The notes below the pieces were generated by a model. It made no database searches. It saw only the letters and a program-made list of their open reading frames with translations, and was not told the origin of the DNA. A stretch of 64,000 nt of DNA from Ignavibacteria bacterium (GTDB lineage Bacteria; Bacteroidota; Ignavibacteria; Tepidaquicellales; OLB5): positions 1 through 64,000 of the forward strand of contig JAFLBX010000001.1 of the NCBI GenBank assembly GCA_017303675.1, in the 5' to 3' direction. A program made the position numbers and the translations under genes. The stretch's first letter is position 1; every line of letters begins with the position of its first letter. Shown here piece after piece: positions 1 to 64,000 of the stretch.

Positions 1-127
1 AAGTACAGTTATTTATTACGGTTGAATATTCCGTTAAGCCGATTGAAGTTGGCTGAGTTATATTTACTCCGTTATAAGCATTCTGTATTACGCAGTTAAT
101 TAATGTATCATTTGCGTCATCAGATAG
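1..127 (-). pseudogene. In-frame continuation of the preceding secreted repeat protein beyond a stop codon
   Basis: Directly after the TAA of the gene ending at 128 the same frame stays open for 42 codons to the window edge. It reads LSDDANDTLINC and onward to a further repeat-like motif (AYNGVNIT). Beta-helix proteins of this kind commonly carry a WDGI-x-L motif, so TWDGI-stop-LSDD looks like one coding frame with a single codon, perhaps TAT or TAC, changed to TAA. The remainder of the gene lies outside the window. It could be a real nonsense mutation or an assembly error. Confidence 0.55.
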
Positions 128-1366
128 TTAAATGCCATCCCAGGTTTCAGTCGAGTCAAGTGAGGTAATCTTAGCATTATTACAATTTATTCTTGAACCG
201 TTCTGAAAAATTATCTTAGAATGTTTTCCCATTCGGAGTTCTGAATACGGCATCATATTGAATACGGCAGTGCTGTCAAAAACTAAAGTTGTGCTGTCAG
301 GGAATTCTACTATTGCGCTGTCTTCCATTGTCATACTGCCTCCTTTGATAATTGCATCTGACCAGCCTGCACAATATGAAATTATACCTCTCCTTTCATA
401 TATTATTCGGACATTACCATTTATAACGCCGTAATTACATAATTTACTGCCATGCTTTACTACTAAAGTACTGTTGTTTTGGAATGTCAATATGCTATTT
501 GATAAGATGCTGAATGTTGCTCCATTTTCAATATACATTGTTTCATTTTGCTTTATGAAAGCATGATGACCGGATGCTACACTTAAATTCATAAATAGAC
601 TTTTATATTCGTCGTGTTGCGGAAAACCAAAATCAACAGCATTTATAGGTAAGTTTAAGTACAAATTATTTCTTTCATTGGTAGTTTTAAAATTTCCTTT
701 GTTAGGTATTTTATAGAATGTATAAGTAATAGGATTAACTGTGCCGATCTGTTGATATATTTTTAGATTTCGGTTTACATCTGGGTGAGCGATATTTATT
801 ATATTTCCATTTATAAATTTAAAAGTAATATTATTATCAGAATTAAATCGAATCCATACATCATTATGATTATCATTCGGTAGATCCCAATCACTATAAT
901 CAATATTTAAATAGTCAATTAATTCAATTGGCTGATCAGAATCTGGATCTACGTCCCAAAACTCAATTCTGTATTTGCCAATTCCAAATATACTATCACA
1001 TAAATCATGACTCGAAACATCCCAGGATAAAAAGAAGCCTCTAGAGCGATCATTTTCACTGATACTATCATTACTTTTTAAAAGTCGTTTGTTTCCAGCA
1101 AAAATATGATTATCAAAACCAGGGTAATCATTTTCAGCTTCTGCCGAATACCTGTAATCCCTCACGAAACCTGTTAAATTATCATAATCTTCAATTACTT
1201 CTAATGGTTTCATATTAAAAACAAATCCAACTGGTATGACTTTAACAAAAATGTCTTTTGTAGTATCTCTATTCATAATGAAAATTTCTGATCGTGGGGT
1301 TTGTTGTGCAAACAAAATACTTGAATTTATAACAAAAAATAAAACAGCTTGAATTAAAGTTTTCAT
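128..1366 (-). CDS. Secreted beta-helix-like repeat protein, ended by an in-frame stop
   Basis: A 412-residue exported protein of unknown function. Residues 1-20 form a signal peptide ending in FAQ. The middle has no family I recognise. The last ~130 residues are short alternating beta-strand repeats (ATFSILSN, STLVVKHGS, STTLVFDST) typical of parallel beta-helix surface proteins. The ATG is preceded by a clear AGGAGAA ribosome-binding site. The gene lies 17 nt after the T9SS cargo gene ending at 1384 and is probably cotranscribed with it. No T9SS sorting domain is reached, because a TAA at 128-130 interrupts a frame that continues open to the window edge. The protein is therefore probably a truncated form of a longer cargo protein. 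Confidence 0.75.
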   Translation of the reverse strand: MKTLIQAVLFFVINSSILFAQQTPRSEIFIMNRDTTKDIFVKVIPVGFVFNMKPLEVIEDYDNLTGFVRDYRYSAEAENDYPGFDNHIFAGNKRLLKSNDSISENDRSRGFFLSWDVSSHDLCDSIFGIGKYRIEFWDVDPDSDQPIELIDYLNIDYSDWDLPNDNHNDVWIRFNSDNNITFKFINGNIINIAHPDVNRNLKIYQQIGTVNPITYTFYKIPNKGNFKTTNERNNLYLNLPINAVDFGFPQHDEYKSLFMNLSVASGHHAFIKQNETMYIENGATFSILSNSILTFQNNSTLVVKHGSKLCNYGVINGNVRIIYERRGIISYCAGWSDAIIKGGSMTMEDSAIVEFPDSTTLVFDSTAVFNMMPYSELRMGKHSKIIFQNGSRINCNNAKITSLDSTETWDGI

Positions 1367-1383
1367 ACAAGGAATTCTCCTGT

Positions 1384-2841
1384 TTATTTTATAAAAACAA
1401 TTTTATTCGATTTAGAAAATGTTTTGTTATCTGTGAACTTTACAAAATAGACACCTGAAGTATAATTTGTAGCATCAAGATACGTACTATAAATACCTGC
1501 GCGGTGGTAACCCGCAACTAAAACTTCAACCTCCTTTCCCGATGTGTCAAAAATTTTTATAATTATGTCTGTTGGAGCAGGTACCTCATACTTAATTACA
1601 GTCCCTGGATTGAAAGGATTTGGATAGTTTTGGTGAAGTTGAAACTTTTTGGGGATTTCAGTTTCAGTATGCTGTATTCCAATAGGATCTGCTTTGGTAG
1701 TCTTTAAAACATAAAGAAATTGCGCATCCAGTTCAAGTGGCGGGAAATTAAAAGCGTCTCCACTGACAACATAAGAACTATCATTGCATAAATCAACAGA
1801 TGATCCTGAAATTTCAAGTGTATCTAGCGGGTAGGTTTTTTCCCAAACTTTATTGCCTAAAGGGTCTATTGCCAATAAAAACGCTTCAGTGGATTTTACT
1901 CCTGTAATGACATAAGTGTTATTATATTCTACTCTAACAGCACAATCCGATGACCTCAAATTAAAATATGTATTTGTATCGCCATAAATTTTTGACCATT
2001 CTAAATTTCCGAAACTGTCTGTTTTTGTGTAATACAACTTAATGTATTGATTATTGTATACTATCGTTCCAATAATTAAATAGCCAAAATCTAAAGTTTC
2101 AAAAACATTATAGCCAATTTCATTAGAAATACTTCCATATTTATTAGTCCAAAGTGTATCTCCGTTTAAGTTAGTCTTAATCAAGAGTTGTTCAAGATTG
2201 TTTAATATAGTTATCACACCTGTAAGTACTAAACTCCCATTCGCTAATTGCTTTACATGATAAATTGTACTTTGAGTATTTCCCGGTCTAATTATTTTTG
2301 ACCACAATTTATTTCCATTAGTATCAATTTTTACCATATATCCTGATCTTACAGTGGGGCTGCCGGTTTCACATTTACCAACTGCAATGATTTTCATATC
2401 ATTCGTTTCAATCAAGTGATAGAAATACAAGCTATATCCGGTTTCTGGTATATTCTTCATCCAGATTATGCTGCCATCTGGTCTCAATTTTACAACCAAT
2501 CGGTTGTCTCCCACTGCTACAAAATCACCAGTTGAAGTTTCAATTACAGAAGTCATCCCTATAGTTGCAGGTAAATATCTTACCCACAGAGTATCACCTG
2601 TATTATTTAATTTTGCCACAAAACCCCAGTACCCGCTTCCCCCTCTTCTCCCGGCAATTACGTAATTTCCATCACTCGTTTGTTTAATGGAATTTCCTGT
2701 AGTCCAATTAGAATAGAGATCAGTCTTCTGCCAAACTACTTCTTGACCTAACACAATTTGGTTAAAAAAGACTAACACTACAACAAAGCTAAATGCTTTT
2801 GCATTTATTAAATTTGTTCGTTTTACAGGTTTTTTACTCAT
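1384..2841 (-). CDS. T9SS cargo protein with beta-propeller-type repeats
   Basis: A 485-residue secreted protein. A basic N-terminus and hydrophobic stretch (residues ~15-33, ending VLGQ) form the signal peptide. The body has repeats of about 50 residues with patterns such as DGNYVIAG, LNNTGDTLWVRYL and LNGDTLWTNKYG, typical of SBBP/delta-60 beta-propeller proteins. The last ~85 residues are a type A sorting domain: HQNYPNPFNPGTVIKYEVP, then IKIFDTSGKEV, then TSGVYFVKFTDN and a final IVFIK. By family knowledge that domain directs passage through the type IX secretion system and attachment or release at the cell surface. The ligand or role of the propeller cannot be told. It heads a two-gene unit with the gene ending at 128. 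Confidence 0.85.
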   Translation of the reverse strand: MSKKPVKRTNLINAKAFSFVVVLVFFNQIVLGQEVVWQKTDLYSNWTTGNSIKQTSDGNYVIAGRRGGSGYWGFVAKLNNTGDTLWVRYLPATIGMTSVIETSTGDFVAVGDNRLVVKLRPDGSIIWMKNIPETGYSLYFYHLIETNDMKIIAVGKCETGSPTVRSGYMVKIDTNGNKLWSKIIRPGNTQSTIYHVKQLANGSLVLTGVITILNNLEQLLIKTNLNGDTLWTNKYGSISNEIGYNVFETLDFGYLIIGTIVYNNQYIKLYYTKTDSFGNLEWSKIYGDTNTYFNLRSSDCAVRVEYNNTYVITGVKSTEAFLLAIDPLGNKVWEKTYPLDTLEISGSSVDLCNDSSYVVSGDAFNFPPLELDAQFLYVLKTTKADPIGIQHTETEIPKKFQLHQNYPNPFNPGTVIKYEVPAPTDIIIKIFDTSGKEVEVLVAGYHRAGIYSTYLDATNYTSGVYFVKFTDNKTFSKSNKIVFIK

Positions 2842-2924
2842 AATTTTTAAAAATTCGGTTAGTTTCAGTTTGGCTTGTTTCCCGTTTTCACAGTAAACTC
2901 AAAGGATTCGGGTTTTATAGTATA

Positions 2925-2954
2925 ATTATATATTTCAAATTAATATAAAATCAA
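2925..2954 (-). promoter_or_regulatory. Candidate sigma70-type promoter for the cargo gene starting at 2841
   Basis: On the minus strand TTGATT (2954-2949) and TATAAT (2930-2925) are separated by 18 nt, giving a 5' leader of about 75 nt. The rest of the 364-nt gap 2842-3205 is AT-rich and, apart from the terminator at 3141-3180, shows nothing I can name. Confidence 0.35.
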
Positions 2955-3140
2955 TCTATAGTCAAGCGTAAAATTGTAAATTATTAATCAATATTAGCTA
3001 TTTTGCCAATCAAAACAAGCACCGGTAAATTGATTTCGGATTTGTATTCATCAAGGCTCGGGTATTATATAAATTTCTATAGGTAATTATAGTATCATTA
3101 CAAATATAATACAGCTATTAAGGCAGAACAATGATTTGAG

Positions 3141-3180
3141 TCATAAAAAACCTGCCATGTCTTTAAGACCCGGCAGGTTT
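3141..3180 (-). terminator. Rho-independent terminator after the cargo gene ending at 3206
   Basis: A perfect 9-bp stem (AAACCTGCC / GGCAGGTTT, 3148-3156 and 3172-3180) is followed on the minus strand by a run of six T. Confidence 0.8.
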
Positions 3181-3205
3181 ATGGATAATATAAAACAATT
3201 TTATA

Positions 3206-5830
3206 CTATTTCACTAACATCATCTTTTTTGTTTCAGTAAAACTGCTTGTTGAAAGTTTGTAAAAATACACACCGCTCGAAAGTCCTGTTGCATCAAAAG
3301 TAATTTCATAACTTCCGGGTTTTATGTTCTGCTGTAAAATCGTATTTACAAGTCTGCCGGATATATCGTAAATATCTAAACTGACTGCCCGGAGGTCAGT
3401 CTCTACTGATGGAATACTGAATTTGATCTTCGTACTTGGGTTAAAGGGATTGGGGTAATTTTGTGAAAGCGAAAATTGTTTCGGTATTTCATTTGTTACC
3501 GGCTCTATTCCTATCGGATTTTCGATGAGGTCTCTTTCATAAATTCCGTTGCCGTGTGTAGTTGCCCTTATATTGCGGCTTGGGTACACTATAGTAAGAT
3601 CAAACACCAGCGCAAAAGGCATTCCCGTTGTAAATGCTGACCAGTTAACGCCGCTGTTTGTTGATACATAAACACCAAGATCATTGCCAACATAAATATT
3701 TTGCGTATATAGTGGGTCTATGCATATCGACTGGTGCGGCACATCAGGCAGATTAGATGTAATGTTAACCCAGTTCGCTCCGCCGTTTGATGAACGGTAA
3801 ACATGCGGGTTACCGAATCCGCCGAATGTCGCGTAAACATCCATTGAGTTATTGGGATTTACATGAATATCCGTGGGATATCGGTTTGGCAATACGCCGC
3901 CGCCAACATTTACCCAGTTTGTACCGTTTGTGGTCTTCCATATAGTAGCCGCTGCGCCGTTTAATACAGGGATGGTTCCGCAATAAACCGTATCGGTATT
4001 TGTTGCTGAGCCATCCATTGAAAGAACCTTCGCTCCGCTGAATGAACCGTACGGACCCTGCCATGATGTCGCGCCGTTTGTTGAGCGGTATATTGAAGTA
4101 CCGCCGGCATACATTATATTTGAATTTGACCTGCATGCAATGAACGGTGCGGCAAAACAATAATTATTACCATTGCCGCTTCCCGGCGGGGGGCGCTGCG
4201 ACCAGGTAACGCCTCTATCTGTAGAGCGGTAAATTGCGCCGTAAGTATATTCAGTGTAGCAGATATTATCATTCTGCGCGTTCACTGCGCACCACATGCC
4301 ATCGCCGACAAATGTTTTGTACCATGCTGTTGTTCCCTGGTAAAATGTTGAGCGGTTATCCTGAAGACCCCCGATACAGAAAATTGAATCCTGCATAGAG
4401 TTCGCAAATCCCGCATAGAACTGTGTTGTTACATACCCGCCGTTGCAGGAATAATACGTTTCACCAAAATCATTGGAGCGGTAAAGACCGCCATCAGTTA
4501 TGCAGTATATTTTATCGGGGTCACGCGGATTTGAAATGAAATAATGATGATCGGCGTGCGCAAAATCACTGGTCAAGCCTTCCGGCTCGCCGGGCGGTGT
4601 TGCGCCTTCATTCCACGCAGACCAGTCTGATTTTGTAACAAAGCTTGTTCCGCCATTGGTTGATTTAACGAGATCAATAGTGCCAACGATAATCTGGTTA
4701 GGGTCATTTGATTTAACCATATGGGCATTATTATACCAGCCCTGGTTCCCGATAGGAACGCTTGTAGATTTAAGTGTCCATGTAACACCGGCATCAGTGC
4801 TTGAATAGTATCCAACGTATGAAAGATCATTTGATACGCTTGCGTAAACAAAATTCGGATTACCCTTATAAAGCTCAATGGTAGTTTTACCGGTCCAGTT
4901 TGCGGGCAGGCCGCCGGTTAATTTTACCCAGGATGTTCCTGCATTGGTTGATTTATATATACCTACATTTGCATTGGGCACATTATTGGTTAAGTTGCCA
5001 ACAGAAATATACAGTATGCTCGTATCAACCGGATTTATTTCCATATCCATCACCATCTGGTAATTTAAAACCTGGAACCAGGAAGAGCCGGCATTTATAG
5101 ATTTCCACACACCTTCGCTTGTTGCTGCGTAAACTGTATTGCGGTTCTTTGGATTTAACAGTACACGCCAAACACCACGCTGGTTGTTGTAAGACCAGTC
5201 AAGTGATTTAGACCAGTTTACGCCGCCGTTGGTAGTTTTCAGGATCCCGATGCCGTACATACCGCGTGTAACGCGCACATCAACCCCGTTGAGTGAGTAC
5301 TGGTAACCATAATTTTCACCGGTTCCAATGTACATTACATTAGGGTTTGCTGAATCAATTGCTATTGAGCTCACTGCAAGTGAAGGATATCCTGTTTCAA
5401 TCCTTTGCCATGCGTTAGCGCCGAGTCCGCCGGTTACTGATTTCCACAATCCACCTGATGCAGAACCCATGTATAAAGTGGCTGTATCAACAGGGCTGAA
5501 TTCCATACACAGGCTTCTGCCGCCAATGTTATTGGGTCCTATTGATTGCCACTGGGTTGGCGAATCATACAATGCGTCATATTGCGGCATAGTTTTGGAG
5601 TACTCAAATGCCCGGTAGAATTTATCTTCAGGTATATCCGGTTCAGGGAATGATCTGATTTCCGAAAGGAACTGCATTGAAAGCATTGCGCCCGAGGGTT
5701 TATTTATTTTCTTTTCTTTGTAAGATGGTTCATTTTCTACACTGTTCACATGAGTACCAACTACAAAATAAAAAGCAATTATAACCAAAGAAAATAAAAC
5801 CCCTGTTATAATAGTGTATTTATTTTTCAT
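3206..5830 (-). CDS. T9SS cargo protein with VPS10/sortilin-like (BNR) beta-propellers
   Basis: An 874-residue exported protein. An N-terminal hydrophobic segment (residues ~5-26) is the signal. From about residue 93 (WQSIGPNNIGGRS) there are two propeller-like blocks with many TNGGxxW and STDxGVTW BNR/Asp-box motifs (KTTNGGVNWSKS, KSTNAGTSWVKL, RSTDRGVTWSQR). The C-terminal ~90 residues are a type A sorting domain (LSQNYPNPFNPSTKIKFSIP, LDIYDISGRLV, SSGVYFYKL, KKMMLVK). Between the first and second sorting-domain strands lies a short extra segment (VETDLRAVS) encoded by an imperfect palindrome at 3380-3400. Such proteins are surface or secreted; the substrate is unknown. A strong terminator follows the gene. 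Confidence 0.88.
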   Translation of the reverse strand: MKNKYTIITGVLFSLVIIAFYFVVGTHVNSVENEPSYKEKKINKPSGAMLSMQFLSEIRSFPEPDIPEDKFYRAFEYSKTMPQYDALYDSPTQWQSIGPNNIGGRSLCMEFSPVDTATLYMGSASGGLWKSVTGGLGANAWQRIETGYPSLAVSSIAIDSANPNVMYIGTGENYGYQYSLNGVDVRVTRGMYGIGILKTTNGGVNWSKSLDWSYNNQRGVWRVLLNPKNRNTVYAATSEGVWKSINAGSSWFQVLNYQMVMDMEINPVDTSILYISVGNLTNNVPNANVGIYKSTNAGTSWVKLTGGLPANWTGKTTIELYKGNPNFVYASVSNDLSYVGYYSSTDAGVTWTLKSTSVPIGNQGWYNNAHMVKSNDPNQIIVGTIDLVKSTNGGTSFVTKSDWSAWNEGATPPGEPEGLTSDFAHADHHYFISNPRDPDKIYCITDGGLYRSNDFGETYYSCNGGYVTTQFYAGFANSMQDSIFCIGGLQDNRSTFYQGTTAWYKTFVGDGMWCAVNAQNDNICYTEYTYGAIYRSTDRGVTWSQRPPPGSGNGNNYCFAAPFIACRSNSNIMYAGGTSIYRSTNGATSWQGPYGSFSGAKVLSMDGSATNTDTVYCGTIPVLNGAAATIWKTTNGTNWVNVGGGVLPNRYPTDIHVNPNNSMDVYATFGGFGNPHVYRSSNGGANWVNITSNLPDVPHQSICIDPLYTQNIYVGNDLGVYVSTNSGVNWSAFTTGMPFALVFDLTIVYPSRNIRATTHGNGIYERDLIENPIGIEPVTNEIPKQFSLSQNYPNPFNPSTKIKFSIPSVETDLRAVSLDIYDISGRLVNTILQQNIKPGSYEITFDATGLSSGVYFYKLSTSSFTETKKMMLVK

Positions 5831-5908
5831 TATTTTTTATGATTTACTTAATTATAATGTATAAAGGATAAATTTACAATTGAAATATAAAATAGTTAAT
5901 TAACGTTA

Positions 5909-6226
5909 TCAGTTAGCTTTCTTTATTAAGGCAAGTTCCCGTAAAAGACCCCAGTTATACAAACCGGTATTGTGGCCGTCTTTCCAGTGAAGCTGGATGG
6001 CATAATTTCCAACTATTTCCGCTTTTTCAAGATTAAATGAATCTTCGGTTAGAGGTGTTTTATTAACCGGTGAATATTTATACAGCAGCACTTCTTCACC
6101 GCTGCACTCCGCACACGGGCAGTGTTCACGAAGAAGCTTTGCAGTAATATCAAACTCCATTCCGTCATCAAATGATATATGGAATGAATTATTATCAGGA
6201 TTTCGTTTAAACTGTGTTAGTGTCAT
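5909..6226 (-). CDS. DUF971 (GBBH-like N-terminal) domain protein
   Basis: A 105-residue cytoplasmic protein matching the stand-alone DUF971 family, related to the N-terminal domain of gamma-butyrobetaine hydroxylase. Visible hallmarks are the metal-binding HCPCAEC (H35, C36, C38, C41) and the conserved WKDGHNTGLYNWGLLREL near the C-terminus. Family members are thought to bind zinc and are often found near iron-sulfur or cofactor genes, but no biochemical role is settled. It starts 4 nt after nadA and is almost certainly cotranscribed with it. NadA is itself a 4Fe-4S enzyme, so a cluster-related role is possible but only an inference. Confidence 0.85.
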   Translation of the reverse strand: MTLTQFKRNPDNNSFHISFDDGMEFDITAKLLREHCPCAECSGEEVLLYKYSPVNKTPLTEDSFNLEKAEIVGNYAIQLHWKDGHNTGLYNWGLLRELALIKKAN

Positions 6227-6230
6227 TTTT

Positions 6231-7190
6231 TCAGCTCATTTCAAGCATTCGTTGTATTGGTCTTAAGGCTTTCAGCCTTGTTTCTTCATCAATAATTATC
6301 TCAGGCTTCCCCTCTTTCATACACAGGTACAGTTTTTCCATAGTGTTTAACTTCATGTAAGGACATTCATTGCATGAACAGTTAGCTTCAGGCGGCGCAG
6401 GGATAAATTTCTTTTCAGGCGAAGCCTTCTGCATCTGGTAAATTATACCTTCTTCTGTGGCAACAATAAATTCATTTGCGGGATTTTCCCTGGTGAAATT
6501 AAGCAGAGCGCTTGTAGAGCCGATAAAATCAGCCCTGTTTAGCACAGCTTCCTCGCATTCCGGGTGAGCGATCAGAAGAGCATCCGGATTTTCCGTCTTA
6601 AGTGTGATGATCTTTTTATCGCTGAATGTTTCATGTACGATACAGCTACCGTCCCATAACAGCATATTTCGTCCGGTCTTTTTCATTATATACCTGCCAA
6701 GGTTTTTATCGGGCGCAAATATTATTTTTTGATCTGCCGGAAGCTGCTCAACAATTTTTACAGCGTTGGAAGATGTACAGATTATATCACTCAGCGCTTT
6801 TACAGCTGCAGAGCAGTTTATGTAGCTTATTACTATGTGGTCAGGATATTGTTCGCGGAATTTTTTGAACATGGGCGCAGGGCAGCCTTCGGCAAGTGAA
6901 CAGCCGGCATTAAGATCAGGCAGCAATACCTTTTTGCCCGGGTTAAGTATTTTGGCTGTTTCAGCCATAAAATGTACGCCGGCAAATACTATTACATCTG
7001 CATCTGTTGAAGCTGCGCGGCGGGATAGCTCGAGGGAGTCTCCAATATGATCCGCAAGGTCCTGTATCTCGGATTCCTGGTAATAATGCGCAAGGATAAC
7101 TGCGTTCATTCTCTTTTTCAATGCAATTATCTCTTCTTCCAGATTGAGCGGTGAAAGATCTATAACGGGTTTATTTAATGCTGTTTCCAT
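6231..7190 (-). CDS. nadA: Quinolinate synthase NadA
   Basis: A 319-residue cytoplasmic 4Fe-4S enzyme that condenses iminoaspartate with dihydroxyacetone phosphate to quinolinate in de novo NAD synthesis. Visible motifs are ILAHYYQ (32-38), [14 protein letters not shown] (69-82), GCSLAEGC (C97), WDGSCIVHE (C183) and the C-terminal [13 protein letters not shown] (C271-C276). C97, C183 and C276 are the probable cluster ligands. The length is normal for the family. The ATG follows the hicA stop by a single nucleotide (TAA-a-ATG) with no obvious ribosome-binding site, so translation is probably coupled to hicA. No nadB or nadC is in the window. Confidence 0.95.
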
Positions 7191-7191
7191 T

Positions 7192-7419
7192 TTACAATAA
7201 TTTTAAGAAATCATCTAAATTCAACCTGGCTTGTTTTAATATATGAGATAAAGTAGAACGCTTTACAGGTTTATGAGCAGGTACGGTAATTTTCAAGATC
7301 TCATTTTCCAGTCTTTTCTGCAACCTAATATGACTACCTTTCTGTTTCACAATAATCCATCCTTTCCTTTGCAGAGCAGAAATGATCTTGAAATACGGCA
7401 ACACTGGAACTTTACTCAC
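7192..7419 (-). CDS. hicA: HicA family mRNA interferase toxin (module 1)
   Basis: A 75-residue double-stranded-RNA-binding-fold toxin predicted to cleave mRNA when not bound by HicB. Visible signature: an N-terminal helix ([12 protein letters not shown]), the catalytic histidine in KQKGSHIRL (H30), and [19 protein letters not shown] near the end. It overlaps hicB by 4 nt (ATGA), the usual coupling, and its stop lies 1 nt from the nadA start. The key histidine and full length are kept, so the toxin looks intact. Confidence 0.85.
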
Positions 7420-7619
7420 AGAACAAGTTCTTTAGTTTCAACTCCTTCTTTCAAAATCATTTCATCATCAACCGGTTCAAGGTAAAGTTCTATAGCTTCT
7501 ATTATATTAGCTTCTGCTTCTTCTTTATTCTCACCCTCACTTATACATCCAGGTAGAGAAGGAACATAGACTGTATATCCTCCATCATCACTTGGTTCAA
7601 GCACTATTTTAAGTTTCAT
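7416..7619 (-). CDS. hicB: HicB family antitoxin (module 1)
   Basis: A 67-residue protein with the HicB partial-RNase-H fold: an EPSDDGGYTVYVPSLPGCISEG strand-turn motif and EEAEANIIEAIELYL helix. It predicts the antitoxin that binds and inactivates the downstream HicA. It lacks the C-terminal DNA-binding extension of longer HicB proteins, so autoregulation is uncertain. It starts 15 nt after the moeB-like gene on the same strand with no promoter visible between, so it probably shares that gene's transcript. Confidence 0.85.
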   Translation of the reverse strand: MKLKIVLEPSDDGGYTVYVPSLPGCISEGENKEEAEANIIEAIELYLEPVDDEMILKEGVETKELVL

Positions 7620-7634
7620 ATAATTATAATTAGT

Positions 7635-8822
7635 TTAATATTTCTTAACTTCAGGGTCTATCCTGTCATGCCAGGCGTGTATACCGCCCAATAGGTTCTT
7701 TACATTACTGTACCCTATGTTATCTTTAAGGTATAATGTAACATGATGTGAACGGTTCCCTGTTCTGCAATACACAATTATCTCAGTATCCTTATCCTGC
7801 GGAAGTTCATTCATTCTCTCAGGCAGTTCGCTCATTGGAATTAGCACTCCCCCAATATGGGAAATATCCCTTTCATGGGGTTCCCTTATATCAAGCAGGT
7901 ACACTTTTTCTCCGCTATCGACTCTTTGTTTATATTCTTCAACTGTTATTTCCCATTCGTTGTGTTCTGTCATATTTTCTTTTGAATTTATATTTTTGCA
8001 GAATTGTTCATAATCTATTAATTCAGTTATTACCGGGTCGCTTCCGCAAACTGGGCAAGCCGGATCTTTTGCAAATTTAACTTCACGGAACTTCATATTC
8101 AGTGCATCAATAAGTAACAGGCGGCCATTCAGCATTTCTCCTTTACCGAGGATAAACTTTATCACTTCGTTAGCCTGCAGGGAGCCGATTATGCCGGGCA
8201 GAACTCCCATTACCCCGCCATCAGCGCAGTTAGGTGTATCGCCCGGTGCGGGAGGCTCCGGGTATAAGCATCTGTAACAGGGTCCGTGTACCGGTTCAAA
8301 AAAAGATACCTGGCCATCAAACCTTAAGATACTTCCGTAAACAAAAGGTTTACCAAGAATAACACAGGCATCATTTACTAAGTAGCGGGTGGCAAAGTTA
8401 TCTGTGCCATCGGCAATAATATCATAATCCCGCAGAATATCCAAAGCATTATCCCTTGTAAGCCGCTCATTATATAGAGTAATTTCGATATTGGGATTTA
8501 TTTCATTTAAACGCTCTTTTGCCAGCTCTGTTTTTAAATGACCCACATCATTGGTTGAATATAATACCTGTCTCTGCAGGTTTGAATAACTCAGCTCATC
8601 AAAATCCACTATCCCAATCCTGCCAACCCCTGCAGCAGCCAGATACATGGATATTGGCGAACCCAGTCCGCCGGCACCAAGGATCAACACACTTGCAGCC
8701 TTCAATTTTAACTGTCCATGTTTGCCAACTTCAGGAATAACAAGATGTCTGCTGTAACGCTCGAGTTCGTTTGAAGTTAACTCAATGTTTTCTGCTGTTA
8801 TATTTTCAGGGAAATTTGCCAT
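7635..8822 (-). CDS. moeB: ThiF/MoeB-type adenylyltransferase fused to a rhodanese domain
   Basis: A 395-residue two-domain enzyme of the MoeZ/MoeB-rhodanese type. Residues ~18-275 are the E1-like domain with ATP loop GAGGLGS (49-55), DGTDNF (138-143), zinc pairs CYRC (182-185) and CPVC (256-259), and C199 in the crossover loop. Residues ~289-395 form a rhodanese domain with active-site C352 in VYCRTGNRS. The family adenylates and then sulfurates the C-terminal Gly-Gly of small carrier proteins (MoaD, ThiS or CysO types), supplying sulfur to molybdopterin, thiamine or cysteine. Which carrier is used cannot be told, as no carrier gene is nearby. It is the first gene of the run moeB-hicB-hicA-nadA-DUF971. 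Confidence 0.9.
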   Translation of the reverse strand: MANFPENITAENIELTSNELERYSRHLVIPEVGKHGQLKLKAASVLILGAGGLGSPISMYLAAAGVGRIGIVDFDELSYSNLQRQVLYSTNDVGHLKTELAKERLNEINPNIEITLYNERLTRDNALDILRDYDIIADGTDNFATRYLVNDACVILGKPFVYGSILRFDGQVSFFEPVHGPCYRCLYPEPPAPGDTPNCADGGVMGVLPGIIGSLQANEVIKFILGKGEMLNGRLLLIDALNMKFREVKFAKDPACPVCGSDPVITELIDYEQFCKNINSKENMTEHNEWEITVEEYKQRVDSGEKVYLLDIREPHERDISHIGGVLIPMSELPERMNELPQDKDTEIIVYCRTGNRSHHVTLYLKDNIGYSNVKNLLGGIHAWHDRIDPEVKKY

Positions 8823-8968
8823 GCGAACAAAATTAGCTAAAAAGTAATTATATATAAAGGTTATAACAATAAATCATTATATGAAATTGCAGATTTTGAG
8901 TGTTTTTAGCCGCAGAAATACCGATTTAGCAATAGAATAGTAAGATAAAAATCATTATTTTTGCCCCA

Positions 8969-9268
8969 ATGCAAAATTTAAACAAAGAAAATATCATTGA
9001 ATTTATCAGGAAAAATAAGACTTTTCTGCATGATAAATATGGAGTTCTTTCAATTGGGCTTATGGGTTCATTTGCCCGTGACGAACAAAAAGCCGATAGT
9101 GATATTGACTTTATTGTAGAATTTGCTGAAGTAGATTATAGTAAACTTGTTAAAATGACCTCATTTCTTGAAGAAAAGTTCAAGACCAAAGTAGATATCA
9201 TTATTAACAATAAATACTTGAGTAAAAAGTTTAAAGATTTAAATGAAAAAGATACGATAAATGCCTAG
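8969..9268 (+). CDS. mntA: MntA-like minimal nucleotidyltransferase (antitoxin of MntA-HepT)
   Basis: A 99-residue minimal nucleotidyltransferase. The signature GS-x10-DxD is exact: G33-S34, then D45-I46-D47 (MGSFARDEQ then DSDIDFIVEF). In characterised MntA-HepT modules this enzyme AMPylates and neutralises the HepT RNase. The gene overlaps hepT by 8 nt. The order here (mntA first) is the reverse of some described pairs. Confidence 0.85.
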   Translation: MQNLNKENIIEFIRKNKTFLHDKYGVLSIGLMGSFARDEQKADSDIDFIVEFAEVDYSKLVKMTSFLEEKFKTKVDIIINNKYLSKKFKDLNEKDTINA

Positions 9269-9632
9269 CGATGCGATTATTCTCAATAAATTTGAGATAA
9301 TTAAAGGATCTGTCTTGATAATACTTGATCGATTTAAAGATGTATCAGCACCTGATGATTTTATGACAACTCCTAACGGAGTAATGAAACTCGATTCAAT
9401 AGCAATGAGATTACAGAGTATCGGGGAATCAATTAAGAAAATAGATAAGTATAGACCCGAACTTTTGAGAAATTACAATGAGATTGACTGGAATGATATT
9501 ATAAAGTTCAGAGATTTTATATCACATCATTATGATCTTGTTAATCCAGAAATGATCTATAATACCTGTAAAGAAAAGTTACCAATACTTAAAAGTACTA
9601 TTGAAAAAATAATTAACGAAAATTTTAAATAA
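9261..9632 (+). CDS. hepT: HepT-like HEPN ribonuclease toxin (DUF86)
   Basis: A 123-residue all-helical HEPN protein. The catalytic motif R-x4-H-x-Y is present as R84, H89, Y91 in KFRDFISHHYDLV, and the central MKLDSIAMRLQSIGESIKK helix is typical of DUF86. Predicted RNase toxin, controlled by AMPylation from the preceding MntA. It ends 6 nt before the acyl-CoA mutase gene, so the module and mutase probably share a transcript. Both catalytic and AMPylation-site residues appear intact. Confidence 0.85.
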   Translation: MPSDAIILNKFEIIKGSVLIILDRFKDVSAPDDFMTTPNGVMKLDSIAMRLQSIGESIKKIDKYRPELLRNYNEIDWNDIIKFRDFISHHYDLVNPEMIYNTCKEKLPILKSTIEKIINENFK

Positions 9633-9638
9633 ATATAT

Positions 9639-11321
9639 ATGTCCATCCAAAACGGAAAAAAAGCTAGTCCATTACTGAATAAGAGCGTTTCAAAAAAAGA
9701 GTGGCTCAAAACAGCTGAAGAGCTGCCGACAACTGATATGAAGTTCACTTCGCTAAGCGGTGAAGAAGTAGAGCTGTTATATACACCCGAAGATGTCAAG
9801 AACATCGATCATGATTCAGAAATAGGTTACCCGGGCGAGTTCCCCTATACACGCGGAATACACCACAACCTTTACCGCGGCAAGCTGTGGACAATGCGCC
9901 AGTTCGCCGGCTTTGGCTCACCTGAAGATACCAATGAGCGTTTTAAATACCTGCTGGCTCACGGGCAAACGGGACTTTCTACAGCATTTGATATGCCTAC
10001 ATTAATGGGGTGGGATTCAGATGATGAGCTCGCCGAAGGCGAAGTTGGAATTTGCGGTGTAGCAATTTCATCACTTGATGACATGAAGGTACTGTTCAAC
10101 GGAATTCCGCTGGATAAAGTATCAACTTCTATGACAATTAACTCACCTGCTGCAATGATGCTCGCTTTTTATCTTGGAGTAGCAGAAGAACAGGGCGTAC
10201 CTTTTGATAAGCTGCAGGGCACAATGCAGAACGATATTTTAAAAGAATACATCGCGCAGAAAGAATTCATCTATCACCCTGAGCCTTCTATGAGGATCAT
10301 TGTTGATATGATAGAATACTGCAAGGATAATGTACCCAAGTTCAATCCTGTTTCAGTCAGCGGATATCATATCCGCGAAGCTGGCTCGACCGCTGCACAG
10401 GAGCTTGCTTTCACACTGGCTGACGGCTTTGCATACATTGAAGCTTGTATTGCCCGCGGAATGGATGTTGATTCTTTCGCGCCCAGGATCTCATTTTTCT
10501 TTAATTCACATTTAGACTTCTTTGAAGAAATAGCTAAGTTCCGCGCAGCAAGAAAAATATATGCAAAACGCATGCGCAATAAATACGGCGCAAAGAATCC
10601 AAAGTCATGGACTCTTCGCTTCCACACGCAAACAGCAGGATGCTCTTTAACAGCGCAGCAGCCTGAAAACAATATTGTAAGAACAGCGATCGAAGCGCTT
10701 GCTGCTGTACTTGGCGGCACGCAGAGCCTGCACACAAACTCAATGGATGAAACACTTGCGCTTCCTTCAGATAAGGCTGTAAAAATTGCCTTAAGAACCC
10801 AGCAGATAATCGGTTATGAACACGGTGTAATTAATACAGTGGATCCGCTTGGAGGCAGCTACTATGTTGAAGCCTTGACAAAGAAAATGGAAGATGAAGC
10901 GGAAAGCTATTTTGAAAAGATCGATGCACTCGGCGGTGTAATTCCCGCTATTGAAGCAGGCTTCTTCCAGAAGGAAATAGCTGATGCTGCTTACCGCTAC
11001 CAGATGGAGCTTGATAAGAAAGAGAAAATTATCGTTGGAGTTAATGAATTTGTAGAAGAAGAAGAAAAGATAGATATCCCGATCCTTAAAATTTCAAAAG
11101 AAGTAGAACGCGTCCAGGTAAAACGCCTGCGCGAAATGAAGGCTTCCAGGAATAACGAAAAAGTGGAAGAAACTCTCGCTGCAATGGTACAGGCTGCAAA
11201 TGATAACCTGAATCTAATGCCGAGGATTCTTGACTGCGCAAGGAATCATGTAACACTTGGTGAAATGTGCAATGCTTTAAAAGAACCGTTCGGCGTTTAC
11301 GAAGAACAGGCTGTATTTTAA
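9639..11321 (+). CDS. Coenzyme B12-dependent acyl-CoA mutase large subunit, isobutyryl-CoA mutase-like
   Basis: A 560-residue TIM-barrel large subunit of the methylmalonyl-CoA mutase superfamily. It lacks the B12-binding domain, so a separate small subunit is needed and is not in the window. Visible motifs are [42 protein letters not shown] (catalytic-type H244) and [14 protein letters not shown]. Alignment by eye to methylmalonyl-CoA mutase places Phe89 and Gln207 where that enzyme has Tyr89 and Arg207, which grip the substrate carboxylate. Phe/Gln is the pattern described for isobutyryl-CoA mutase, so a carboxylate-free acyl-CoA such as isobutyryl/butyryl-CoA is the likelier substrate. Automatic naming as methylmalonyl-CoA mutase would be doubtful. 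A terminator follows. Confidence 0.85.
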
Positions 11322-11345
11322 AATATAAATTATTGATGATTTCTT

Positions 11346-11377
11346 AACCCCTCCCATTATTGGTGAGGGGTTTTTTA
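11346..11377 (+). terminator. Rho-independent terminator after the acyl-CoA mutase
   Basis: The stem AACCCCTC / GAGGGGTT (11346-11353 and 11365-11372) is followed by a run of T, ending the mntA-hepT-mutase unit. Confidence 0.85.
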
Positions 11378-11574
11378 ATTTTATTTTTTTTACTTAATCC
11401 CGCCTTTGAAAATTGCCGCCATAATTTAGTAGCTTCTGGTTCAGATTAACCCGCTATTAAAAATAACCGTTTTTTGCAGGTATTTCTGAATTGAATATAT
11501 CTTTCAAATGAGATACTTTTACTTTAATTATTATTGATATCTTAAATTATAGCTAAATAACAGGATAACAGCAT

Positions 11575-13128
11575 ATTATTTTACAATCATTCAAAAATAC
11601 TGATAAGCACATTTTAATAATAATTATCCTTTACATATGTTTACAGGCGGCTTATTTAATTTCGGAATATACCATCGCAGGCGGAAGTTTCGGAGCCCCG
11701 CTTGACGATGTTTGGATTCATTTCCGCTTCGCTGAAAATTTCGCACACGGATTTTTCTACCAGTATAACCCCGGTGAACCTACACCCGGTACAACTTCAC
11801 CGCTATGGGTAATTATACTTGCCGTTCCATTTCTTTTTTCACAAAACCTGATATTGCCGTACGCGCTGTTTGTAAGCTCTTTATTTTTTTTACTGGCTCT
11901 CATTCAGTTATACAAATTCTGTATTAAGCTTGGATTTGACGGAATATATTCCCTTTTAATTACACTGATAACAATGGCAGCCGGCAGGCTGCTTTGGTCG
12001 TCGCTTTCAGGAATGGAAATAACATTATTCGTATTGCTGAGCGTACTCATTATTAAAAGCCATTTAAAAGAAATAACAAACGGCAGGGTTACATTTTTAA
12101 CCGGATTATTACTTGGTATAGCAGCAAATACACGTCCTGAAACATACCTGCTTGCGGGACTATATTACCTCACAACTTTATATCTGCTGCGTAATAAATT
12201 AAAAGGAAATTCCTCCAAGCTGATTTTATCAGGCGTAATTTTTTTAATACTGTTACTGCCATATCCTTTGTTTTCGTATATGCACACCGGGGGATTCTTA
12301 CCCAATACCTATGAAGGACAGGTCGGTTCTGCGAAATACCTGCCAAACTTTACTTTTATAATTGAATCTGCTAAAATTTTCATAAAAGATAATTTCGTAA
12401 TATTTATTTTATGGGGATTAAGTGCGATATATTTTGTATACACTATAATAAAGAAAAAAGTTGAAGGTAATTTCCTTTTATTAAATCTGTGGATATTCCT
12501 GCTGCCCCTGGTTTCAGCTTTTATAGCTCCAAACTGGCGGCATCATGGCAGGTATTTGATTCCCCTAATTCCATTTATTAACATTTCTGCAATATATATA
12601 TTGCGTAAGCTGCACACTTATTACGAAGCAAAAGGTTACAGGCGTTATACCCTGTTCAGAAAAGGAACTATTGCCGTAATATTGATTGCTTCAGTTAACA
12701 GCGGTGTGCTGTTTGCCGGTGTGCTGGGATGGAACGTTGAAAATATCAACAACCAGCAGGGCAAAATTGCAGCATGGCTTAACCAAAACCTGCCCGGTGA
12801 AACTGCCTTCGGCATGAATGATATCGGGATAATTACATTCAAAACGAAGAAGTATGTAGTTGATATGGCGGGCCTGGTAACCCCGGAAGTTTTTGGCTTT
12901 CAGAAAATGAGCTATGAAGACGGCTCGAAAGCATTATTTAAATTCCTGAAAGCAAAAGGAGTGAATTATATTATAATTTACCCGGACTGGTTTGAGTATA
13001 TTATGGCAAATTATTCCGGCGCATTCACTCAGGTACACAGCCAAAAGCTTCAAAAAAATACAATATGCGGCGGCATTGAGATGTTTGTATATAAGATAAA
13101 CTGGGATAAGATATTTCCTGAAAAATAA
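11575..13128 (+). CDS. AftB-like GT-C membrane glycosyltransferase, start codon unclear
   Basis: A multi-spanning membrane protein of about 517 residues. The N-terminal segment HILIIIILYICLQAAYLI is followed by a periplasmic loop with the catalytic-type Asp-Asp pair in APLDDVWIHFRFAENFAHG and then NPGEPTPGTTSPLW. This loop pattern is shared with actinobacterial AftB-type arabinofuranosyltransferases and related GT-C enzymes using polyprenyl-phosphate sugars. About nine more hydrophobic helices follow. The only canonical start (TTG, 11854) would remove this essential motif. The frame is open from 11569 without ATG, GTG or TTG, so an ATT at 11575, 9 nt after AGGA, is my best guess. The next gene makes phosphoribosyl-polyprenol, which supports an arabinose or ribose donor. 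Confidence 0.65.
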   Translation: MILQSFKNTDKHILIIIILYICLQAAYLISEYTIAGGSFGAPLDDVWIHFRFAENFAHGFFYQYNPGEPTPGTTSPLWVIILAVPFLFSQNLILPYALFVSSLFFLLALIQLYKFCIKLGFDGIYSLLITLITMAAGRLLWSSLSGMEITLFVLLSVLIIKSHLKEITNGRVTFLTGLLLGIAANTRPETYLLAGLYYLTTLYLLRNKLKGNSSKLILSGVIFLILLLPYPLFSYMHTGGFLPNTYEGQVGSAKYLPNFTFIIESAKIFIKDNFVIFILWGLSAIYFVYTIIKKKVEGNFLLLNLWIFLLPLVSAFIAPNWRHHGRYLIPLIPFINISAIYILRKLHTYYEAKGYRRYTLFRKGTIAVILIASVNSGVLFAGVLGWNVENINNQQGKIAAWLNQNLPGETAFGMNDIGIITFKTKKYVVDMAGLVTPEVFGFQKMSYEDGSKALFKFLKAKGVNYIIIYPDWFEYIMANYSGAFTQVHSQKLQKNTICGGIEMFVYKINWDKIFPEK

Positions 13129-13162
13129 CCGGGAAAAATCATCCTGTAAGAGAACTTGATAA

Positions 13163-14083
13163 ATGATAATCCACCTTTTTAAGCTTATTCGCCCCAAACA
13201 ATGGATCAAAAACTTTTTCGTTTTTGCTCCGCTGCTTTTTTCACGTCATATATTCCACCTGGAATATTTGATACCTTCGCTTGCGGCTTTTATAATATTT
13301 TCACTTGCATCAAGCGCGGTTTATATCATAAATGATATAATGGATGTTGAAAGCGACAGGGTGCATCCAAAGAAAAAATACCGTCCTATCGCATCAGGGG
13401 AAGTAAGCGTAAAGCAGGCAATGGTTTTTCTGGTTTTGATCGTTGTAGGCATAGCTGTTGGCTTGATCTTCCAGAGACCTGTATTTTCATTTGTAATTGT
13501 TCTTTACCTTATAACAAACCTTCTGTATTCACTTAAGGTCAAATCAATTGTACTGCTTGATGTTTTTTTCATTTCGTTCGGATTTATGCTTCGTGTACTT
13601 GGCGGCGCAGCCGCTATTGGAGTATCGGTATCAAGCTGGATGATACTTACTACTATATTCATATCGCTCTTTTTGGCAATATCAAAACGGCGCAGTGAGC
13701 TCTCGCAAATTGTAAACAAAGAAAACATCGATAAGCAGCGTAAAGTATTAAAGGAATATTCTGTTGAATTTGCCGACCAGATAAACACCATCGCCGCAGC
13801 GGGAACGATTATTTCATACGCGCTGTACACAGTTTCAGAAAGAACTGTTTATACTTTCGGTACAGAAAAGCTGATATATACAACACCTTTTGTAATTTAC
13901 GGGATATTCCGATATATGTACCTGATGCACCAGAAGAATCTGGGTGAGTCTCCAACATCAATAGTCACAAAAGATATTCCCATTATACTTGATGTCATAG
14001 CGTGGTTCGTATTTTCAATACTTATCATTTACAGGCAAAACATACCGTATCTGCCGCAGCTTCTGCAGAAACTTTATCCTTAA
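13163..14083 (+). CDS. UbiA-family decaprenyl-phosphate phosphoribosyltransferase-like protein
   Basis: A 306-residue integral membrane prenyltransferase-fold enzyme. The metal/diphosphate motif is NDIMDVESDRVHPKKKYRP (N57, D58, D61, D65) followed by IASGE; the second Asp region is YSLKVKSIVLLD. The HPxKKxRPIASG pattern and the K(P)xQWIKNxFVFAPL start are typical of the branch that joins PRPP to polyprenyl phosphate (mycobacterial Rv3806c) rather than quinone prenyltransferases. The product is the precursor of polyprenyl-phospho-arabinose. It lies 34 nt downstream of an AftB-like glycosyltransferase, a pairing also seen in mycobacteria. DprE1/DprE2 epimerases are not in the window. Confidence 0.85.
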   Translation: MIIHLFKLIRPKQWIKNFFVFAPLLFSRHIFHLEYLIPSLAAFIIFSLASSAVYIINDIMDVESDRVHPKKKYRPIASGEVSVKQAMVFLVLIVVGIAVGLIFQRPVFSFVIVLYLITNLLYSLKVKSIVLLDVFFISFGFMLRVLGGAAAIGVSVSSWMILTTIFISLFLAISKRRSELSQIVNKENIDKQRKVLKEYSVEFADQINTIAAAGTIISYALYTVSERTVYTFGTEKLIYTTPFVIYGIFRYMYLMHQKNLGESPTSIVTKDIPIILDVIAWFVFSILIIYRQNIPYLPQLLQKLYP

Positions 14084-14092
14084 TAAACTGCT

Positions 14093-14977
14093 TTGAAACG
14101 ATATAAAGCAGAGCTGCTTTTATTCCTGACTGCCACTATATGGGCAGGCACTTTCCCCATAGTAAAAATTTCAATGGCTACAATTCCCCCGTTCTATTTT
14201 GTGGGAATAAGATTTTTAATTGGCGCAATACTCTTTACGCTTATATTCTTCAACAGACTTAATTTCAACTCCCCCGGCATTATTAAAGCCGGTTTGCTGC
14301 TTGGTTTTTTCCAGTTCGCGGGATTTTGCACACAAACCATCGGTATGATATACACTACTGCGTCAAACTCCGCGCTTATAACAGGCATAACAATACTGAT
14401 AGTCCCTTTTTCGCAGTATGCAGTTGTGAAAAAAAAGGTGCACATTGAAAACTGGATTGGGGTTGTTGTTGTACTTGCGGGTCTTTACCTGCTGACCCAG
14501 CCCGATGTAAAGGGACTTAATATAGGTGACCTTATCACAATGTTTTGCGCGTTTGCATGGGCATTCTACATTATTTACGTTGATGTATATACTAACAAAT
14601 ATGATATAATTACGCTGATATTTATACAGCTTTGGTTTGTTGTGATCGCCGCAGGCGGAACGGGACTCATTTTTGAGGACTTCCGAGCCATAGCATTTAC
14701 GCAGAATGAAATTTTATCATTGTTGTATATGGGTATTCTGGCAACATTTGTTACAACCATTCTGCTTAACAGGTTCCAGAAAGATACAACGCCTATACGT
14801 GCAAGTATTATATATACATGGGAGCAGCCTGCGGCGGTGCTGCTTGCAGTAATTTTCATTAACGAACATTTCTCACCCTGGCAGCTTTTAGGCGGCATCA
14901 TTATGGTTGCAGGAATATTATTTTCTGAGACATACGAGTATTTTAGATCAGGTTCTCCCTCTAAAAAGGAGAATTAG
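14093..14977 (+). CDS. EamA/DMT family transporter
   Basis: A 294-residue protein with ten predicted transmembrane helices in two EamA repeats (about residues 5-135 and 145-280). Typical motifs are TATIWAGTFPIVKI, NSALITGITILIVPF and a second-repeat IRASIIYTWEQPAAVLLAVIFINE. DMT-superfamily members export amino acids, nucleobases or other small metabolites; the substrate cannot be read from sequence. The start is TTG, 9 nt after the UbiA-like gene, so the gene is probably cotranscribed. A link to glycan precursor transport would be speculation. Confidence 0.85.
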   Translation: MKRYKAELLLFLTATIWAGTFPIVKISMATIPPFYFVGIRFLIGAILFTLIFFNRLNFNSPGIIKAGLLLGFFQFAGFCTQTIGMIYTTASNSALITGITILIVPFSQYAVVKKKVHIENWIGVVVVLAGLYLLTQPDVKGLNIGDLITMFCAFAWAFYIIYVDVYTNKYDIITLIFIQLWFVVIAAGGTGLIFEDFRAIAFTQNEILSLLYMGILATFVTTILLNRFQKDTTPIRASIIYTWEQPAAVLLAVIFINEHFSPWQLLGGIIMVAGILFSETYEYFRSGSPSKKEN

Positions 14978-14990
14978 AGTAGGTCATTTT

Positions 14991-15070
14991 AAAAGTCGTC
15001 GTTAGTGTTTACACCAACGACTAACATAAATTTACTTGGGACGTTGGTGAAAACACCAACGTCGGCAGGG
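14991..15070. repeat. REPIN-like two-hairpin element, copy 1
   Basis: An 80-bp element made of two adjacent palindromes: GTCGTTaGTG-N4-CACcAACGAC (14998-15021) and GACGTTGGTG-aaaa-CACCAACGTC (15040-15063). Starts AAAAGYCGTC and ends GTCGGCAGGG, so the outer ends are inverted relative to each other. Nearly identical to copy 2 at 15880. The rest of the gap 14978-15324 holds nothing I recognise. Confidence 0.8.
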
Positions 15071-15324
15071 AAATGTAATAAATTGCTTTCATTGGATTTC
15101 ACTCCCATACTTAAATTTATGTTGAATTTGATGTTAAACAATAGTAAATAAGAATTTATGCAAACAAACTTTTTTGCATTTGTTGTGGGTAATAGAAAAG
15201 CAGGATTTCTCCTGCTTTTGTTGAAATAATTTTATCGTTTTTTTCTATGATGAAAAGTTCATGAATCGTTATTGGTGACGCTTCGCTAAATATCAACATT
15301 CAGGGGAACTAAGAAATTTTCAAT

Positions 15325-15693
15325 TTACTTTATTTTGTTAATAATATCATTAATATCTTTATTTAGAGAATAACATCTTCCTTGATAAAACATTTTTTTA
15401 TCTGTTATCCCAAATATTTCTTCATTTAATGCTTCATAAACTTTAATTTCATACTGACTATAGAATTTAATGATTTTGGGATCATAAGTACTTCCATTAA
15501 TATAATCTTCAATAAAATAATCTTGAATAGATTTATCTTTTACAGTCTTTATAATTTGGAAGTCATTTCCTTTTCTTTCGTAAAATTGAATTGAATCAAT
15601 TTTATTTTGATCTAAATTAACCTGGTATTTGTTTCCACAACTGCTAATAAATAACAAAATTAAGAAATTCAATATGAAAATTTTATTTAACAT
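15325..15693 (-). CDS. Small predicted lipoprotein of unknown function
   Basis: A 122-residue protein with a lipoprotein signal (hydrophobic residues 4-17, lipobox ISSC with C19). The mature part is rich in Lys, Asp and Ile (SIQFYERKGNDFQIIKTVKDK, IIKFYSQYEIKVYEAL) and matches no family I know. It is AT-rich and stands alone between two copies of the two-hairpin element, in a stretch that otherwise looks decayed. It may be recently acquired or poorly conserved. Confidence 0.55.
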   Translation of the reverse strand: MLNKIFILNFLILLFISSCGNKYQVNLDQNKIDSIQFYERKGNDFQIIKTVKDKSIQDYFIEDYINGSTYDPKIIKFYSQYEIKVYEALNEEIFGITDKKMFYQGRCYSLNKDINDIINKIK

Positions 15694-15722
15694 AGACTTT
15701 TCAAAAATATAAACTTATCGAT

Positions 15723-16103
15723 TTATTTGTTTGGCAATGCTCCCCAGAAAAACGAGGTATTAATTTTATCACCAGGATCTTTTAACACACTTACATTTCG
15801 ATTCATTCTTGGAGCTAAATCAAAAACATCTTTCCACAATTGATTAGGTGTTGTAGCTTCACCAACGATTGGAATGTTTAAAAGCCGTCGTTGGTGTTTT
15901 CACCAACGACAAAAATTATTTTACTCAGGACGTTGGTGAAAACACCAACGTCGGCAGGGAAATAGAACATAATATGAGCCATCTGATAAATATGCAGCAT
16001 TATAAGATAATCTTTGTCTATAATCACTACCTAATTCTCCCCTAATAATATTTATAATATCTTCAATTTCTCCTGGTGTTCCAAAAAGGTAAATCCTTTT
16101 CAT
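15723..16103 (-). pseudogene. 99-codon gene interrupted by a REPIN-like element
   Basis: Two coding fragments in the same frame flank copy 2 of the element. The first starts at ATG 16103 (MKRIYLFGTPGEIEDIINI ... SDGSYYVLF); the second reads NIPIVGEATTPNQLWKDVF ... FFWGALPNK and stops at 15723-15725. The element adds a multiple of three nucleotides but brings two in-frame stops (TAA at 15921-15923 and TGA nearby). Removing about 27 codons restores a continuous protein of about 99 residues. I do not recognise the family. No other damage is visible, so the insertion looks recent. Confidence 0.65.
15880..15959. repeat. REPIN-like two-hairpin element, copy 2 (inside a gene)
   Basis: 80 bp with perfect palindromes GTCGTTGGTG-tttt-CACCAACGAC (15887-15910) and GACGTTGGTG-aaaa-CACCAACGTC (15929-15952). 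Same ends and length as copy 1. It interrupts the 99-codon gene at 15723-16103. Confidence 0.85.
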
Positions 16104-16118
16104 TTTTACCCATATCTC

Positions 16119-16235
16119 AAAAGCCGTCGTTGGTGCCTGCCTTGTTTCCTTGACTCGTTTTTGAGTTAAGGTTCTCACCAACGACAAATATCATTTTACT
16201 CCGGTTGTTGGGGTAAATACTAACTAAGGCGGGAA
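16119..16235. repeat. REPIN-like two-hairpin element, diverged copy 3 with an extra nested hairpin
   Basis: Begins AAAAGCCGTCGTTGGTG like the other copies, but the first loop is expanded by about 30 nt that themselves pair (CCTTGACTC / GAGTTAAGG, one mismatch). The second palindrome is decayed (GGTTGTTGGGG ... ACTAAC). The end GGCGGGAA is still recognisable. It lies just upstream of the interrupted gene. Confidence 0.6.
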
Positions 16236-16917
16236 TTATAAAGCTAGCAAAGGGAATTTACCGGATTTTTTACTTGCATTTGCCATATTCATATATTATA
16301 TTTATGTATGTATGCATATTGCATATAAACTAAATACCGTTACCATGTATGATCAAAAAATTCCACGGCCTGGATCCAGGATTCTAATCTTCCAACTATT
16401 GTGGATTATACTCCCAAAGACTGGAAAAACGTCAATTTCAAAACATTTTGCCCATTCTAATCGGTCAATCATTCATTTTTAATTTATGAATTTTTAGAAA
16501 TTCTAATCATTCAGTCAAAATGCCTTTGTAACCCGGATCGCTGATTCGGGTAAAAATTGAAACAGTGTTAGGATTTATATAGAAATTTTTTAATAAAGTT
16601 CTGTTTTTGATTTTTAGTCCCCTCCTTTGGATGGGATTTAGGGGAGGTCTTACGCAGCTTTTCCTGGATCTAAAAAGCTCAATGGCACCCCTTCGGGGTT
16701 TTGCTAAATAGCTAAAACAACGGCTGCAAAAATCTCACCCCTTCGGGGTTAAAAGCGAAGCGAAGTTTTGTCAGGCCCCATAGGGATAAACTAAGCTTGA
16801 CAACTGCAAAAGCAAAAAACCTCTGTGTACTCCGTGTACTCTGTGGTTAAATGCTTTTGAACCTCTTACTTCACTTTTACTTATAATCTTCAGAACATTT
16901 TCATTAAATTGCTAAAT
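16236..16917. other. Non-coding stretch with short repeats
   Basis: No credible gene. It contains two identical copies of CACCCCTTCGGGGTT (16686-16700 and 16736-16750), a weak CCCCTCC/GGGGAGG inverted repeat (~16620-16650), and near 16821-16850 a low-complexity CTCTGTGTACTCCGTGTACT type repeat. ATTCTAATC occurs three times between about 16380 and 16510. Confidence 0.5.
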
Positions 16918-17202
16918 ATGAACTACATTCAATTCTCGTCGGTAAAAATTGTTGTCTCTGGACGTGTACAGGGTGTTGGGTACCGTTATTTTATAGCGCG
17001 ATTTGCTGATGAGCTGGGGATGACCGGCTATGCAAAGAATTTGTTTAACGGCGATGTGGAAATAATTGCCGAAGGCAGGCGTGAATTCCTTGATGCATTG
17101 ATACAAAAAGCAAGTGAAGGTCCCACAAGCGCCAAAGTAAATACCTGCAAAGTAGAGTGGCTTGACTTTAAAAAGAAATACGATAAATTTGAGATATTAT
17201 AA
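16918..17202 (+). CDS. acyP: Acylphosphatase
   Basis: A 94-residue cytosolic acylphosphatase that hydrolyses carboxyl-phosphate bonds of small acyl phosphates. The active-site loop GRVQGVGYRYF carries the phosphate-binding arginine, and the catalytic asparagine is in GYAKNLFNGDVEI. The length is typical of the family. I chose the ATG at 16918 over the upstream TTG at 16909, since it gives the usual N-terminus. Confidence 0.93.
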   Translation: MNYIQFSSVKIVVSGRVQGVGYRYFIARFADELGMTGYAKNLFNGDVEIIAEGRREFLDALIQKASEGPTSAKVNTCKVEWLDFKKKYDKFEIL

Positions 17203-17280
17203 TAAATTAACAGGAAAAATCCCCGAAAAAATCTACTTTTTTAGCTTAAATTCTAAGCAATAACCTAAAAATCAATAAAA

Positions 17281-18237
17281 ATGCTTAAAAAAATTGTATT
17301 CTTCGCCTTATTTTTAGCTTCGCCGATCTTTTTGAATGTTTTCGCGCAGTCAGAAATACCGGCTTTTGATTTTTTAAGAGTAGAGACCGGGGCAAAAGCA
17401 TCATCACTTGCGGGAGCTTTTGATACTTACACAGATGACCCCAATGCGATGTTCTACAATCCGGGCAGCCTGAGCACTATTACTAATAATAAAGTATCAG
17501 CGGGATTCGGGAAGTACCTGCTTGATATGAACTTCGGTACGCTTGCTTACGCTCAAAAATATAAGGATATAGGATGGTTCGGTATTGGTGTTAAGTATTT
17601 TGATTACGGCTCTTTTGATAGAGCCGATGAATCAGGCACACCAACCGGAGAGACATTTAATGCCAACGACCTGATGGTCTCAGTGGGTTACGGTAATTAT
17701 ATTTATGAAAAGATCAATTACGGTATTACCGTAAAATATATATATTCAGGTATAGCGGAATATAAATCATCAGCTTTAGCAATGGATTTTGGTATGCAGT
17801 ATCATATGCCTGAATCCCAGCTTTCACTGAGCTTCGGAGTGCTGAATCTCGGCGCGCAGCTAAGCTCATATATCAGCACAAAAGAAAAGCTTCCGCTTGA
17901 TATACGCGTTGGTGTATCAAAAAGACTTGAACACACACCGGTCAGGCTGAATGTTACTTTTGCCAAGCTTAATGAAAGCCGCGAAAAGCTTGTTCAGCAT
18001 TTTAAGGCATTTTCAATCGGTGCTGAATTCATATTCAGCGATTATGTATCTGCCCGCTTAGGCTATGATAATGAAAGCCGCCAGGATATGAAGCTCGGAA
18101 CATCGCTGGGCATTTCGGGATTTTCTACAGGTTTAGGTATACGGTTTGCTGAAAAGTATGTTTTTGATTATTCGCTGAACTCACTTGGTAAAGTAGGAAG
18201 CACACACAGAGTAAATTTGGGGTACATATTCAATTAA
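17281..18237 (+). CDS. porQ: PorQ-like type IX secretion outer-membrane protein
   Basis: A 318-residue outer-membrane beta-barrel protein of the PorV/PorQ (UPF0164) family. Signal peptide residues 1-22 (ends VFAQ). The family start is visible: FLRVETGAKASSLAGAFDTYTDDPNAMFYNPGSLS, then amphipathic strands ending with RVNLGYIF. PorQ works with PorZ and PorU in attaching T9SS cargo at the cell surface; the PorQ versus PorV choice rests on length and the RVETGAKASSLAGAF start. It fits the many T9SS cargo genes here. A RelBE-like pair follows after 6 nt. Confidence 0.8.
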   Translation: MLKKIVFFALFLASPIFLNVFAQSEIPAFDFLRVETGAKASSLAGAFDTYTDDPNAMFYNPGSLSTITNNKVSAGFGKYLLDMNFGTLAYAQKYKDIGWFGIGVKYFDYGSFDRADESGTPTGETFNANDLMVSVGYGNYIYEKINYGITVKYIYSGIAEYKSSALAMDFGMQYHMPESQLSLSFGVLNLGAQLSSYISTKEKLPLDIRVGVSKRLEHTPVRLNVTFAKLNESREKLVQHFKAFSIGAEFIFSDYVSARLGYDNESRQDMKLGTSLGISGFSTGLGIRFAEKYVFDYSLNSLGKVGSTHRVNLGYIFN

Positions 18238-18243
18238 ATATTT

Positions 18244-18444
18244 ATGGATAAAAAAATAAAGGACCTGACTGTTTCTGAATTCAGTACGCTAGTAAAGAGA
18301 ATTGTAAGAAAAGAACTTAAAGAATTTGATCCGGATGAGGGATTGGAAGTTAAGGATGATGTTAAAAAACTTCTCCGCAAATCAGCCAAAGAGAGGAAAT
18401 CCGGTAAACTGGAAACTATTCCTTTTGAAGAAGTTTTCAAATAA
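18244..18444 (+). CDS. Putative antitoxin of a RelBE-type pair
   Basis: A 66-residue charged helical protein (MDKKIKDLTVSEFSTLVKR, then RKSAKERKSGKLETIPFEEVF). The C-terminal segment ending in a hydrophobic LETIPFEEVFK is the kind of tail that wraps a RelE-fold toxin. It precedes a clear RelE/ParE gene by 8 nt, which is the main reason for the call. It starts 6 nt after porQ and is probably cotranscribed with it. Confidence 0.7.
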   Translation: MDKKIKDLTVSEFSTLVKRIVRKELKEFDPDEGLEVKDDVKKLLRKSAKERKSGKLETIPFEEVFK

Positions 18445-18452
18445 TTTTTTAA

Positions 18453-18716
18453 ATGGCTTTTAAAATTGACTTTACAAAAGAAGCTGTTAAATCAGTTAAC
18501 AAGTTGCCGGAAGACATTAAAATTGGATTAAAGGAAAAAATAGTTTGGCTGGCAGATAATTCGGATAACATTATACATAGAAAGCTTAAAGGGAACTATT
18601 ATTCTGAAGTTTTTAAACTACGATTCGGAAATTATAGGATATTATACCGAATAAATAAAACGAACAAAACAATTACAATAGAGACTGTCGGTCATAGAAA
18701 AAGTATTTACAAATAA
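18453..18716 (+). CDS. RelE/ParE family toxin
   Basis: An 87-residue RelE-fold protein: FKIDFTKEAVKSVNKLPEDIK helix pair, the KLKGNYYSEVFKLRFGNYRILYRIN core and the terminal ETVGHRKSIYK with the catalytic-type basic/His residues. RelE toxins cleave ribosome-bound mRNA, whereas ParE poisons gyrase; the GNYRILY and GHRKxIYK pattern favours the RelE side. Full-length and apparently intact. The LysM gene begins 19 nt later with its own AGGAG site. Confidence 0.85.
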   Translation: MAFKIDFTKEAVKSVNKLPEDIKIGLKEKIVWLADNSDNIIHRKLKGNYYSEVFKLRFGNYRILYRINKTNKTITIETVGHRKSIYK

Positions 18717-18735
18717 AAATAAGGAGAAAACAAAA

Positions 18736-18963
18736 ATGTTCAACGAAGAAGGAATTGCCGGCGGAGCCGGAATGGAAGGCGGAGCAGGCGGAGCGGGAAA
18801 AACCGAACGCACTTATATTGTGCAGTCAGGTGATACACTCAGCAAAATAGCAAAAGAGTATTATGGTGATGCAGGTAAGTATATGGATATTTTCAACGCC
18901 AATACTGATAAACTTTCTGACCCTGATAAAATACAGGTAGGTCAGGAACTGATAATCCCGTAA
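18736..18963 (+). CDS. Small LysM domain protein
   Basis: A 75-residue protein: a Gly/Ala-rich N-terminal stretch (GIAGGAGMEGGAGGAG, residues ~6-22) followed by one LysM domain (YIVQSGDTLSKIAKEYYGD to IQVGQELIIP). LysM binds peptidoglycan or other N-acetylglucosamine polymers. No signal peptide is seen, so it is either cytoplasmic, as in the BON/LysM YgaU-type proteins, or exported by another route. AGGAGA lies 9 nt before the ATG, making the start firm. Confidence 0.85.
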   Translation: MFNEEGIAGGAGMEGGAGGAGKTERTYIVQSGDTLSKIAKEYYGDAGKYMDIFNANTDKLSDPDKIQVGQELIIP

Positions 18964-18974
18964 TGAATTTAACA

Positions 18975-19003
18975 AAAGCCTGTTATTAAGAATAACAGGC
19001 TTT
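18975..19003. terminator. Hairpin after the LysM gene
   Basis: A perfect 13-bp stem AAAGCCTGTTATT / AATAACAGGCTTT with a 3-nt loop. The T-run after it is short, so termination may be partial before the two lipoprotein genes. Confidence 0.7.
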
Positions 19004-19020
19004 GATAATTAAAACATAAG

Positions 19021-19872
19021 ATGCGAAAACAACTCACTTACTTCATCCAGTCCTTCATAATAATTTTATTTTCAGTATTTTTTATTTCATCGTGCGGAAC
19101 TGATGCTCCTGTAACCAATACTCCAGCCCCTGAGCCGGTTGATACCTCTACTTTTGAGTATCCGTTCACAATAGGAACCAGCTGGAATTACTCGCTCACT
19201 ATTTCGGCTGAAAATATCCGGCCGGATTCAGTCAGGTATTATTTCAATTCATACCCCGTTACAGGTTATGGATATTCAGAAATTCTTTACGATACTGTAG
19301 TAGCTCCGGGCGGACCGGCCAGGGTTTTATATGACAGGCTAATTGTTGGCACAGATACAACAGCCAGCAGGTATTATTATACTAATAATGAATATTCTAT
19401 GGTATGTTACGGATTCAGGGGCTCAACAGGCGCTTCGTTTCCGTTCCGAAAACTGAATATCCCTTATTCCAATTTCAACGGTCTTATTTCTGAAAATATA
19501 ACAAATAATTACAGTTCTGTTTCGGATACATTTATCTCTTTAAGCCCTCCCGTAATAGTTATAAAATACCCGGTAATTAGAAATACGGAGTGGGTAATCT
19601 TCAATTTCGGGGTTAATGATGTAAAAAAAAGATATACAGCCTGGGAAAATTATCATCTTGATACAGCAGTTATCCCTGTAATTCAGACACAAAGAATATG
19701 GTCAAATAACAGTGACTGGATCTTATACGATTACTATTCTAAGTACGGGCAAATGAAAAGGAACTATTTATTCAAAAATACACAATTAACAAATCAGTTT
19801 GGAATAACGATCGGGTATTACGATAAACGTGAAGTATACAATGTAACATCTTACAGCATAATTGCAAAATAA
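19021..19872 (+). CDS. Predicted lipoprotein, first of a tandem pair
   Basis: A 283-residue lipoprotein with a signal (hydrophobic 9-23) and lipobox SSCG at about C25, then a Pro/Thr-rich linker. The mature part begins FEYPFTIGTSWNYSL, followed by IRPDSVRYYFNSYPV and near the end DWILYDYYSKYGQMKRNYLF. The same landmarks occur in the next gene, so the two are paralogues. No family is recognised; such proteins are common outer-membrane lipoproteins in this lineage. Confidence 0.8.
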   Translation: MRKQLTYFIQSFIIILFSVFFISSCGTDAPVTNTPAPEPVDTSTFEYPFTIGTSWNYSLTISAENIRPDSVRYYFNSYPVTGYGYSEILYDTVVAPGGPARVLYDRLIVGTDTTASRYYYTNNEYSMVCYGFRGSTGASFPFRKLNIPYSNFNGLISENITNNYSSVSDTFISLSPPVIVIKYPVIRNTEWVIFNFGVNDVKKRYTAWENYHLDTAVIPVIQTQRIWSNNSDWILYDYYSKYGQMKRNYLFKNTQLTNQFGITIGYYDKREVYNVTSYSIIAK

Positions 19873-19882
19873 ATTATCAGCG

Positions 19883-20734
19883 ATGAAAACCTTTAAAGTT
19901 GTTTTAATAATTACTGCATTATCAATTATTATTAACGGCTGTAAAAACGACGATCTTACAGTTAATAATAATCAATCACCACCCGATACAGCCGCCTTTA
20001 TTTTCCCGTTTGATATCGGTAATTACTGGAATTACCATACAATTTCAACTGTAACTGATATAAGGCCTGATTCAATTGCGGCATATTTTTCTGAATACCC
20101 TCTTTATGGCAGCGGTAATATGCGAATTGTTAAAGATACTTTAATGAACGGAATTACGGCCCGGCAATTTGCAGATAGCTACAACCAGGATTCATCAACT
20201 TACACAAGCAAAATATATTACATTAATTCCGATACAGCGTTAATACAAATTGCTTATTCGCTACAAAGCTCTTCAGGTATATTTCCTAGATCACAAAAAA
20301 GGATATTTATACGGATTGGAGAAAAGAACTTCAGTTCATTAACAGAGCTCATCAGGTTTTCAAAACTAAATCCTATGGATAATATTAGTGATACATTAAT
20401 TTACGAAAACCCTGCACCTGAAGCTATGAGATATCCTGTGAAAACTGATTACCAATGGGTTTACAGATATTTCGGTCAGAGCATTCTTACCAAAAAATAC
20501 CTGAATTTCGAATATGTCACTGTGGGTTCAAATATAGTAAGCAGTATAAAAACTGAATTCAAATGGTCTACAATTGATTACCTGGAAAGTTATACTTATT
20601 ACTCTAAATTCGGAAAGCTGAGAGATTATTTATTTTTGAACGATGTAATGGTTTCTGATGAATTTGGCAATATACTTGGAACAATTGATATCAAAGATAT
20701 CACAAATGTTACTTCATATTTTGTACAGGAATAA
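19883..20734 (+). CDS. Predicted lipoprotein, second of a tandem pair
   Basis: A 283-residue paralogue of the preceding gene (IFPFDIGNYWNYHTI, IRPDSIAAYFSEYPL, YYSKFGKLRDYLFLND). The lipobox is INGC with the Cys near residue 20 from the ATG at 19883. I prefer that ATG over a TTG at 19862, because the latter overlaps the previous gene and delays the signal peptide. The gap to the first gene is 10 nt, so the two form one operon. It converges with the TPR gene. Confidence 0.8.
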   Translation: MKTFKVVLIITALSIIINGCKNDDLTVNNNQSPPDTAAFIFPFDIGNYWNYHTISTVTDIRPDSIAAYFSEYPLYGSGNMRIVKDTLMNGITARQFADSYNQDSSTYTSKIYYINSDTALIQIAYSLQSSSGIFPRSQKRIFIRIGEKNFSSLTELIRFSKLNPMDNISDTLIYENPAPEAMRYPVKTDYQWVYRYFGQSILTKKYLNFEYVTVGSNIVSSIKTEFKWSTIDYLESYTYYSKFGKLRDYLFLNDVMVSDEFGNILGTIDIKDITNVTSYFVQE

Positions 20735-20743
20735 AGCCCCAGA

Positions 20744-21883
20744 TTACTTCAGGGCATTATCTTTAAAACGCTGTGCGGTTTCCCTGGAATTTTCTACATC
20801 GCGCATGTTCAATACCATATCATAATATTTAATTGCTTCAGATTTGTTACCTTTTTGCTCATAGATAATACCCGTGCCAAGTACTGAAAATACATAATAA
20901 GGAGATTCTTCTCCGGGCTTATCGGTTATTTTGCAGATCTCAATTGCAGATTCATATTTTTTTAATGCTTCATCAATATTGCCGGTTCGGCTTAAACATA
21001 CACCCAGATAATAATTAACTTCCCTGCGGATATAATTGTTATTGTACCAGGCTTTGCCGCTATCAGCTTTTGCAAGCATGCTGTTGTAAACTGTAAGGCC
21101 TGCATTAAAATTGCTTAAACCAACGTAACACTTACCAAGAAATCTTTCAAACACGGGATTATCCGGGTAAAGTGTAACCAGCTTCTGCGCGTATTTCTGC
21201 GCTTCAATATAGTTCTTTTCATATGATAAGTGTATATACGCAAGTGTTACATTTGCTTCTGTCTTTGAAAATCTTCCGTTTTCAGCGCAGTCGCGCAGCT
21301 GGCTTAAGCCAAGCTCTTTATTCCCTTTCGGGAAAAAGAATAGTACAGCTTTCAGGAAAGGATACCGCTCAACTACGTAATCAACTGCGTAGTTGTATAT
21401 ACCAAGTCCAAGTACTGCATCTTTATTTGAAGGGTTTAGCTCATATGCTTTTTGTATCAGGTTCAGCCCTTGTTTTCCGTCATCAATGGCTTTCAGCCAG
21501 TTATCACGCATTACATTCATAAATCCGCGGTAACCTATAACTCCGCCAAGCAGAAAGGTAGCCCAGTCATTATTTTCGTTTTCATCAAGGCGTTCTTCAC
21601 ATACTTTAATACAGGCATCTACTTTTGAAAGATAATTGTCATCATTTGAGCGGTCATCTTTGTTTATATATATTTTCCACCATTCTGACATTGCCAGGAA
21701 AAAATGACCTGTTGGATCCTTCGGATCCGAGTTTACAAACCCCTGGAAAATTGTATTGGCTGAATCAAATTCAAGCCTGTAAACATGATCAATTCCTTTG
21801 GTTATCTGTTCATCCCTTGTTTGCGAAGAAAGCTGTGATATGAAAAGGCTTAATAATATCAGTAATTTAAAATAAATTTTCAT
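20744..21883 (-). CDS. Secreted tetratricopeptide repeat protein
   Basis: A 379-residue protein with a signal peptide (residues 1-20, ISQLSSQ) and TPR-like helical repeats: FDSANTIFQGFVNSDPKDPTGHF, EAQKYAQKLVTLYPDNPVFERFLGKCY, IDEALKKYESAIEIC and KSEAIKYYDMVLNM. It is probably periplasmic and a protein-protein interaction scaffold. No enzyme domain is seen. Confidence 0.85.
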   Translation of the reverse strand: MKIYFKLLILLSLFISQLSSQTRDEQITKGIDHVYRLEFDSANTIFQGFVNSDPKDPTGHFFLAMSEWWKIYINKDDRSNDDNYLSKVDACIKVCEERLDENENNDWATFLLGGVIGYRGFMNVMRDNWLKAIDDGKQGLNLIQKAYELNPSNKDAVLGLGIYNYAVDYVVERYPFLKAVLFFFPKGNKELGLSQLRDCAENGRFSKTEANVTLAYIHLSYEKNYIEAQKYAQKLVTLYPDNPVFERFLGKCYVGLSNFNAGLTVYNSMLAKADSGKAWYNNNYIRREVNYYLGVCLSRTGNIDEALKKYESAIEICKITDKPGEESPYYVFSVLGTGIIYEQKGNKSEAIKYYDMVLNMRDVENSRETAQRFKDNALK

Positions 21884-21921
21884 ATTAAATATAACATAAA
21901 TTAATGACCGATAATTTCAAT

Positions 21922-21955
21922 AAAAAACCCCGAAACCTTAAAAAAGCATCGGGGT
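21922..21955 (-). terminator. Rho-independent terminator of the lolA-flippase-ugd operon
   Basis: On the minus strand the stem ACCCCGA / TCGGGGT is followed by a T-run. Confidence 0.8.
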
Positions 21956-21975
21956 AATTAAATTAATTTATAAAC

Positions 21976-23283
21976 CTAAAATCCAATGCCATAATATTTA
22001 AAACCATTCTGGCGGATAAATTTGGGATCGTAAATATTTCTGCCGTCAAAAATTACCCGCTGTTTCATCAGCTTTTTCATGCGGGTTATATCTATACGGC
22101 GGAATTCAGTCCATTCGGTTACAAGAATCAATCCCTCCGAATTCTTAAGAGCGGAGTAGTTATCTTTAAAGATTTTTACCTGTTTGAATTTTTTACCGTA
22201 AAGAAGCCTGAAGTTCTCATTTGCCACAGGATCGAAAGCGTGGACCTTTGCCCCTGCTTCAAGCAGTTTTTCTATGATAGTTAGTGCAGGAGCTTCGCGC
22301 AGGTCATCTGTGCGGGGTTTGTATGATAGTCCCCAAACAGTGAATGTTTTACCTTTGATATCATTTTTGAAATGTTTCAAAAGCTTGTTAACAAGCACCA
22401 CCTTCTGTGTATTATTGATATCATCTACCGCTTTGAGCAGCCTGAAATCATAGCCATGCTCCCTGGAAGTATTGAGCAGTCCTTTCACATCCTTGGGGAA
22501 GCAGCTGCCGCCGTAACCTACACCGGGGAATAAAAAGCTGGAGCCAATACGTGGATCAGAACCGATGCCTCTGCGGATATTATTTATATCAGCTTTTACA
22601 ATACCGCTTAAGTTAGCAAGTTCATTCATAAATGAAATGCGCAATGCAAGCATTGAATTAGCGGCGTATTTGGTAAGCTCACTTGAGCGTTCATCCATAA
22701 GTATGAATCTTTCAGAAACACGCATAAAGCTGCCGTATAGCTCCTGCATTACAGCCGCTGCCTTTTTACTTTTAGTACCAACTACAACTCTATCAGGTGA
22801 CATAAAATCAGGTACAGCAGCTCCTTCTTTAAGGAACTCAGGATTGGATACAATATCAACTTTACGTTTTGTCCTGGAAGCGATAAGCTTTTTAAGCTTA
22901 TCGCAAGTGCCTACAGGCACTGTGCTTTTGCTTACAATTACTTTATACCCGTTTATATATTTTGCCATGTTACCTGCAACTTCCAGTACTCTTCTCAGGT
23001 CAACTGAACCATCTTCAAGCGGCGGCGTTGGCAGGCAAAGGAATATTACATCATTTTTCTGTACTACATCCTTCAGGCTTGTAGTGAACTCAACCCTGCC
23101 TTCTGCAAGGTTTTTTTCAAGCAGCTCTTCAAGTCCCGGTTCATAAATAACAGGATCGCCCTTTTTAAGGCGTTCAATTTTCTTTTTGTCAACATCCATA
23201 CAAATTACGCTATTGCCGTTTTCGGCAAAACAAACGCCTGAAACCAGCCCAACATACCCGGTACCGATAATTCCGATCTTCAT
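21976..23283 (-). CDS. ugd: UDP-glucose 6-dehydrogenase
   Basis: A 435-residue cytosolic enzyme that oxidises UDP-glucose to UDP-glucuronate with two NAD+, feeding surface polysaccharide synthesis. The NAD-binding start GTGYVG (7-12), CLPTPP, SKSTVPVGT, NPEFLKEG, and the catalytic cysteine in GYGGSCFPKD (about residue 260) are all present. The length is normal. It is the last gene of a three-gene operon, 13 nt after the flippase-like gene, and is followed by a terminator. Confidence 0.95.
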   Translation of the reverse strand: MKIGIIGTGYVGLVSGVCFAENGNSVICMDVDKKKIERLKKGDPVIYEPGLEELLEKNLAEGRVEFTTSLKDVVQKNDVIFLCLPTPPLEDGSVDLRRVLEVAGNMAKYINGYKVIVSKSTVPVGTCDKLKKLIASRTKRKVDIVSNPEFLKEGAAVPDFMSPDRVVVGTKSKKAAAVMQELYGSFMRVSERFILMDERSSELTKYAANSMLALRISFMNELANLSGIVKADINNIRRGIGSDPRIGSSFLFPGVGYGGSCFPKDVKGLLNTSREHGYDFRLLKAVDDINNTQKVVLVNKLLKHFKNDIKGKTFTVWGLSYKPRTDDLREAPALTIIEKLLEAGAKVHAFDPVANENFRLLYGKKFKQVKIFKDNYSALKNSEGLILVTEWTEFRRIDITRMKKLMKQRVIFDGRNIYDPKFIRQNGFKYYGIGF

Positions 23284-23296
23284 AATTTTGGTAATT

Positions 23297-24328
23297 TCAT
23301 GCAGCAGACTGCTGCTTTATATCAGAAAATTTATAATTATACTTAATAAAATAAAATAATCCCGCAGCAAGAAACAGAACAAAGCTCATTGCATGCGTAG
23401 CAGTGCCATAACCAAGAGCAGCAGGCTCTGATACCATGAACATATTTACAAGAGTTACTTTGCATATATAATGATAGGGTCCCGTTGCCGCAGGCGAAGG
23501 AATGAACATAGCAACATTAATTAGTACCAGCAGTAAGTTTGCATCCCACAGACCCCGAACAATACTTGTTCCTTCACCGGTGGTTAAGATATTAAATGAA
23601 TAAAAGGGTATGTACGTGCTGATAAGGTAAAAGATCCAGATCAATGCTGAATAAAGCGCAATTCTGAAAAAAAGTGAAGGTTTTTTAAGTACTTCAAAAC
23701 CGTTTAAGAGCGAATCAAAAATATTATCAACTTTTTCATGCAGTTTTGCCGGCAAGAATTTAGTGAAGAACTTTACTATAGCCAGGCTTTTATCCGGCTT
23801 AATAAGCATAAATAAAATCCACGCAAGCATCAGGAAAATTGCAGCGGAAAGTATAATTACCGCTGAACCTATTGAGGGAATAGCATCGGTTATTCTGTCC
23901 TTAAAATATATTAGAGCTATCCCGAACATCAGCAGGAACATCACAGTATCTATAATTCTTTCAACAATAATTGTCGCGAATGCTGATGCACGCGAGATAT
24001 TTTCCTGCTTACCAAGCATATACGGCCTAACCACTTCGCCTGAGCGGGGAAACAGGTTATTCATCATGTAGCCTATTATTGTGGTGGCAAAAAGATTTTT
24101 GAATGAAATATCTTTTTTGATAGGCTCCATAAGCACGCCCCATCTGATTGCGCGCATAGCGGAACCGCCGAAAACACCGATCGACATTCCAATGAAAACA
24201 TAAAGGTAATTAGTGGTTTTAAGTATATTCAAAAGCTCCGTAAGGTTCACATTCCTGAACGCCAGGTAAAGGAACAGGGCCAGCACCAGCGTGCTGATTA
24301 CGATATTAAGTTTCCTGCCTCGGCTCAA
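23297..24328 (-). CDS. YbhN/LPG-synthase-like flippase-domain membrane protein
   Basis: A 343-residue protein with about eight transmembrane helices, of the UPF0104 / lysylphosphatidylglycerol synthase transmembrane family. Visible landmarks are the early AMRAIRWGVLM, NNLFPRSGEVVRPYMLGK and ATIIVERIIDTVMFLL motifs. It lacks the C-terminal aminoacyl-transferase domain of MprF. The family is linked to lipid translocation but the substrate is unknown. It lies between lolA (6 nt upstream) and ugd (13 nt downstream). Confidence 0.85.
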   Translation of the reverse strand: MSRGRKLNIVISTLVLALFLYLAFRNVNLTELLNILKTTNYLYVFIGMSIGVFGGSAMRAIRWGVLMEPIKKDISFKNLFATTIIGYMMNNLFPRSGEVVRPYMLGKQENISRASAFATIIVERIIDTVMFLLMFGIALIYFKDRITDAIPSIGSAVIILSAAIFLMLAWILFMLIKPDKSLAIVKFFTKFLPAKLHEKVDNIFDSLLNGFEVLKKPSLFFRIALYSALIWIFYLISTYIPFYSFNILTTGEGTSIVRGLWDANLLLVLINVAMFIPSPAATGPYHYICKVTLVNMFMVSEPAALGYGTATHAMSFVLFLAAGLFYFIKYNYKFSDIKQQSAA

Positions 24329-24334
24329 GTTGTT

Positions 24335-24976
24335 TTATCTCATATCAATTACTTCAGTTCCTTCAGGGGGACTGAAAGTAAATTTAGAATTAGCTACACC
24401 AATATTAGTTTGAATATTTTTTATTGAATATGTTGATGAAGATTCATCTGTTACAATATAGATCTTTTTTATGATCCAGTCATCTTTACCAACCCAAAGC
24501 TTAGCTGATTTTACATAACCGCTTTCCCTTGGCTTCAGTGAAAGCACATATACATCTTTTCCGTTCAGCTTTTCTGTGCCTGTAAGATCGCTGTAAAAAT
24601 TTTCAGGATACTGGAACAAATATTTATTTGGTGAAAATGTATTACCGGTCTCTTTGTAATAATCAATTACAACCTGTTTTTTGCTGGGAGTGTAAGACCA
24701 TGATGTGCTGCCATCTGTCACAATTGTCTGCGAGCCGGTCTCTATCCTGTACTTGTTCTCTTTTTTGATGTAAAGAGTGCCTGAAGATGACTGCGCCTTT
24801 GATTTATTGAACTTAATTGTTTGCGAAAACGATGCCTTGGCATCTGTTATATCTTTGTAAGCATTCTGCACGTTTTGAATTACTTCCTGCGCAGTGATAT
24901 CATCCTGCGCGAATAACGGTGAATTTACAAGAAAAACCGCTAAAATTAACAATTTTGTGATAATAAACTTTGTCAT
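24335..24976 (-). CDS. lolA: Outer-membrane lipoprotein carrier LolA-like protein
   Basis: A 213-residue periplasmic protein with a signal peptide (1-23, ends LFAQ) and the LolA fold: ASFSQTIKFNKSKAQSSSGTLYI, then YRIETGSQTIVTDGSTSWSY, and VYVLSLKPRESGYVKSAKLWV. It carries lipoproteins across the periplasm to the outer membrane. AGGAG lies 8 nt before the ATG. Upstream is a perfect 19-bp palindrome (25008-25026) that could control this operon. Confidence 0.88.
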   Translation of the reverse strand: MTKFIITKLLILAVFLVNSPLFAQDDITAQEVIQNVQNAYKDITDAKASFSQTIKFNKSKAQSSSGTLYIKKENKYRIETGSQTIVTDGSTSWSYTPSKKQVVIDYYKETGNTFSPNKYLFQYPENFYSDLTGTEKLNGKDVYVLSLKPRESGYVKSAKLWVGKDDWIIKKIYIVTDESSSTYSIKNIQTNIGVANSKFTFSPPEGTEVIDMR

Positions 24977-25007
24977 TTTTGCTCCTGAAATTTATAATTA
25001 TGCAAAT

Positions 25008-25026
25008 TTACATTAATTTAATGTAA
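25008..25026. promoter_or_regulatory. Perfect 19-bp palindrome upstream of lolA, candidate operator
   Basis: TTACATTAATTTAATGTAA reads the same on both strands apart from the central base (9-1-9). It lies 32-50 nt upstream of the lolA start, within the expected promoter region. The binding protein is unknown; no regulator gene is adjacent. Confidence 0.5.
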
Positions 25027-25087
25027 TAAACAGTGGAAAATATTAAGTCATTCCTTAAAAAAATCATGAAATTTGTAAATAAAGGTA

Positions 25088-25120
25088 AAAAAAGTGAGGG
25101 AAGATGCTGATCTTCCCTCA
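25088..25120 (-). terminator. Rho-independent terminator after the outer-membrane receptor
   Basis: A 10-bp stem TGAGGGAAGA / TCTTCCCTCA with a 6-nt loop, followed on the minus strand by CTTTTTTTA. Confidence 0.85.
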
Positions 25121-25144
25121 TGCGAAGCATTTAATTAACCAAAT

Positions 25145-27580
25145 TTATCTGCCGTTATTGCCATCCTGCTGGTCTGATTTTTCATTCTGATTCTGCTTAA
25201 CCTTTTTATTCTTCTGCAGATAATCTTTTGTATTGCCGAAACGGAATGAAAGATTTAACGAAGCCTGACGCGAGCTCCAGTCATGATCAGAAGTTTGCCG
25301 GTATTCTGAAGTATTAATATCCTGACCCCACTGTGAAGTATCAAAAATATCGCTGGCTTTTAAGCTTACAGTTAATGCATCATTCAGAAATGATTTACTT
25401 ATACCGATATCAAAATTCTGTGTTGGCACTTCAGTGCCCTGGGCATTTATCTTTTTGCCGGTGTACGAATAATAAAGCTCAAGATTAAACAGGTTGGTGA
25501 ATGTGAATGTTGATCTTATATTCGCCTTCCATGTAAAGCCATCTTCTGATGCGTAATCTGTAAGACCCGGATCTGAATCAAATTTAGTATCATAAAAACT
25601 GAAAGTTCCGTTCAGATTGAACCAGCTTAAAGCTCTCGAGTTGATAAGAAGGTCCAGACCGTATGATTTAGAGCCTGTTGCATTTCTGAATGTTGTAACA
25701 GTAATTATCGAATCCTGCAGGTAATTATAGCTTGAAATTACATCATGGTTTTGCCTGTAAAATACCAGCGGTGTAATTGTAGCAACCGGTGAGAAGAACA
25801 TAAAGCTTAGCTCGTATGAATCAGAATATTCAGGCTTTAGCTCAGGATTACCAACCATAGCGAACCTGGGGCTCCACTTTCTGTAAAAAGGATTCATACG
25901 CCACATATTGGGGCGTGTAATTCTTCTGCTGTAGCTTAGCTGCAGCTGGTTAGCGCTGCCTATCTTCTGTGATATACTTGCCGAGGGAAAAATATCAAAA
26001 TAATTCTGTTTGAATTGAGTATTGTTAGTCAGCAGCTCACCCGTTGTATTGGTCTGCTCTACCCTGATTCCCGCTTTATAGCTGAAATCTTTTATAGAAC
26101 CTGAAAATGTACCATAAACCGCGTTGATATACTCGCTAAGCTTGAAGCGGTTTTTAGTATCTGTGTTGGTTACAAAATTATTCAGACTGTAATCAAGTGT
26201 GTCTGATTTGAATTCGTTATCATTGGTTCTGAAAGTACCTTTATAGCCGGTTTCGATCTTTGTAGTCTGTGAAAGCGGGTGTGTATAATCAGTCTGTACA
26301 TTCAGGTTATAATTTTTCATAAGCGTGGTATCACGCTGGTCTAAGGGGGTATTATTAACAGGCATTGAAAGTGAATCGAAATCCTGCTTATTTAGCTGCA
26401 TTTTCATTTCATTGCGGTTACGTGAAAATGTGATATCACCTGACCATTCCCTACCAAGCTCATTGATCTTATTATTGAAATACAGGCTGCCGGTGAAATT
26501 TTCCCAAAGACCGTTGCGGTCGCTTGTTTGTGTGTAATAATCCATCAGGCTTCCTGAAGATGAAAAATTGCGTGCAAGCCCGTTATCGTTGTTAAACCAC
26601 TTCCCTGTTCCAAGGCTGCCTTCAAATCCTATGTTTTTACCCTGCGCCAGCTCATACTCAAAACCACCCTGCGCCCATATCCAGTAACCGTGGTTCTTAC
26701 CTGTGCCGCTGCTTTGCAGCACTGAAGGCTGAACGAGATATGTTGTAGTGCTAGAATACCCAGACTTATTATCCCATGTGCCGGAATAAAAATTACCAAA
26801 TGCGCTTGTCTTTTTCTTCTTCAAGCTTATATCGAGTCCGCCCCAGCCTGAAAGATAATCCGAATAATTACCGCCGCCGTTCAGGCTGCCCTGGAAACCA
26901 AGGTTTTCATTTTTTTTCATTACGATATTAATGATACCGGTCACGCCTTCGGCTTCGTATTTGGCGGGCGGATTTGTGATAAGCTCAACGCGTTCAATAG
27001 CATCAGCGGGAATTTGTTTTAAGCTTGCAAAGCGTGAGGGTTTATCATCAATAAGTATTTTGACATTCTGGCTGCCGCGAAGGCTGACATTATCATTGAT
27101 ATCAACATCAACTAGCGGTGTTTTTTTAAGTACGTCAAGTGCGGTTCCGCCTTTGGTTAACGCGGATTTTTCCACGTTAAATATTTTTTTATCAGCCGTT
27201 AACTGAATTAGTCCTTTTTCTTCTTCAACCAGAATTTCATCAGTCGATACGTTCTGCTTCTTCAGTGTAATAGTATCAAGGCTTACGGTTTGACCCGATG
27301 TTAATGAAATGTTCTCTACGTTCATGGTAGAGTATTCTATTAAGCTTACTTCAAGCCTGTAAGTGCCGGCGGGAACCGCATCGAGTGAAAATTCACCTGA
27401 TGCATTACATTTGGTACCTTTTACAAGGGCACTATCACCCTGTTTGAAGAGCTTTACATCTGCATCCACAGGCAGCGATGAAGAGAGATCGGAGACTTTT
27501 CCCTTTATCGTTCCCTGTGCATAAATTGCAGTAAATCCAACAATTAAGAAGGCTAAACAAAATTTAAATAAAATGGTCAT
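25145..27580 (-). CDS. TonB-dependent receptor-like outer-membrane beta-barrel protein
   Basis: An 811-residue outer-membrane protein. Signal peptide 1-21; an N-terminal carboxypeptidase-regulatory-like domain (GTIKGKVSDLSSSLPVDADVKL, about 23-110); a plug domain (GGTALDVLKKTPLVDVD, SLRGSQNVKILIDDKP, IERVELITNPPAKYEAEG, about 140-225); and a C-terminal outer_membrane_beta-barrel_3 type barrel to about residue 790. The protein ends in a charged Asn/Lys/Gln tail, not the usual terminal aromatic residue. No ligand can be assigned. A cluster of palindromic half-sites lies 130-280 nt upstream of the start. Confidence 0.85.
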   Translation of the reverse strand: MTILFKFCLAFLIVGFTAIYAQGTIKGKVSDLSSSLPVDADVKLFKQGDSALVKGTKCNASGEFSLDAVPAGTYRLEVSLIEYSTMNVENISLTSGQTVSLDTITLKKQNVSTDEILVEEEKGLIQLTADKKIFNVEKSALTKGGTALDVLKKTPLVDVDINDNVSLRGSQNVKILIDDKPSRFASLKQIPADAIERVELITNPPAKYEAEGVTGIINIVMKKNENLGFQGSLNGGGNYSDYLSGWGGLDISLKKKKTSAFGNFYSGTWDNKSGYSSTTTYLVQPSVLQSSGTGKNHGYWIWAQGGFEYELAQGKNIGFEGSLGTGKWFNNDNGLARNFSSSGSLMDYYTQTSDRNGLWENFTGSLYFNNKINELGREWSGDITFSRNRNEMKMQLNKQDFDSLSMPVNNTPLDQRDTTLMKNYNLNVQTDYTHPLSQTTKIETGYKGTFRTNDNEFKSDTLDYSLNNFVTNTDTKNRFKLSEYINAVYGTFSGSIKDFSYKAGIRVEQTNTTGELLTNNTQFKQNYFDIFPSASISQKIGSANQLQLSYSRRITRPNMWRMNPFYRKWSPRFAMVGNPELKPEYSDSYELSFMFFSPVATITPLVFYRQNHDVISSYNYLQDSIITVTTFRNATGSKSYGLDLLINSRALSWFNLNGTFSFYDTKFDSDPGLTDYASEDGFTWKANIRSTFTFTNLFNLELYYSYTGKKINAQGTEVPTQNFDIGISKSFLNDALTVSLKASDIFDTSQWGQDINTSEYRQTSDHDWSSRQASLNLSFRFGNTKDYLQKNKKVKQNQNEKSDQQDGNNGR

Positions 27581-27706
27581 TAATACTTATTTATTTGGTT
27601 TAATATCTGTTAGTAGCAGCGGAGCGTATTGTATTACATAATTAGATGCTGTGAAGGCTCAAATGGTTGCTTTTTAATTTGAGTTTTTAGTGCCTTTTGG
27701 GCATTT

Positions 27707-27861
27707 TTCTCATTATGAAAAACATGATAAATTCGATTTATTTTTTTTTGAGGATTTGCTGATGTTTTTTGCGAATCCAGCTTGTTTTTGATATTGAAAT
27801 TTTCTCAAGATGAATATATTCATGTTGAGAATGGCATTTTTAAGGATATTCATAGTGAGAA
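27707..27861. promoter_or_regulatory. Cluster of four related half-sites, candidate operator array
   Basis: The half-site ATATTCAT-NN-TGAGAA, or its complement, occurs at 27707-27722 (TTCTCATTATGAAAAA, partial), 27802-27817, 27816-27831 and 27846-27861. The middle two abut to form a 30-bp palindrome with one mismatched pair. All lie in the 757-nt gap upstream of the outer-membrane receptor gene. No regulator is adjacent. Confidence 0.5.
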
Positions 27862-28337
27862 AATTGCGAAAAAAATGATTATTTTAATGTTTTTATGATG
27901 CAAAAATGATGCTTTGAAAAATTGTAAATGATGCTTAAAATCAAATACTCATAAATCCATTTGTGAGAACCTTAAGCACCAAATTGGTACCGAATTTACT
28001 GTTTATTTTAAGAAAATTTACCAATATAAAGGAAAATTAAATTATATTTTATATGCCTTACGCATATACTAATTAATATAATATATGTTTTTAACATATG
28101 CAAGGGATTTTTTAAGCAGTTCCTCTGATGACTTCTGTTCCCGCAGAATCTCTATTATTTTTTACTGACATCACGGTGAATTTATACTCCTAATCCGGTT
28201 GCGGCGGAAATTTCCCCTCCTTCATCCAGCTTTCAGAGGGATCGCGAATCTGCAAGGCAGATTCTTGAAAGGAGGGAGCTGATTTTACCTCAGTTGTTGG
28301 TGACAACACCAACAACTGGGAGATAATAATTTATTAT
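27862..28337. other. AT-rich intergenic stretch with palindromic repeats
   Basis: No gene is supported. It contains a hairpin GAATCTGC / GCAGATTC near 28228-28252 flanked by CCCTCC ... GGAGGG, and a palindrome CAGTTGTTGGTG / CACCAACAACTG (about 28290-28318) related to the REPIN-like family. A 27-codon minus-strand frame near 28070-28155 (ILREQKSSEELLKKSLAYVK) may be the remnant of a lost gene. Confidence 0.45.
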
Positions 28338-29969
28338 TTATTTGATCAATATCATTTTTTTTGTTTCACTATAATTACTTGTTATCATTTTATAAAAATA
28401 TACACCGCTAGGAAAATTTTCTCCATTAAAATTGATTTCATATATACCCGCTTTCTTAATTCCATTATTTAAAACCATAACTTCCTTGCCGGCGATATCA
28501 TAAATGGCTAATTTTACATTAGAATTTTGATACACCTGAAATTGTATTTTAGTTAAAGGATTAAATGGATTTGGATAATTTTGGTATAGCACACTGTTTA
28601 CTGGAATTTGTCCATTATAATTACTAATACCCAAAGGCTGGCTATATTTAATAGTGGCAACCTCATTATAGGTTCCATTGTGACTTGTACCACTAACATA
28701 CACATTTATATTTGTATCTATATACATGCCCGCAATGCCATCATCTGAATTAGAGGTAATCCCGTTATATGTCACAGCCCATTGCTGCGCACCATTAGTA
28801 TTATATTTTATGCATATATAATCATTACCTGAAACTGGATTTACTGCTTTTCCGGTTACATATATGTTCCCAAATTTATCTAATTCTATGTCATTTGGTA
28901 GATTTACTTCAGCATTCACTCCTCCCCAGTATCTTCTAACCCATTGAGTATCGCCTGATGAATTATATTTCAATGTAACTATATCAGTACCTCCACCGCC
29001 TGTTCCGTTTGCGCAGTATGTTGTATAATAAATTTCACTTCCGGAGGGAGAGCAAGTAATCCCTTTTGGTGTTTGGCATCTACCATTACCAGGTATTATA
29101 CCTGCAAAGATACTTGACCATATAATCGTTCCATTATTATTTAATTTTAATAATGTATTGTTGGAACTGGAAAAAGGAACATTATTACTCCCAACAACAT
29201 AAAGGTTGCCTATTGAATCTAAAACTATTTTTTGAGGAATATCTGAATAATTTTGCGGGCTGTTATATAATGTGTACCAAATTAGGCTGCCATTAGGATT
29301 AAATTTCGTTATTAAATAATCAGCAGAAGTATTTCCATAATCTGCAACGGTATATATATTATCAAAATTATCTAATGCTAAATGGTTATTTTCGCTTTGT
29401 TGAGGCAATGCATCAAATTTTCTAGTCCATAATGTATCCCCATTTGAGTTATATTTTACAGTTAGAGCTCGTACAAAATTATTACTAGCAAAAACACCTA
29501 TTATAATTATGCATCCCTGACTATCAATTTTTAAATCAAATCCACCTGCATCAATAAAAAATTTATCCCATTGAAATATACCATCAGAATTATACTTAAC
29601 AGTAACCATATCATAATCAAAGTTAATACCACTATAACCTGTAATATAAACATCACCATTAGGGGCAACATCAAATGCATTTGGTCCTTCAGTATGATTA
29701 GAAGGAGAGTTATAAAACCTTTGCCAGAGCAAATCTCCATTACTGTTATACTTTATAACCCCAAAGTCACCGTTATTCCCCGGGTTTTGTGCAGCGCATA
29801 ATACATAAATATTGCCATTTGCATCTGCTTTAATATCCTCTCCATAAGTATTTGAATTGCTGCTGTTAAACCTTCTCACCCACTCCTGCGTTGGCTGAGA
29901 TACAGCAATTTGCAATGAGCAATTAGCAATGAACAATAACAGAATTATTTTTCGTGTTTTCAGTTTCAT
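28338..29969 (-). CDS. T9SS cargo protein with SBBP beta-propeller repeats
   Basis: A 543-residue secreted protein. The signal peptide (1-24) is encoded partly by a short-period repeat (IANCSLQIAVSQ). The body has about eight SBBP-type blades with the pattern KYNSNGDLLWQRFYN, GNIYVTGKA and KYNTNGAQQWAVTYN. The final ~85 residues are a type A sorting domain (LYQNYPNPFNPLTKIQFQV, LAIYDIAGKEV, PSGVYFYKM, KKMILIK). Probably surface-exposed or released; binding target unknown. It stands alone, with the ftsK gene 170 nt upstream. Confidence 0.87.
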   Translation of the reverse strand: MKLKTRKIILLLFIANCSLQIAVSQPTQEWVRRFNSSNSNTYGEDIKADANGNIYVLCAAQNPGNNGDFGVIKYNSNGDLLWQRFYNSPSNHTEGPNAFDVAPNGDVYITGYSGINFDYDMVTVKYNSDGIFQWDKFFIDAGGFDLKIDSQGCIIIIGVFASNNFVRALTVKYNSNGDTLWTRKFDALPQQSENNHLALDNFDNIYTVADYGNTSADYLITKFNPNGSLIWYTLYNSPQNYSDIPQKIVLDSIGNLYVVGSNNVPFSSSNNTLLKLNNNGTIIWSSIFAGIIPGNGRCQTPKGITCSPSGSEIYYTTYCANGTGGGGTDIVTLKYNSSGDTQWVRRYWGGVNAEVNLPNDIELDKFGNIYVTGKAVNPVSGNDYICIKYNTNGAQQWAVTYNGITSNSDDGIAGMYIDTNINVYVSGTSHNGTYNEVATIKYSQPLGISNYNGQIPVNSVLYQNYPNPFNPLTKIQFQVYQNSNVKLAIYDIAGKEVMVLNNGIKKAGIYEINFNGENFPSGVYFYKMITSNYSETKKMILIK

Positions 29970-30139
29970 TTTTACTCTTTAAATTTTTAATCTTAATCAC
30001 CGAAGCAAAGGTGGTTATGGGTAGTCGTAAATATATATTTTCTCAGGTCGCTACAAAATGCATGAATAATTGTGTAAAAGTCAAGAGTTAATTTGAAGTA
30101 TGACGTAATTCAGGCAATATATAAGAAACTTTATAATTT

Positions 30140-32683
30140 TTATATCAGCTGTTCAAGCTGGGCTTCGGTTTCTACTAGGACTTCGCGGGCTTTGGAGCCG
30201 TCGAAGGGTCCGACAACATTAGCTGATTCAAGCTCATCAACAATGCGCGCAGCGCGGGCGTAGCCAATTTTTAACTTACGTTGAAGCAAAGAAACTGAAC
30301 CCTGCTGGTAACGTACAATAATTCTTGCTGCTTCTTCAAACAGGTCATCTCTTTCATAGCTTTCTTCAAAACCTTTTTTCTTCTTCTGGTTCACAGAAGG
30401 AAGCTCATAGTTGCGGCTGAATCCTTTTTGTTTGCCAACAAACTCAGCAACTTTTTCAACTTCTTCGCTTGTAATAAACGGACTCTGTATCCTGATAGGC
30501 TTACCTACACCTGGCGGAGTGTAGAGCATATCACCTTTGCCAAGCAGTGTTTCAGCGCCGTTCATATCAAGTATTGTGCGTGAATCAACCTTAGAATTCA
30601 CAAGGAAGGCGATCCTTGCCGGGAAGTTGGCTTTTATAACACCGGTAATGACATCTACCGAGGGGCGCTGTGTAGCAAGAATTAAATGTATTCCAACGGC
30701 GCGTGCAAGCTGCGCAAGCCTTGCAATAGGCTCTTCAACTTCGCGCGCGGCGGTTATCATTAAGTCAGCAAGCTCATCAATAATAACAATAATATAAGGC
30801 ATCTTGCCGTGCTTTATATTCTCATCATCTTTAAGCCTGCCATCTTTGAATTTTTTGTTATAGTCAGCAATATTACGAACGGTAGCGTTCGCAAGCCGTT
30901 CATACCGCTTTTCCATTTCTATTTCCAGCCCTTTTAGAGCCATCACAGCATTCTGCGGAATTGTGATTATCTTTTCGGCGTAATCTTTTGATACTGCAAG
31001 GTAATGATTTTTAAGCTGGTCATATAAATTAAGCTCTATCTTTTTGGGATCAATGAGTATGAATTTAAGATCAGTTGGGTGCAGCTTGTATAACAGGCTT
31101 GTTACAATAACGTTTATACCCACTGATTTACCTGAGCCGGTGGAACCGGCAACAAGCAGGTGCGGCATTTTAGCCAGGTCATCAACATATACATCCCCTG
31201 ATATAGTTTTACCAAGAGCGATCGGCAGCGCATGTGTTGATTCAGCGAACTTCTTTGAACCAACGACACTGCGAATCTTAACGGTTACTGGGTTATGGTT
31301 CGGTATTTCAACTCCAACGGTACCTTTGCCGGGAATGGGAATAATCATCCTGATACCTTTTGCTTTCATTGCCAGGGCAATATCATCTTCAAGGCTTTCG
31401 ATGCGGCTTAGCTTAACATCTTCTGCGGGGACAAGCTCATACAATGTAACCACCGGACCCGGTGTTGCGATAACTTTTTCTATCTTAACGCCAAAGTTAA
31501 GCAGCTTCGCCTGAAGCAGCCTGCCGTTTTCTTTAAGCTCATCATCACTTATAACATCAAGCTCTTCCTTAAGCGGCTCATCAAGCAGGTCAAGGGTCGG
31601 CAGCTTGTAATCTTCGAGTAATTCCACAGGATAAACCGGTTCTTCTGCAGGTTCATCAGGGATAACATCACCAATTTCAGGGCGTTTATTTGAAACTTTA
31701 ACCGGCGGAATAACTTCGCTAACAGGAACTTCAGGGATAACTTTTTCAACTTCAAGCGGCAGTTCATTTGCCGGCTCTTCTTTAACCGTAGGTTTAACTT
31801 TTGGTTTTTGTTCAACCACCATTTCATTATCAACCGGGCGGTTGATCTTGGTATCTTTTATTATAGGTTCTTCTTCTAAATCACCCGTTTCGCCGGCTGC
31901 TTTATTGAATTTTTTGGATTTAACAATTTTTTCGCGTTCATTGCGGATAAGTTCACGTTTTGATTCCCTTTCAAGCTCAGCTTCTTTTCTTTCCTTCATT
32001 TCGGCAATTGAAGCGCGGAATTTTTCGCGGAAAGATTCATACATAAGCTTAAGCCTTGCAAAGGATTTCGCTATATCCCTATCGATAAGCAAAAATATCA
32101 GGCCGGCAACCAGCCCAAAAAGAAGAATATAGCTTCCAAGCGTTCCAAGGAGAAGGTAAAATATGGATGAAAAATATTCACCGCTTGTACCAACAAAAGG
32201 GTACGGAATTTTATCCACACCAAGGGTGGTTCTGAACATACCAAAGAGCGCTGAGGAAAATATCATAAGGAAAAGCAGGTAAACTGAAAGCTGCAGCATT
32301 CCAAGCAGGCTGCGCTTTCTCATCATTTGAACACCGAAAATTATAAGCAGCGCCGGTATTATAAGCGAAAAATAACCGAACGCCCCGCGGACAAAAAATC
32401 CGGAGATAACAACGCCGATAATACCAAGCCAGTTTGAAGTTGTAAAGTTTGAAGACTGGTTCTCTTTTTTGAAGAGCTCTGTTACGTTTAATGATTCAAG
32501 CCGTGTTTCATCGGCAGCGGAGTAAGAGATAATGCTTAAGACTATGAGCACACTGAAGAGAATAAGAAAAAACCCGAGTATCTGCTTTTTATTGGATATG
32601 GGGAGCCCGTCTTCATATTTTTTTGAAGCGCTGCGGGAGCTTCCCCTTGGCTCTCTGCCGGAGGGAGTTTTTTTATCCTTCAT
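30140..32683 (-). CDS. ftsK: DNA translocase FtsK/SpoIIIE
   Basis: An 847-residue membrane-anchored ATPase that pumps DNA toward dif sites during chromosome segregation. Four N-terminal transmembrane helices (about residues 30-205), a charged Pro/Glu/Lys-rich linker (210-345), then the motor with Walker A AGSTGSGKS (about 508-516) and Walker B IIVIIDELADLM. The C-terminal gamma winged helix (VRYQQGSVSLLQRKLKIGYARAARI) reads KOPS-type sites. All parts are present. It is 52 nt downstream of comB on the same strand and may end the tal-hicBA-gcvT-comB run. Confidence 0.95.
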   Translation of the reverse strand: MKDKKTPSGREPRGSSRSASKKYEDGLPISNKKQILGFFLILFSVLIVLSIISYSAADETRLESLNVTELFKKENQSSNFTTSNWLGIIGVVISGFFVRGAFGYFSLIIPALLIIFGVQMMRKRSLLGMLQLSVYLLFLMIFSSALFGMFRTTLGVDKIPYPFVGTSGEYFSSIFYLLLGTLGSYILLFGLVAGLIFLLIDRDIAKSFARLKLMYESFREKFRASIAEMKERKEAELERESKRELIRNEREKIVKSKKFNKAAGETGDLEEEPIIKDTKINRPVDNEMVVEQKPKVKPTVKEEPANELPLEVEKVIPEVPVSEVIPPVKVSNKRPEIGDVIPDEPAEEPVYPVELLEDYKLPTLDLLDEPLKEELDVISDDELKENGRLLQAKLLNFGVKIEKVIATPGPVVTLYELVPAEDVKLSRIESLEDDIALAMKAKGIRMIIPIPGKGTVGVEIPNHNPVTVKIRSVVGSKKFAESTHALPIALGKTISGDVYVDDLAKMPHLLVAGSTGSGKSVGINVIVTSLLYKLHPTDLKFILIDPKKIELNLYDQLKNHYLAVSKDYAEKIITIPQNAVMALKGLEIEMEKRYERLANATVRNIADYNKKFKDGRLKDDENIKHGKMPYIIVIIDELADLMITAAREVEEPIARLAQLARAVGIHLILATQRPSVDVITGVIKANFPARIAFLVNSKVDSRTILDMNGAETLLGKGDMLYTPPGVGKPIRIQSPFITSEEVEKVAEFVGKQKGFSRNYELPSVNQKKKKGFEESYERDDLFEEAARIIVRYQQGSVSLLQRKLKIGYARAARIVDELESANVVGPFDGSKAREVLVETEAQLEQLI

Positions 32684-32735
32684 TCTGCTGATATATTTGA
32701 CCTTTGTATTTAATTAAAAAGATAATTTCCAGTCT

Positions 32736-33560
32736 TTACCCGGCAGTTTTTTGATTAACTTTTTTCATCGTAAGCTTAGGGTCAGATGCAAATGCTTCAA
32801 TTGATTTGATAACACCGTTCCTTAATACAGGCAGTATGTTATATTTATCAATTTCACCGCATGCTGCCAGGTCCTCTTCAAAACCAAGGGATATGAGGAA
32901 CTGACCGTGTTCAGAATCACGCAGCATTTTATTGATATCATTCTTATATGCAGAGTAAAGCTTTGAAGCGCCGCGGGAGGAATCGGTAAGAACATATTTG
33001 CCCCTGCCGGCAAGCTTTTTAAGCCTGCTTACAAGCATTCCGCCGCAAACAGTATCTTCAAGAGAGAACTCACCGTTTTTTCCCGCGCAAAGGATAATAA
33101 AATCCTCATTAAGCTCAAGCAGGTAATTGGCGACACGCTCCATATTAACAAAACCAAGCACAACGCAGTTGTGCGCGAACTTGGATTTTATAAGTGATGG
33201 TGTTCCGTTAGTGCTGTGGAATACAAGAATTTTTCCTTTAACGGTTTCTTCATTGTATTCTTTTATTGAATTGCCAAGATTGAAACCCTGAATAATTTTA
33301 GCGTTCTTTTCGCCGCATAACAGCGCTTGTCCTTCGGAGTTCCTGCCTATCATTCCCGCCGATGCGATACTATCGGTGGGGATAATTTCCCTGGCTCCGT
33401 TTGAAAGGCCTGTTATCATTGTAGTGGATGTTCTTAATACATCAATTACAACAACATTTTTATCTTTTAGAACAAGCTCTGATTCAACATAATCATGCGC
33501 AAAATACAAGCTTATCTTAAGGGGTTTAGTTTCCATTTTAGTTTGATCTGATATTTCCAT
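32736..33560 (-). CDS. comB: 2-phosphosulfolactate phosphatase (ComB family)
   Basis: A 274-residue Mg-dependent phosphatase of the ComB family, which converts 2-phosphosulfolactate to sulfolactate. Visible landmarks: VVVIDVLRTSTTMITGLSNGA, NSEGQALLCGEKNAK, VFHSTNGTPSL, ILCAGKNGEFSLEDTVCGGMLV. The family is known from coenzyme M synthesis in methanogens but is widespread in bacteria with an uncertain role. It follows gcvT by 15 nt. A second in-frame ATG eight codons downstream is possible. Confidence 0.88.
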   Translation of the reverse strand: MEISDQTKMETKPLKISLYFAHDYVESELVLKDKNVVVIDVLRTSTTMITGLSNGAREIIPTDSIASAGMIGRNSEGQALLCGEKNAKIIQGFNLGNSIKEYNEETVKGKILVFHSTNGTPSLIKSKFAHNCVVLGFVNMERVANYLLELNEDFIILCAGKNGEFSLEDTVCGGMLVSRLKKLAGRGKYVLTDSSRGASKLYSAYKNDINKMLRDSEHGQFLISLGFEEDLAACGEIDKYNILPVLRNGVIKSIEAFASDPKLTMKKVNQKTAG

Positions 33561-33575
33561 TAAATAATTACTTCG

Positions 33576-34670
33576 TTAATCCTTTCCCACGAATGGTATT
33601 TTCACGACTTCTGCATCAATAAAATCGTTTCTTACTTTAATTTTAATCTTAGTGCCGGGAGCTGAATATTTTGCTTCAACATATCCAAGCCCGATATTTT
33701 TATTCAGGCAGGGCGACATGCTTCCGCTTGTAACGTGCCCTATTTTAGTATCGTTTCCGTAAATTTCATATCCATGGCGGGCTACCAGCCTGCCGCTTAC
33801 AATAAATCCGCACAGCTTTCTTGCAGAGCCGTTTGTTAGCTCTGAATCAACTTTAGGCTTACCATTGAAATCACCTTTTTTCGGCTTGGTTATCCAGCCA
33901 AGGCCTGCTTCGATGGTATTGGTGGTTTTATCAATATCGTTCCCGTAGAGGCAGTAACCTGCTTCAAGCCTAAGTGTATCGCGCGCGCCTAAGCCGATAG
34001 GTTTTATATTATACTCTTCGCCTGCTTTAAATATTTCTTTCCATATTTTTTCTGATGTTTCCTTATCAGACGGAATATAAATTTCAAAACCGATTGCTTC
34101 GCCTGTGTAGCCTGTGCGTGAAATTATAGCATCAACACCTGCAATTTTGCCTTCTTTGAATGTGTAATATTTCATTTCATCAAGCACAGTATCAGTAAGC
34201 TTCTGCAATGTGTTAATTGCATTTTTACCCTGTACTGCCAGCAGTGAAAAGTCATCGCTGCGGTTAGTAAGCTCAACATCAAAACCGTTTTTGTTTGACG
34301 AGAGCCAGTTGAAATCTTTTTCAATATTAGAAGCGTTTACAACAAGCATGTAATAATCACCGAAGCAATAAACAAGCAGGTCATCAACAACACCGCCATC
34401 TTCATAGCACATTGCTGAATACTGCACTTTACCCGGAGTTAATTTGGATGCATCGTTGGTGGTACATTTCTGAATAAATGCCATGGCATCAGTTCCTTTT
34501 ACAAAGAACTCGCCCATATGAGAAACATCAAAAACACCAACGGAGTTACGTACTGCCATATGCTCGGCAATGATGCCCTCGTATTGTACAGGCATTTCAA
34601 AGCCGGCGAAATCGACTATTTTAGCATTGTATGCTTTATGAAGATCGTAAAAAGCTGTTTTTTGTGCCAA
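33576..34670 (-). CDS. gcvT: Glycine cleavage system T protein (aminomethyltransferase)
   Basis: A 364-residue tetrahydrofolate-dependent enzyme that releases ammonia from the aminomethyl group on H protein and forms methylene-THF. Typical motifs: [52 protein letters not shown] and [19 protein letters not shown]. The length is normal for the family. Its ATG lies 2 nt after the hicA stop, so its translation is probably coupled to hicA. The other glycine-cleavage genes are not in the window. Confidence 0.95.
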
Positions 34671-34672
34671 AG

Positions 34673-34897
34673 TTAAATTAGGTCCTTTAATTCATCTTTT
34701 TTAATTCCTGCCTGTTTCAATATTTCCATAAATGTTCCTTTTGGCAGATCTTTTTTATGATAAGGAACAATGGTCATTCTTTTAGTTTCCAAATTTCTAT
34801 AAATATGATGACTTCCTTTTATCCGGATCAACTGAAAACCTTTTTGAAGCAAAATCTTAATTATCTGATCCGAATTCAGACTTGGAGTTTTAGACAT
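34673..34897 (-). CDS. hicA: HicA family mRNA interferase toxin (module 2)
   Basis: A 74-residue HicA with helix IIKILLQKGFQL, catalytic His30 in RIKGSHHIYRN, and VPYHKKDLPKGTFMEILKQAG. It is intact and overlaps hicB by 8 nt. It is clearly diverged from module 1 in sequence, so the two modules are not a recent duplication. Its stop is 2 nt from the gcvT start. Confidence 0.87.
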   Translation of the reverse strand: MSKTPSLNSDQIIKILLQKGFQLIRIKGSHHIYRNLETKRMTIVPYHKKDLPKGTFMEILKQAGIKKDELKDLI

Positions 34898-35123
34898 TTG
34901 CTTCTATGCTCAAAGTATATTCAAGAGTACCCTCTTCAGTCGGAATTGGTTCATTGAATTCCTTCAAGGTTTCAATGTACAATCCAATAGCTTCTTTGGC
35001 ATTCTTAATGCATTCTTCTATAGTATCTCCATAAGTTACACATCCTTCAAGTGAAGGGACAGTAACTGTGTAACCACCCTCCGGTTCTTTTTTAAAAAGT
35101 AGTCTGTAGTTTAGTATTCTCAT
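34890..35123 (-). CDS. hicB: HicB family antitoxin (module 2)
   Basis: A 77-residue HicB: LLFKKEPEGGYTVTVPSLEGCVTYGDTIEECIKNAKEAIGLYIE. I place the start at ATG 35123 (MRILNYRLLF), 10 nt after the transaldolase stop. An upstream in-frame ATG at 35162 would overlap that gene and add a non-conserved extension. As in module 1, no C-terminal DNA-binding domain is present, so control probably comes from the upstream gene's promoter. Confidence 0.85.
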   Translation of the reverse strand: MRILNYRLLFKKEPEGGYTVTVPSLEGCVTYGDTIEECIKNAKEAIGLYIETLKEFNEPIPTEEGTLEYTLSIEANV

Positions 35124-35133
35124 AAAATTGATT

Positions 35134-35781
35134 TTATCCCTGGTTCTTTTTCCAGTCAGCAAGGAATTTTTCGAGACCGAGATCCGTCAATGGGTGCTTA
35201 ACAAGCTGCTTGATAACGTTGAACGGAATTGTACAAATATCCGCGCCGAGTAAGCATGAATCAACAAAATGCATCGGGTGGCGGACGCTTGCAACAAGTA
35301 TTTCTGTTTCAAAACCGTAGTTACCGTAGATCTGGACGATCTGCTCGATAAGCTGCATTCCATCCTGAGAGATATCATCGAGTCTGCCGATAAACGGACT
35401 TATAATAGTAGCTCCCGCTTTAGCGGCAAGCACTGCCTGTGAAGGCGAGAAGCATAATGTAACATTTGTGCGGATGCCTTCATCAGCAAAAGTTTTTACT
35501 GCTTTAAGTCCTTCCATTATCAATGGAACCTTAACATAAATATTGGGAGCAATCTTTGAAAGCTCTCTGCCTTCTTTTAATATGCCTTCATAATCAGTGG
35601 AAACAACTTCAGCGCTTACGGGACCGCTGACCATTTTACAAATTTCTTCGTAGGTTTTGCGGACATCTTTATGTCCTTCCTTAGCCATAAGTGAGGGATT
35701 AGTAGTAACGCCATCCAAAATGCCGAAGCTTGCTGCTTCTTTAATTTCGTTTAAATTAGCCGTATCAATGAATATTTTCAT
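35134..35781 (-). CDS. tal: Transaldolase / fructose-6-phosphate aldolase family protein
   Basis: A 215-residue class I aldolase of the small (TalC/FSA) transaldolase subfamily. Landmarks: [46 protein letters not shown] with the Schiff-base lysine, and [14 protein letters not shown]. It transfers dihydroxyacetone units in the non-oxidative pentose phosphate pathway, or acts as an aldolase; sequence alone does not decide. It leads the tal-hicB-hicA-gcvT-comB run. Confidence 0.92.
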
Positions 35782-35863
35782 AAGAAATTCCTTTAAATTA
35801 TTTGATTATCTACAAATATAGCTAAAATTTAGGGTCTTTTCAATTTAACAGCAAGGGTATAAA

Positions 35864-36355
35864 TCAGTGGTGATGACCGAATAATATGTTTAAAATCCAC
35901 ATTAATGCCAGAAATAAGACGGGAATGTACCAAAGTCTAAGCGCGGGCTTTTTGAGGATAATTTTCTTTTTAATAATAGCCAGAAATAAAACTGTAAAGA
36001 AAAAAAAGCCGAAGATAATATAAAATATCAATCCCAGGGGATTGTAATAAAAGCTTTCGGAAAAATGAAGATCCGTAATGCATGAAAACACCCTGCCCGT
36101 ACCGCAGAATGGACATGGCACACCTGTAAAAGTAAGCAGGGGGCAGCCGTTGATACTTTCAACCCCCGCGACCTCATTCAAAAACGATTTCAGCGGTGCA
36201 AAGTAAACGTTGATCAAGCCCAGAACCATAAGCAGAAGCAGAATGTAAATTGTTTTCCTGCTTTGCTGCGGGGTGGTTTGTGATATGGTGAAATATTTGT
36301 TTGTTGGCTTGATAATATTTATTTTTAGGACCCTCACCCCCAGCCCCTCTCCCAT
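35864..36355 (-). CDS. DUF2752 membrane protein whose start lies in a repeat
   Basis: A 163-residue membrane protein. The DUF2752 core CPLLTFTGVPCPFCGTGRVF followed by YNPLGLIFYI is clear, with three or four transmembrane helices. The function of the family is unknown; conserved cysteines suggest a structural or redox role. The only upstream starts (ATG 36355, or GTG shortly after) fall in the CCCCTCTCC/GGGAGAGGGG palindromic repeat, so the first ~10 residues (MGEGLGVRV) are repeat-derived. An internal ATG at LLLLMVLG would lose part of the first helix. Confidence 0.75.
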   Translation of the reverse strand: MGEGLGVRVLKINIIKPTNKYFTISQTTPQQSRKTIYILLLLMVLGLINVYFAPLKSFLNEVAGVESINGCPLLTFTGVPCPFCGTGRVFSCITDLHFSESFYYNPLGLIFYIIFGFFFFTVLFLAIIKKKIILKKPALRLWYIPVLFLALMWILNILFGHHH

Positions 36356-36381
36356 AGGGAGAGGGGGGCAAGGTGGGGTTG
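36331..36381. repeat. Palindromic repeat CCCCTCTCC-N-GGGAGAGGGG
   Basis: A strong inverted repeat flanked by CTCACCCCCAG and GGTGGGG. It overlaps the start of the DUF2752 gene. Confidence 0.7.
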
Positions 36382-36460
36382 ATTAATTGTTTTGTGTAAA
36401 GATATTTTAACTCCTTCACCCCTCTACGAGTCTTGACTCGAAGAGTCCTAGACCCAGCTC

Positions 36461-36531
36461 CTTTCCTGTTGACAATTCCGCTAATCATAAAGCGGTATGG
36501 AAAAATGCGCCGGAGGGGTTAAGGTTGGAAT
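36461..36531. repeat. CCGGAGGGG-type palindromic repeat, copy 1
   Basis: It shares its layout with the copy at 37093: CTCC-TTTCCTGTT, then a small inverted repeat CCGCT / AGCGG, then AAAATGCGCCGGAGGGG. Diverged but clearly the same family. Confidence 0.65.
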
Positions 36532-36570
36532 ATTTTTTATTTCTTATTTAGATCTTCTGAAATCTCATTA

Positions 36571-37080
36571 CTATTGGTTAGCTGAATTCCTGCGTTTATT
36601 CAGCATAGAAGCAACAAGCAATCCCCCGATAGGACCAAAGATGCAATGCGATACAATACGTGAAAATAATTCAACGCCTATCATCATTATACTGAAGCCG
36701 TTCCTTTGGTATTCATCATAAACGCTGTTGAGTATCTTCTGCGTTTCGGGCGGAATGGCGAAGCCATACTGTTCGGTCATTTTGTACACCAATTCCACAG
36801 GATTTTGTTTACTGAGCATAATGATCATTGTAGAAAAAATAACGTAAACAATTGCCGAAATTATACCGGCAAGCAGGCCTATCATAATGCCGTCTTTGTT
36901 CTGAATGAATTGACCTGCTTTTTCAAGCTGGCGCGCGTAATACCATGTGCCGGCTGCGCCGCCGATAATTATTCCTGCGCAGCATAACAGGTTCAGCAGG
37001 TTCAGTCCGGGAAAAATGGAAATGAAAACCATTACAAACGAGCTGATGATAACGGGTGTAAATTTACTTGGTTGGTTCAT
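36571..37080 (-). CDS. Uncharacterised membrane protein
   Basis: A 169-residue protein with about four transmembrane helices (VIISSFVMVFISIFPGLNLLNLL, CAGIIIGGAAGTWYYA, IMIGLLAGIISAIVYVIFST, and a C-terminal VSHCIFGPIGGLLVASML) and a hydrophilic loop KMTEQYGFAIPPETQKILNSVYD. I do not recognise a named family with confidence; it resembles DUF4199-type proteins. It is flanked on both sides by same-orientation copies of the CCGGAGGGG repeat. Confidence 0.75.
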   Translation of the reverse strand: MNQPSKFTPVIISSFVMVFISIFPGLNLLNLLCCAGIIIGGAAGTWYYARQLEKAGQFIQNKDGIMIGLLAGIISAIVYVIFSTMIIMLSKQNPVELVYKMTEQYGFAIPPETQKILNSVYDEYQRNGFSIMMIGVELFSRIVSHCIFGPIGGLLVASMLNKRRNSANQ

Positions 37081-37092
37081 ATATTATACCTC

Positions 37093-37170
37093 ACCCCCTG
37101 CCCCTCTCCTGTTTATAATCCCGCTAAACAGAAAAGCGGGACGGCAAAATGCGCCGGAGGGGAGCAATGT
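37093..37170. repeat. CCGGAGGGG-type palindromic repeat, copy 2
   Basis: CCCCTCTCC ... GGAGGGG outer arms around TCCCGCT / AGCGGGA. Same orientation as the copy at 36461-36531, on the other side of the membrane-protein gene. Confidence 0.7.
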
Positions 37171-37200
37171 GGGTTAAATTTATTTACAAATTAAAACAAT

Positions 37201-37704
37201 TTACTTCTTCGGTATAACATCAGGGGGAGTAAAGTACTCATAAAAGATCCTGATAGTACCCGGAATTATGAAAAACGGTAATACTATACCGATAATTGCT
37301 CCCGTAATTTCACGGGTTATGAAAGAATTTTTCTGCACATCGGCAATATCAAGCCCAACATCAAGCAGCATGAGTCCAACTGGTATAAAAAGCCACAAGA
37401 GTGAAGGCAGCTCAATATTGCTCAGCTTACGGATGAATGGGTATATTATCACTCCCAGCAAAAAAGCAAAATAAATAGCAGTGCAGCGAGAACATACACC
37501 GAGCTTTTCTCCGAATAAATGATGTGAACGATCGCTGAGCTGGTGGCATGATTTAGCATAAAACCCGTAGATACCTTCGGAGATATCACCTGTTACGCCA
37601 TGCTCACCTGCCCAATAAGGCGCAAGTAAAATTCCCGCGCACCATAAGACCGAGATGGCGAGTATTACTGAATACACAATTTTTTGATATCGTTTGGTCT
37701 GCAT
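37201..37704 (-). CDS. DUF2085 membrane protein
   Basis: A 167-residue protein with four or five transmembrane helices. The DUF2085 signature is clear: SCHQLSDRSHHLFGEKLGV then CSRCTAIYFAFLLG. The function of the family is unknown; the conserved His and Cys residues suggest metal binding. I start at ATG 37704. The frame extends 32 codons upstream but that part is repeat-derived (YPERSEGS-type). Confidence 0.85.
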   Translation of the reverse strand: MQTKRYQKIVYSVILAISVLWCAGILLAPYWAGEHGVTGDISEGIYGFYAKSCHQLSDRSHHLFGEKLGVCSRCTAIYFAFLLGVIIYPFIRKLSNIELPSLLWLFIPVGLMLLDVGLDIADVQKNSFITREITGAIIGIVLPFFIIPGTIRIFYEYFTPPDVIPKK

Positions 37705-37783
37705 TGTTATTTGTTTCCCAAACCGGAGCTTGGGAAACAGGAACTTGCTAACAGTTAGAGATCCTTCGCTTCGCTCAGGATAT

Positions 37784-37813
37784 AAAAAAATGTCCCGCAA
37801 AATTACGGGACAT
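37784..37813 (-). terminator. Rho-independent terminator after the PorV-like gene
   Basis: The stem ATGTCCCG / CGGGACAT (37790-37797 and 37806-37813) is followed on the minus strand by seven T. Confidence 0.85.
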
Positions 37814-37841
37814 TTGTGTTAAATTCTATGATATAATTTTA

Positions 37842-38897
37842 TTATTCGCCTTTGCGTTTGAATTTCTCGTCATCAAGTGTGAACATTACAGAGATCCTGT
37901 GAGTATTGCCAAGCTGGTCAGAGCCGTCAAATTTAGCGAAGGAATAATCCAGGTTAAGCTTGGGTAATTTTACGCCTGCTCCGAATGTAAGCTGCTTAAC
38001 ATCATTGTAGCCTACTCTTAATGCAAAGAGGTCTTTGAAACCGTATTCAAGTCCTGCATGCATATCAAAGCTCACTGGTCCAACTGCTGCAAGCGAAGCA
38101 AACTTTCTGTTTTCGAACCTTACATCAAAATCAAGAGCCGGGGTTATTCTGCCTGTTTTGAAGAACGGAATATCGTATGAACCGCCTATTTTTGCAGTGG
38201 GAGTAATAAGCTCTTTGCGGCCGGTGTTCCATGCCAGAAGAGTTGTAGTTATATCCTGCAGGTTAGCGCCTACCCGGAATTTTGGAGTAACATTATAAAT
38301 TGCGCCTACATCAAAACCGATACCCCATGCGGAGCCGTCATCGATAGAACGAGAAATAACTTTCAGGTTCACACCGTATGAAAGCTTTTCGCTGTGTTTT
38401 TTGGAATAAGTCGCTATGAAAGCCCAGTCAGCCGCATTAAAGAAATTTATCTGGCTGTAATCAAGCCTGTCGCCGTTATCAAAGTAACCGTTGTTATTGA
38501 GATCAACCCATGCATTTTTAGTATTGGGAACGTCATCAACACCAAGCCTGATAACGCTTAAGCCAAAGGATGCGTTTACTCCCCATGGAACAGCTACCGA
38601 ACCGTAATCATAGTTTACAAGGTTACCGAAGCGTTCATCATGCATAAGTGAAAATTGCGGATAATTTATTCTGGCAAGCGCACCCGGGTTCCAGTACCCG
38701 GCTGTTACATCATTAACCAATGATACGAAAGCTCCGCCCATGCCAAGGGGTCTGCCCCCAACGCCTATAGCGAGAAACTCACCTGCATATTTATTTCCTG
38801 TACCCTGCGCAAGGATATTGCCTGAAGATACCAAAAATAAAAAAAGGAACAGAATTCTTCTGTGATACATTAAGGAAGCAATTTTTGTTTTTTGCAT
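37842..38897 (-). CDS. porV: PorV/PorQ family outer-membrane protein
   Basis: A 351-residue outer-membrane beta-barrel. The signal peptide ends NILAQG (about residue 32). The family start is visible: KYAGEFLAIGVGGRPLGMGGAFVSLVNDVTAGYWNPGALARI. Strands follow, ending with DYSFAKFDGSDQLGNTHRISVMFTL. PorV is the outer-membrane shuttle that hands T9SS cargo to the surface attachment complex, which fits the cargo genes here. Several paralogues are usual in this lineage, so the exact PorV role is inferred. Confidence 0.8.
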   Translation of the reverse strand: MQKTKIASLMYHRRILFLFLFLVSSGNILAQGTGNKYAGEFLAIGVGGRPLGMGGAFVSLVNDVTAGYWNPGALARINYPQFSLMHDERFGNLVNYDYGSVAVPWGVNASFGLSVIRLGVDDVPNTKNAWVDLNNNGYFDNGDRLDYSQINFFNAADWAFIATYSKKHSEKLSYGVNLKVISRSIDDGSAWGIGFDVGAIYNVTPKFRVGANLQDITTTLLAWNTGRKELITPTAKIGGSYDIPFFKTGRITPALDFDVRFENRKFASLAAVGPVSFDMHAGLEYGFKDLFALRVGYNDVKQLTFGAGVKLPKLNLDYSFAKFDGSDQLGNTHRISVMFTLDDEKFKRKGE

Positions 38898-39050
38898 TAT
38901 TTTGAGAATATTTGATTGGATAAAAGTTAAAACAGAAGAATTTTCTCTATAATTCCCTTTCTATTTGCTGTAAATAACGAGAATTTTTTAAGTAAGTCAA
39001 GGAAAAATTTTGTGATAAAACAGGGTTTTTCAATAAATTTTTAGGCTTTT

Positions 39051-39953
39051 TCAGAATTTTAAAGGTTTTACTTCATAGCCCTGCCTCTTCAAAAGGTTTA
39101 TCAGCCCGTTTTTACCTGGCAGATGAGCTGCACCGACAGCTATGAACGATGAATTATAATTGATAATTGAGGGTATTTTTTGCATCCATTTTATATTTCG
39201 GCTTTCAAGAAAAATTTTATTTTCATTCGGAAATTTTGAGCCAAAAATCATGAATTCAGACATACAATTCAGGTCCTGTTTCAAATAACATGAATTAAGA
39301 TACATTGTACCCATTTTCATATTTTCTTTTTTCGTTCTGATAGTTTCCAGTAATATTTTCAACTGATTTTTAATGGAAATACTATCGGTAAAAAAGCTCA
39401 TTTGTTCATTCACACTTTCAAACCCTATCAATTTTTTATTCATCTCAGAAGCTTTATCCATAAAATAATAATCTAAAGAGATAAAATCTGATTTTATATC
39501 CTGTTCATTTTGTAAGTACCCGGTATAATAATACATGATCCAGTAAAACATAGGTTTTAAAATAAAATAGATATCCGAATAAGGTTTTAGTATTGAATTT
39601 TCGCTGAAGAATTCTTTTAAATATTCTTCGTCCCTGGAATCAGAAAAGCTGTAATATTCATCATCCTTCATTTTAATTGACTGCAGCAGCATAGCTGTAT
39701 CGATATCATCTTTTACAGCTTCCGTAATCACAACATTTGAACTTGTGAGGCATTCAGCAATTATACTTGAAGTATCCACATAAGAGCCTCCGATAATATG
39801 ATTAGTTCCGAACAGGTATGACTTATAGGTGAGATCATTGCGTGAAATTTCCCATAAGAGGGAATTTTCAAGTTCACCGGAATTATTAATTTCCTGCGAA
39901 TATGCTTTACAAACTAATACCGGGAAAATTAAAATCAACAATATTTTTTTCAT
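39051..39953 (-). CDS. TraB/GumN family protein
   Basis: A 300-residue secreted protein with a signal peptide (1-19, VCKAYSQ). Conserved TraB/GumN motifs: SLLWEISRNDLTYKSYLFGTNH near the start and SFIAVGAAHLPGKNGLINLLKRQGYEV near the end, with paired GxxH-type histidines proposed to bind metal. Related proteins (Tiki family) are metalloproteases; activity here is inference. It stands alone between PorV and a DUF4412-like gene. Confidence 0.85.
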   Translation of the reverse strand: MKKILLILIFPVLVCKAYSQEINNSGELENSLLWEISRNDLTYKSYLFGTNHIIGGSYVDTSSIIAECLTSSNVVITEAVKDDIDTAMLLQSIKMKDDEYYSFSDSRDEEYLKEFFSENSILKPYSDIYFILKPMFYWIMYYYTGYLQNEQDIKSDFISLDYYFMDKASEMNKKLIGFESVNEQMSFFTDSISIKNQLKILLETIRTKKENMKMGTMYLNSCYLKQDLNCMSEFMIFGSKFPNENKIFLESRNIKWMQKIPSIINYNSSFIAVGAAHLPGKNGLINLLKRQGYEVKPLKF

Positions 39954-39982
39954 TCTGTAAAAAGGTTAAATGATCATGAATA

Positions 39983-40567
39983 TTAAAACTGAACATCTGC
40001 GGGGACAGTGAATTCATCGGCTGTGAAAGCCGGGTCTTCGTTGATCAAAGTTGAAATTGTTTCCGATCCGGGTGAAGTTGATTTGAGCATAATTCTATCC
40101 CACAAGTAAAACTTTGTGCTTTGAAGAAGTATATTTACGGGACCCTGGTAAATATCACACTCTTTACCGTTCACGGTTTCGGTACCTTCAACTTTTTTAT
40201 AGCTCATGTAAGCTTTCCCCGGCGGGATCCCCCTGAAAAAAACAGGGTATTGAAGGTAAAGAGCAACGTAATCATCATCCCATGCGGATCTCAGTCCTTT
40301 TTTTACGCCGTCTTTTTCTGTAACTGAAATAACTGTTCTATCAGTAATATCTATATATGTTGTAACAGTACCGGTTTCGGTTGGTGAATCACTCAGGTTT
40401 CTGACGAGCTTGTATTTTTCTCCATCTTTATACAATTTAAATATCATTTTATTGGCGGAGTTTTTGGCAGTATGCTCGTACTCTATATATACTTTAACAG
40501 GATCAGCATAGGTACTCAATGAAAAGAAAATGATTATAAATATTAAAACAATTTTGGATGAATTCAT
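39983..40567 (-). CDS. Secreted protein, LolA/DUF4412-like
   Basis: A 194-residue exported protein (signal residues 1-19, ends STYADP). The mature part resembles LolA-fold or DUF4412 proteins: KVYIEYEHTAKNSANKMIFKLYKDGEKYKLV, then GTETVNGKECDIYQ and FYLWDRIMLKS. Function unknown. I use ATG 40567; the open frame continues upstream to 40660 but that part contains the terminator of the neighbouring gene. Confidence 0.75.
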   Translation of the reverse strand: MNSSKIVLIFIIIFFSLSTYADPVKVYIEYEHTAKNSANKMIFKLYKDGEKYKLVRNLSDSPTETGTVTTYIDITDRTVISVTEKDGVKKGLRSAWDDDYVALYLQYPVFFRGIPPGKAYMSYKKVEGTETVNGKECDIYQGPVNILLQSTKFYLWDRIMLKSTSPGSETISTLINEDPAFTADEFTVPADVQF

Positions 40568-40611
40568 GTGTTTAGGTTTTAATTTTGGATGTAATTTAAG
40601 GCAGGTTTTGT

Positions 40612-40642
40612 AAATAAAAAAGGCGGGGTTTTTAGCCCCGCC
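40612..40642 (-). terminator. Rho-independent terminator after the cargo gene ending at 40664
   Basis: The stem GGCGGGG / CCCCGCC is followed on the minus strand by a run of T. Confidence 0.85.
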
Positions 40643-40663
40643 GGTTAAAACATAAACCATTAA

Positions 40664-42181
40664 TTATTTAACCAGAACCAGTTTTTTTGTATCCGTAAAT
40701 TCACCTGCGGTGAGCTGGTAGAAATATACACCGCTTGTGAGTGAACTTGCGTTAAAATCAACTGTATAACTGCCAACGGTGAAATCCTTGTTTACCAGTA
40801 CAGCTACTTCTTTACCAAGCACGTCAAATATCTTAATTGTAACCAGAGAATTTTTCGGTATTGAAAAATCTATTTGAGTATTTGGATTAAATGGATTAGG
40901 ATAGTTCTGACTTAATGAAAATTTTTCGGGGCTGTTGTTATTATTATTTACACTTGTAACAGCTCCGAACCTGTCAAAATACAATCTCTTGTTAGCCCCG
41001 TCAATCCCGACCCATATAGCTCCCGCGTCAGAACCGGAGTTATTATATTCTATTAATGTCGGAATGTAACCTCTTGCTGACCACTCCATAGGACGGTCAT
41101 TTATCTGAATCGGGGTTACAAAAGTGCCGGGAGTTGTATTTGAAGCATACGTATTGAAAAACTTATCTGAGGTTGTTGTAGGAGCTCCGCCCTGTAAACT
41201 ATCAGAATAATAAACCAGATCTACACCGGAAGCATAATGTTTGGCGTCAAACCAATATTCATCCCTACCCGGCAAAGATCCAATAACAACAGGTGAGCCA
41301 TAAGTTGTACCGCCATCTACACTGGTTATGCAATTCAGATCAATACTTCCGGTTAAACCGGTAGTATAGAATATCCATGCGTTTGACCCGTTTCTTACAC
41401 CCATGAACTGGTCTTTGGGAACACCAACAGGAATTGGTGTAGTAAAAGAACCCACAACTACCAAAGTTCCCGGAACGCTTTCTCTGTACCGGACATTCCT
41501 GATCTGGGAAGTTAACGTATCTGCCAGCGGAGTCATGTAATTGATAAGACATGTATCACCGGTACCTGACATATACATTGTTGGTCTTGCTCCAGAAGAA
41601 GTAAGGAACACTGCTCCAGCCCATGATACACCGCCATTTACAGAACCGAAGAACCTGACATCATTATTTGTATTAAGATCAACTATAAGATAAATACTGT
41701 TTGTAGATGACATTACAGCGTCAAAATCTCTAATGTTGGTATAAGTTGTAAACGCGTTAAAGTTATTTGTAATAACATTCCATGAATATACCTGGCTTCC
41801 AACTATCAAAAAACAATAAACCGAATCAGAACCGGTTCGGCAAACCATTTTTACCTTAGGCACAATAATGCCTCCCGGAGATAAAGTAGCGGTAGTTGAC
41901 CAATTAGCTCCATTGTTGGTACTTGATAATATCACTACACTTCTTCCAGACTGAATATTTGTATCAGGAATTGCAACATAAATTGTATTGTTAGTCGTTC
42001 TGTAGACACCGGATGGACGGCCCAGGGGCTCAGTAGTGGAAACAAGATAATCAGTACCCCAGGAATCCACCTGACCTGAATACGGAATAGGCGGATCGTA
42101 TACTGTTGTTGAAACATCCTGTGAAACTAATGATGAAATACCCAAGACTAAGATAAACAAAGCAGAAAATAAATATCTCAT
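40664..42181 (-). CDS. T9SS cargo protein with sialidase/BNR-like propeller
   Basis: A 505-residue secreted protein. Signal peptide 1-21 (ISSLVSQ) from the ATG at 42181; AAGGAG lies 8 nt upstream, which decides this start over one 12 codons earlier. The body has BNR-like repeats (VVILSSTNNGANWSTT, RFFGSVNGGVSWAGA, ITSVDGGTTYGS). The last ~85 residues are the sorting domain (LSQNYPNPFNPNTQIDFSIP, IKIFDVLGKEV, TSGVYFYQL, KKLVLVK). The layout resembles the cargo gene at 46466, so they are probably paralogues. Confidence 0.87.
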   Translation of the reverse strand: MRYLFSALFILVLGISSLVSQDVSTTVYDPPIPYSGQVDSWGTDYLVSTTEPLGRPSGVYRTTNNTIYVAIPDTNIQSGRSVVILSSTNNGANWSTTATLSPGGIIVPKVKMVCRTGSDSVYCFLIVGSQVYSWNVITNNFNAFTTYTNIRDFDAVMSSTNSIYLIVDLNTNNDVRFFGSVNGGVSWAGAVFLTSSGARPTMYMSGTGDTCLINYMTPLADTLTSQIRNVRYRESVPGTLVVVGSFTTPIPVGVPKDQFMGVRNGSNAWIFYTTGLTGSIDLNCITSVDGGTTYGSPVVIGSLPGRDEYWFDAKHYASGVDLVYYSDSLQGGAPTTTSDKFFNTYASNTTPGTFVTPIQINDRPMEWSARGYIPTLIEYNNSGSDAGAIWVGIDGANKRLYFDRFGAVTSVNNNNNSPEKFSLSQNYPNPFNPNTQIDFSIPKNSLVTIKIFDVLGKEVAVLVNKDFTVGSYTVDFNASSLTSGVYFYQLTAGEFTDTKKLVLVK

Positions 42182-42189
42182 GAGCCTTA

Positions 42190-42195
42190 CTCCTT
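42190..42195 (-). promoter_or_regulatory. Shine-Dalgarno site AAGGAG
   Basis: Placed 8 nt before the ATG at 42181; it fixes the start of the cargo gene 40664-42181. Confidence 0.7.
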
Positions 42196-42246
42196 TTAAA
42201 ATTTGTGAATAGTTCATAATAATGATTTATGAATGAAATTAAAGTA

Positions 42247-42276
42247 TAAAAAAAGGCGAAACTATTAGTTTCGCCT
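42247..42276 (-). terminator. Rho-independent terminator after the VWA gene
   Basis: An 11-bp stem AGGCGAAACTA / TAGTTTCGCCT, with T-run on the minus strand. Confidence 0.85.
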
Positions 42277-42342
42277 GTTAATATTCTGTTTAATTATTAA
42301 CGGAAAATGTTAATTGAAAATGTTAGTTTTATTCAGCGTTAA

Positions 42343-43782
42343 TCAGTTCTTTTTACGAGTATTATAATTATCATATTTACCTGATTTCTGCATTTCATTG
42401 CGTTCTTCCTCAGTTTTTTCCTCCACTGATTCCACATCTTTAGAATACCTGTCAATATTTTCTGATTGTCTTTTCATTTCGGGTGAAGGTGCAACATCTA
42501 TCATCTGTTTATCCATATAATCCCTGGCACCGCTCATAAGCTCTTTTGCCCTGGTGTAGTTCCCCTCATCAACATTTTTTAATGCTTCTTCCATTATATC
42601 ATTAGCCTCAAACATAGCTACATTCTGTATTACAGTTTCATTTTTGCTGCGGTTATACTGGTCAATACTTGAAGTTTGCTGTATATTATTAACATTGCTT
42701 TCTGTAACAAGCCTGAAATCAGCAGTAACATCTTCGTAAGTCAGCTCATTTTCAAACACTAATTTTCTTTCTGAATTTTTGATAACATCAAACTTAAGCA
42801 GAACTGATTTTTTCTGAGATGAAAATACATCTTTAAAATCTATAGTCACATAGTCGCCTTCAACTTCATACGGATAGCCGAAAACCCTGTTAAGCCTGAG
42901 GTTTTCCTTCGGGAATTTAACCTTCATTTTGGTATTTTGGCCTACCAGGTTTTTCATACCTTTAAGCTCTGTCGCAAATATTTCAGGGATATCGCTGGAA
43001 TTTTTAATGTAATAATAATTTCCTCTTCCGTATTCGGCAATATCTGTCATCATATTCTCATTGAATTCAGTACCAACTCCGAATGTAGAAATTGTAATAC
43101 CATCTTTGCGGTTCTTTTCCTTAACCATGCTAGAAAGCTTGTACCTGTCTGTAATTCCCCGGTTTGCAAGGCCATCGCTTAATAAAAATACCTTGTTCAC
43201 GTACCCGCGCATATAGTTAGAATTTACCTGATCATAACCTTCGAACATACCGCCGCTCAGGTTGGTGAAACCGCCGGGCTGAATAGCATTAATCTTTTCG
43301 CGAAGCTCATACTTATTGCTGACGATCTGCGTTTTCTGGAGTACATCCACATAGTCATCATATGTAACAATAGATACATAATCATCAGGACCTGTTTCAT
43401 CAATTAAATATTCCACAGCTTTTTTTACATATTCAAGCTTGTTCTTTTCGCTCATAGAGCCGCTTCTATCTACAACAATAGATATATTCATCGGCGTTTT
43501 TGAACGGTTCTCAACTTTATCGGCTTCAAGATCTATATATAGATAGACGCTGTTTTTATCGTAATAATAATTATTATCAAGTGAAGAAGTGAATTTAATT
43601 GGTCCTGTACCAATTTTACCATTGGCATGCGGTGTGGAAATAATATTTTTGGCATTGGTTTGCTGCACTTTAACGGGATCACCTGAATTAAAAAATACGA
43701 GGTATGCTGATACAGTTAATGCTGTTAAAATGGTGAGGACCGCCAGAAATGGAAGTATGGTTTTTTTGGATTGTTTTTTCAT
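42343..43782 (-). CDS. Membrane-anchored von Willebrand factor A domain protein
   Basis: A 479-residue protein with an N-terminal transmembrane anchor or signal (ILPFLAVLTILTALTVSAYLVFF, about 9-31). The VWA domain (about 98-275) has an intact MIDAS DxSxS (D105, S107, S109), with LLSDGLANRGITD and STFGVGTEFNENM further on. The C-terminus is helical and charged (NMMEEALKNVDEGNYTRAKELMSGA type). VWA proteins of this type bind partners through Mg2+. The open frame extends 21 codons upstream of ATG 43782; the MKKQSKK start gives the natural signal. A terminator follows. Confidence 0.85.
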   Translation of the reverse strand: MKKQSKKTILPFLAVLTILTALTVSAYLVFFNSGDPVKVQQTNAKNIISTPHANGKIGTGPIKFTSSLDNNYYYDKNSVYLYIDLEADKVENRSKTPMNISIVVDRSGSMSEKNKLEYVKKAVEYLIDETGPDDYVSIVTYDDYVDVLQKTQIVSNKYELREKINAIQPGGFTNLSGGMFEGYDQVNSNYMRGYVNKVFLLSDGLANRGITDRYKLSSMVKEKNRKDGITISTFGVGTEFNENMMTDIAEYGRGNYYYIKNSSDIPEIFATELKGMKNLVGQNTKMKVKFPKENLRLNRVFGYPYEVEGDYVTIDFKDVFSSQKKSVLLKFDVIKNSERKLVFENELTYEDVTADFRLVTESNVNNIQQTSSIDQYNRSKNETVIQNVAMFEANDIMEEALKNVDEGNYTRAKELMSGARDYMDKQMIDVAPSPEMKRQSENIDRYSKDVESVEEKTEEERNEMQKSGKYDNYNTRKKN

Positions 43783-43927
43783 GGCTTTATAGAATTTAGT
43801 TTGGCTGTTAAGGGTTTTACTGTAGTTTAGTTGAAAATGTTCCATAATTAAGCGGTTTTCTCATACTGACTCAAAACACAGAATTAACATAATTGAGTCA
43901 GCTAAAGCACAAATTCAGTTTAGAAAC

Positions 43928-43955
43928 GCAAAAACCCCGGCTTAAAGCCGGGGTT
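43928..43955 (-). terminator. Terminator after the cargo gene ending at 44024
   Basis: The stem AACCCCGGC / GCCGGGGTT has a 5-nt loop and a short T-run on the minus strand. Confidence 0.8.
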
Positions 43956-44023
43956 AACATAGTTTGAGACAAACTGCTTCTGGCCGCTTAAACAAAAAAG
44001 CTATAAAATTTCTTAAAAATATT

Positions 44024-45163
44024 TTATTTCACTAAAATCATTCGTTTTGTCTGTATAAAACCGTCTGATTCTAGCTTATAAAAATAAACACCGCTTGAAA
44101 AATTTGATGCGTTCCAGTCAGCCTTATATGTTCCGGCTGAGAGTTCACTGTTCACAATTGTTTCAATCAGCTTACCCTGCACATCATAAACAGAAAGCTT
44201 AACGATTGAGGATTTGGGAACATCGAATTCTATATTGGTAACCGGATTGAACGGGTTGGGGTAGTTTTGAGAAAGCGAAAAATTTTCCGGCTCAATTGAA
44301 TTAACGTTAATAATCCCAAGTGTAACCCCAGTCAGCACTCTAAGCGAACGCGTATTGTAATCAGAAATATAAAGTGTATCACCGGTTATAGATTTAACGA
44401 TACCGTTTGGCCTGTTGAATGTAGAAGATAATGCCGGACCGTTAATCTGCCCTGCTGCGCCGGTACCTGCTACTGTCATCGTATCTCCGGATAGAGTAGT
44501 TCTGAAAATTTTATGTACATCAAAACCGGTGGAGTAAATGACATCATTTACTATTTCCAGAAATCCCAGCGAACCGGGAAGATCGGCAATTAGTGTGAAT
44601 ATACCGGTAGCTGTATCAACTGAAAATATCTTTCCGTCATTAAAATTTCCGATTATTAATTTTCCAGTTGAAGTATATCTAAGCCCGATAGGACCGTTGA
44701 GACCATTGCCGGTATATAAGGGGGAATAACTGCCGTTTGGTTCCACAAGATTAATCGCAGTCGGTGAGTAACAGGCAACTATCATTTTACCGTCAGGTCT
44801 GAACAATATTGCCGATGCGCTTGGCATATTAGGAACTACGTTGCTAACTACTCCGCCCGGTGATACCTTATCAATTCGGTTACCCACAGCGCTTGGCACA
44901 TAAAGATATCCATCAGGTCCGAATGCCGTTCCGTTGGGAGAATTAAATCCTGATGCAAAAATTGTTGCTGTACCCTGCGGAGTAATTTTTGTAACGACCG
45001 TTCCGCTGTATCTTGAAGCATAAATATTTCCATCAGGTCCCATTGTCAGACAATCGTCAAATGTTGAAGGACCGGGAATTAATGTGCTTACAGTTTGAGA
45101 ATTCAATCCGTTTACAAATAAAAGTAAAATAAAAAGAGGGCTAAGATAAAATTTAAATTTCAT
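44024..45163 (-). CDS. T9SS cargo protein with NHL/SMP-30-like propeller
   Basis: A 379-residue secreted protein. Signal peptide 1-22 (VNGLNSQ). The propeller blades repeat the pattern DGNIYASRYSGTVVTKITPQG, DGYLYVPSAVGNRIDKVSPGG and TGKLIIGNFNDGKIFSVD, typical of NHL or SMP-30/gluconolactonase-like repeats. The C-terminus is a type A sorting domain (LSQNYPNPFNPVTNIEFDVP, LSVYDVQGKLI, SSGVYFYKL, KRMILVK). It begins 34 nt after the marR gene on the same strand and may be cotranscribed and so controlled by that regulator. Confidence 0.87.
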   Translation of the reverse strand: MKFKFYLSPLFILLLFVNGLNSQTVSTLIPGPSTFDDCLTMGPDGNIYASRYSGTVVTKITPQGTATIFASGFNSPNGTAFGPDGYLYVPSAVGNRIDKVSPGGVVSNVVPNMPSASAILFRPDGKMIVACYSPTAINLVEPNGSYSPLYTGNGLNGPIGLRYTSTGKLIIGNFNDGKIFSVDTATGIFTLIADLPGSLGFLEIVNDVIYSTGFDVHKIFRTTLSGDTMTVAGTGAAGQINGPALSSTFNRPNGIVKSITGDTLYISDYNTRSLRVLTGVTLGIINVNSIEPENFSLSQNYPNPFNPVTNIEFDVPKSSIVKLSVYDVQGKLIETIVNSELSAGTYKADWNASNFSSGVYFYKLESDGFIQTKRMILVK

Positions 45164-45197
45164 TTAATGATTTTTAATTAATAAATATTGGAAACTG

Positions 45198-45626
45198 CTA
45201 TTTGTCTGCAAGAATTTGTCTTATTTGGTGCATACTTTGTTCAATTAAACTTCGTTCTTTTTCAGTAAGACCCGCGTAAAGTGTGCTTATTCTGCCATTT
45301 ACATCTGATTCAAGAATATTTAATTCATTTTTCCCAAGATCAGTAAGTAAAATATAAAAATTACGTGCATCTTCAGCAGATCTTTTTTTGATTATTAGTT
45401 TTTTTTTATAAAAAATCTTTAAAATGCGGCTTAAGTAGCTTTTATCAATGTTTAGAGCATTTACAATATCTTTTGCGGTACAATTTGCAATATTATTTAT
45501 TTCAAAAAGCACCCTGGCTTCAGGCAATGAAAACTTACTGTTTAGGATTTTTTTGTTCAACGAACCAAGAAAATCCGTATAAAAACGGTTAAATTTTCTG
45601 ATATTTTTGATAAATTCATCTTCCAT
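45198..45626 (-). CDS. MarR family transcriptional regulator
   Basis: A 142-residue winged-helix dimeric regulator. The DNA-binding part is visible: FSLPEARVLFEINNIANCTAKDIVNALNIDKSYLSRILKIFYKKKLIIKKRS, followed by the wing and a C-terminal dimerisation helix. Upstream is a consensus promoter overlapped by a 21-bp near-perfect palindrome, which suggests autorepression. The -10 box ends only 6 nt before the ATG, so the transcript is likely leaderless. The inducing ligand is unknown. Confidence 0.92.
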   Translation of the reverse strand: MEDEFIKNIRKFNRFYTDFLGSLNKKILNSKFSLPEARVLFEINNIANCTAKDIVNALNIDKSYLSRILKIFYKKKLIIKKRSAEDARNFYILLTDLGKNELNILESDVNGRISTLYAGLTEKERSLIEQSMHQIRQILADK

Positions 45627-45632
45627 AATACA

Positions 45633-45665
45633 ATTATAATAATATTAGTGGACTTTGTCAACTAA
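45633..45665 (-). promoter_or_regulatory. Consensus sigma70 promoter with MarR operator
   Basis: On the minus strand TTGACA (45661-45656), a 17-nt spacer and TATAAT (45638-45633) match the full consensus. A 21-bp palindrome at 45645-45665 (TTAGT-n-GAC-aaa-GTC-n-ACTAA, one mismatched pair) covers the -35 box. Confidence 0.75.
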
Positions 45666-45706
45666 TTTTTTATATAATTTATAAATATTATCATTAAAAT
45701 GATAAT

Positions 45707-45925
45707 TCAAACTATTTCAAATATTTTTTCCCTGTAAGTTTCACCGCTTAAAAGTGTTATTTTGGATTTTGGTATTTTAAGAAATCCAGAAAGCAGCTCA
45801 ATAACCTTTTTATTTGCTTTACCTTTTTCCGGTGAAGCAGTTACTTTCACTTCATAAATATCTGATTCAAGCTGTTTTACTGAATTTTCCCTGGCATTTG
45901 GCTTAACTTTTACTGTAATTTTCAA
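45707..45925 (-). CDS. DUF167 (YggU) family protein
   Basis: A 72-residue cytosolic protein of the DUF167/UPF0235 family: ITVKVKPNARENSV, VTASPEKGKANKKVIELLS, and KSKITLLSGETYREKIFEI. The length is typical of the stand-alone form. Function unknown. The start is TTG; no ATG alternative exists. It is transcribed divergently from the HMA lipoprotein. Confidence 0.88.
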   Translation of the reverse strand: MKITVKVKPNARENSVKQLESDIYEVKVTASPEKGKANKKVIELLSGFLKIPKSKITLLSGETYREKIFEIV

Positions 45926-46005
45926 GAAATTAATATACTCAATATATAGTTAGTAATATTGATTAATTTATTTTATTTTTACTTAAATATAAATCCAATT
46001 TGAAT

Positions 46006-46395
46006 ATGAATACAAAATTATCTGCATTTTTAATAATAATATTGAGCTTATTAATTATGGGCTGCGGAAAGTCTGATAACAAAATGGAAAGTACCGGTGA
46101 TAAACATGACAACTCACAGAAAACAGAAAATAAAACAGATCAAAACAGCGACAATAAAACATTACAGGTTTCGGCAAATGATAAAGCCGTGGAGATAAAA
46201 ACCAACGGTATGACATGCACCGGTTGTGAAAATACTATAAAGTCTAAAGTAAAAAAAGTTGACGGGGTAAAAGATGTAATTGCGGATTTTAAATCACAAA
46301 CGGTAAAAGCTTCATTTGATCCGGGCAAAACGAACCCAGATGCAATTAAAGATGCTATCACATCGGCTGGTTATAAAGTTGAAAGTGTAAAATAA
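46006..46395 (+). CDS. Heavy-metal-associated (HMA) domain lipoprotein
   Basis: A 129-residue exported lipoprotein. Lipobox IMGC with C20, a Lys/Asn/Asp/Thr-rich linker (21-60), then a single HMA domain (about 62-129) with metal motif GMTCTGC (C71, C74) and VKKVDGVKDVIADFKSQTVKASFD. By family knowledge it binds soft metals such as Cu(I), Hg(II) or Cd(II), here outside the cytoplasm. No metal ATPase is next to it. I use ATG 46006, not the TTG two codons earlier. Confidence 0.87.
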   Translation: MNTKLSAFLIIILSLLIMGCGKSDNKMESTGDKHDNSQKTENKTDQNSDNKTLQVSANDKAVEIKTNGMTCTGCENTIKSKVKKVDGVKDVIADFKSQTVKASFDPGKTNPDAIKDAITSAGYKVESVK

Positions 46396-46420
46396 GATTA
46401 TATTTTTTAAATAAATTTGT

Positions 46421-46448
46421 AAAAAAAGGCGGGTATTACCCGCCTTTT
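46421..46448. terminator. Bidirectional terminator between convergent genes
   Basis: The stem AAGGCGGGTA / TACCCGCCTT is flanked by A-run and T-run, serving both the HMA gene and the cargo gene ending at 46466. Confidence 0.85.
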
Positions 46449-46465
46449 CAATTGGGGATTGTATG

Positions 46466-48274
46466 TTATTTTACCAGTACCATTTTTTTGGTATCGGTAT
46501 AATTGTTTGTAATTAGTTTATAAAAATATATTCCGCTTGCAAGATGTGAAGCATTGAAATCAAAATTATAAGTACCTGCATTCAGCTCTTCATTTATAAG
46601 AAGTGCAACTTCCCTGCCTGAAATATCAAATACCTTTAAGGTAACATTTCCCGTCTTAGCGACCGCAAATTTAATATTTGTTACGGGGTTGAAGGGGTTA
46701 GGATAGATCTGTTCAAGCCTGAATGCGGATGGAATTTCATTTGAAACTGGAGTTATTCCGGTAATAAGGGATTCCATGTTGTAGTATACCCCTGTTGGTC
46801 CCACACCGGCATATCCAAATGCTGAGAACTTGTTAACACCATCTTTATAAATTGCACATACAGGAGCTAACTGGCCAGAGCTTGCAGCAGTATTCTTTTT
46901 GTACATCGGGGCACCAAGATCGCCGAGTATACCGTGTCTTACAGTTACTGAATCACCATTCAGATCAACATATGAAGATATAAAATCTTTACCTCCTGCA
47001 ACCATAGTATCTGCACTGCAGGCAGTGTAATCAACAGGGGTTTGAACAGGACCCAGACCAAAATCAATATTCCAGGAAGCTCCGCCATCTGAGGAATAAT
47101 GATAAACTGCCCTGTCATTCTTAGTGCATGTTACAAGAATCCTTTGCGGTAATGAAAAATGCCTCTGCTGAATAGCAATAGAAGGTCTTTCATAGATTGT
47201 TCCATTTAGAGCATCTGTTATATATCTTATGCTCCAGTTACTTCCCGGGATTTCAGGGGTAGCAAAGAGCCTGATTTCATGTTCATTGTTATTAATAACC
47301 CTTTCAACCGCTATATAAACAGAATCTGCACCTGTTTCGTTAGAAAATGCTGAAACCGGAAATTTATCATCATATGGTGTAGTAAATGAACCAACAGTGT
47401 GATTAGTACCCCAGTCAGTTGATCTGAAATGGTGAAGTTTAACAAAATCTCCTGAGTTTGTTTCTTCTCTTACAATTGTATGCATATAAGTTGATGCTTC
47501 CCAAAAAATACCGTCACTGCAAGCAGAAGGGAAAGCAAAACGGTTACCTGCAGTCGGATTTGCGACGTTAATAATATATGATGCAGAGCCATTCCTCCTG
47601 AATGAGGCACAAACTAAAAAGGCATCGTTCATATTAGAAACCAGACTGGCAGTTGTGTAAAGAAGAATTCGTGTAGAATCACCGATTGAATTATTCCTGC
47701 TTTCAACCAGCATTGAAATTCCGCTGTAGTATCCGGAAGCCGATGTAATACTTGCAACAGTATTCCATACTGCACCTCCATTTGATGAGCTGTAAACAGT
47801 AATGTAACCGGTAAATCCTGATACATTTCTTCTGTTAACAGCAAGATACATCCAGCCATCTTCACCCTGTTTAAGCTCCATTTGACGGTAATTACTGCCT
47901 GATTTAACATCTGAATTTGTAACCAGAACATCTGTTCCGTACCAATCTGTGGTAAAAGGTATATTATTGCCAACTATTATTTCAGAATTAATATTTTCGG
48001 TATTGAAAACTGCTTTGTCCAGATATTTTTCAATTTCCGTAGTTAAGTTATTTTTAAGCTCACTGTTTTTACTGTCAACAGCAGCATAATAACTGTTTAA
48101 GAGTGATTGAGGTATAGAACTAATTTTACCGGGTTTTTCTACCGATACTTCACTTGGAGATACATTCCTGAATGAACTTTGATTCAGCTTTGATTCAGAT
48201 GTTGCATCAGGCTGAGCATAGACCGAAACAACACAAAAGACAGTTAAAGCGAGTAATAATTTTAGTTTTTTCAT
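46466..48274 (-). CDS. T9SS cargo protein with sialidase/BNR-like propeller
   Basis: A 602-residue secreted protein with signal peptide 1-21 (VVSVYAQ). An N-terminal linker (to about 110) leads into a propeller with BNR-type motifs (VYSSSNGGAVWNTV, HYSSDGGASWNIDFG). The C-terminal ~90 residues are the sorting domain (LEQIYPNPFNPVTNIKFAV, LKVFDISGREV, ASGIYFYKL, KKMVLVK); the usual Asn of QNYPN is Ile here. AAGGAAA precedes the ATG, and the start overlaps a small upstream frame by 4 nt. Confidence 0.87.
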   Translation of the reverse strand: MKKLKLLLALTVFCVVSVYAQPDATSESKLNQSSFRNVSPSEVSVEKPGKISSIPQSLLNSYYAAVDSKNSELKNNLTTEIEKYLDKAVFNTENINSEIIVGNNIPFTTDWYGTDVLVTNSDVKSGSNYRQMELKQGEDGWMYLAVNRRNVSGFTGYITVYSSSNGGAVWNTVASITSASGYYSGISMLVESRNNSIGDSTRILLYTTASLVSNMNDAFLVCASFRRNGSASYIINVANPTAGNRFAFPSACSDGIFWEASTYMHTIVREETNSGDFVKLHHFRSTDWGTNHTVGSFTTPYDDKFPVSAFSNETGADSVYIAVERVINNNEHEIRLFATPEIPGSNWSIRYITDALNGTIYERPSIAIQQRHFSLPQRILVTCTKNDRAVYHYSSDGGASWNIDFGLGPVQTPVDYTACSADTMVAGGKDFISSYVDLNGDSVTVRHGILGDLGAPMYKKNTAASSGQLAPVCAIYKDGVNKFSAFGYAGVGPTGVYYNMESLITGITPVSNEIPSAFRLEQIYPNPFNPVTNIKFAVAKTGNVTLKVFDISGREVALLINEELNAGTYNFDFNASHLASGIYFYKLITNNYTDTKKMVLVK

Positions 48275-48480
48275 TTTTTTCCTTTTAATTTTTTATTTTT
48301 TTTGTTTTTAGATATTATTTCATTGTTAATTATAATTTCTGTTAAAATATTATCATCAGTTTCGAAATAAGGATCAAAAAGCTTGCTGATAATTATATCG
48401 TTTCTGTAATGAGAGTAATTTTCTTTTTTCCTTTCAATTATTTTTGTGTTAATATTTACAGCATTTTTTTTCTTTTTCAT
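48271..48480 (-). CDS. Small lysine-rich hypothetical protein
   Basis: A possible 69-residue protein (MKKKKNAVNINTKII ... SKLFDPYFETDDNILTEI ... KKLKGKK). Basic ends flank an acidic middle, with no signal or family match. Its stop overlaps the downstream cargo start as ATGA, which suggests coupling, but the base composition is close to that of non-coding DNA here. It could be spurious. Confidence 0.35.
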   Translation of the reverse strand: MKKKKNAVNINTKIIERKKENYSHYRNDIIISKLFDPYFETDDNILTEIIINNEIISKNKKNKKLKGKK

Positions 48481-48504
48481 TTCAATAAGTATCTTACACA
48501 ACAA

Positions 48505-48806
48505 ATATATATTTATACTCTTTGGTAAAAAAAGAAAGGAATTTTTAAGAATAACATTTTGCAGTGTTTAAATTTAAGTGTAAAGTTAAATTATAAACCT
48601 ATATACTACTGTTTATTAATAACTTCAGGAATGAAGGAAATCATTTGAAATAACAAATTTTAAAAAGGCGAGAATTTTTAAACACAGTAACACCGAAATA
48701 TTACATTTTTAGAGAATTTGCATCTATTAAGCTATATATAATTAAGCAATTACCTTGCAATTAGAGCCTACAAAAAGTAACTTTAGAAAATGTAAAATTT
48801 TGAATA
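48505..48806. other. AT-rich intergenic region
   Basis: About 300 nt between divergent genes. I see no hairpin, repeat or convincing promoter consensus. Confidence 0.4.
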
Positions 48807-50264
48807 ATGCATAAAAGCAAATCTGTACAGTTATTATCCACATTCAGCATTGATGAGATAAAAAGATTCGGGGATTTCATCAGGTCACCTTATTTTAATA
48901 AAAATTCCAGGGTGATTAAGCTATTTGATGAACTTAAGAAAGACCATCCGGATTTTACTTCCAAAAGCGTAAGCAAAGAGAAACTGTACGGAAAACTTTT
49001 TAAAGGAAAGAGTTATAATGACCAGGTCATTAAAAACCTGAACACTGAGCTTTTTAAGCTTGAGCGTGAATTTCTTGCTCACGATATGCTGAATAAAGAT
49101 CAGTTCGAAAGATCTTTTATGCTTTTAACAAATCTGAATTCAAGGAATGCAGAGCTTTTGTTTGAAAAAGAAGCCGAAGGTATAGAAAATGCAGCAAGAG
49201 AAAACAGGTCAAAGATAAAAGACATTCATTTACTGCTTAACAGGATAGAGGAAGAAAAATTTACAAATCACCTTATTAATAACAGGCAATCAGAAGCTTC
49301 AGAACATATTCTAAAATCAGGCGAATACCTTATACTTTATTTTATGAAAAATATACTACGCCTTACGATCAACCAGCGGATAAATGAATTTTCATTTAAT
49401 ACTGTACCTGATTTCAATCTGCCTGCTGAATTTATTAATAAACTTGATATTGAAAAACTGCTGGATTTAATGGATAAAAATAAAATTGAGCATACAATTC
49501 ATATCAGGCTGCTGTATTATTCGCTTCTATGCAATTTTGATGTTAAGGATACAGAGATTTATTTAAAATTTAAATCACTTTTGTTCCAAAGTATCAGCAG
49601 CTTTACAAAAGCAGAATTTCATCATTTACTTCATATGCTTGAATCTATAATTGCTCAGAAAATCAACTCAGGAATGACTGAGTATTACAGGGATCTCTTT
49701 GAAACTTATGATTATGAATTAAAGCATGATGTCTATAAACCACAAAAAGATTCACCTTTAACAGTAATGAAGTTCAGGAATATATATCTTTCTGCGTTAA
49801 AAGCAGGACAGTTTGAATGGGCTGAGAATTTTATACATAACTACAGAGAAGAGCTGCAAAAAAAAGACAGGCAAAGTATCGTTGAACTATCTTTAGCGCA
49901 GCTGAATTTTGAAAAACAGAATTTCGGGGCAACCCTCGAGCATCTGCAAAAGGTTCGTACATCACAGATATTTTACAAAATCGATGTAAAAATACTCAGT
50001 ATGATGGCTTTATACGAGCTTTCTCATTTTGAAACAGCGCTTGCCTTGATAGAAAGCTTCAAAAAAATGCTGATTATAAACAAGACTTTAACAGAACAGT
50101 ACCGGGAAAAAAACAAAAATTTTTCGACACTGTTAAGTAATCTTATAAAGGCAAAAATAGATAATTCAAATGGCAGTAAAGAGCAGCTTTTAAAAAAAAT
50201 TGAAGAAAGCGGGCAGACCGCAAATAAAAGATGGCTTATAAACAAAGCCAATGAGCTGAAATAA
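48807..50264 (+). CDS. Large helical cytoplasmic protein of unknown function
   Basis: A 485-residue soluble protein with no signal peptide or membrane helix. It is rich in Leu, Lys and Glu and almost wholly alpha-helical. The N-terminus LLSTFSIDEIKRFGDFIRSPYFNKNSR recurs in large uncharacterised proteins of Bacteroidota-type genomes. The C-terminal half has degenerate TPR-like helix pairs (AGQFEWAENFIHNYREELQ, LSLAQLNFEKQNFGATLEHLQKV, LSHFETALALIESFKKML). A scaffold or adaptor role is possible. It is single-gene, with a strong terminator after it. Confidence 0.8.
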   Translation: MHKSKSVQLLSTFSIDEIKRFGDFIRSPYFNKNSRVIKLFDELKKDHPDFTSKSVSKEKLYGKLFKGKSYNDQVIKNLNTELFKLEREFLAHDMLNKDQFERSFMLLTNLNSRNAELLFEKEAEGIENAARENRSKIKDIHLLLNRIEEEKFTNHLINNRQSEASEHILKSGEYLILYFMKNILRLTINQRINEFSFNTVPDFNLPAEFINKLDIEKLLDLMDKNKIEHTIHIRLLYYSLLCNFDVKDTEIYLKFKSLLFQSISSFTKAEFHHLLHMLESIIAQKINSGMTEYYRDLFETYDYELKHDVYKPQKDSPLTVMKFRNIYLSALKAGQFEWAENFIHNYREELQKKDRQSIVELSLAQLNFEKQNFGATLEHLQKVRTSQIFYKIDVKILSMMALYELSHFETALALIESFKKMLIINKTLTEQYREKNKNFSTLLSNLIKAKIDNSNGSKEQLLKKIEESGQTANKRWLINKANELK

Positions 50265-50293
50265 TCAATAATTATAAGAATTGAATAAAAACA

Positions 50294-50319
50294 AAAGCCC
50301 GGCTAAAAAGCCGGGCTTT
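50294..50319. terminator. Bidirectional terminator
   Basis: The stem AAAGCCCGGCT / AGCCGGGCTTT lies between convergent genes. Confidence 0.85.
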
Positions 50320-50415
50320 ATTGTTCAATTAACATTTGCTCTAACCATCAAAGAGCATTTAATCAAACGGAGGTAATGAAATCAATCAACAAATATCTGA
50401 TACAATTTAAAAACC

Positions 50416-53400
50416 TTAAGCCTTAGCTGGCGCTTGTTCGCCTGCTATAGGTTTAGGTTCATCTTTTTTCTTTTTTCCTGTAATTTTTAGCATTACATCA
50501 TCAACCCAGCTGAAAATTGCGGGGATAACAACAAGAGTCAGGAATGTAGCAACTGATAGACCGAAAATAATAGCAACACCCATGGGTCTCCAGAATGCAG
50601 TATTTTCACCGCCAATTACCCAGCTTAAAGTACGCCAGTCAAAATCAACACCTGTAGTTAAAGGTACAAGGCCAAGTATAGTACATGCTGCTGTAAGGAA
50701 AACAGGACGAAGCCTGATAACACCTGACTGAACAAGTGCTTCATCACGTGAGAGGCCGCGCTTGACAAGCTCCTTCTGGAAATCAAGCAGCACAATAGCA
50801 TTCCTTACAACAATACCGCCAAGCGAAATTACACCGATACCTGTCATCATAATACCGAACGGGGTCTGCGTTACAAGCAGCCCGAAAAATACACCAATAA
50901 GAGAAAGAAGCACAGAGAACATAATTATCAAAGGTGTTCTGAGTGAGTTGAACTCCATCACCATAAAAAGAAATATCAGAAGCAGCGAGGTAAGGAATGC
51001 TTTTCCAAGGAACGATGATGCTTCCTGCTGGTCTTCATTTTCACCTGTGTAAGTCATCATATATTCATCAGGCATTTTATAATCTTTAAGTCTTTCCTGA
51101 ACATCCTTCAGAACATCATTGCCCAGCCTGCCTTCGGCATTAGCCGAAACAGTAACTACGCGTTTCTGGTCTTTACGGTTTATCTTTTCAAGTCCACCGG
51201 AGAATTCTATTTTAGATACTGATGATAACGGGATATTTGCGCCATCCCTGTTTGTAATATACAGGTTTTGTATAGATGACACGTTATCTCTTTGAGTTTT
51301 ATCAAGCCTTACAGTAATATCATATTCATCTTCACCAACACGAAACTTGCTGGCTTCAGTGCCGTTAATCGCAGTTCTGATCGTTGAAGCAATTGAAGCA
51401 GTGTTCAGCTTATATAAAGCTGCTTTTTCCCTGTCGATCGTGATCTTGATTTCGGGTCTTGATTCAATATAATCATCTTTAAGATCTGTTAATCCCGGGA
51501 TATCTTTTATTTTACTCTTAATATCTTCAGCAATAGCTCCAAGCTTTACAAAATCATCGCCGGATATTTCTATATTAACAGGAGGGCCGGTAGGCGGACC
51601 TTCAGCCTGTTTATCAATATTAACATCGCCGCCAGCAATGCCTGATACGGCATTGCGGATATCTTCCATCGATTCAAACGAGCTTCGTTTACGGTTTAAT
51701 TTCTCGTAAAAATTAATGGTAATTGTACTTTTATTCGAAACTGAGCCGCCAAAATCCATCGGATTGCTCGATGAACCTACATTGGAAACGTAATATTCAA
51801 TATCATCGAAGGGTTTCAGCCTGTCTTCGATCACTTTAGTGAATTCATTGGTTTTTTCAATATTTGTTCCGGAAGGCATTACTATATTAATATTCGCCTG
51901 CCTGGGCTCAACATTCGGAAAGAACTCAACTCCATTATTAAACATTCCGTACACTATAAATGAAACTATAAGTAATCCAACTGTTCCGCCAATTGTTAAT
52001 ACCCTGTGCCTTAAAGCGTAGCGCAGGGTTTTTTCATACCAGTCAAGAACAATTGAAAAGAACTTTTCATCAAAATGCTCAATAAATCTGCTGATAGGCC
52101 TGAATTTTTTCTTTGCGTCTTTTTCCTTCTGCTTTTTAACATGAATGAACACAGCAGCCTGAACAGGGCTGATAACCATAGCAACAAACAGTGAAGAAAA
52201 CAAACATACTATAAGCGTAATCGGCAGGTAGCGCATAAACTCACCTACAATTCCCGGGAAGAACAACAGCGGGAAAAATGATGCAATAATTGTCAGCGTT
52301 GCAATCGTAACCGGGAAGGCAACTTCACGCGGACCTTCAAGCGCCGCATCATAAGGGCTGTATCCTTCTTTTTCCTGCAATCGGAAAATATTTTCCATCA
52401 CTACAATAGCATCATCTACAATTATACCCAATACGAGAATAAGTGTAAACAGCACAACGATATTCAGCGTAACACCCATTGCATTTAGCACTATGAATGA
52501 AATGAGGAATGAAAGCGGAATAGATGTAGCTGTTAGAGTTGCGATCCTTAATCCGAGGAAAAGGAACAGAACAATTACAACAAGCACCACACCGGTGATA
52601 ACACCGTTTTCAAGCTCGTGAACAGTATTTTTTATAGATTTTGACTGGTCACCAGTTAAGCTGATCGTCATTCCGGCAGGAACTGTCTTTTCTTCTTCTT
52701 TTACAATATCTTTTATCTCATCAGCTATTCTGACAAGATTTTCACCGCTTTGCTTTTTGATAATTATAGTTACAGCGTCAACTCCATTTTCCCTGGAATA
52801 GCTTGTTCTTTCTTTGTAACCGTAAATTACCTGCGCAACATCTCTGATATAAATCGGATTTCCGTTCATATCAGATTTTACGATCAGCTCACCAAATACC
52901 CTGGGGTCTTCAACTTCACCCGGAACCCTGATAAGATAATTCAGGTCGCCAATATCAACGCTTCCGCCTGGTATGTTCAGGTTTTCGGCTGAAATTGTAT
53001 TTGTTATATCATTCAGGCCTAAGCTGTAATATTTCAGCCTGTCGGCATTGACATTAATTTTAACTTCACGTTCAAGGCCGCCTACAACTTCTGCACTTAA
53101 AACTCCCTGTACACCTTCAATACGGTCACTCAGCTTATCTGCAGTTTCTTTCAGCTTAGCCAGGCCGTAATTACCGGCAATATTAATATACAGTATGGGC
53201 TGCTCAGAAAGATTTACTTCGGCTATGACCGGCTCTTCAATATCTTTAGGCATGTTTGATTTTGCCACAGATACTTTATCACGCACTTTTTGCAGCGCAT
53301 CATCAATTTTAACATCGGGATTGAATTCCACGGTAATTGATGAAAAGCTTTCCCTGGAAACTGAAGTTATCTGCTTGATATCGGAAATACCTTTTACCTG

Positions 53401-53607
53401 TTTTTCAATTTCCATGGTAACAAGCTTTTCCATTTCTTCAGGTGAAACTCCTATATACAGTGTTGAAATAAAGACATATGGAATCTGTATAGAAGGCGAA
53501 GCTTCACGGGGCAAAGAGACATAAGCAGATATACCAGCCAGAATAATAAGAAAGCTGAATATATATACTACTACTTTATTATCTACAAATAATTTGAAAA
53601 ATTTCAT
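50416..53607 (-). CDS. RND efflux transporter (AcrB/HAE1-like)
   Basis: A 1063-residue inner-membrane proton-driven pump of full RND length. Twelve transmembrane helices surround two large periplasmic loops. The proton-relay aspartates D398 and D399 are in LVLGIIVDDAIVVMENIF. It works with the adaptor and TolC encoded just upstream to expel hydrophobic compounds across both membranes; the substrate is not readable. No heavy-metal-specific features were noted. It is the last gene of tetR-tolC-adaptor-pump. Confidence 0.93.
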   Translation of the reverse strand: MKFFKLFVDNKVVVYIFSFLIILAGISAYVSLPREASPSIQIPYVFISTLYIGVSPEEMEKLVTMEIEKQVKGISDIKQITSVSRESFSSITVEFNPDVKIDDALQKVRDKVSVAKSNMPKDIEEPVIAEVNLSEQPILYINIAGNYGLAKLKETADKLSDRIEGVQGVLSAEVVGGLEREVKINVNADRLKYYSLGLNDITNTISAENLNIPGGSVDIGDLNYLIRVPGEVEDPRVFGELIVKSDMNGNPIYIRDVAQVIYGYKERTSYSRENGVDAVTIIIKKQSGENLVRIADEIKDIVKEEEKTVPAGMTISLTGDQSKSIKNTVHELENGVITGVVLVVIVLFLFLGLRIATLTATSIPLSFLISFIVLNAMGVTLNIVVLFTLILVLGIIVDDAIVVMENIFRLQEKEGYSPYDAALEGPREVAFPVTIATLTIIASFFPLLFFPGIVGEFMRYLPITLIVCLFSSLFVAMVISPVQAAVFIHVKKQKEKDAKKKFRPISRFIEHFDEKFFSIVLDWYEKTLRYALRHRVLTIGGTVGLLIVSFIVYGMFNNGVEFFPNVEPRQANINIVMPSGTNIEKTNEFTKVIEDRLKPFDDIEYYVSNVGSSSNPMDFGGSVSNKSTITINFYEKLNRKRSSFESMEDIRNAVSGIAGGDVNIDKQAEGPPTGPPVNIEISGDDFVKLGAIAEDIKSKIKDIPGLTDLKDDYIESRPEIKITIDREKAALYKLNTASIASTIRTAINGTEASKFRVGEDEYDITVRLDKTQRDNVSSIQNLYITNRDGANIPLSSVSKIEFSGGLEKINRKDQKRVVTVSANAEGRLGNDVLKDVQERLKDYKMPDEYMMTYTGENEDQQEASSFLGKAFLTSLLLIFLFMVMEFNSLRTPLIIMFSVLLSLIGVFFGLLVTQTPFGIMMTGIGVISLGGIVVRNAIVLLDFQKELVKRGLSRDEALVQSGVIRLRPVFLTAACTILGLVPLTTGVDFDWRTLSWVIGGENTAFWRPMGVAIIFGLSVATFLTLVVIPAIFSWVDDVMLKITGKKKKDEPKPIAGEQAPAKA

Positions 53608-53630
53608 GTTCTGATCTTTAAGTTAGATTT

Positions 53631-54683
53631 TTACTGAACAACCTGTACTTTATCTCCATCTTTTAAGGACTGGAAACCGTCAGTTATCAGCTTATCCCCC
53701 GGATTAAGTCCGCTTTCTATTAAAACCATGTTACCGTTACGTCCGCCTATCTTAAGCTCACGCTTTTTGGCAGCATCACCATCAAGAACAAACAGATACT
53801 GTACATCACCATAATCAACTATCATATCCTGTTCAACAACAACCGCATTATCAACTGAAAACTCTGAGATCTGAACATTTGCGTTCATACCCGGCTTAAG
53901 CAGCTTATCGCCGTTGTTAATAAGTATCTCAATTTCAAAAGTACGGCTTGCGCCAACAAGCGCGGGGGCTATGTAATTGATCTTTCCTTCAAACTCAACA
54001 CCAGGAAGAACATCAATGGTAACTTTCACGCTTTGCCCCTGTTTTACCTTTGTAAGGTACATTTCAGGAACACCTGCAGAAATTTTTACTGTAGATATAT
54101 CGATGATACTGAATATAGGTGAGCCCGGTGCTGACATTTCTCCTTTATTCATGAACTTATCATCAACCACACCACTGATTGGTGAACGCACAAAACCGGT
54201 TTTAAGCCTGGTTTTCAGAATATCAGCACCCCTGACAGCGGCTTCATACTGCCATTTTGCAGTCAAATACTGGATTTCTGTTGTTGCGTTATCTTCGTAA
54301 AGCTGTTTCTGCTTTTCGTAGTTCATTCTTGCAAGCTCTACCTGAGCTTCAGTCTGTTCAAGCGAAGCTAATTCAACATCTTTTTTTATCCTGGCAAGAA
54401 TTTCGCCTTTTCTAACATAGCTGCCCTTATCTTTTGTAAGGTACGTTATTACCCCGCCTTCTTCAGAAGATACTTTTGCAGATGTGAACGGCTTAATAAC
54501 ACCTACAACCTTAAAGTTATCTGAAAAAACCTGGGGAATGACATCCTTAACTTTTACCAGCGGCAATTTTTTATCTTTAGGCTGGTCTTTGGTTTCTTCA
54601 CCTGACTTTCCGCATGCAGTAAAAAACACTGCGGCAGTAATTATCAGTATTGAAGGGAGGATGATGGATCTTATTTTTTTCAT
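53631..54683 (-). CDS. RND efflux periplasmic adaptor (HlyD/MFP) lipoprotein
   Basis: A 350-residue adaptor with lipobox FTAC (C24). A lipoyl-like/barrel-sandwich domain (VSSEEGGVITYLTKDKGSYVRKGEILARI), a coiled-coil hairpin (LEQTEAQVELARMNYEKQKQLY), then GFVRSPISGVVDDKFMNKGEMSAPG and beta-barrel domains. It links the RND pump to TolC. I prefer ATG 54683, which gives a canonical lipoprotein signal; an in-frame ATG ten codons earlier (54713) is also possible. Confidence 0.92.
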   Translation of the reverse strand: MKKIRSIILPSILIITAAVFFTACGKSGEETKDQPKDKKLPLVKVKDVIPQVFSDNFKVVGVIKPFTSAKVSSEEGGVITYLTKDKGSYVRKGEILARIKKDVELASLEQTEAQVELARMNYEKQKQLYEDNATTEIQYLTAKWQYEAAVRGADILKTRLKTGFVRSPISGVVDDKFMNKGEMSAPGSPIFSIIDISTVKISAGVPEMYLTKVKQGQSVKVTIDVLPGVEFEGKINYIAPALVGASRTFEIEILINNGDKLLKPGMNANVQISEFSVDNAVVVEQDMIVDYGDVQYLFVLDGDAAKKRELKIGGRNGNMVLIESGLNPGDKLITDGFQSLKDGDKVQVVQ

Positions 54684-54721
54684 GGATGGTATGTTTAAAA
54701 ATTTCTCTCTCATGTTATAAA

Positions 54722-56029
54722 TTATTTTTCCAGAAGCTGTTCAAGTTCACTCCTGGCATTCAGGTAATCATAAATAGCCTGTATATAAGCAAGCTTTACC
54801 TGGCTTAAGGCAAGCTCTGCATCTACCACATCGATCTGGTTCAGCACTCCGCTTTTATAGCTGATAAGCGCAAGGTCATAACCGCGCTGTGCCGTATTAA
54901 CAATTTCTTCCTGTGATCTTATCCTGTTTTTAGCGTCTTCGATCTGTAAAATTACGCTTTGGGTCTGTGTTTTAAGCAGCTCTTTAGTTTTAATAATTGT
55001 CTCTTCAGATTTTTTGACTTCAATTATCGACTGGTCTTCTTTATATGAATTCCTGAAAAGGTTCAGGTTCCAGTTAACACCGATGCCCGCAATTATTGAA
55101 TTATAGAACCTGTAGCCGCCTATTGAACGGTCATCATTCTCATTTGCCTGGCTTTGCCACTGCCCGAAAACATAGAATTTGGGCAGGTAGTTGGCATAGT
55201 CAACATCTACGAGCTGCTCATTAATTTTCTTGCTCAGCTTAAGCTGGCGTATAGCAACGTTATTTTCAGAAATTTTTCTTATCAGCTCATCTGTAGAGCC
55301 CCAAACTTCAGTACTATCATAACTAAGCTCGCCAACTACATCAATATCGCTCTCATCCTTAAGCCCGATATTATTTTTAAGGAATTTTTTCGCGATCTCA
55401 AGATTATTCTGTGATTGCGTAAGCTGCGGTTTCAGGGTTTCTACTTTAACCTTAGCGCGGATAAAGTCATATTCAAGCGCTACGCCTGCTTTATACCTGG
55501 CTTCAACCACACGCAGGTTTTCAGATGCATTATCAATACTCTGCTGGTTAAGCTTAATAACTTCTTCAAGCAGAAGAACGTTGTAAAAAGATTTTTTTAC
55601 ATCGGTCTTAATTTTATTTTCAACGCTTTTAACATTTTCTTCCTGTATGCGGGAATAATATTCCGCAATCCGTATTCCGTTAAAAACAGGAGTACCTAAA
55701 AAGGGAATAGGCTCGGAGACGTCAATAGTAGTTGTAATACTATTATCCGAGCCTATTTCGAAGTTTTGCCCGAAGATATTTATGGTCTGTTTACGGAATG
55801 ACCTGACATACCTTGAGCTTAACGTAATTGACGGGACTAAATTTTCACTGTAAACTTCACTAACCTGTCTATCAGCTTTTAATTTATCAAGCTTTGCTAT
55901 TACATAATCAGAATTGTTCCTTTTTGCCAGATTTATCGCATCATACAGTGTAAGCGTCCTTACGCTTTGGCTGTAAGCAGCAGAAACAAATACGGTAAAA
56001 AGGATCAATGCGGCTGTTATTTTTTTCAT
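54722..56029 (-). CDS. tolC: TolC-like outer-membrane efflux channel
   Basis: A 435-residue outer-membrane factor with signal peptide 1-20 (SAAYSQ) and two OEP repeats rich in long helices (LTLYDAINLAKRNNSDYVIAKLDKLKADRQ; VVEARYKAGVALEYDFIRAKVKVE; YDLALISYKSGVLNQIDVVDAEL). It forms the exit duct of the tripartite pump. It lies between tetR (43 nt upstream) and the adaptor. Confidence 0.92.
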   Translation of the reverse strand: MKKITAALILFTVFVSAAYSQSVRTLTLYDAINLAKRNNSDYVIAKLDKLKADRQVSEVYSENLVPSITLSSRYVRSFRKQTINIFGQNFEIGSDNSITTTIDVSEPIPFLGTPVFNGIRIAEYYSRIQEENVKSVENKIKTDVKKSFYNVLLLEEVIKLNQQSIDNASENLRVVEARYKAGVALEYDFIRAKVKVETLKPQLTQSQNNLEIAKKFLKNNIGLKDESDIDVVGELSYDSTEVWGSTDELIRKISENNVAIRQLKLSKKINEQLVDVDYANYLPKFYVFGQWQSQANENDDRSIGGYRFYNSIIAGIGVNWNLNLFRNSYKEDQSIIEVKKSEETIIKTKELLKTQTQSVILQIEDAKNRIRSQEEIVNTAQRGYDLALISYKSGVLNQIDVVDAELALSQVKLAYIQAIYDYLNARSELEQLLEK

Positions 56030-56072
56030 AAATTAAATTATGATTTTAATTAAAGTGTTTTTCGGTATGAAA

Positions 56073-56702
56073 TTAATTGTGCAGAACATTTTCAAATAGT
56101 TTCTTGGTATTTGAAAATTTTTCCTTGCCCAGCTCTGTCAAAAAGCCGTTAAAGAAAATTTCCGCAGTAATTCTCATAGCTTCATGGAATGAATATTTGC
56201 TGTTGAGTACAAAATCAGCATGCGTGACTGCTTCGATGGCGCCGTTAAGAGCTGTAATTATAATATCTACCGGAACGTGCTCAACAACTTTTTCTTTTTT
56301 GCCCTGCTCCAGCAGCTTTGACATTATCTTTGTGACTTTTTCCTGCCTTACTTTGGCAAATTCCCTGCTTAAGTGCGGCGCATGAACTTCAAGATCCCTG
56401 AACCAGACCGGTGAGCAGTTCATAGACATGCTTTTTTGCTTATGAATGATCTTAAGAAACTTGGTTATCGCATCTTCATCGCTTTCGACAACTTCATCAA
56501 GAAATTCTTCCATAAGCTTCATTCTCATTCCGCATACATTTTCCAGCAGTTCTTCCTTTGAATCGAAATGCTTATAGATCGTTTTTTTGCTCATCTGGAG
56601 GTCACGGGCAATTTCATCCATAGTGGTCTTATAAAAGCCCTCTGTGATAAACTTAGCATGCGTAAAATACAGTATTTTCTCTTTTTCCGTAACTTCTGCC
56701 AT
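56073..56702 (-). CDS. TetR family transcriptional regulator
   Basis: A 209-residue regulator with an N-terminal HTH (AKFITEGFYKTTMDEIARDLQMSKKTIYKHFDSKEELL, about 14-50) and a helical ligand domain. Divergent from the CDF gene and leading the efflux operon. The promoter in front has three copies of GGAAACT or its complement overlapping the promoter, the pattern expected of autorepression. The ligand is presumably a pump substrate. Confidence 0.92.
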   Translation of the reverse strand: MAEVTEKEKILYFTHAKFITEGFYKTTMDEIARDLQMSKKTIYKHFDSKEELLENVCGMRMKLMEEFLDEVVESDEDAITKFLKIIHKQKSMSMNCSPVWFRDLEVHAPHLSREFAKVRQEKVTKIMSKLLEQGKKEKVVEHVPVDIIITALNGAIEAVTHADFVLNSKYSFHEAMRITAEIFFNGFLTELGKEKFSNTKKLFENVLHN

Positions 56703-56714
56703 TTCTTTAAATAT

Positions 56715-56771
56715 GGAAACTATTTTCGTTTCTTAAGTTTCCAAAATAATTAACGGAAACTATTTTGTCAA
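56715..56771 (-). promoter_or_regulatory. TetR promoter with candidate operator half-sites
   Basis: On the minus strand TTGACA (56771-56766), a 17-nt spacer and TATTTT (56748-56743). GGAAACT occurs at 56715-56721 and 56755-56761 and AGTTTCC at 56736-56742. The inner pair forms an inverted repeat of 26 bp across the -10 region and spacer. Confidence 0.6.
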
Positions 56772-56826
56772 GTGGTAAATTAATATTCTGAAATTTAACT
56801 GAATTTTAACATATATTTGTGTAATA

Positions 56827-57870
56827 TTGGAAACTGAATTTCAGTTATATCAGCACTTGGATAAAAAAGAAATTAACCTGAAGAAAAAAGCTGCCTTTAT
56901 ATCTCTTGCAATCGGATTTCTAATGTTCTTCGGTAAAATAGGAGCTTATATATTAACCGGTTCAGCAGCAGTACTTTCAGATGCCCTTGAATCAATAGTT
57001 CATATAGTCGCGACTTCTTTCGCTTTTTACAGCCTGCATCTATCAACCAAGCCGGCTGATAAAGAGCATCCTTACGGGCATGGAAAAATTGAGTTTTTCT
57101 CCGCAGGTTTTGAAGGAGCGATGATCATTATAGCAGCAATATCTATCATCGCATACGCGGTAAGAGATATTATCACCCCGCGTGAAATCTCATCTCTTGA
57201 TATCGGAGCAATTATAATTACTGCAGCCAGCGTAATTAATTTACTGCTGGGTTTATACCTTATCAGGACAGGCAGGAAAACAAAAAGCCTGATACTTATA
57301 GCAGACGGCAAACATGTTATGACCGATTCAATTACAAGCTTTGGCGCAGTAGGAGCATTAGTATTGGTTTTAATTACTGATATAAAGTTATTTGATCCTG
57401 TAATTGCGATAATACTAGCAATGAATATTTTATGGACAGGCAAACACCTTGTGCGTGAATCAATAGGCGGGCTGATGAATGAGAACGATGATAAGATTAT
57501 AAGCAGTATCGGCGCAGGATTGGAATCACAGCGCAAAGAGCATCCTGACTGGATAGATGTGCACAGGCTGAGGTACTGGAAGTCCGGGGATAAGTATATG
57601 GTGGATTTTCATTTAATAGTACCCTGCTACAAATCAGTGAGTGAAGCGCATGAAACAGTTGACAGGCTTGAGCACAGGGTAATAGAAGCACTGGGCACTA
57701 AGCAGGTAGAATCTTTAATTCATTTAGACCCGTGCAATCCAAGATGCTGTTATATATGCACAATGCCTGAGTGCGGCATCCGCAAAGAGCCAAATTCAAA
57801 ATACCTGAAGTGGGATTCAAAAAAGATCATATCACTTCCTACATTTGATATTGATGAAGTAAGCAGTTAA
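56827..57870 (+). CDS. CDF family cation efflux transporter with Cys-rich tail
   Basis: A 347-residue inner-membrane metal/proton antiporter of the cation diffusion facilitator family. Six transmembrane helices; the metal-site motifs are SDALES (TM2 region), HPYGHGKIEFF, and ADGKHVMTDS (HxxxD, TM5). The cytoplasmic C-terminal domain (about 215-310) is followed by a cysteine cluster DPCNPRCCYICTMPEC (C-x3-CC-x2-C-x4-C). Substrate probably Zn, Co, Cd, Fe or Mn. The start is TTG. It converges with the next cargo gene, with only 2 nt between stops. Confidence 0.9.
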   Translation: METEFQLYQHLDKKEINLKKKAAFISLAIGFLMFFGKIGAYILTGSAAVLSDALESIVHIVATSFAFYSLHLSTKPADKEHPYGHGKIEFFSAGFEGAMIIIAAISIIAYAVRDIITPREISSLDIGAIIITAASVINLLLGLYLIRTGRKTKSLILIADGKHVMTDSITSFGAVGALVLVLITDIKLFDPVIAIILAMNILWTGKHLVRESIGGLMNENDDKIISSIGAGLESQRKEHPDWIDVHRLRYWKSGDKYMVDFHLIVPCYKSVSEAHETVDRLEHRVIEALGTKQVESLIHLDPCNPRCCYICTMPECGIRKEPNSKYLKWDSKKIISLPTFDIDEVSS

Positions 57871-57872
57871 GC

Positions 57873-59660
57873 TTATTTTATTAAAATCATTTTTTTGGTA
57901 TCGCTAAACTCTCCTGCATTAAGTGTATAAAAATATATACCGCTTGGCAGCTCTGCTGCATTGAAATCAGCTTCGTAAATTCCGGGGTTGAGGCTTTCAT
58001 TAACAAGTGAGCGTACTTCCCTGCCGAGGATATCGAATATTTTAAGCGAAGTGAACACACCATCACGCCCTGGCGTGACAAGCTGTCCGGCTTCGCCGGA
58101 CACCCCTCTCAAGAGGGGAATCTGGAATTTTATTTTAGTTGATGGGTTGAATGGGTTTGGAAAGCTGTTATAAAGCTTAAATTTTACCGGAATATCGCCG
58201 TTAACCGGCTGAATTCCAACCAAAAATGTACCAAATTTCCATATTGTGGAATATGGGCTTATCCCGGAATTATTTTTAGCATTTACCCGCCACCAGTAAT
58301 ATTTATTCAAAGTAAAATTAATTAGGTAAACTGTTGAATCAGCTAAGGTAGAATCATTAAAAACAAGATTTGTAAATAATGAATCATTTGATACCTGCAA
58401 TCTGTAGCTATCAGCAAACAAAGACCTGTTCCAAATAAACCTGACAGAAACTGCATTGTTAAAAGAATTGTGCGGAGGTGAAACAAGCACCGGTGCAGGC
58501 GGTGCAGTAGGAAGCTGGTTGCCGGTAGGGTCACGTTTAAAATAAATTTCCCTGTTGCCATCCCTGTCATCAAACCAAACTGTATGTACAAAGTTTCCAG
58601 ACGTTATAACAGATGCATATCTTGAATCTGCAGAAGCATTTGTAAGCCTTGTATCTGCGCTCCAGTTAACACCTGAGTTTGTGGACCTTTTATAATAGAT
58701 CTCATAGTTGCCGTCTCTCAAATCTTCCCAGGTTAAATGCAGAAATGTGCCTGATACAACAAGCGACGGATTATATGAATCACCCGAAGAATTTGTAAGC
58801 CTTATATCAGGCTCCCATGAAACACCTGCATTGGTTGAGCGTTTATAATACATTTCATAGTTACCGTCCCTGTTATCACACCATACAATCCACAGATTAT
58901 TGCCGTTAGCTACTGCAACCGGGTTCTGCGCATTGAATGAAGTAACTGTTACCCTGGTATCAGAGCCCCAGCTCAGCCCTGCATCGGTTGATCTTTTAAA
59001 ATACACCTGGTAAACACCGTCTCTCATATCCGTCCAGAATACATTCACTGTATTTCCCTGGACAGCAGCAGAAGGATACCATGAATCAGCTGAATTAACG
59101 GTAAGCCTTGTATCAGTTCCCCAGGTATTCCCGTTATCTGAAGACCTTTTATAATAGCACTCCATATTGCCGTCCCTTGATTCGCTCCAGAAAACATGAA
59201 CTATGTTGCCGGAAACATATACACCCGGTGCCCAGGAATTACCTGCATCTGTGGTTAAACGGGTTTCTGTGCCCCAGGAATTACCGGCATCGGCTGACCT
59301 TCTGTAATAGATCTCCCAGCCGTTTCTCATATCCTGCCAAACTTCATGTACATACAATCCATTCACAGCAAGTGAGCCGCGTTCTGCAAAAGAATTTGAT
59401 GTACTCAGCCTGGTTTCAGAGCTCCATGTTACTCCTTGGTTCAGTGAACGCATGTAATATACCTGTGTATAACCACCATTTCTTTCATCAAAGAACTGGA
59501 CATGCAGGGTATCTCCTGCTGCAGCAATATTCCACCCGTAATTAAATGATGTTTGTGAAACCGCGGAATTGAATGTGAGGCGTGTATCGTTTTGCCATTG
59601 GGAAAGTATAAACAGCGGGGTCAAAAATAATAAAATACAAAAAACCTCAGAAGTTTTCAT
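57873..59660 (-). CDS. T9SS cargo protein with sialidase/BNR propeller and fibronectin III-like domain
   Basis: A 595-residue secreted protein. Signal peptide 1-21 (PLFILSQ). About seven near-identical BNR blades of ~50 residues follow (YYKRSTNAGVSWEPDIRL type). A fibronectin-III-like domain (PPAPVLVSPPHNSFN to STIWKFG, about 390-475) precedes the sorting domain (LYNSFPNPFNPSTKIKFQIP; LKIFDILGREV; PSGIYFYTL; KKMILIK). An insert of about 22 residues (LRGVSGEAGQLVTPGRDGV) splits the sorting domain and is encoded by the palindromic element at 58063-58118. It is the last of four cargo genes. Confidence 0.87.
   Translation of the reverse strand: MKTSEVFCILLFLTPLFILSQWQNDTRLTFNSAVSQTSFNYGWNIAAAGDTLHVQFFDERNGGYTQVYYMRSLNQGVTWSSETRLSTSNSFAERGSLAVNGLYVHEVWQDMRNGWEIYYRRSADAGNSWGTETRLTTDAGNSWAPGVYVSGNIVHVFWSESRDGNMECYYKRSSDNGNTWGTDTRLTVNSADSWYPSAAVQGNTVNVFWTDMRDGVYQVYFKRSTDAGLSWGSDTRVTVTSFNAQNPVAVANGNNLWIVWCDNRDGNYEMYYKRSTNAGVSWEPDIRLTNSSGDSYNPSLVVSGTFLHLTWEDLRDGNYEIYYKRSTNSGVNWSADTRLTNASADSRYASVITSGNFVHTVWFDDRDGNREIYFKRDPTGNQLPTAPPAPVLVSPPHNSFNNAVSVRFIWNRSLFADSYRLQVSNDSLFTNLVFNDSTLADSTVYLINFTLNKYYWWRVNAKNNSGISPYSTIWKFGTFLVGIQPVNGDIPVKFKLYNSFPNPFNPSTKIKFQIPLLRGVSGEAGQLVTPGRDGVFTSLKIFDILGREVRSLVNESLNPGIYEADFNAAELPSGIYFYTLNAGEFSDTKKMILIK
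58063..58118. repeat. In-frame triple-hairpin element, copy 1
   Basis: 56 bp: TCACGCC-ct-GGCGTGA (58063-58078), GTCCGGC-ttc-GCCGGAC (58085-58101), CCCCTC-tcaa-GAGGGG (58103-58118). Lies within the sorting-domain coding sequence. Confidence 0.85.
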
Positions 59661-59800
59661 GGCTTTTTGAATTTAATTTAAGCAGTAAAATATTTACTGT
59701 TTCATTAAGATGAATTAAGGGTTAGATGGATGAATTAAGCATTTCTGTACAAAGTTAATATTGAAACTTTATCTATACAATGAAATAATATGAACTCACT

Positions 59801-61444
59801 TTATTTTACATATACCATCTTTTTTGAGTCAACAAACCCGCCTGCCTGTAACTTATAAAAATATATACCGCTTGGCAGCTCTGCTGCATTGAAATCAGCT
59901 TCGTAAATTCCGGGGTTGAGGCTTTCATTAACAAGTGAGCGTACTTCCCTGCCGAGGATATCGAATATTTTAAGCGAAGTGAACACACCATCACGCCCTG
60001 GCGTGACAAGCTGTCCGGCTTCGCCGGATACCCCTTTCATGAGGGGAATCTGGAATTTTATTTTAGTAGATGGGTTGAATGGATTTGGGTAATTTTGGTG
60101 AAGAGAGAAGTATTGCGGGATTTCTGTTGAGATAGGTTGAATGCCAATTGAATAATTAAGATACTTTATAGTGGTCATATCATAATTTGTGTTTGCGGTC
60201 CATGAACTTCCCAGCGAATATAAATTTTCTGATTCACTTACCTTTATTGATGAAGTTGAAAGTAATGCCTGATTTATGAAAGCCGGGATTGTATCAATCC
60301 AATTAATCACTCCGTTTGAACTATATGAAATGTTTATGAAATTATAACCATACAAGCCTTTTGTGTACCCTGAAACAAAAATATCACCCGATGAATTTAC
60401 TGCTATAGAATTACTGCAATCAGTATCATTAGTAGAACCATTAAATCGCCTTACCCAGATAGAATCGCCCATACTGTCATATTTTATGGTAGTAATATCA
60501 AATTGAGAAGAAGTTCTATGACTAGAACCAGTTATATACACATTTCCTTTATAGTCTGCATATATTGCAGAAGGTCTATCATCTGCAAAACCTGTTGCTG
60601 AATATTTACTTAACCACAAATTGTTTCCTGATGAATCATACTTAAAAGTAGAAAAGACAGGAAAACCCAAACTTACTGATCCTGTTTGCCCTAAAATATA
60701 TGTATTGTTATTCCTGTCAATAAACATATCATAAGGAGAATCGGGATAACCTGCATTATAGTTTTTGCGCCATATTAAATTTCCGTCTGGTTTTAACTTG
60801 ACTATAAAAATATCTGAATTATTTCCTAGAGAAAAAAAATAAGAACCCGTAAGAATAATGTTTCCTTGATAATCTATCATAACTTTTACTAAATCAGTTA
60901 TTGGAGCACTTACAATATTTCTCATCCACAAAAGATTTCCTGTTTTATCGTATTTTAAAATCATTGCATTACTTACAGTATCAAATCCATCAAGACAAAC
61001 ATAGATATTTGAATCTACTGCTATTGACGGTCCGCGAAAAACCCCGGTGGAGTTAGATTCAAAAATTCTGCTCCAAACTGTATCGCCATTTTCATTTAAC
61101 ATAATTGTTAAAACTTTATTCCAATCAAAATAACCGGTAAGGAAAATATTATTAGAAGAATCAATTTGAATATCTGAAATTGCTTGATTTTGATTGTTCT
61201 GCATAAAATTATATCTTTTTAACCATAATACATCTCCGCGTTCATCATATTTAATTAATACTAATTCATTATTGCTATTATTCCCAGAACATATAATGTT
61301 TCCGTTACCATCAACAATAAGTTTGAGAGCATGATCGTAATAATCAGGCATGGTATTAAATGTCCTTACCCACTCCTGCTGCACCTGGGCAAAAGAATCC
61401 ATCGTTAAAATAATAAGGGCAATCAACATTAATGATCTTTTCAT
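59801..61444 (-). CDS. T9SS cargo protein with SBBP beta-propeller repeats
   Basis: A 547-residue secreted protein. Signal peptide 1-20 (TMDSFAQ) from ATG 61444; GAAGG lies just upstream, favouring it over a TTG four codons earlier. The body has SBBP-type blades (LIKYDERGDVLWLKRYN, KLKPDGNLIWRKNYNAG, TIKYDSMGDSIWVRRFNG). The sorting domain (LHQNYPNPFNPSTKIKFQIP ... LKIFDILGREV ... KKMVYVK) is interrupted by the same insert as its neighbours. The gap to the upstream cargo gene is 12 nt, so the two form an operon. Confidence 0.87.
   Translation of the reverse strand: MKRSLMLIALIILTMDSFAQVQQEWVRTFNTMPDYYDHALKLIVDGNGNIICSGNNSNNELVLIKYDERGDVLWLKRYNFMQNNQNQAISDIQIDSSNNIFLTGYFDWNKVLTIMLNENGDTVWSRIFESNSTGVFRGPSIAVDSNIYVCLDGFDTVSNAMILKYDKTGNLLWMRNIVSAPITDLVKVMIDYQGNIILTGSYFFSLGNNSDIFIVKLKPDGNLIWRKNYNAGYPDSPYDMFIDRNNNTYILGQTGSVSLGFPVFSTFKYDSSGNNLWLSKYSATGFADDRPSAIYADYKGNVYITGSSHRTSSQFDITTIKYDSMGDSIWVRRFNGSTNDTDCSNSIAVNSSGDIFVSGYTKGLYGYNFINISYSSNGVINWIDTIPAFINQALLSTSSIKVSESENLYSLGSSWTANTNYDMTTIKYLNYSIGIQPISTEIPQYFSLHQNYPNPFNPSTKIKFQIPLMKGVSGEAGQLVTPGRDGVFTSLKIFDILGREVRSLVNESLNPGIYEADFNAAELPSGIYFYKLQAGGFVDSKKMVYVK
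59991..60046. repeat. In-frame triple-hairpin element, copy 2
   Basis: Same three hairpins as copy 1; the third stem is CCCCTT-tcat-GAGGGG with one wobble pair. Lies in the sorting domain of gene 59801-61444. Confidence 0.85.
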
Positions 61445-61456
61445 AAAAACCTTCAA

Positions 61457-62776
61457 TTATTTTATTAATATCATTTTTTTCGTATCTATAAACTCCCCTG
61501 CCTGTAACTTATAAAAATACACACCGCTTGGCAAGTCAGCCGCATTGAAATCAGCTTCGTAAATTCCGGGGTTGAGGTTTTCATTAACAAGTGAGCGTAC
61601 TTCCCTGCCAAGAATATCGAATACTCTAAGCGAAGTGAACACACCCTCACGCCCTGGCGTGACAAGCTGTCCGGCTTCGCCGGATACCCCTTTCATGAGG
61701 GGAATCTGGAATTTTATTTTAGTTGATGGATTGAATGGATTTGGGTAATTTTGGTAAAGTGAGAAATGGATTGGAATTTCTGATGAGATAGGGTTGATAC
61801 CTGTTAGATCACCATACTTTAAAATTTTACCATTATTACTTATGCCCCATACATTAGATGAGTCATATGCATATAATTTTGTTAGAGGCATTGGTTCGGT
61901 TGAAGAAAATTGAAGCACCCAATTATTTCCACCGTTTGTTGTTCTATAAATATTTCCTCTAAGATCATTTGTCAAACCGGAGAGCCACCCATTTAGATTA
62001 CTTATCATAATAACGGTTTCCAGAACAATTACATTCGCAAATTGTGAAACTGTCCAGTTTGCACCGCCGTTTGTGGTTCGGTAGAATCTTGAAGAATTGT
62101 GTCCATTTGTACCACAGCCTAAACCAACTGAATCGTTGAAAAAATGAGTGGAATGAATCTCATGAAATCCATATATATAGTACTGCCAATTTAGTCCACA
62201 ATTTGTTGTTCTGTAAAGAGATCCTGTTTCTGCACCCGCACTAAACCAACCGGTATTATCATTCAGAAAAAAAATGTTTCTTATAAGATCATTTGTTGAT
62301 GGATTGTTAAGTTTTGTCCAGTTGTTACCTGCATTGGTTGTCTTATATATCTTTCCAACTTCTCCTACACAAAAGCCTGTATTTGAATTTATAAAGTGAA
62401 TATCAAAGAATTCTGCGAAGTCTTCTTGTATGTTGCAATCAATCCAGTTTAATCCACTATTAGTTGTCTTAAATATCTTGGAAAAAAACATATCGTCCAG
62501 GCCACAAATGAACCCGGTATTTTGATTGATGAAATCCAGGTCATAGCTTTTTAAACCATTAACCGACGATATATTGATCCAACTTTCTCCACTATTTGTA
62601 GTTTTCAATACAGCAGAATTAAAACTCAGCTGGCTTACAACATAGCCCGTATTCATGTTTACGAAATCAATACCCTGAAAATTATAATTACCAGAAAATT
62701 GCTGGTACCAACCATTTTGTGAACTAACATTACAGCAAAATAAAAACAATATTAACAATACAGTACAAAGTTTCAT
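61457..62776 (-). CDS. T9SS cargo protein with Ycf48-like propeller
   Basis: A 439-residue secreted protein. Signal peptide 1-19 (CCNVSSQ). The body repeats the Ycf48/BNR-type pattern IDFVNMNTGYVVSQ + VLKTTNSGESWINI, IHFINSNTGFCVGE + IYKTTNAGNNWTKL, about seven times. Such propellers are seen in sortilin-like and Ycf48-like proteins. The sorting domain carries the insert (GREGV in place of GRDGV). A 64-nt gap separates it from the upstream cargo gene. Confidence 0.87.
   Translation of the reverse strand: MKLCTVLLILFLFCCNVSSQNGWYQQFSGNYNFQGIDFVNMNTGYVVSQLSFNSAVLKTTNSGESWINISSVNGLKSYDLDFINQNTGFICGLDDMFFSKIFKTTNSGLNWIDCNIQEDFAEFFDIHFINSNTGFCVGEVGKIYKTTNAGNNWTKLNNPSTNDLIRNIFFLNDNTGWFSAGAETGSLYRTTNCGLNWQYYIYGFHEIHSTHFFNDSVGLGCGTNGHNSSRFYRTTNGGANWTVSQFANVIVLETVIMISNLNGWLSGLTNDLRGNIYRTTNGGNNWVLQFSSTEPMPLTKLYAYDSSNVWGISNNGKILKYGDLTGINPISSEIPIHFSLYQNYPNPFNPSTKIKFQIPLMKGVSGEAGQLVTPGREGVFTSLRVFDILGREVRSLVNENLNPGIYEADFNAADLPSGVYFYKLQAGEFIDTKKMILIK
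61647..61702. repeat. In-frame triple-hairpin element, copy 3
   Basis: 56 bp, same layout as copies 1, 2 and 4, within the sorting domain of gene 61457-62776. Confidence 0.85.
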
Positions 62777-62840
62777 CTAATTTTACAATAAATTAAAAAA
62801 ATCAATATTCAATTGTGATTTACGACTTTATCTGGAATTA

Positions 62841-64000
62841 TTATTTCATCAGAATCATCTTTTTTGTAGCTACAAACTCTCCTGCATTCAGTTTATAAAA
62901 ATAAACACCGCTAGGCAAGTCAGTTGAATTAAAATCTGCTTCATAAATTCCCGGCTTCAGGTTTTCGTTAACCAGAGTACGTACTTCCCTGCCGAGGATA
63001 TCGAATATTTTTAGCGAAGTGAACACACCATCACGCCCTGGCGTGACAAGCTGTCCGGCTTCGCCGGACACCCCTCTCAAGAGGGGAATCTGGAATTTTA
63101 TTTTAGTTGATGGGTTGAATGGATTTGGGTAATTTTGGTGAAGAGAGAAGTATTGCGGGATTTCTGTTGAGATAGGTTGAATGCCAACAAATCCAGCGTT
63201 TGTGGATTTATAAACATTTCCACTACTGCCTACAACGAAACCAATCTGTCCGTCAACAATTTGCATATCTTCAAAAGCCCAAACATTATGAATACCGGGA
63301 GTTATTGATTGAAATTCCCAGGTTAAACCACCATTTGTAGTTTTATTAAAAACAGCGCCCCTATATGTGGAAGGTCCGGGAATTAAATACTGACCGCAAG
63401 CATAGCCAAGGTTCGCATCAACAAAATGTATAACCCTATGATCATAAATTACTGAAACTGAAGAAGGATCTTTGAATACTTCTGTCCATGATGAACCCTG
63501 ATCAATTGTTTTTAAAGTAAGTTTATAATTTCCCGAGGCATAACCTGTTGAATTATTGATGAAAGAAAAATTGTTTATTCCAGTTGCAAGTGGTTCGTTA
63601 TATACTTCTGTCCAATTTAAGCCACCGTTTACTGTCTTAAAGATTTTTGAAAAAGACCCATTCTGAATAGATACCAATCCAATTTCTGTATTAAAAAACT
63701 TCAAGCCTATACCTTCGCTGGCATTTAAGACACTAAACCAGCTCAATCCCCCATTCGTTGATTTTCTTGCACCCTGCGAGGTAACCGCAAACCCGGTTAA
63801 TTGATTTAAGAATTGAATCCTTCTTACTCTTCCCTGTATAACTGAATACGACCAGTTTGCACCGCCGTTTGTAGTTTTGTATGTTAATCCGTAATATGAA
63901 CCAGCCCAGCCTGTCTGTTCATTAATGAAAAATAGACATTCAAATCTTTCGTTACCGGCAGTTGCCAAAACAAGATTCCAGTTTAAGCCACCATTTACTG
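62841..64000 (-). CDS. T9SS cargo protein with Ycf48-like propeller, 5' end beyond the window
   Basis: The C-terminal 386 residues of a secreted protein; the frame stays open to base 64000 (VNGGLNWNLVLATAGNERFE), so the TTG at 63968 is not a real start. The body is Ycf48-like (CLFFINEQTGWAGSYY + TYKTTNGGANWSYS; LKFFNTEIGLVSIQ + IFKTVNGGLNWTEV), resembling the next gene downstream. The sorting domain (LHQNYPNPFNPSTKIKFQIP ... LKIFDILGREV ... KKMILMK) carries the palindromic insert. Confidence 0.87.
   Translation of the reverse strand, partial: VNGGLNWNLVLATAGNERFECLFFINEQTGWAGSYYGLTYKTTNGGANWSYSVIQGRVRRIQFLNQLTGFAVTSQGARKSTNGGLSWFSVLNASEGIGLKFFNTEIGLVSIQNGSFSKIFKTVNGGLNWTEVYNEPLATGINNFSFINNSTGYASGNYKLTLKTIDQGSSWTEVFKDPSSVSVIYDHRVIHFVDANLGYACGQYLIPGPSTYRGAVFNKTTNGGLTWEFQSITPGIHNVWAFEDMQIVDGQIGFVVGSSGNVYKSTNAGFVGIQPISTEIPQYFSLHQNYPNPFNPSTKIKFQIPLLRGVSGEAGQLVTPGRDGVFTSLKIFDILGREVRTLVNENLKPGIYEADFNSTDLPSGVYFYKLNAGEFVATKKMILMK
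63031..63086. repeat. In-frame triple-hairpin element, copy 4
   Basis: 56 bp, identical by eye to copy 1, within the sorting domain of gene 62841-64000. Confidence 0.85.

Follow-up and report, generated by a model that had tools for sequence, protein, structure and literature searches.

Probably (at roughly 60% by our own estimate), the three-gene operon analysed here is a periplasmic pentofuranosylation cassette that uses polyprenyl-phosphate-ribose, with arabinose as an optional product in the family to which the genome belongs (f1) and a surface molecule as the candidate acceptor. The window, i.e. the whole stretch of 64,000 nucleotides that was analysed, comes from a 3.65 Mb genome of an environmental Ignavibacteria bacterium; among named relatives, MAGs such as OLB5 are the closest. 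The operon consists of genes for a GT-C glycosyltransferase, a UbiA-family protein and an EamA transporter (Table 1), which are adjacent and run in the same direction; the EamA gene starts 9 bp downstream of UbiA. The linkage of the three genes is conserved in f1 and in the sister family (f2), and homologues of DprE1 and DprE2 are encoded elsewhere in the genome. The first two genes (11575–14083) had been placed correctly in the initial annotation, which missed the third and read the two as a pair for arabinose or ribose transfer.

Table 1. Coordinates in the window of the operon genes, the conserved GT-C motifs and the neighbouring mutase gene
Feature	Position	Strand	Remarks
Methylmalonyl-CoA mutase, syntenic neighbour	9639..11321	+	Regarded as outside the system
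GT-C (GT-CA fold) glycosyltransferase, about 517 aa	11575..13128	+	Start non-standard, probably ATT 11575
Catalytic DD motif, D44 D45	11704..11709	+	D45 aligns to AftB D62
RPE motif, residues 187–189	12133..12141	+	R187 aligns to AftB R221
RHHGRY, residues 322–327	12538..12555	+	R326 probably corresponds to AftB R372 (motif order only)
UbiA-family polyprenyl-phosphate phosphoribosyltransferase (predicted), 306 aa	ATG 13163..stop 14083	+	
EamA/DMT-family transporter, two EamA domains	14093..14977	+	Candidate lipid-sugar flippase

Concerning the surroundings of the operon, the methylmalonyl-CoA mutase gene is syntenic with UbiA in several families. It was rejected as a member of the system and its position attributed to conserved gene order; in family f8 the UbiA and EamA genes overlap and the mutase is absent. 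A gene for a HepT-like RNase toxin is located just upstream of the mutase (9261–9632). Promoter and terminator scans gave no more matches than expected by chance. A gene for a 5'-phosphatase was also looked for: the genome contains six PAP2 candidates, none of them in the operon or beside DprE1. Other genes accompany the operon in related genomes. Several f2 genomes, and family f17 too, carry an acylphosphatase gene 3' of EamA (L175:5660-5932, L176:8843-9121, L177:5143-5415, L190:6889-7164), and families f4, f17, f18 and f23 have a DUF362-type gene between those for UbiA and EamA (L203:8570-9718, L205:7936-9072, L206:5936-7024, L207:8781-9884).

The reading frame of the GT-C gene is open from 11569. 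The codon at 11575 is ATT and the first ATG, GTG or TTG in frame is the TTG at 11854; a start there would cut off the catalytic DD motif. In the orthologues, an ATG or a TTG stands at the equivalent position or close to it, and their N-terminal protein is conserved, so the long frame is considered real. The sequence AGGA is found about 9 bases upstream of ATT 11575, which is probably the start, a rare codon in this role. Gene callers would probably shorten the protein and lose the catalytic motif. The lack of ATG, GTG and TTG (11569–11853) is common to three genomes of the genus, with AGGA and ATT ATT in the same place. The identity of the GT-C proteins is 59–90% within f1 and mostly 37–43% at the equivalent locus in f2, and an alignment of 28 sequences has 29 invariant columns, D44 and D45 among them. 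Judged by its sequence, the gene is real, with conservation far beyond chance.

No Pfam family matched the GT-C protein, and a PDB search with the single sequence gave no match. Based on a profile of the 28 GT-C orthologues, AftB is the only significant PDB match (E 7e-9, about 230 residues). The same search gave no match to ArnT or PMT, the enzyme types that the initial annotation had named as the grouping that would speak against it. D62 and R221 of AftB are essential (PMC12041299); of the catalytic set D62/R221/R372, the first two have aligned counterparts in the window protein (D45 and R187), and R326 was assigned to the third by motif order. The curated AftB model NF041481 does not match the window GT-C at E 0.1, and three of its paralogues match it weakly, far below the cut-off. 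The AlphaFold model (pLDDT 75, pTM 0.79) has the GT-CA fold and matches GT-C structures with Z scores of about 13–25, with a conserved catalytic Asp after TM1. The scores are 22–25 for OST, 22–23 for PMT, 20 for AftA, 19 for ArnT and 17.5 for AftB, and enzymes that handle hexoses or oligosaccharides are among the matches. The proposed structural check placed AftB among the matches and did not single it out; since all GT-C folds score alike, fold comparison was dropped as a discriminator between AftB and ArnT/PMT.

In the phylogenetic tree, AftB is represented by residues 61–295 only; this fragment groups with two paralogues from the same genome, GT17 (C2:43743-45242; L017:5744-7243) and GT18 (C2:810896-812896), and with the GT of a Saprospiraceae operon (L096), with a support of 0.948. 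The window GT-C falls with its orthologues into a clade of its own (support 0.98). The name 'AftB-like' given to the window protein is therefore right for the superfamily but should not be taken to mean orthology, the AftB-type proteins of this genome being GT17 and GT18. Altogether, at least four or five related GT-Cs are found in the genome. A sugar nucleotidyltransferase gene follows GT17, and two paralogues other than GT17 have TPR-like C-terminal tails (L015:5759-7744 and L018:5897-7897); relatives of the former are spread over many families of the class.

Two NCBIfam equivalog models of decaprenyl-phosphate phosphoribosyltransferase recognise the UbiA protein with scores above cut-off (NF008977: 281.6 against 234; NF008978: 222.7 against 207), and its top PDB match is Rv3806c of M. 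tuberculosis (8j8j, E 5e-38). Six of the seven residues for Mg and PRPP in Rv3806c (PMC10994848) are kept, namely K28, Y70, N73, D77, K143 and K208, and the seventh, Q135, is replaced by N. Y157 of Rv3806c is F in the window protein, a change which also occurs in some mycobacteria. The genome encodes three UbiA-family proteins, of which only the one in the window matches at 1e-20. There is thus strong family evidence for a polyprenyl-phosphate phosphoribosyltransferase, and on this point the initial annotation, which predicted a phosphoribosyl-polyprenol synthase, agrees with our results.

For the transporter, 94 genomes have positions listed for both UbiA and the protein that matches the window EamA best; the two lie within 8 kb of each other in 68 of these and are adjacent in 44. 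In family f17 the EamA gene overlaps that of DprE2. No other protein of its own genome matches the window EamA at 1e-20, which indicates that it represents a distinct group and is not merely the nearest of many. The SMR proteins ArnE/ArnF flip polyprenyl-phosphate-aminoarabinose, and SMR and DMT proteins have related folds (PMC9574504). EamA is the best flippase candidate of the operon, which makes this a plausible role; EamA transporters have many substrates. A literature search of limited coverage gave no direct report on EamA proteins as flippases for polyprenyl-phosphate-pentoses, or on the pathway in Bacteroidota/Ignavibacteria.

A search for DprE1/DprE2-like epimerases had been suggested earlier, their absence being taken as an argument against an arabinose pathway. 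That argument falls away: at C1:1.11 Mb the genome carries a DprE1 homologue, and a DprE2 homologue overlaps it. The best PDB matches of DprE1 are all DprE1 (4aut, E 3e-81) and the motifs GRSYGD, HGKNHH, QYQ and KDS are kept; the scores of the two proteins against the NCBIfam equivalogs are 416.7 (NF053785, cut-off 500) and 182.7 (NF053786, cut-off 250). The gene pair is conserved within f1, and in nearly all f1 loci a deoxyhypusine-synthase-like gene (L014:7320-8294) is located 3' of it. In the Saprospiraceae operon the order is UbiA-DprE1-GT-DprE2, and its GT is the one that groups with AftB and GT17.

The distribution of these proteins was surveyed in 294 genomes of the class, with window-type GTs counted at E 1e-30 and paralogues included. 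UbiA is found in 257 genomes, far more than contain DprE1 (98) or a window-type GT-C (73); given this reach across the class, lipid-linked ribose may have a wider, unrecognised role. In f1, 14 of 15 genomes contain DprE1, and every genome with UbiA (13 in all) has the GT-C beside it. In f2, the GT-C adjoins UbiA in 14 genomes, by coordinates, and no DprE1 was found in the 29 genomes of that family. The pair can thus function where DprE1 is missing, a pattern which, read from gene content, favours ribose as its basic donor; the contrast between f1 and f2 is a single evolutionary split. Looking at the paralogues, GT17 orthologues (67–100% identity) are present in all f1 genomes (in G002 as fragments) and none were found in f2, whereas GT18 is present in both. 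Within the order, GT17 thus appears to track DprE1, and this AftB-type paralogue is the more probable arabinose-dedicated enzyme. In family f11 (L183, L184), a GT of the window clade is clustered with divergent DprE1/DprE2 homologues, so this clade can occur with epimerases too; there, the GT and UbiA are adjacent in reversed order.

Based on these data, we infer a pathway of lipid-ribose synthesis, flipping and transfer. On the cytoplasmic side, UbiA would move phosphoribose from PRPP onto polyprenyl phosphate, the step with strong family evidence. A phosphatase would then take off the 5'-phosphate, which would give polyprenyl-phosphate-ribofuranose. Within the order, the separately encoded DprE1–DprE2 could, by homology, yield polyprenyl-phosphate-arabinofuranose in f1 only. 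EamA, as its conserved linkage suggests, would flip the lipid-sugar, and the GT-C may hand the pentofuranose on to an acceptor in the periplasm; D45 and R187/R326 are predicted by homology at the donor site, like D62/R221/R372 of AftB. The most likely donor of the GT-C is polyprenyl-phosphate-ribose, or either pentose.

A broader proposal, which we put forward tentatively and with less than even confidence, is that the GT-C founds an uncharacterised GT-C family of ribofuranosyltransferases acting with an EamA-type flippase for lipid-sugars, and that polyprenyl-phosphate-ribose is a core envelope intermediate of Ignavibacteria to which arabinose was added by the gain of DprE1/DprE2 and an AftB-type transferase. 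The arabinose reading of the initial annotation, in which UbiA, DprE1 and DprE2 make polyprenyl-phosphate-arabinofuranose and the window GT-C transfers it, seems unlikely to us. In its favour, the epimerases are encoded in the genome and in nearly all of f1, with UbiA as the sole possible substrate source for both, and it agrees with AftB as the sole PDB profile match of the GT-C and with the f11 clusters. However, the epimerases lie 1.1 Mb from the operon, the GT-C and UbiA genes stay adjacent in a family without DprE1, and, on both phyletic pattern and similarity to AftB, GT17 makes a better candidate for the arabinosyltransferase. More doubtful still is a GT-C that uses another polyprenyl-phosphate-sugar (e.g. 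a hexose) beside a UbiA that makes lipid-ribose, their adjacency being inherited gene order: the excess of UbiA over GT-C in the survey, the mutase (equally syntenic with no evident functional tie), the related GT-Cs of the genome and the fold matches to hexose and oligosaccharide enzymes are in line with it, but the two genes are adjacent in both f1 and f2 and, in reversed order, in f11, and the closest solved relative of the GT-C is a pentofuranosyltransferase.

If the preferred reading, a ribose-based pentofuranosylation cassette, is right, lipid-linked pentofuranose glycosylation (mycobacteria, Pseudomonas pili and some O antigens) would extend to a whole uncultured Gram-negative class. 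It would also point to a new, testable clade of GT-C enzymes and to an EamA-family protein as candidate flippase, flippases being the least proven step of such pathways. The families f1 and f2 would offer a natural comparison with and without DprE1, from which it could be seen which transferase takes ribose and which arabinose.

Among the known systems, the mycobacterial DPA pathway (Rv3806c, Rv3807c, DprE1/DprE2, AftB) has in common with the window genome an Rv3806c-type enzyme, DprE1/DprE2 homologues and a GT-C that is related to AftB and keeps its catalytic residues. In the window genome, however, the genes are dispersed, the GT is outside the AftB clade and the adjacent transporter belongs to the EamA family; to our knowledge, arabinogalactan is not to be expected in this organism. 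AftB itself (GT89; cryo-EM 9dlf, 9dlh) shares the DD motif, SG[ML]E and RPE with the window GT-C. The window protein differs in having GTTSPLW and PNWRHHGRYLIP in place of the VEG[YF]T or VEANT and the GGD....R of the AftB-type group, and its full-length model matches AftB no better than other GT-C folds.

The targets of such enzymes outside Actinobacteria, called largely unknown in the initial annotation, are documented in two cases, the pilins of Pseudomonas (PMC12369383) and the O antigens of Citrobacter (PMC11127046). For the acceptors that it suggested here, T9SS surface proteins or LPS, the analysis yielded no evidence in either direction. The pilin arabinosylation of Pseudomonas paraeruginosa (TfpW) likewise employs a UbiA-family enzyme together with a GT-C that handles D-arabinofuranose; its GT sits with pilin genes, unlike the window GT-C, and TfpW was likened by description only. 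In three-component systems, periplasmic addition of pentofuranoses is the joint work of a UbiA-type PPPRS, a small transporter and a GT-C, and the arabinose cases have DprE1/E2 homologues (Kelly 2024, PMC11127046). In Citrobacter youngae O1/O2, the three components are encoded together and the sugar is set by separate epimerases, as proposed here. The window UbiA differs in lacking the HAD phosphatase domain, and the window transporter has two EamA domains and probably 10 TM, compared with 4 TM in the EmrE/ArnE-like protein of Citrobacter. The epimerases are distant from the operon, the host is a member of the Ignavibacteria, and the GT was compared with GT136 of Citrobacter by description only. 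As a PPPRS, a presumed flippase and a GT-C are encoded together in the window too, the operon is best regarded as a variant, i.e. a new arrangement of the recently described three-component pentofuranose pathway with a different GT clade.
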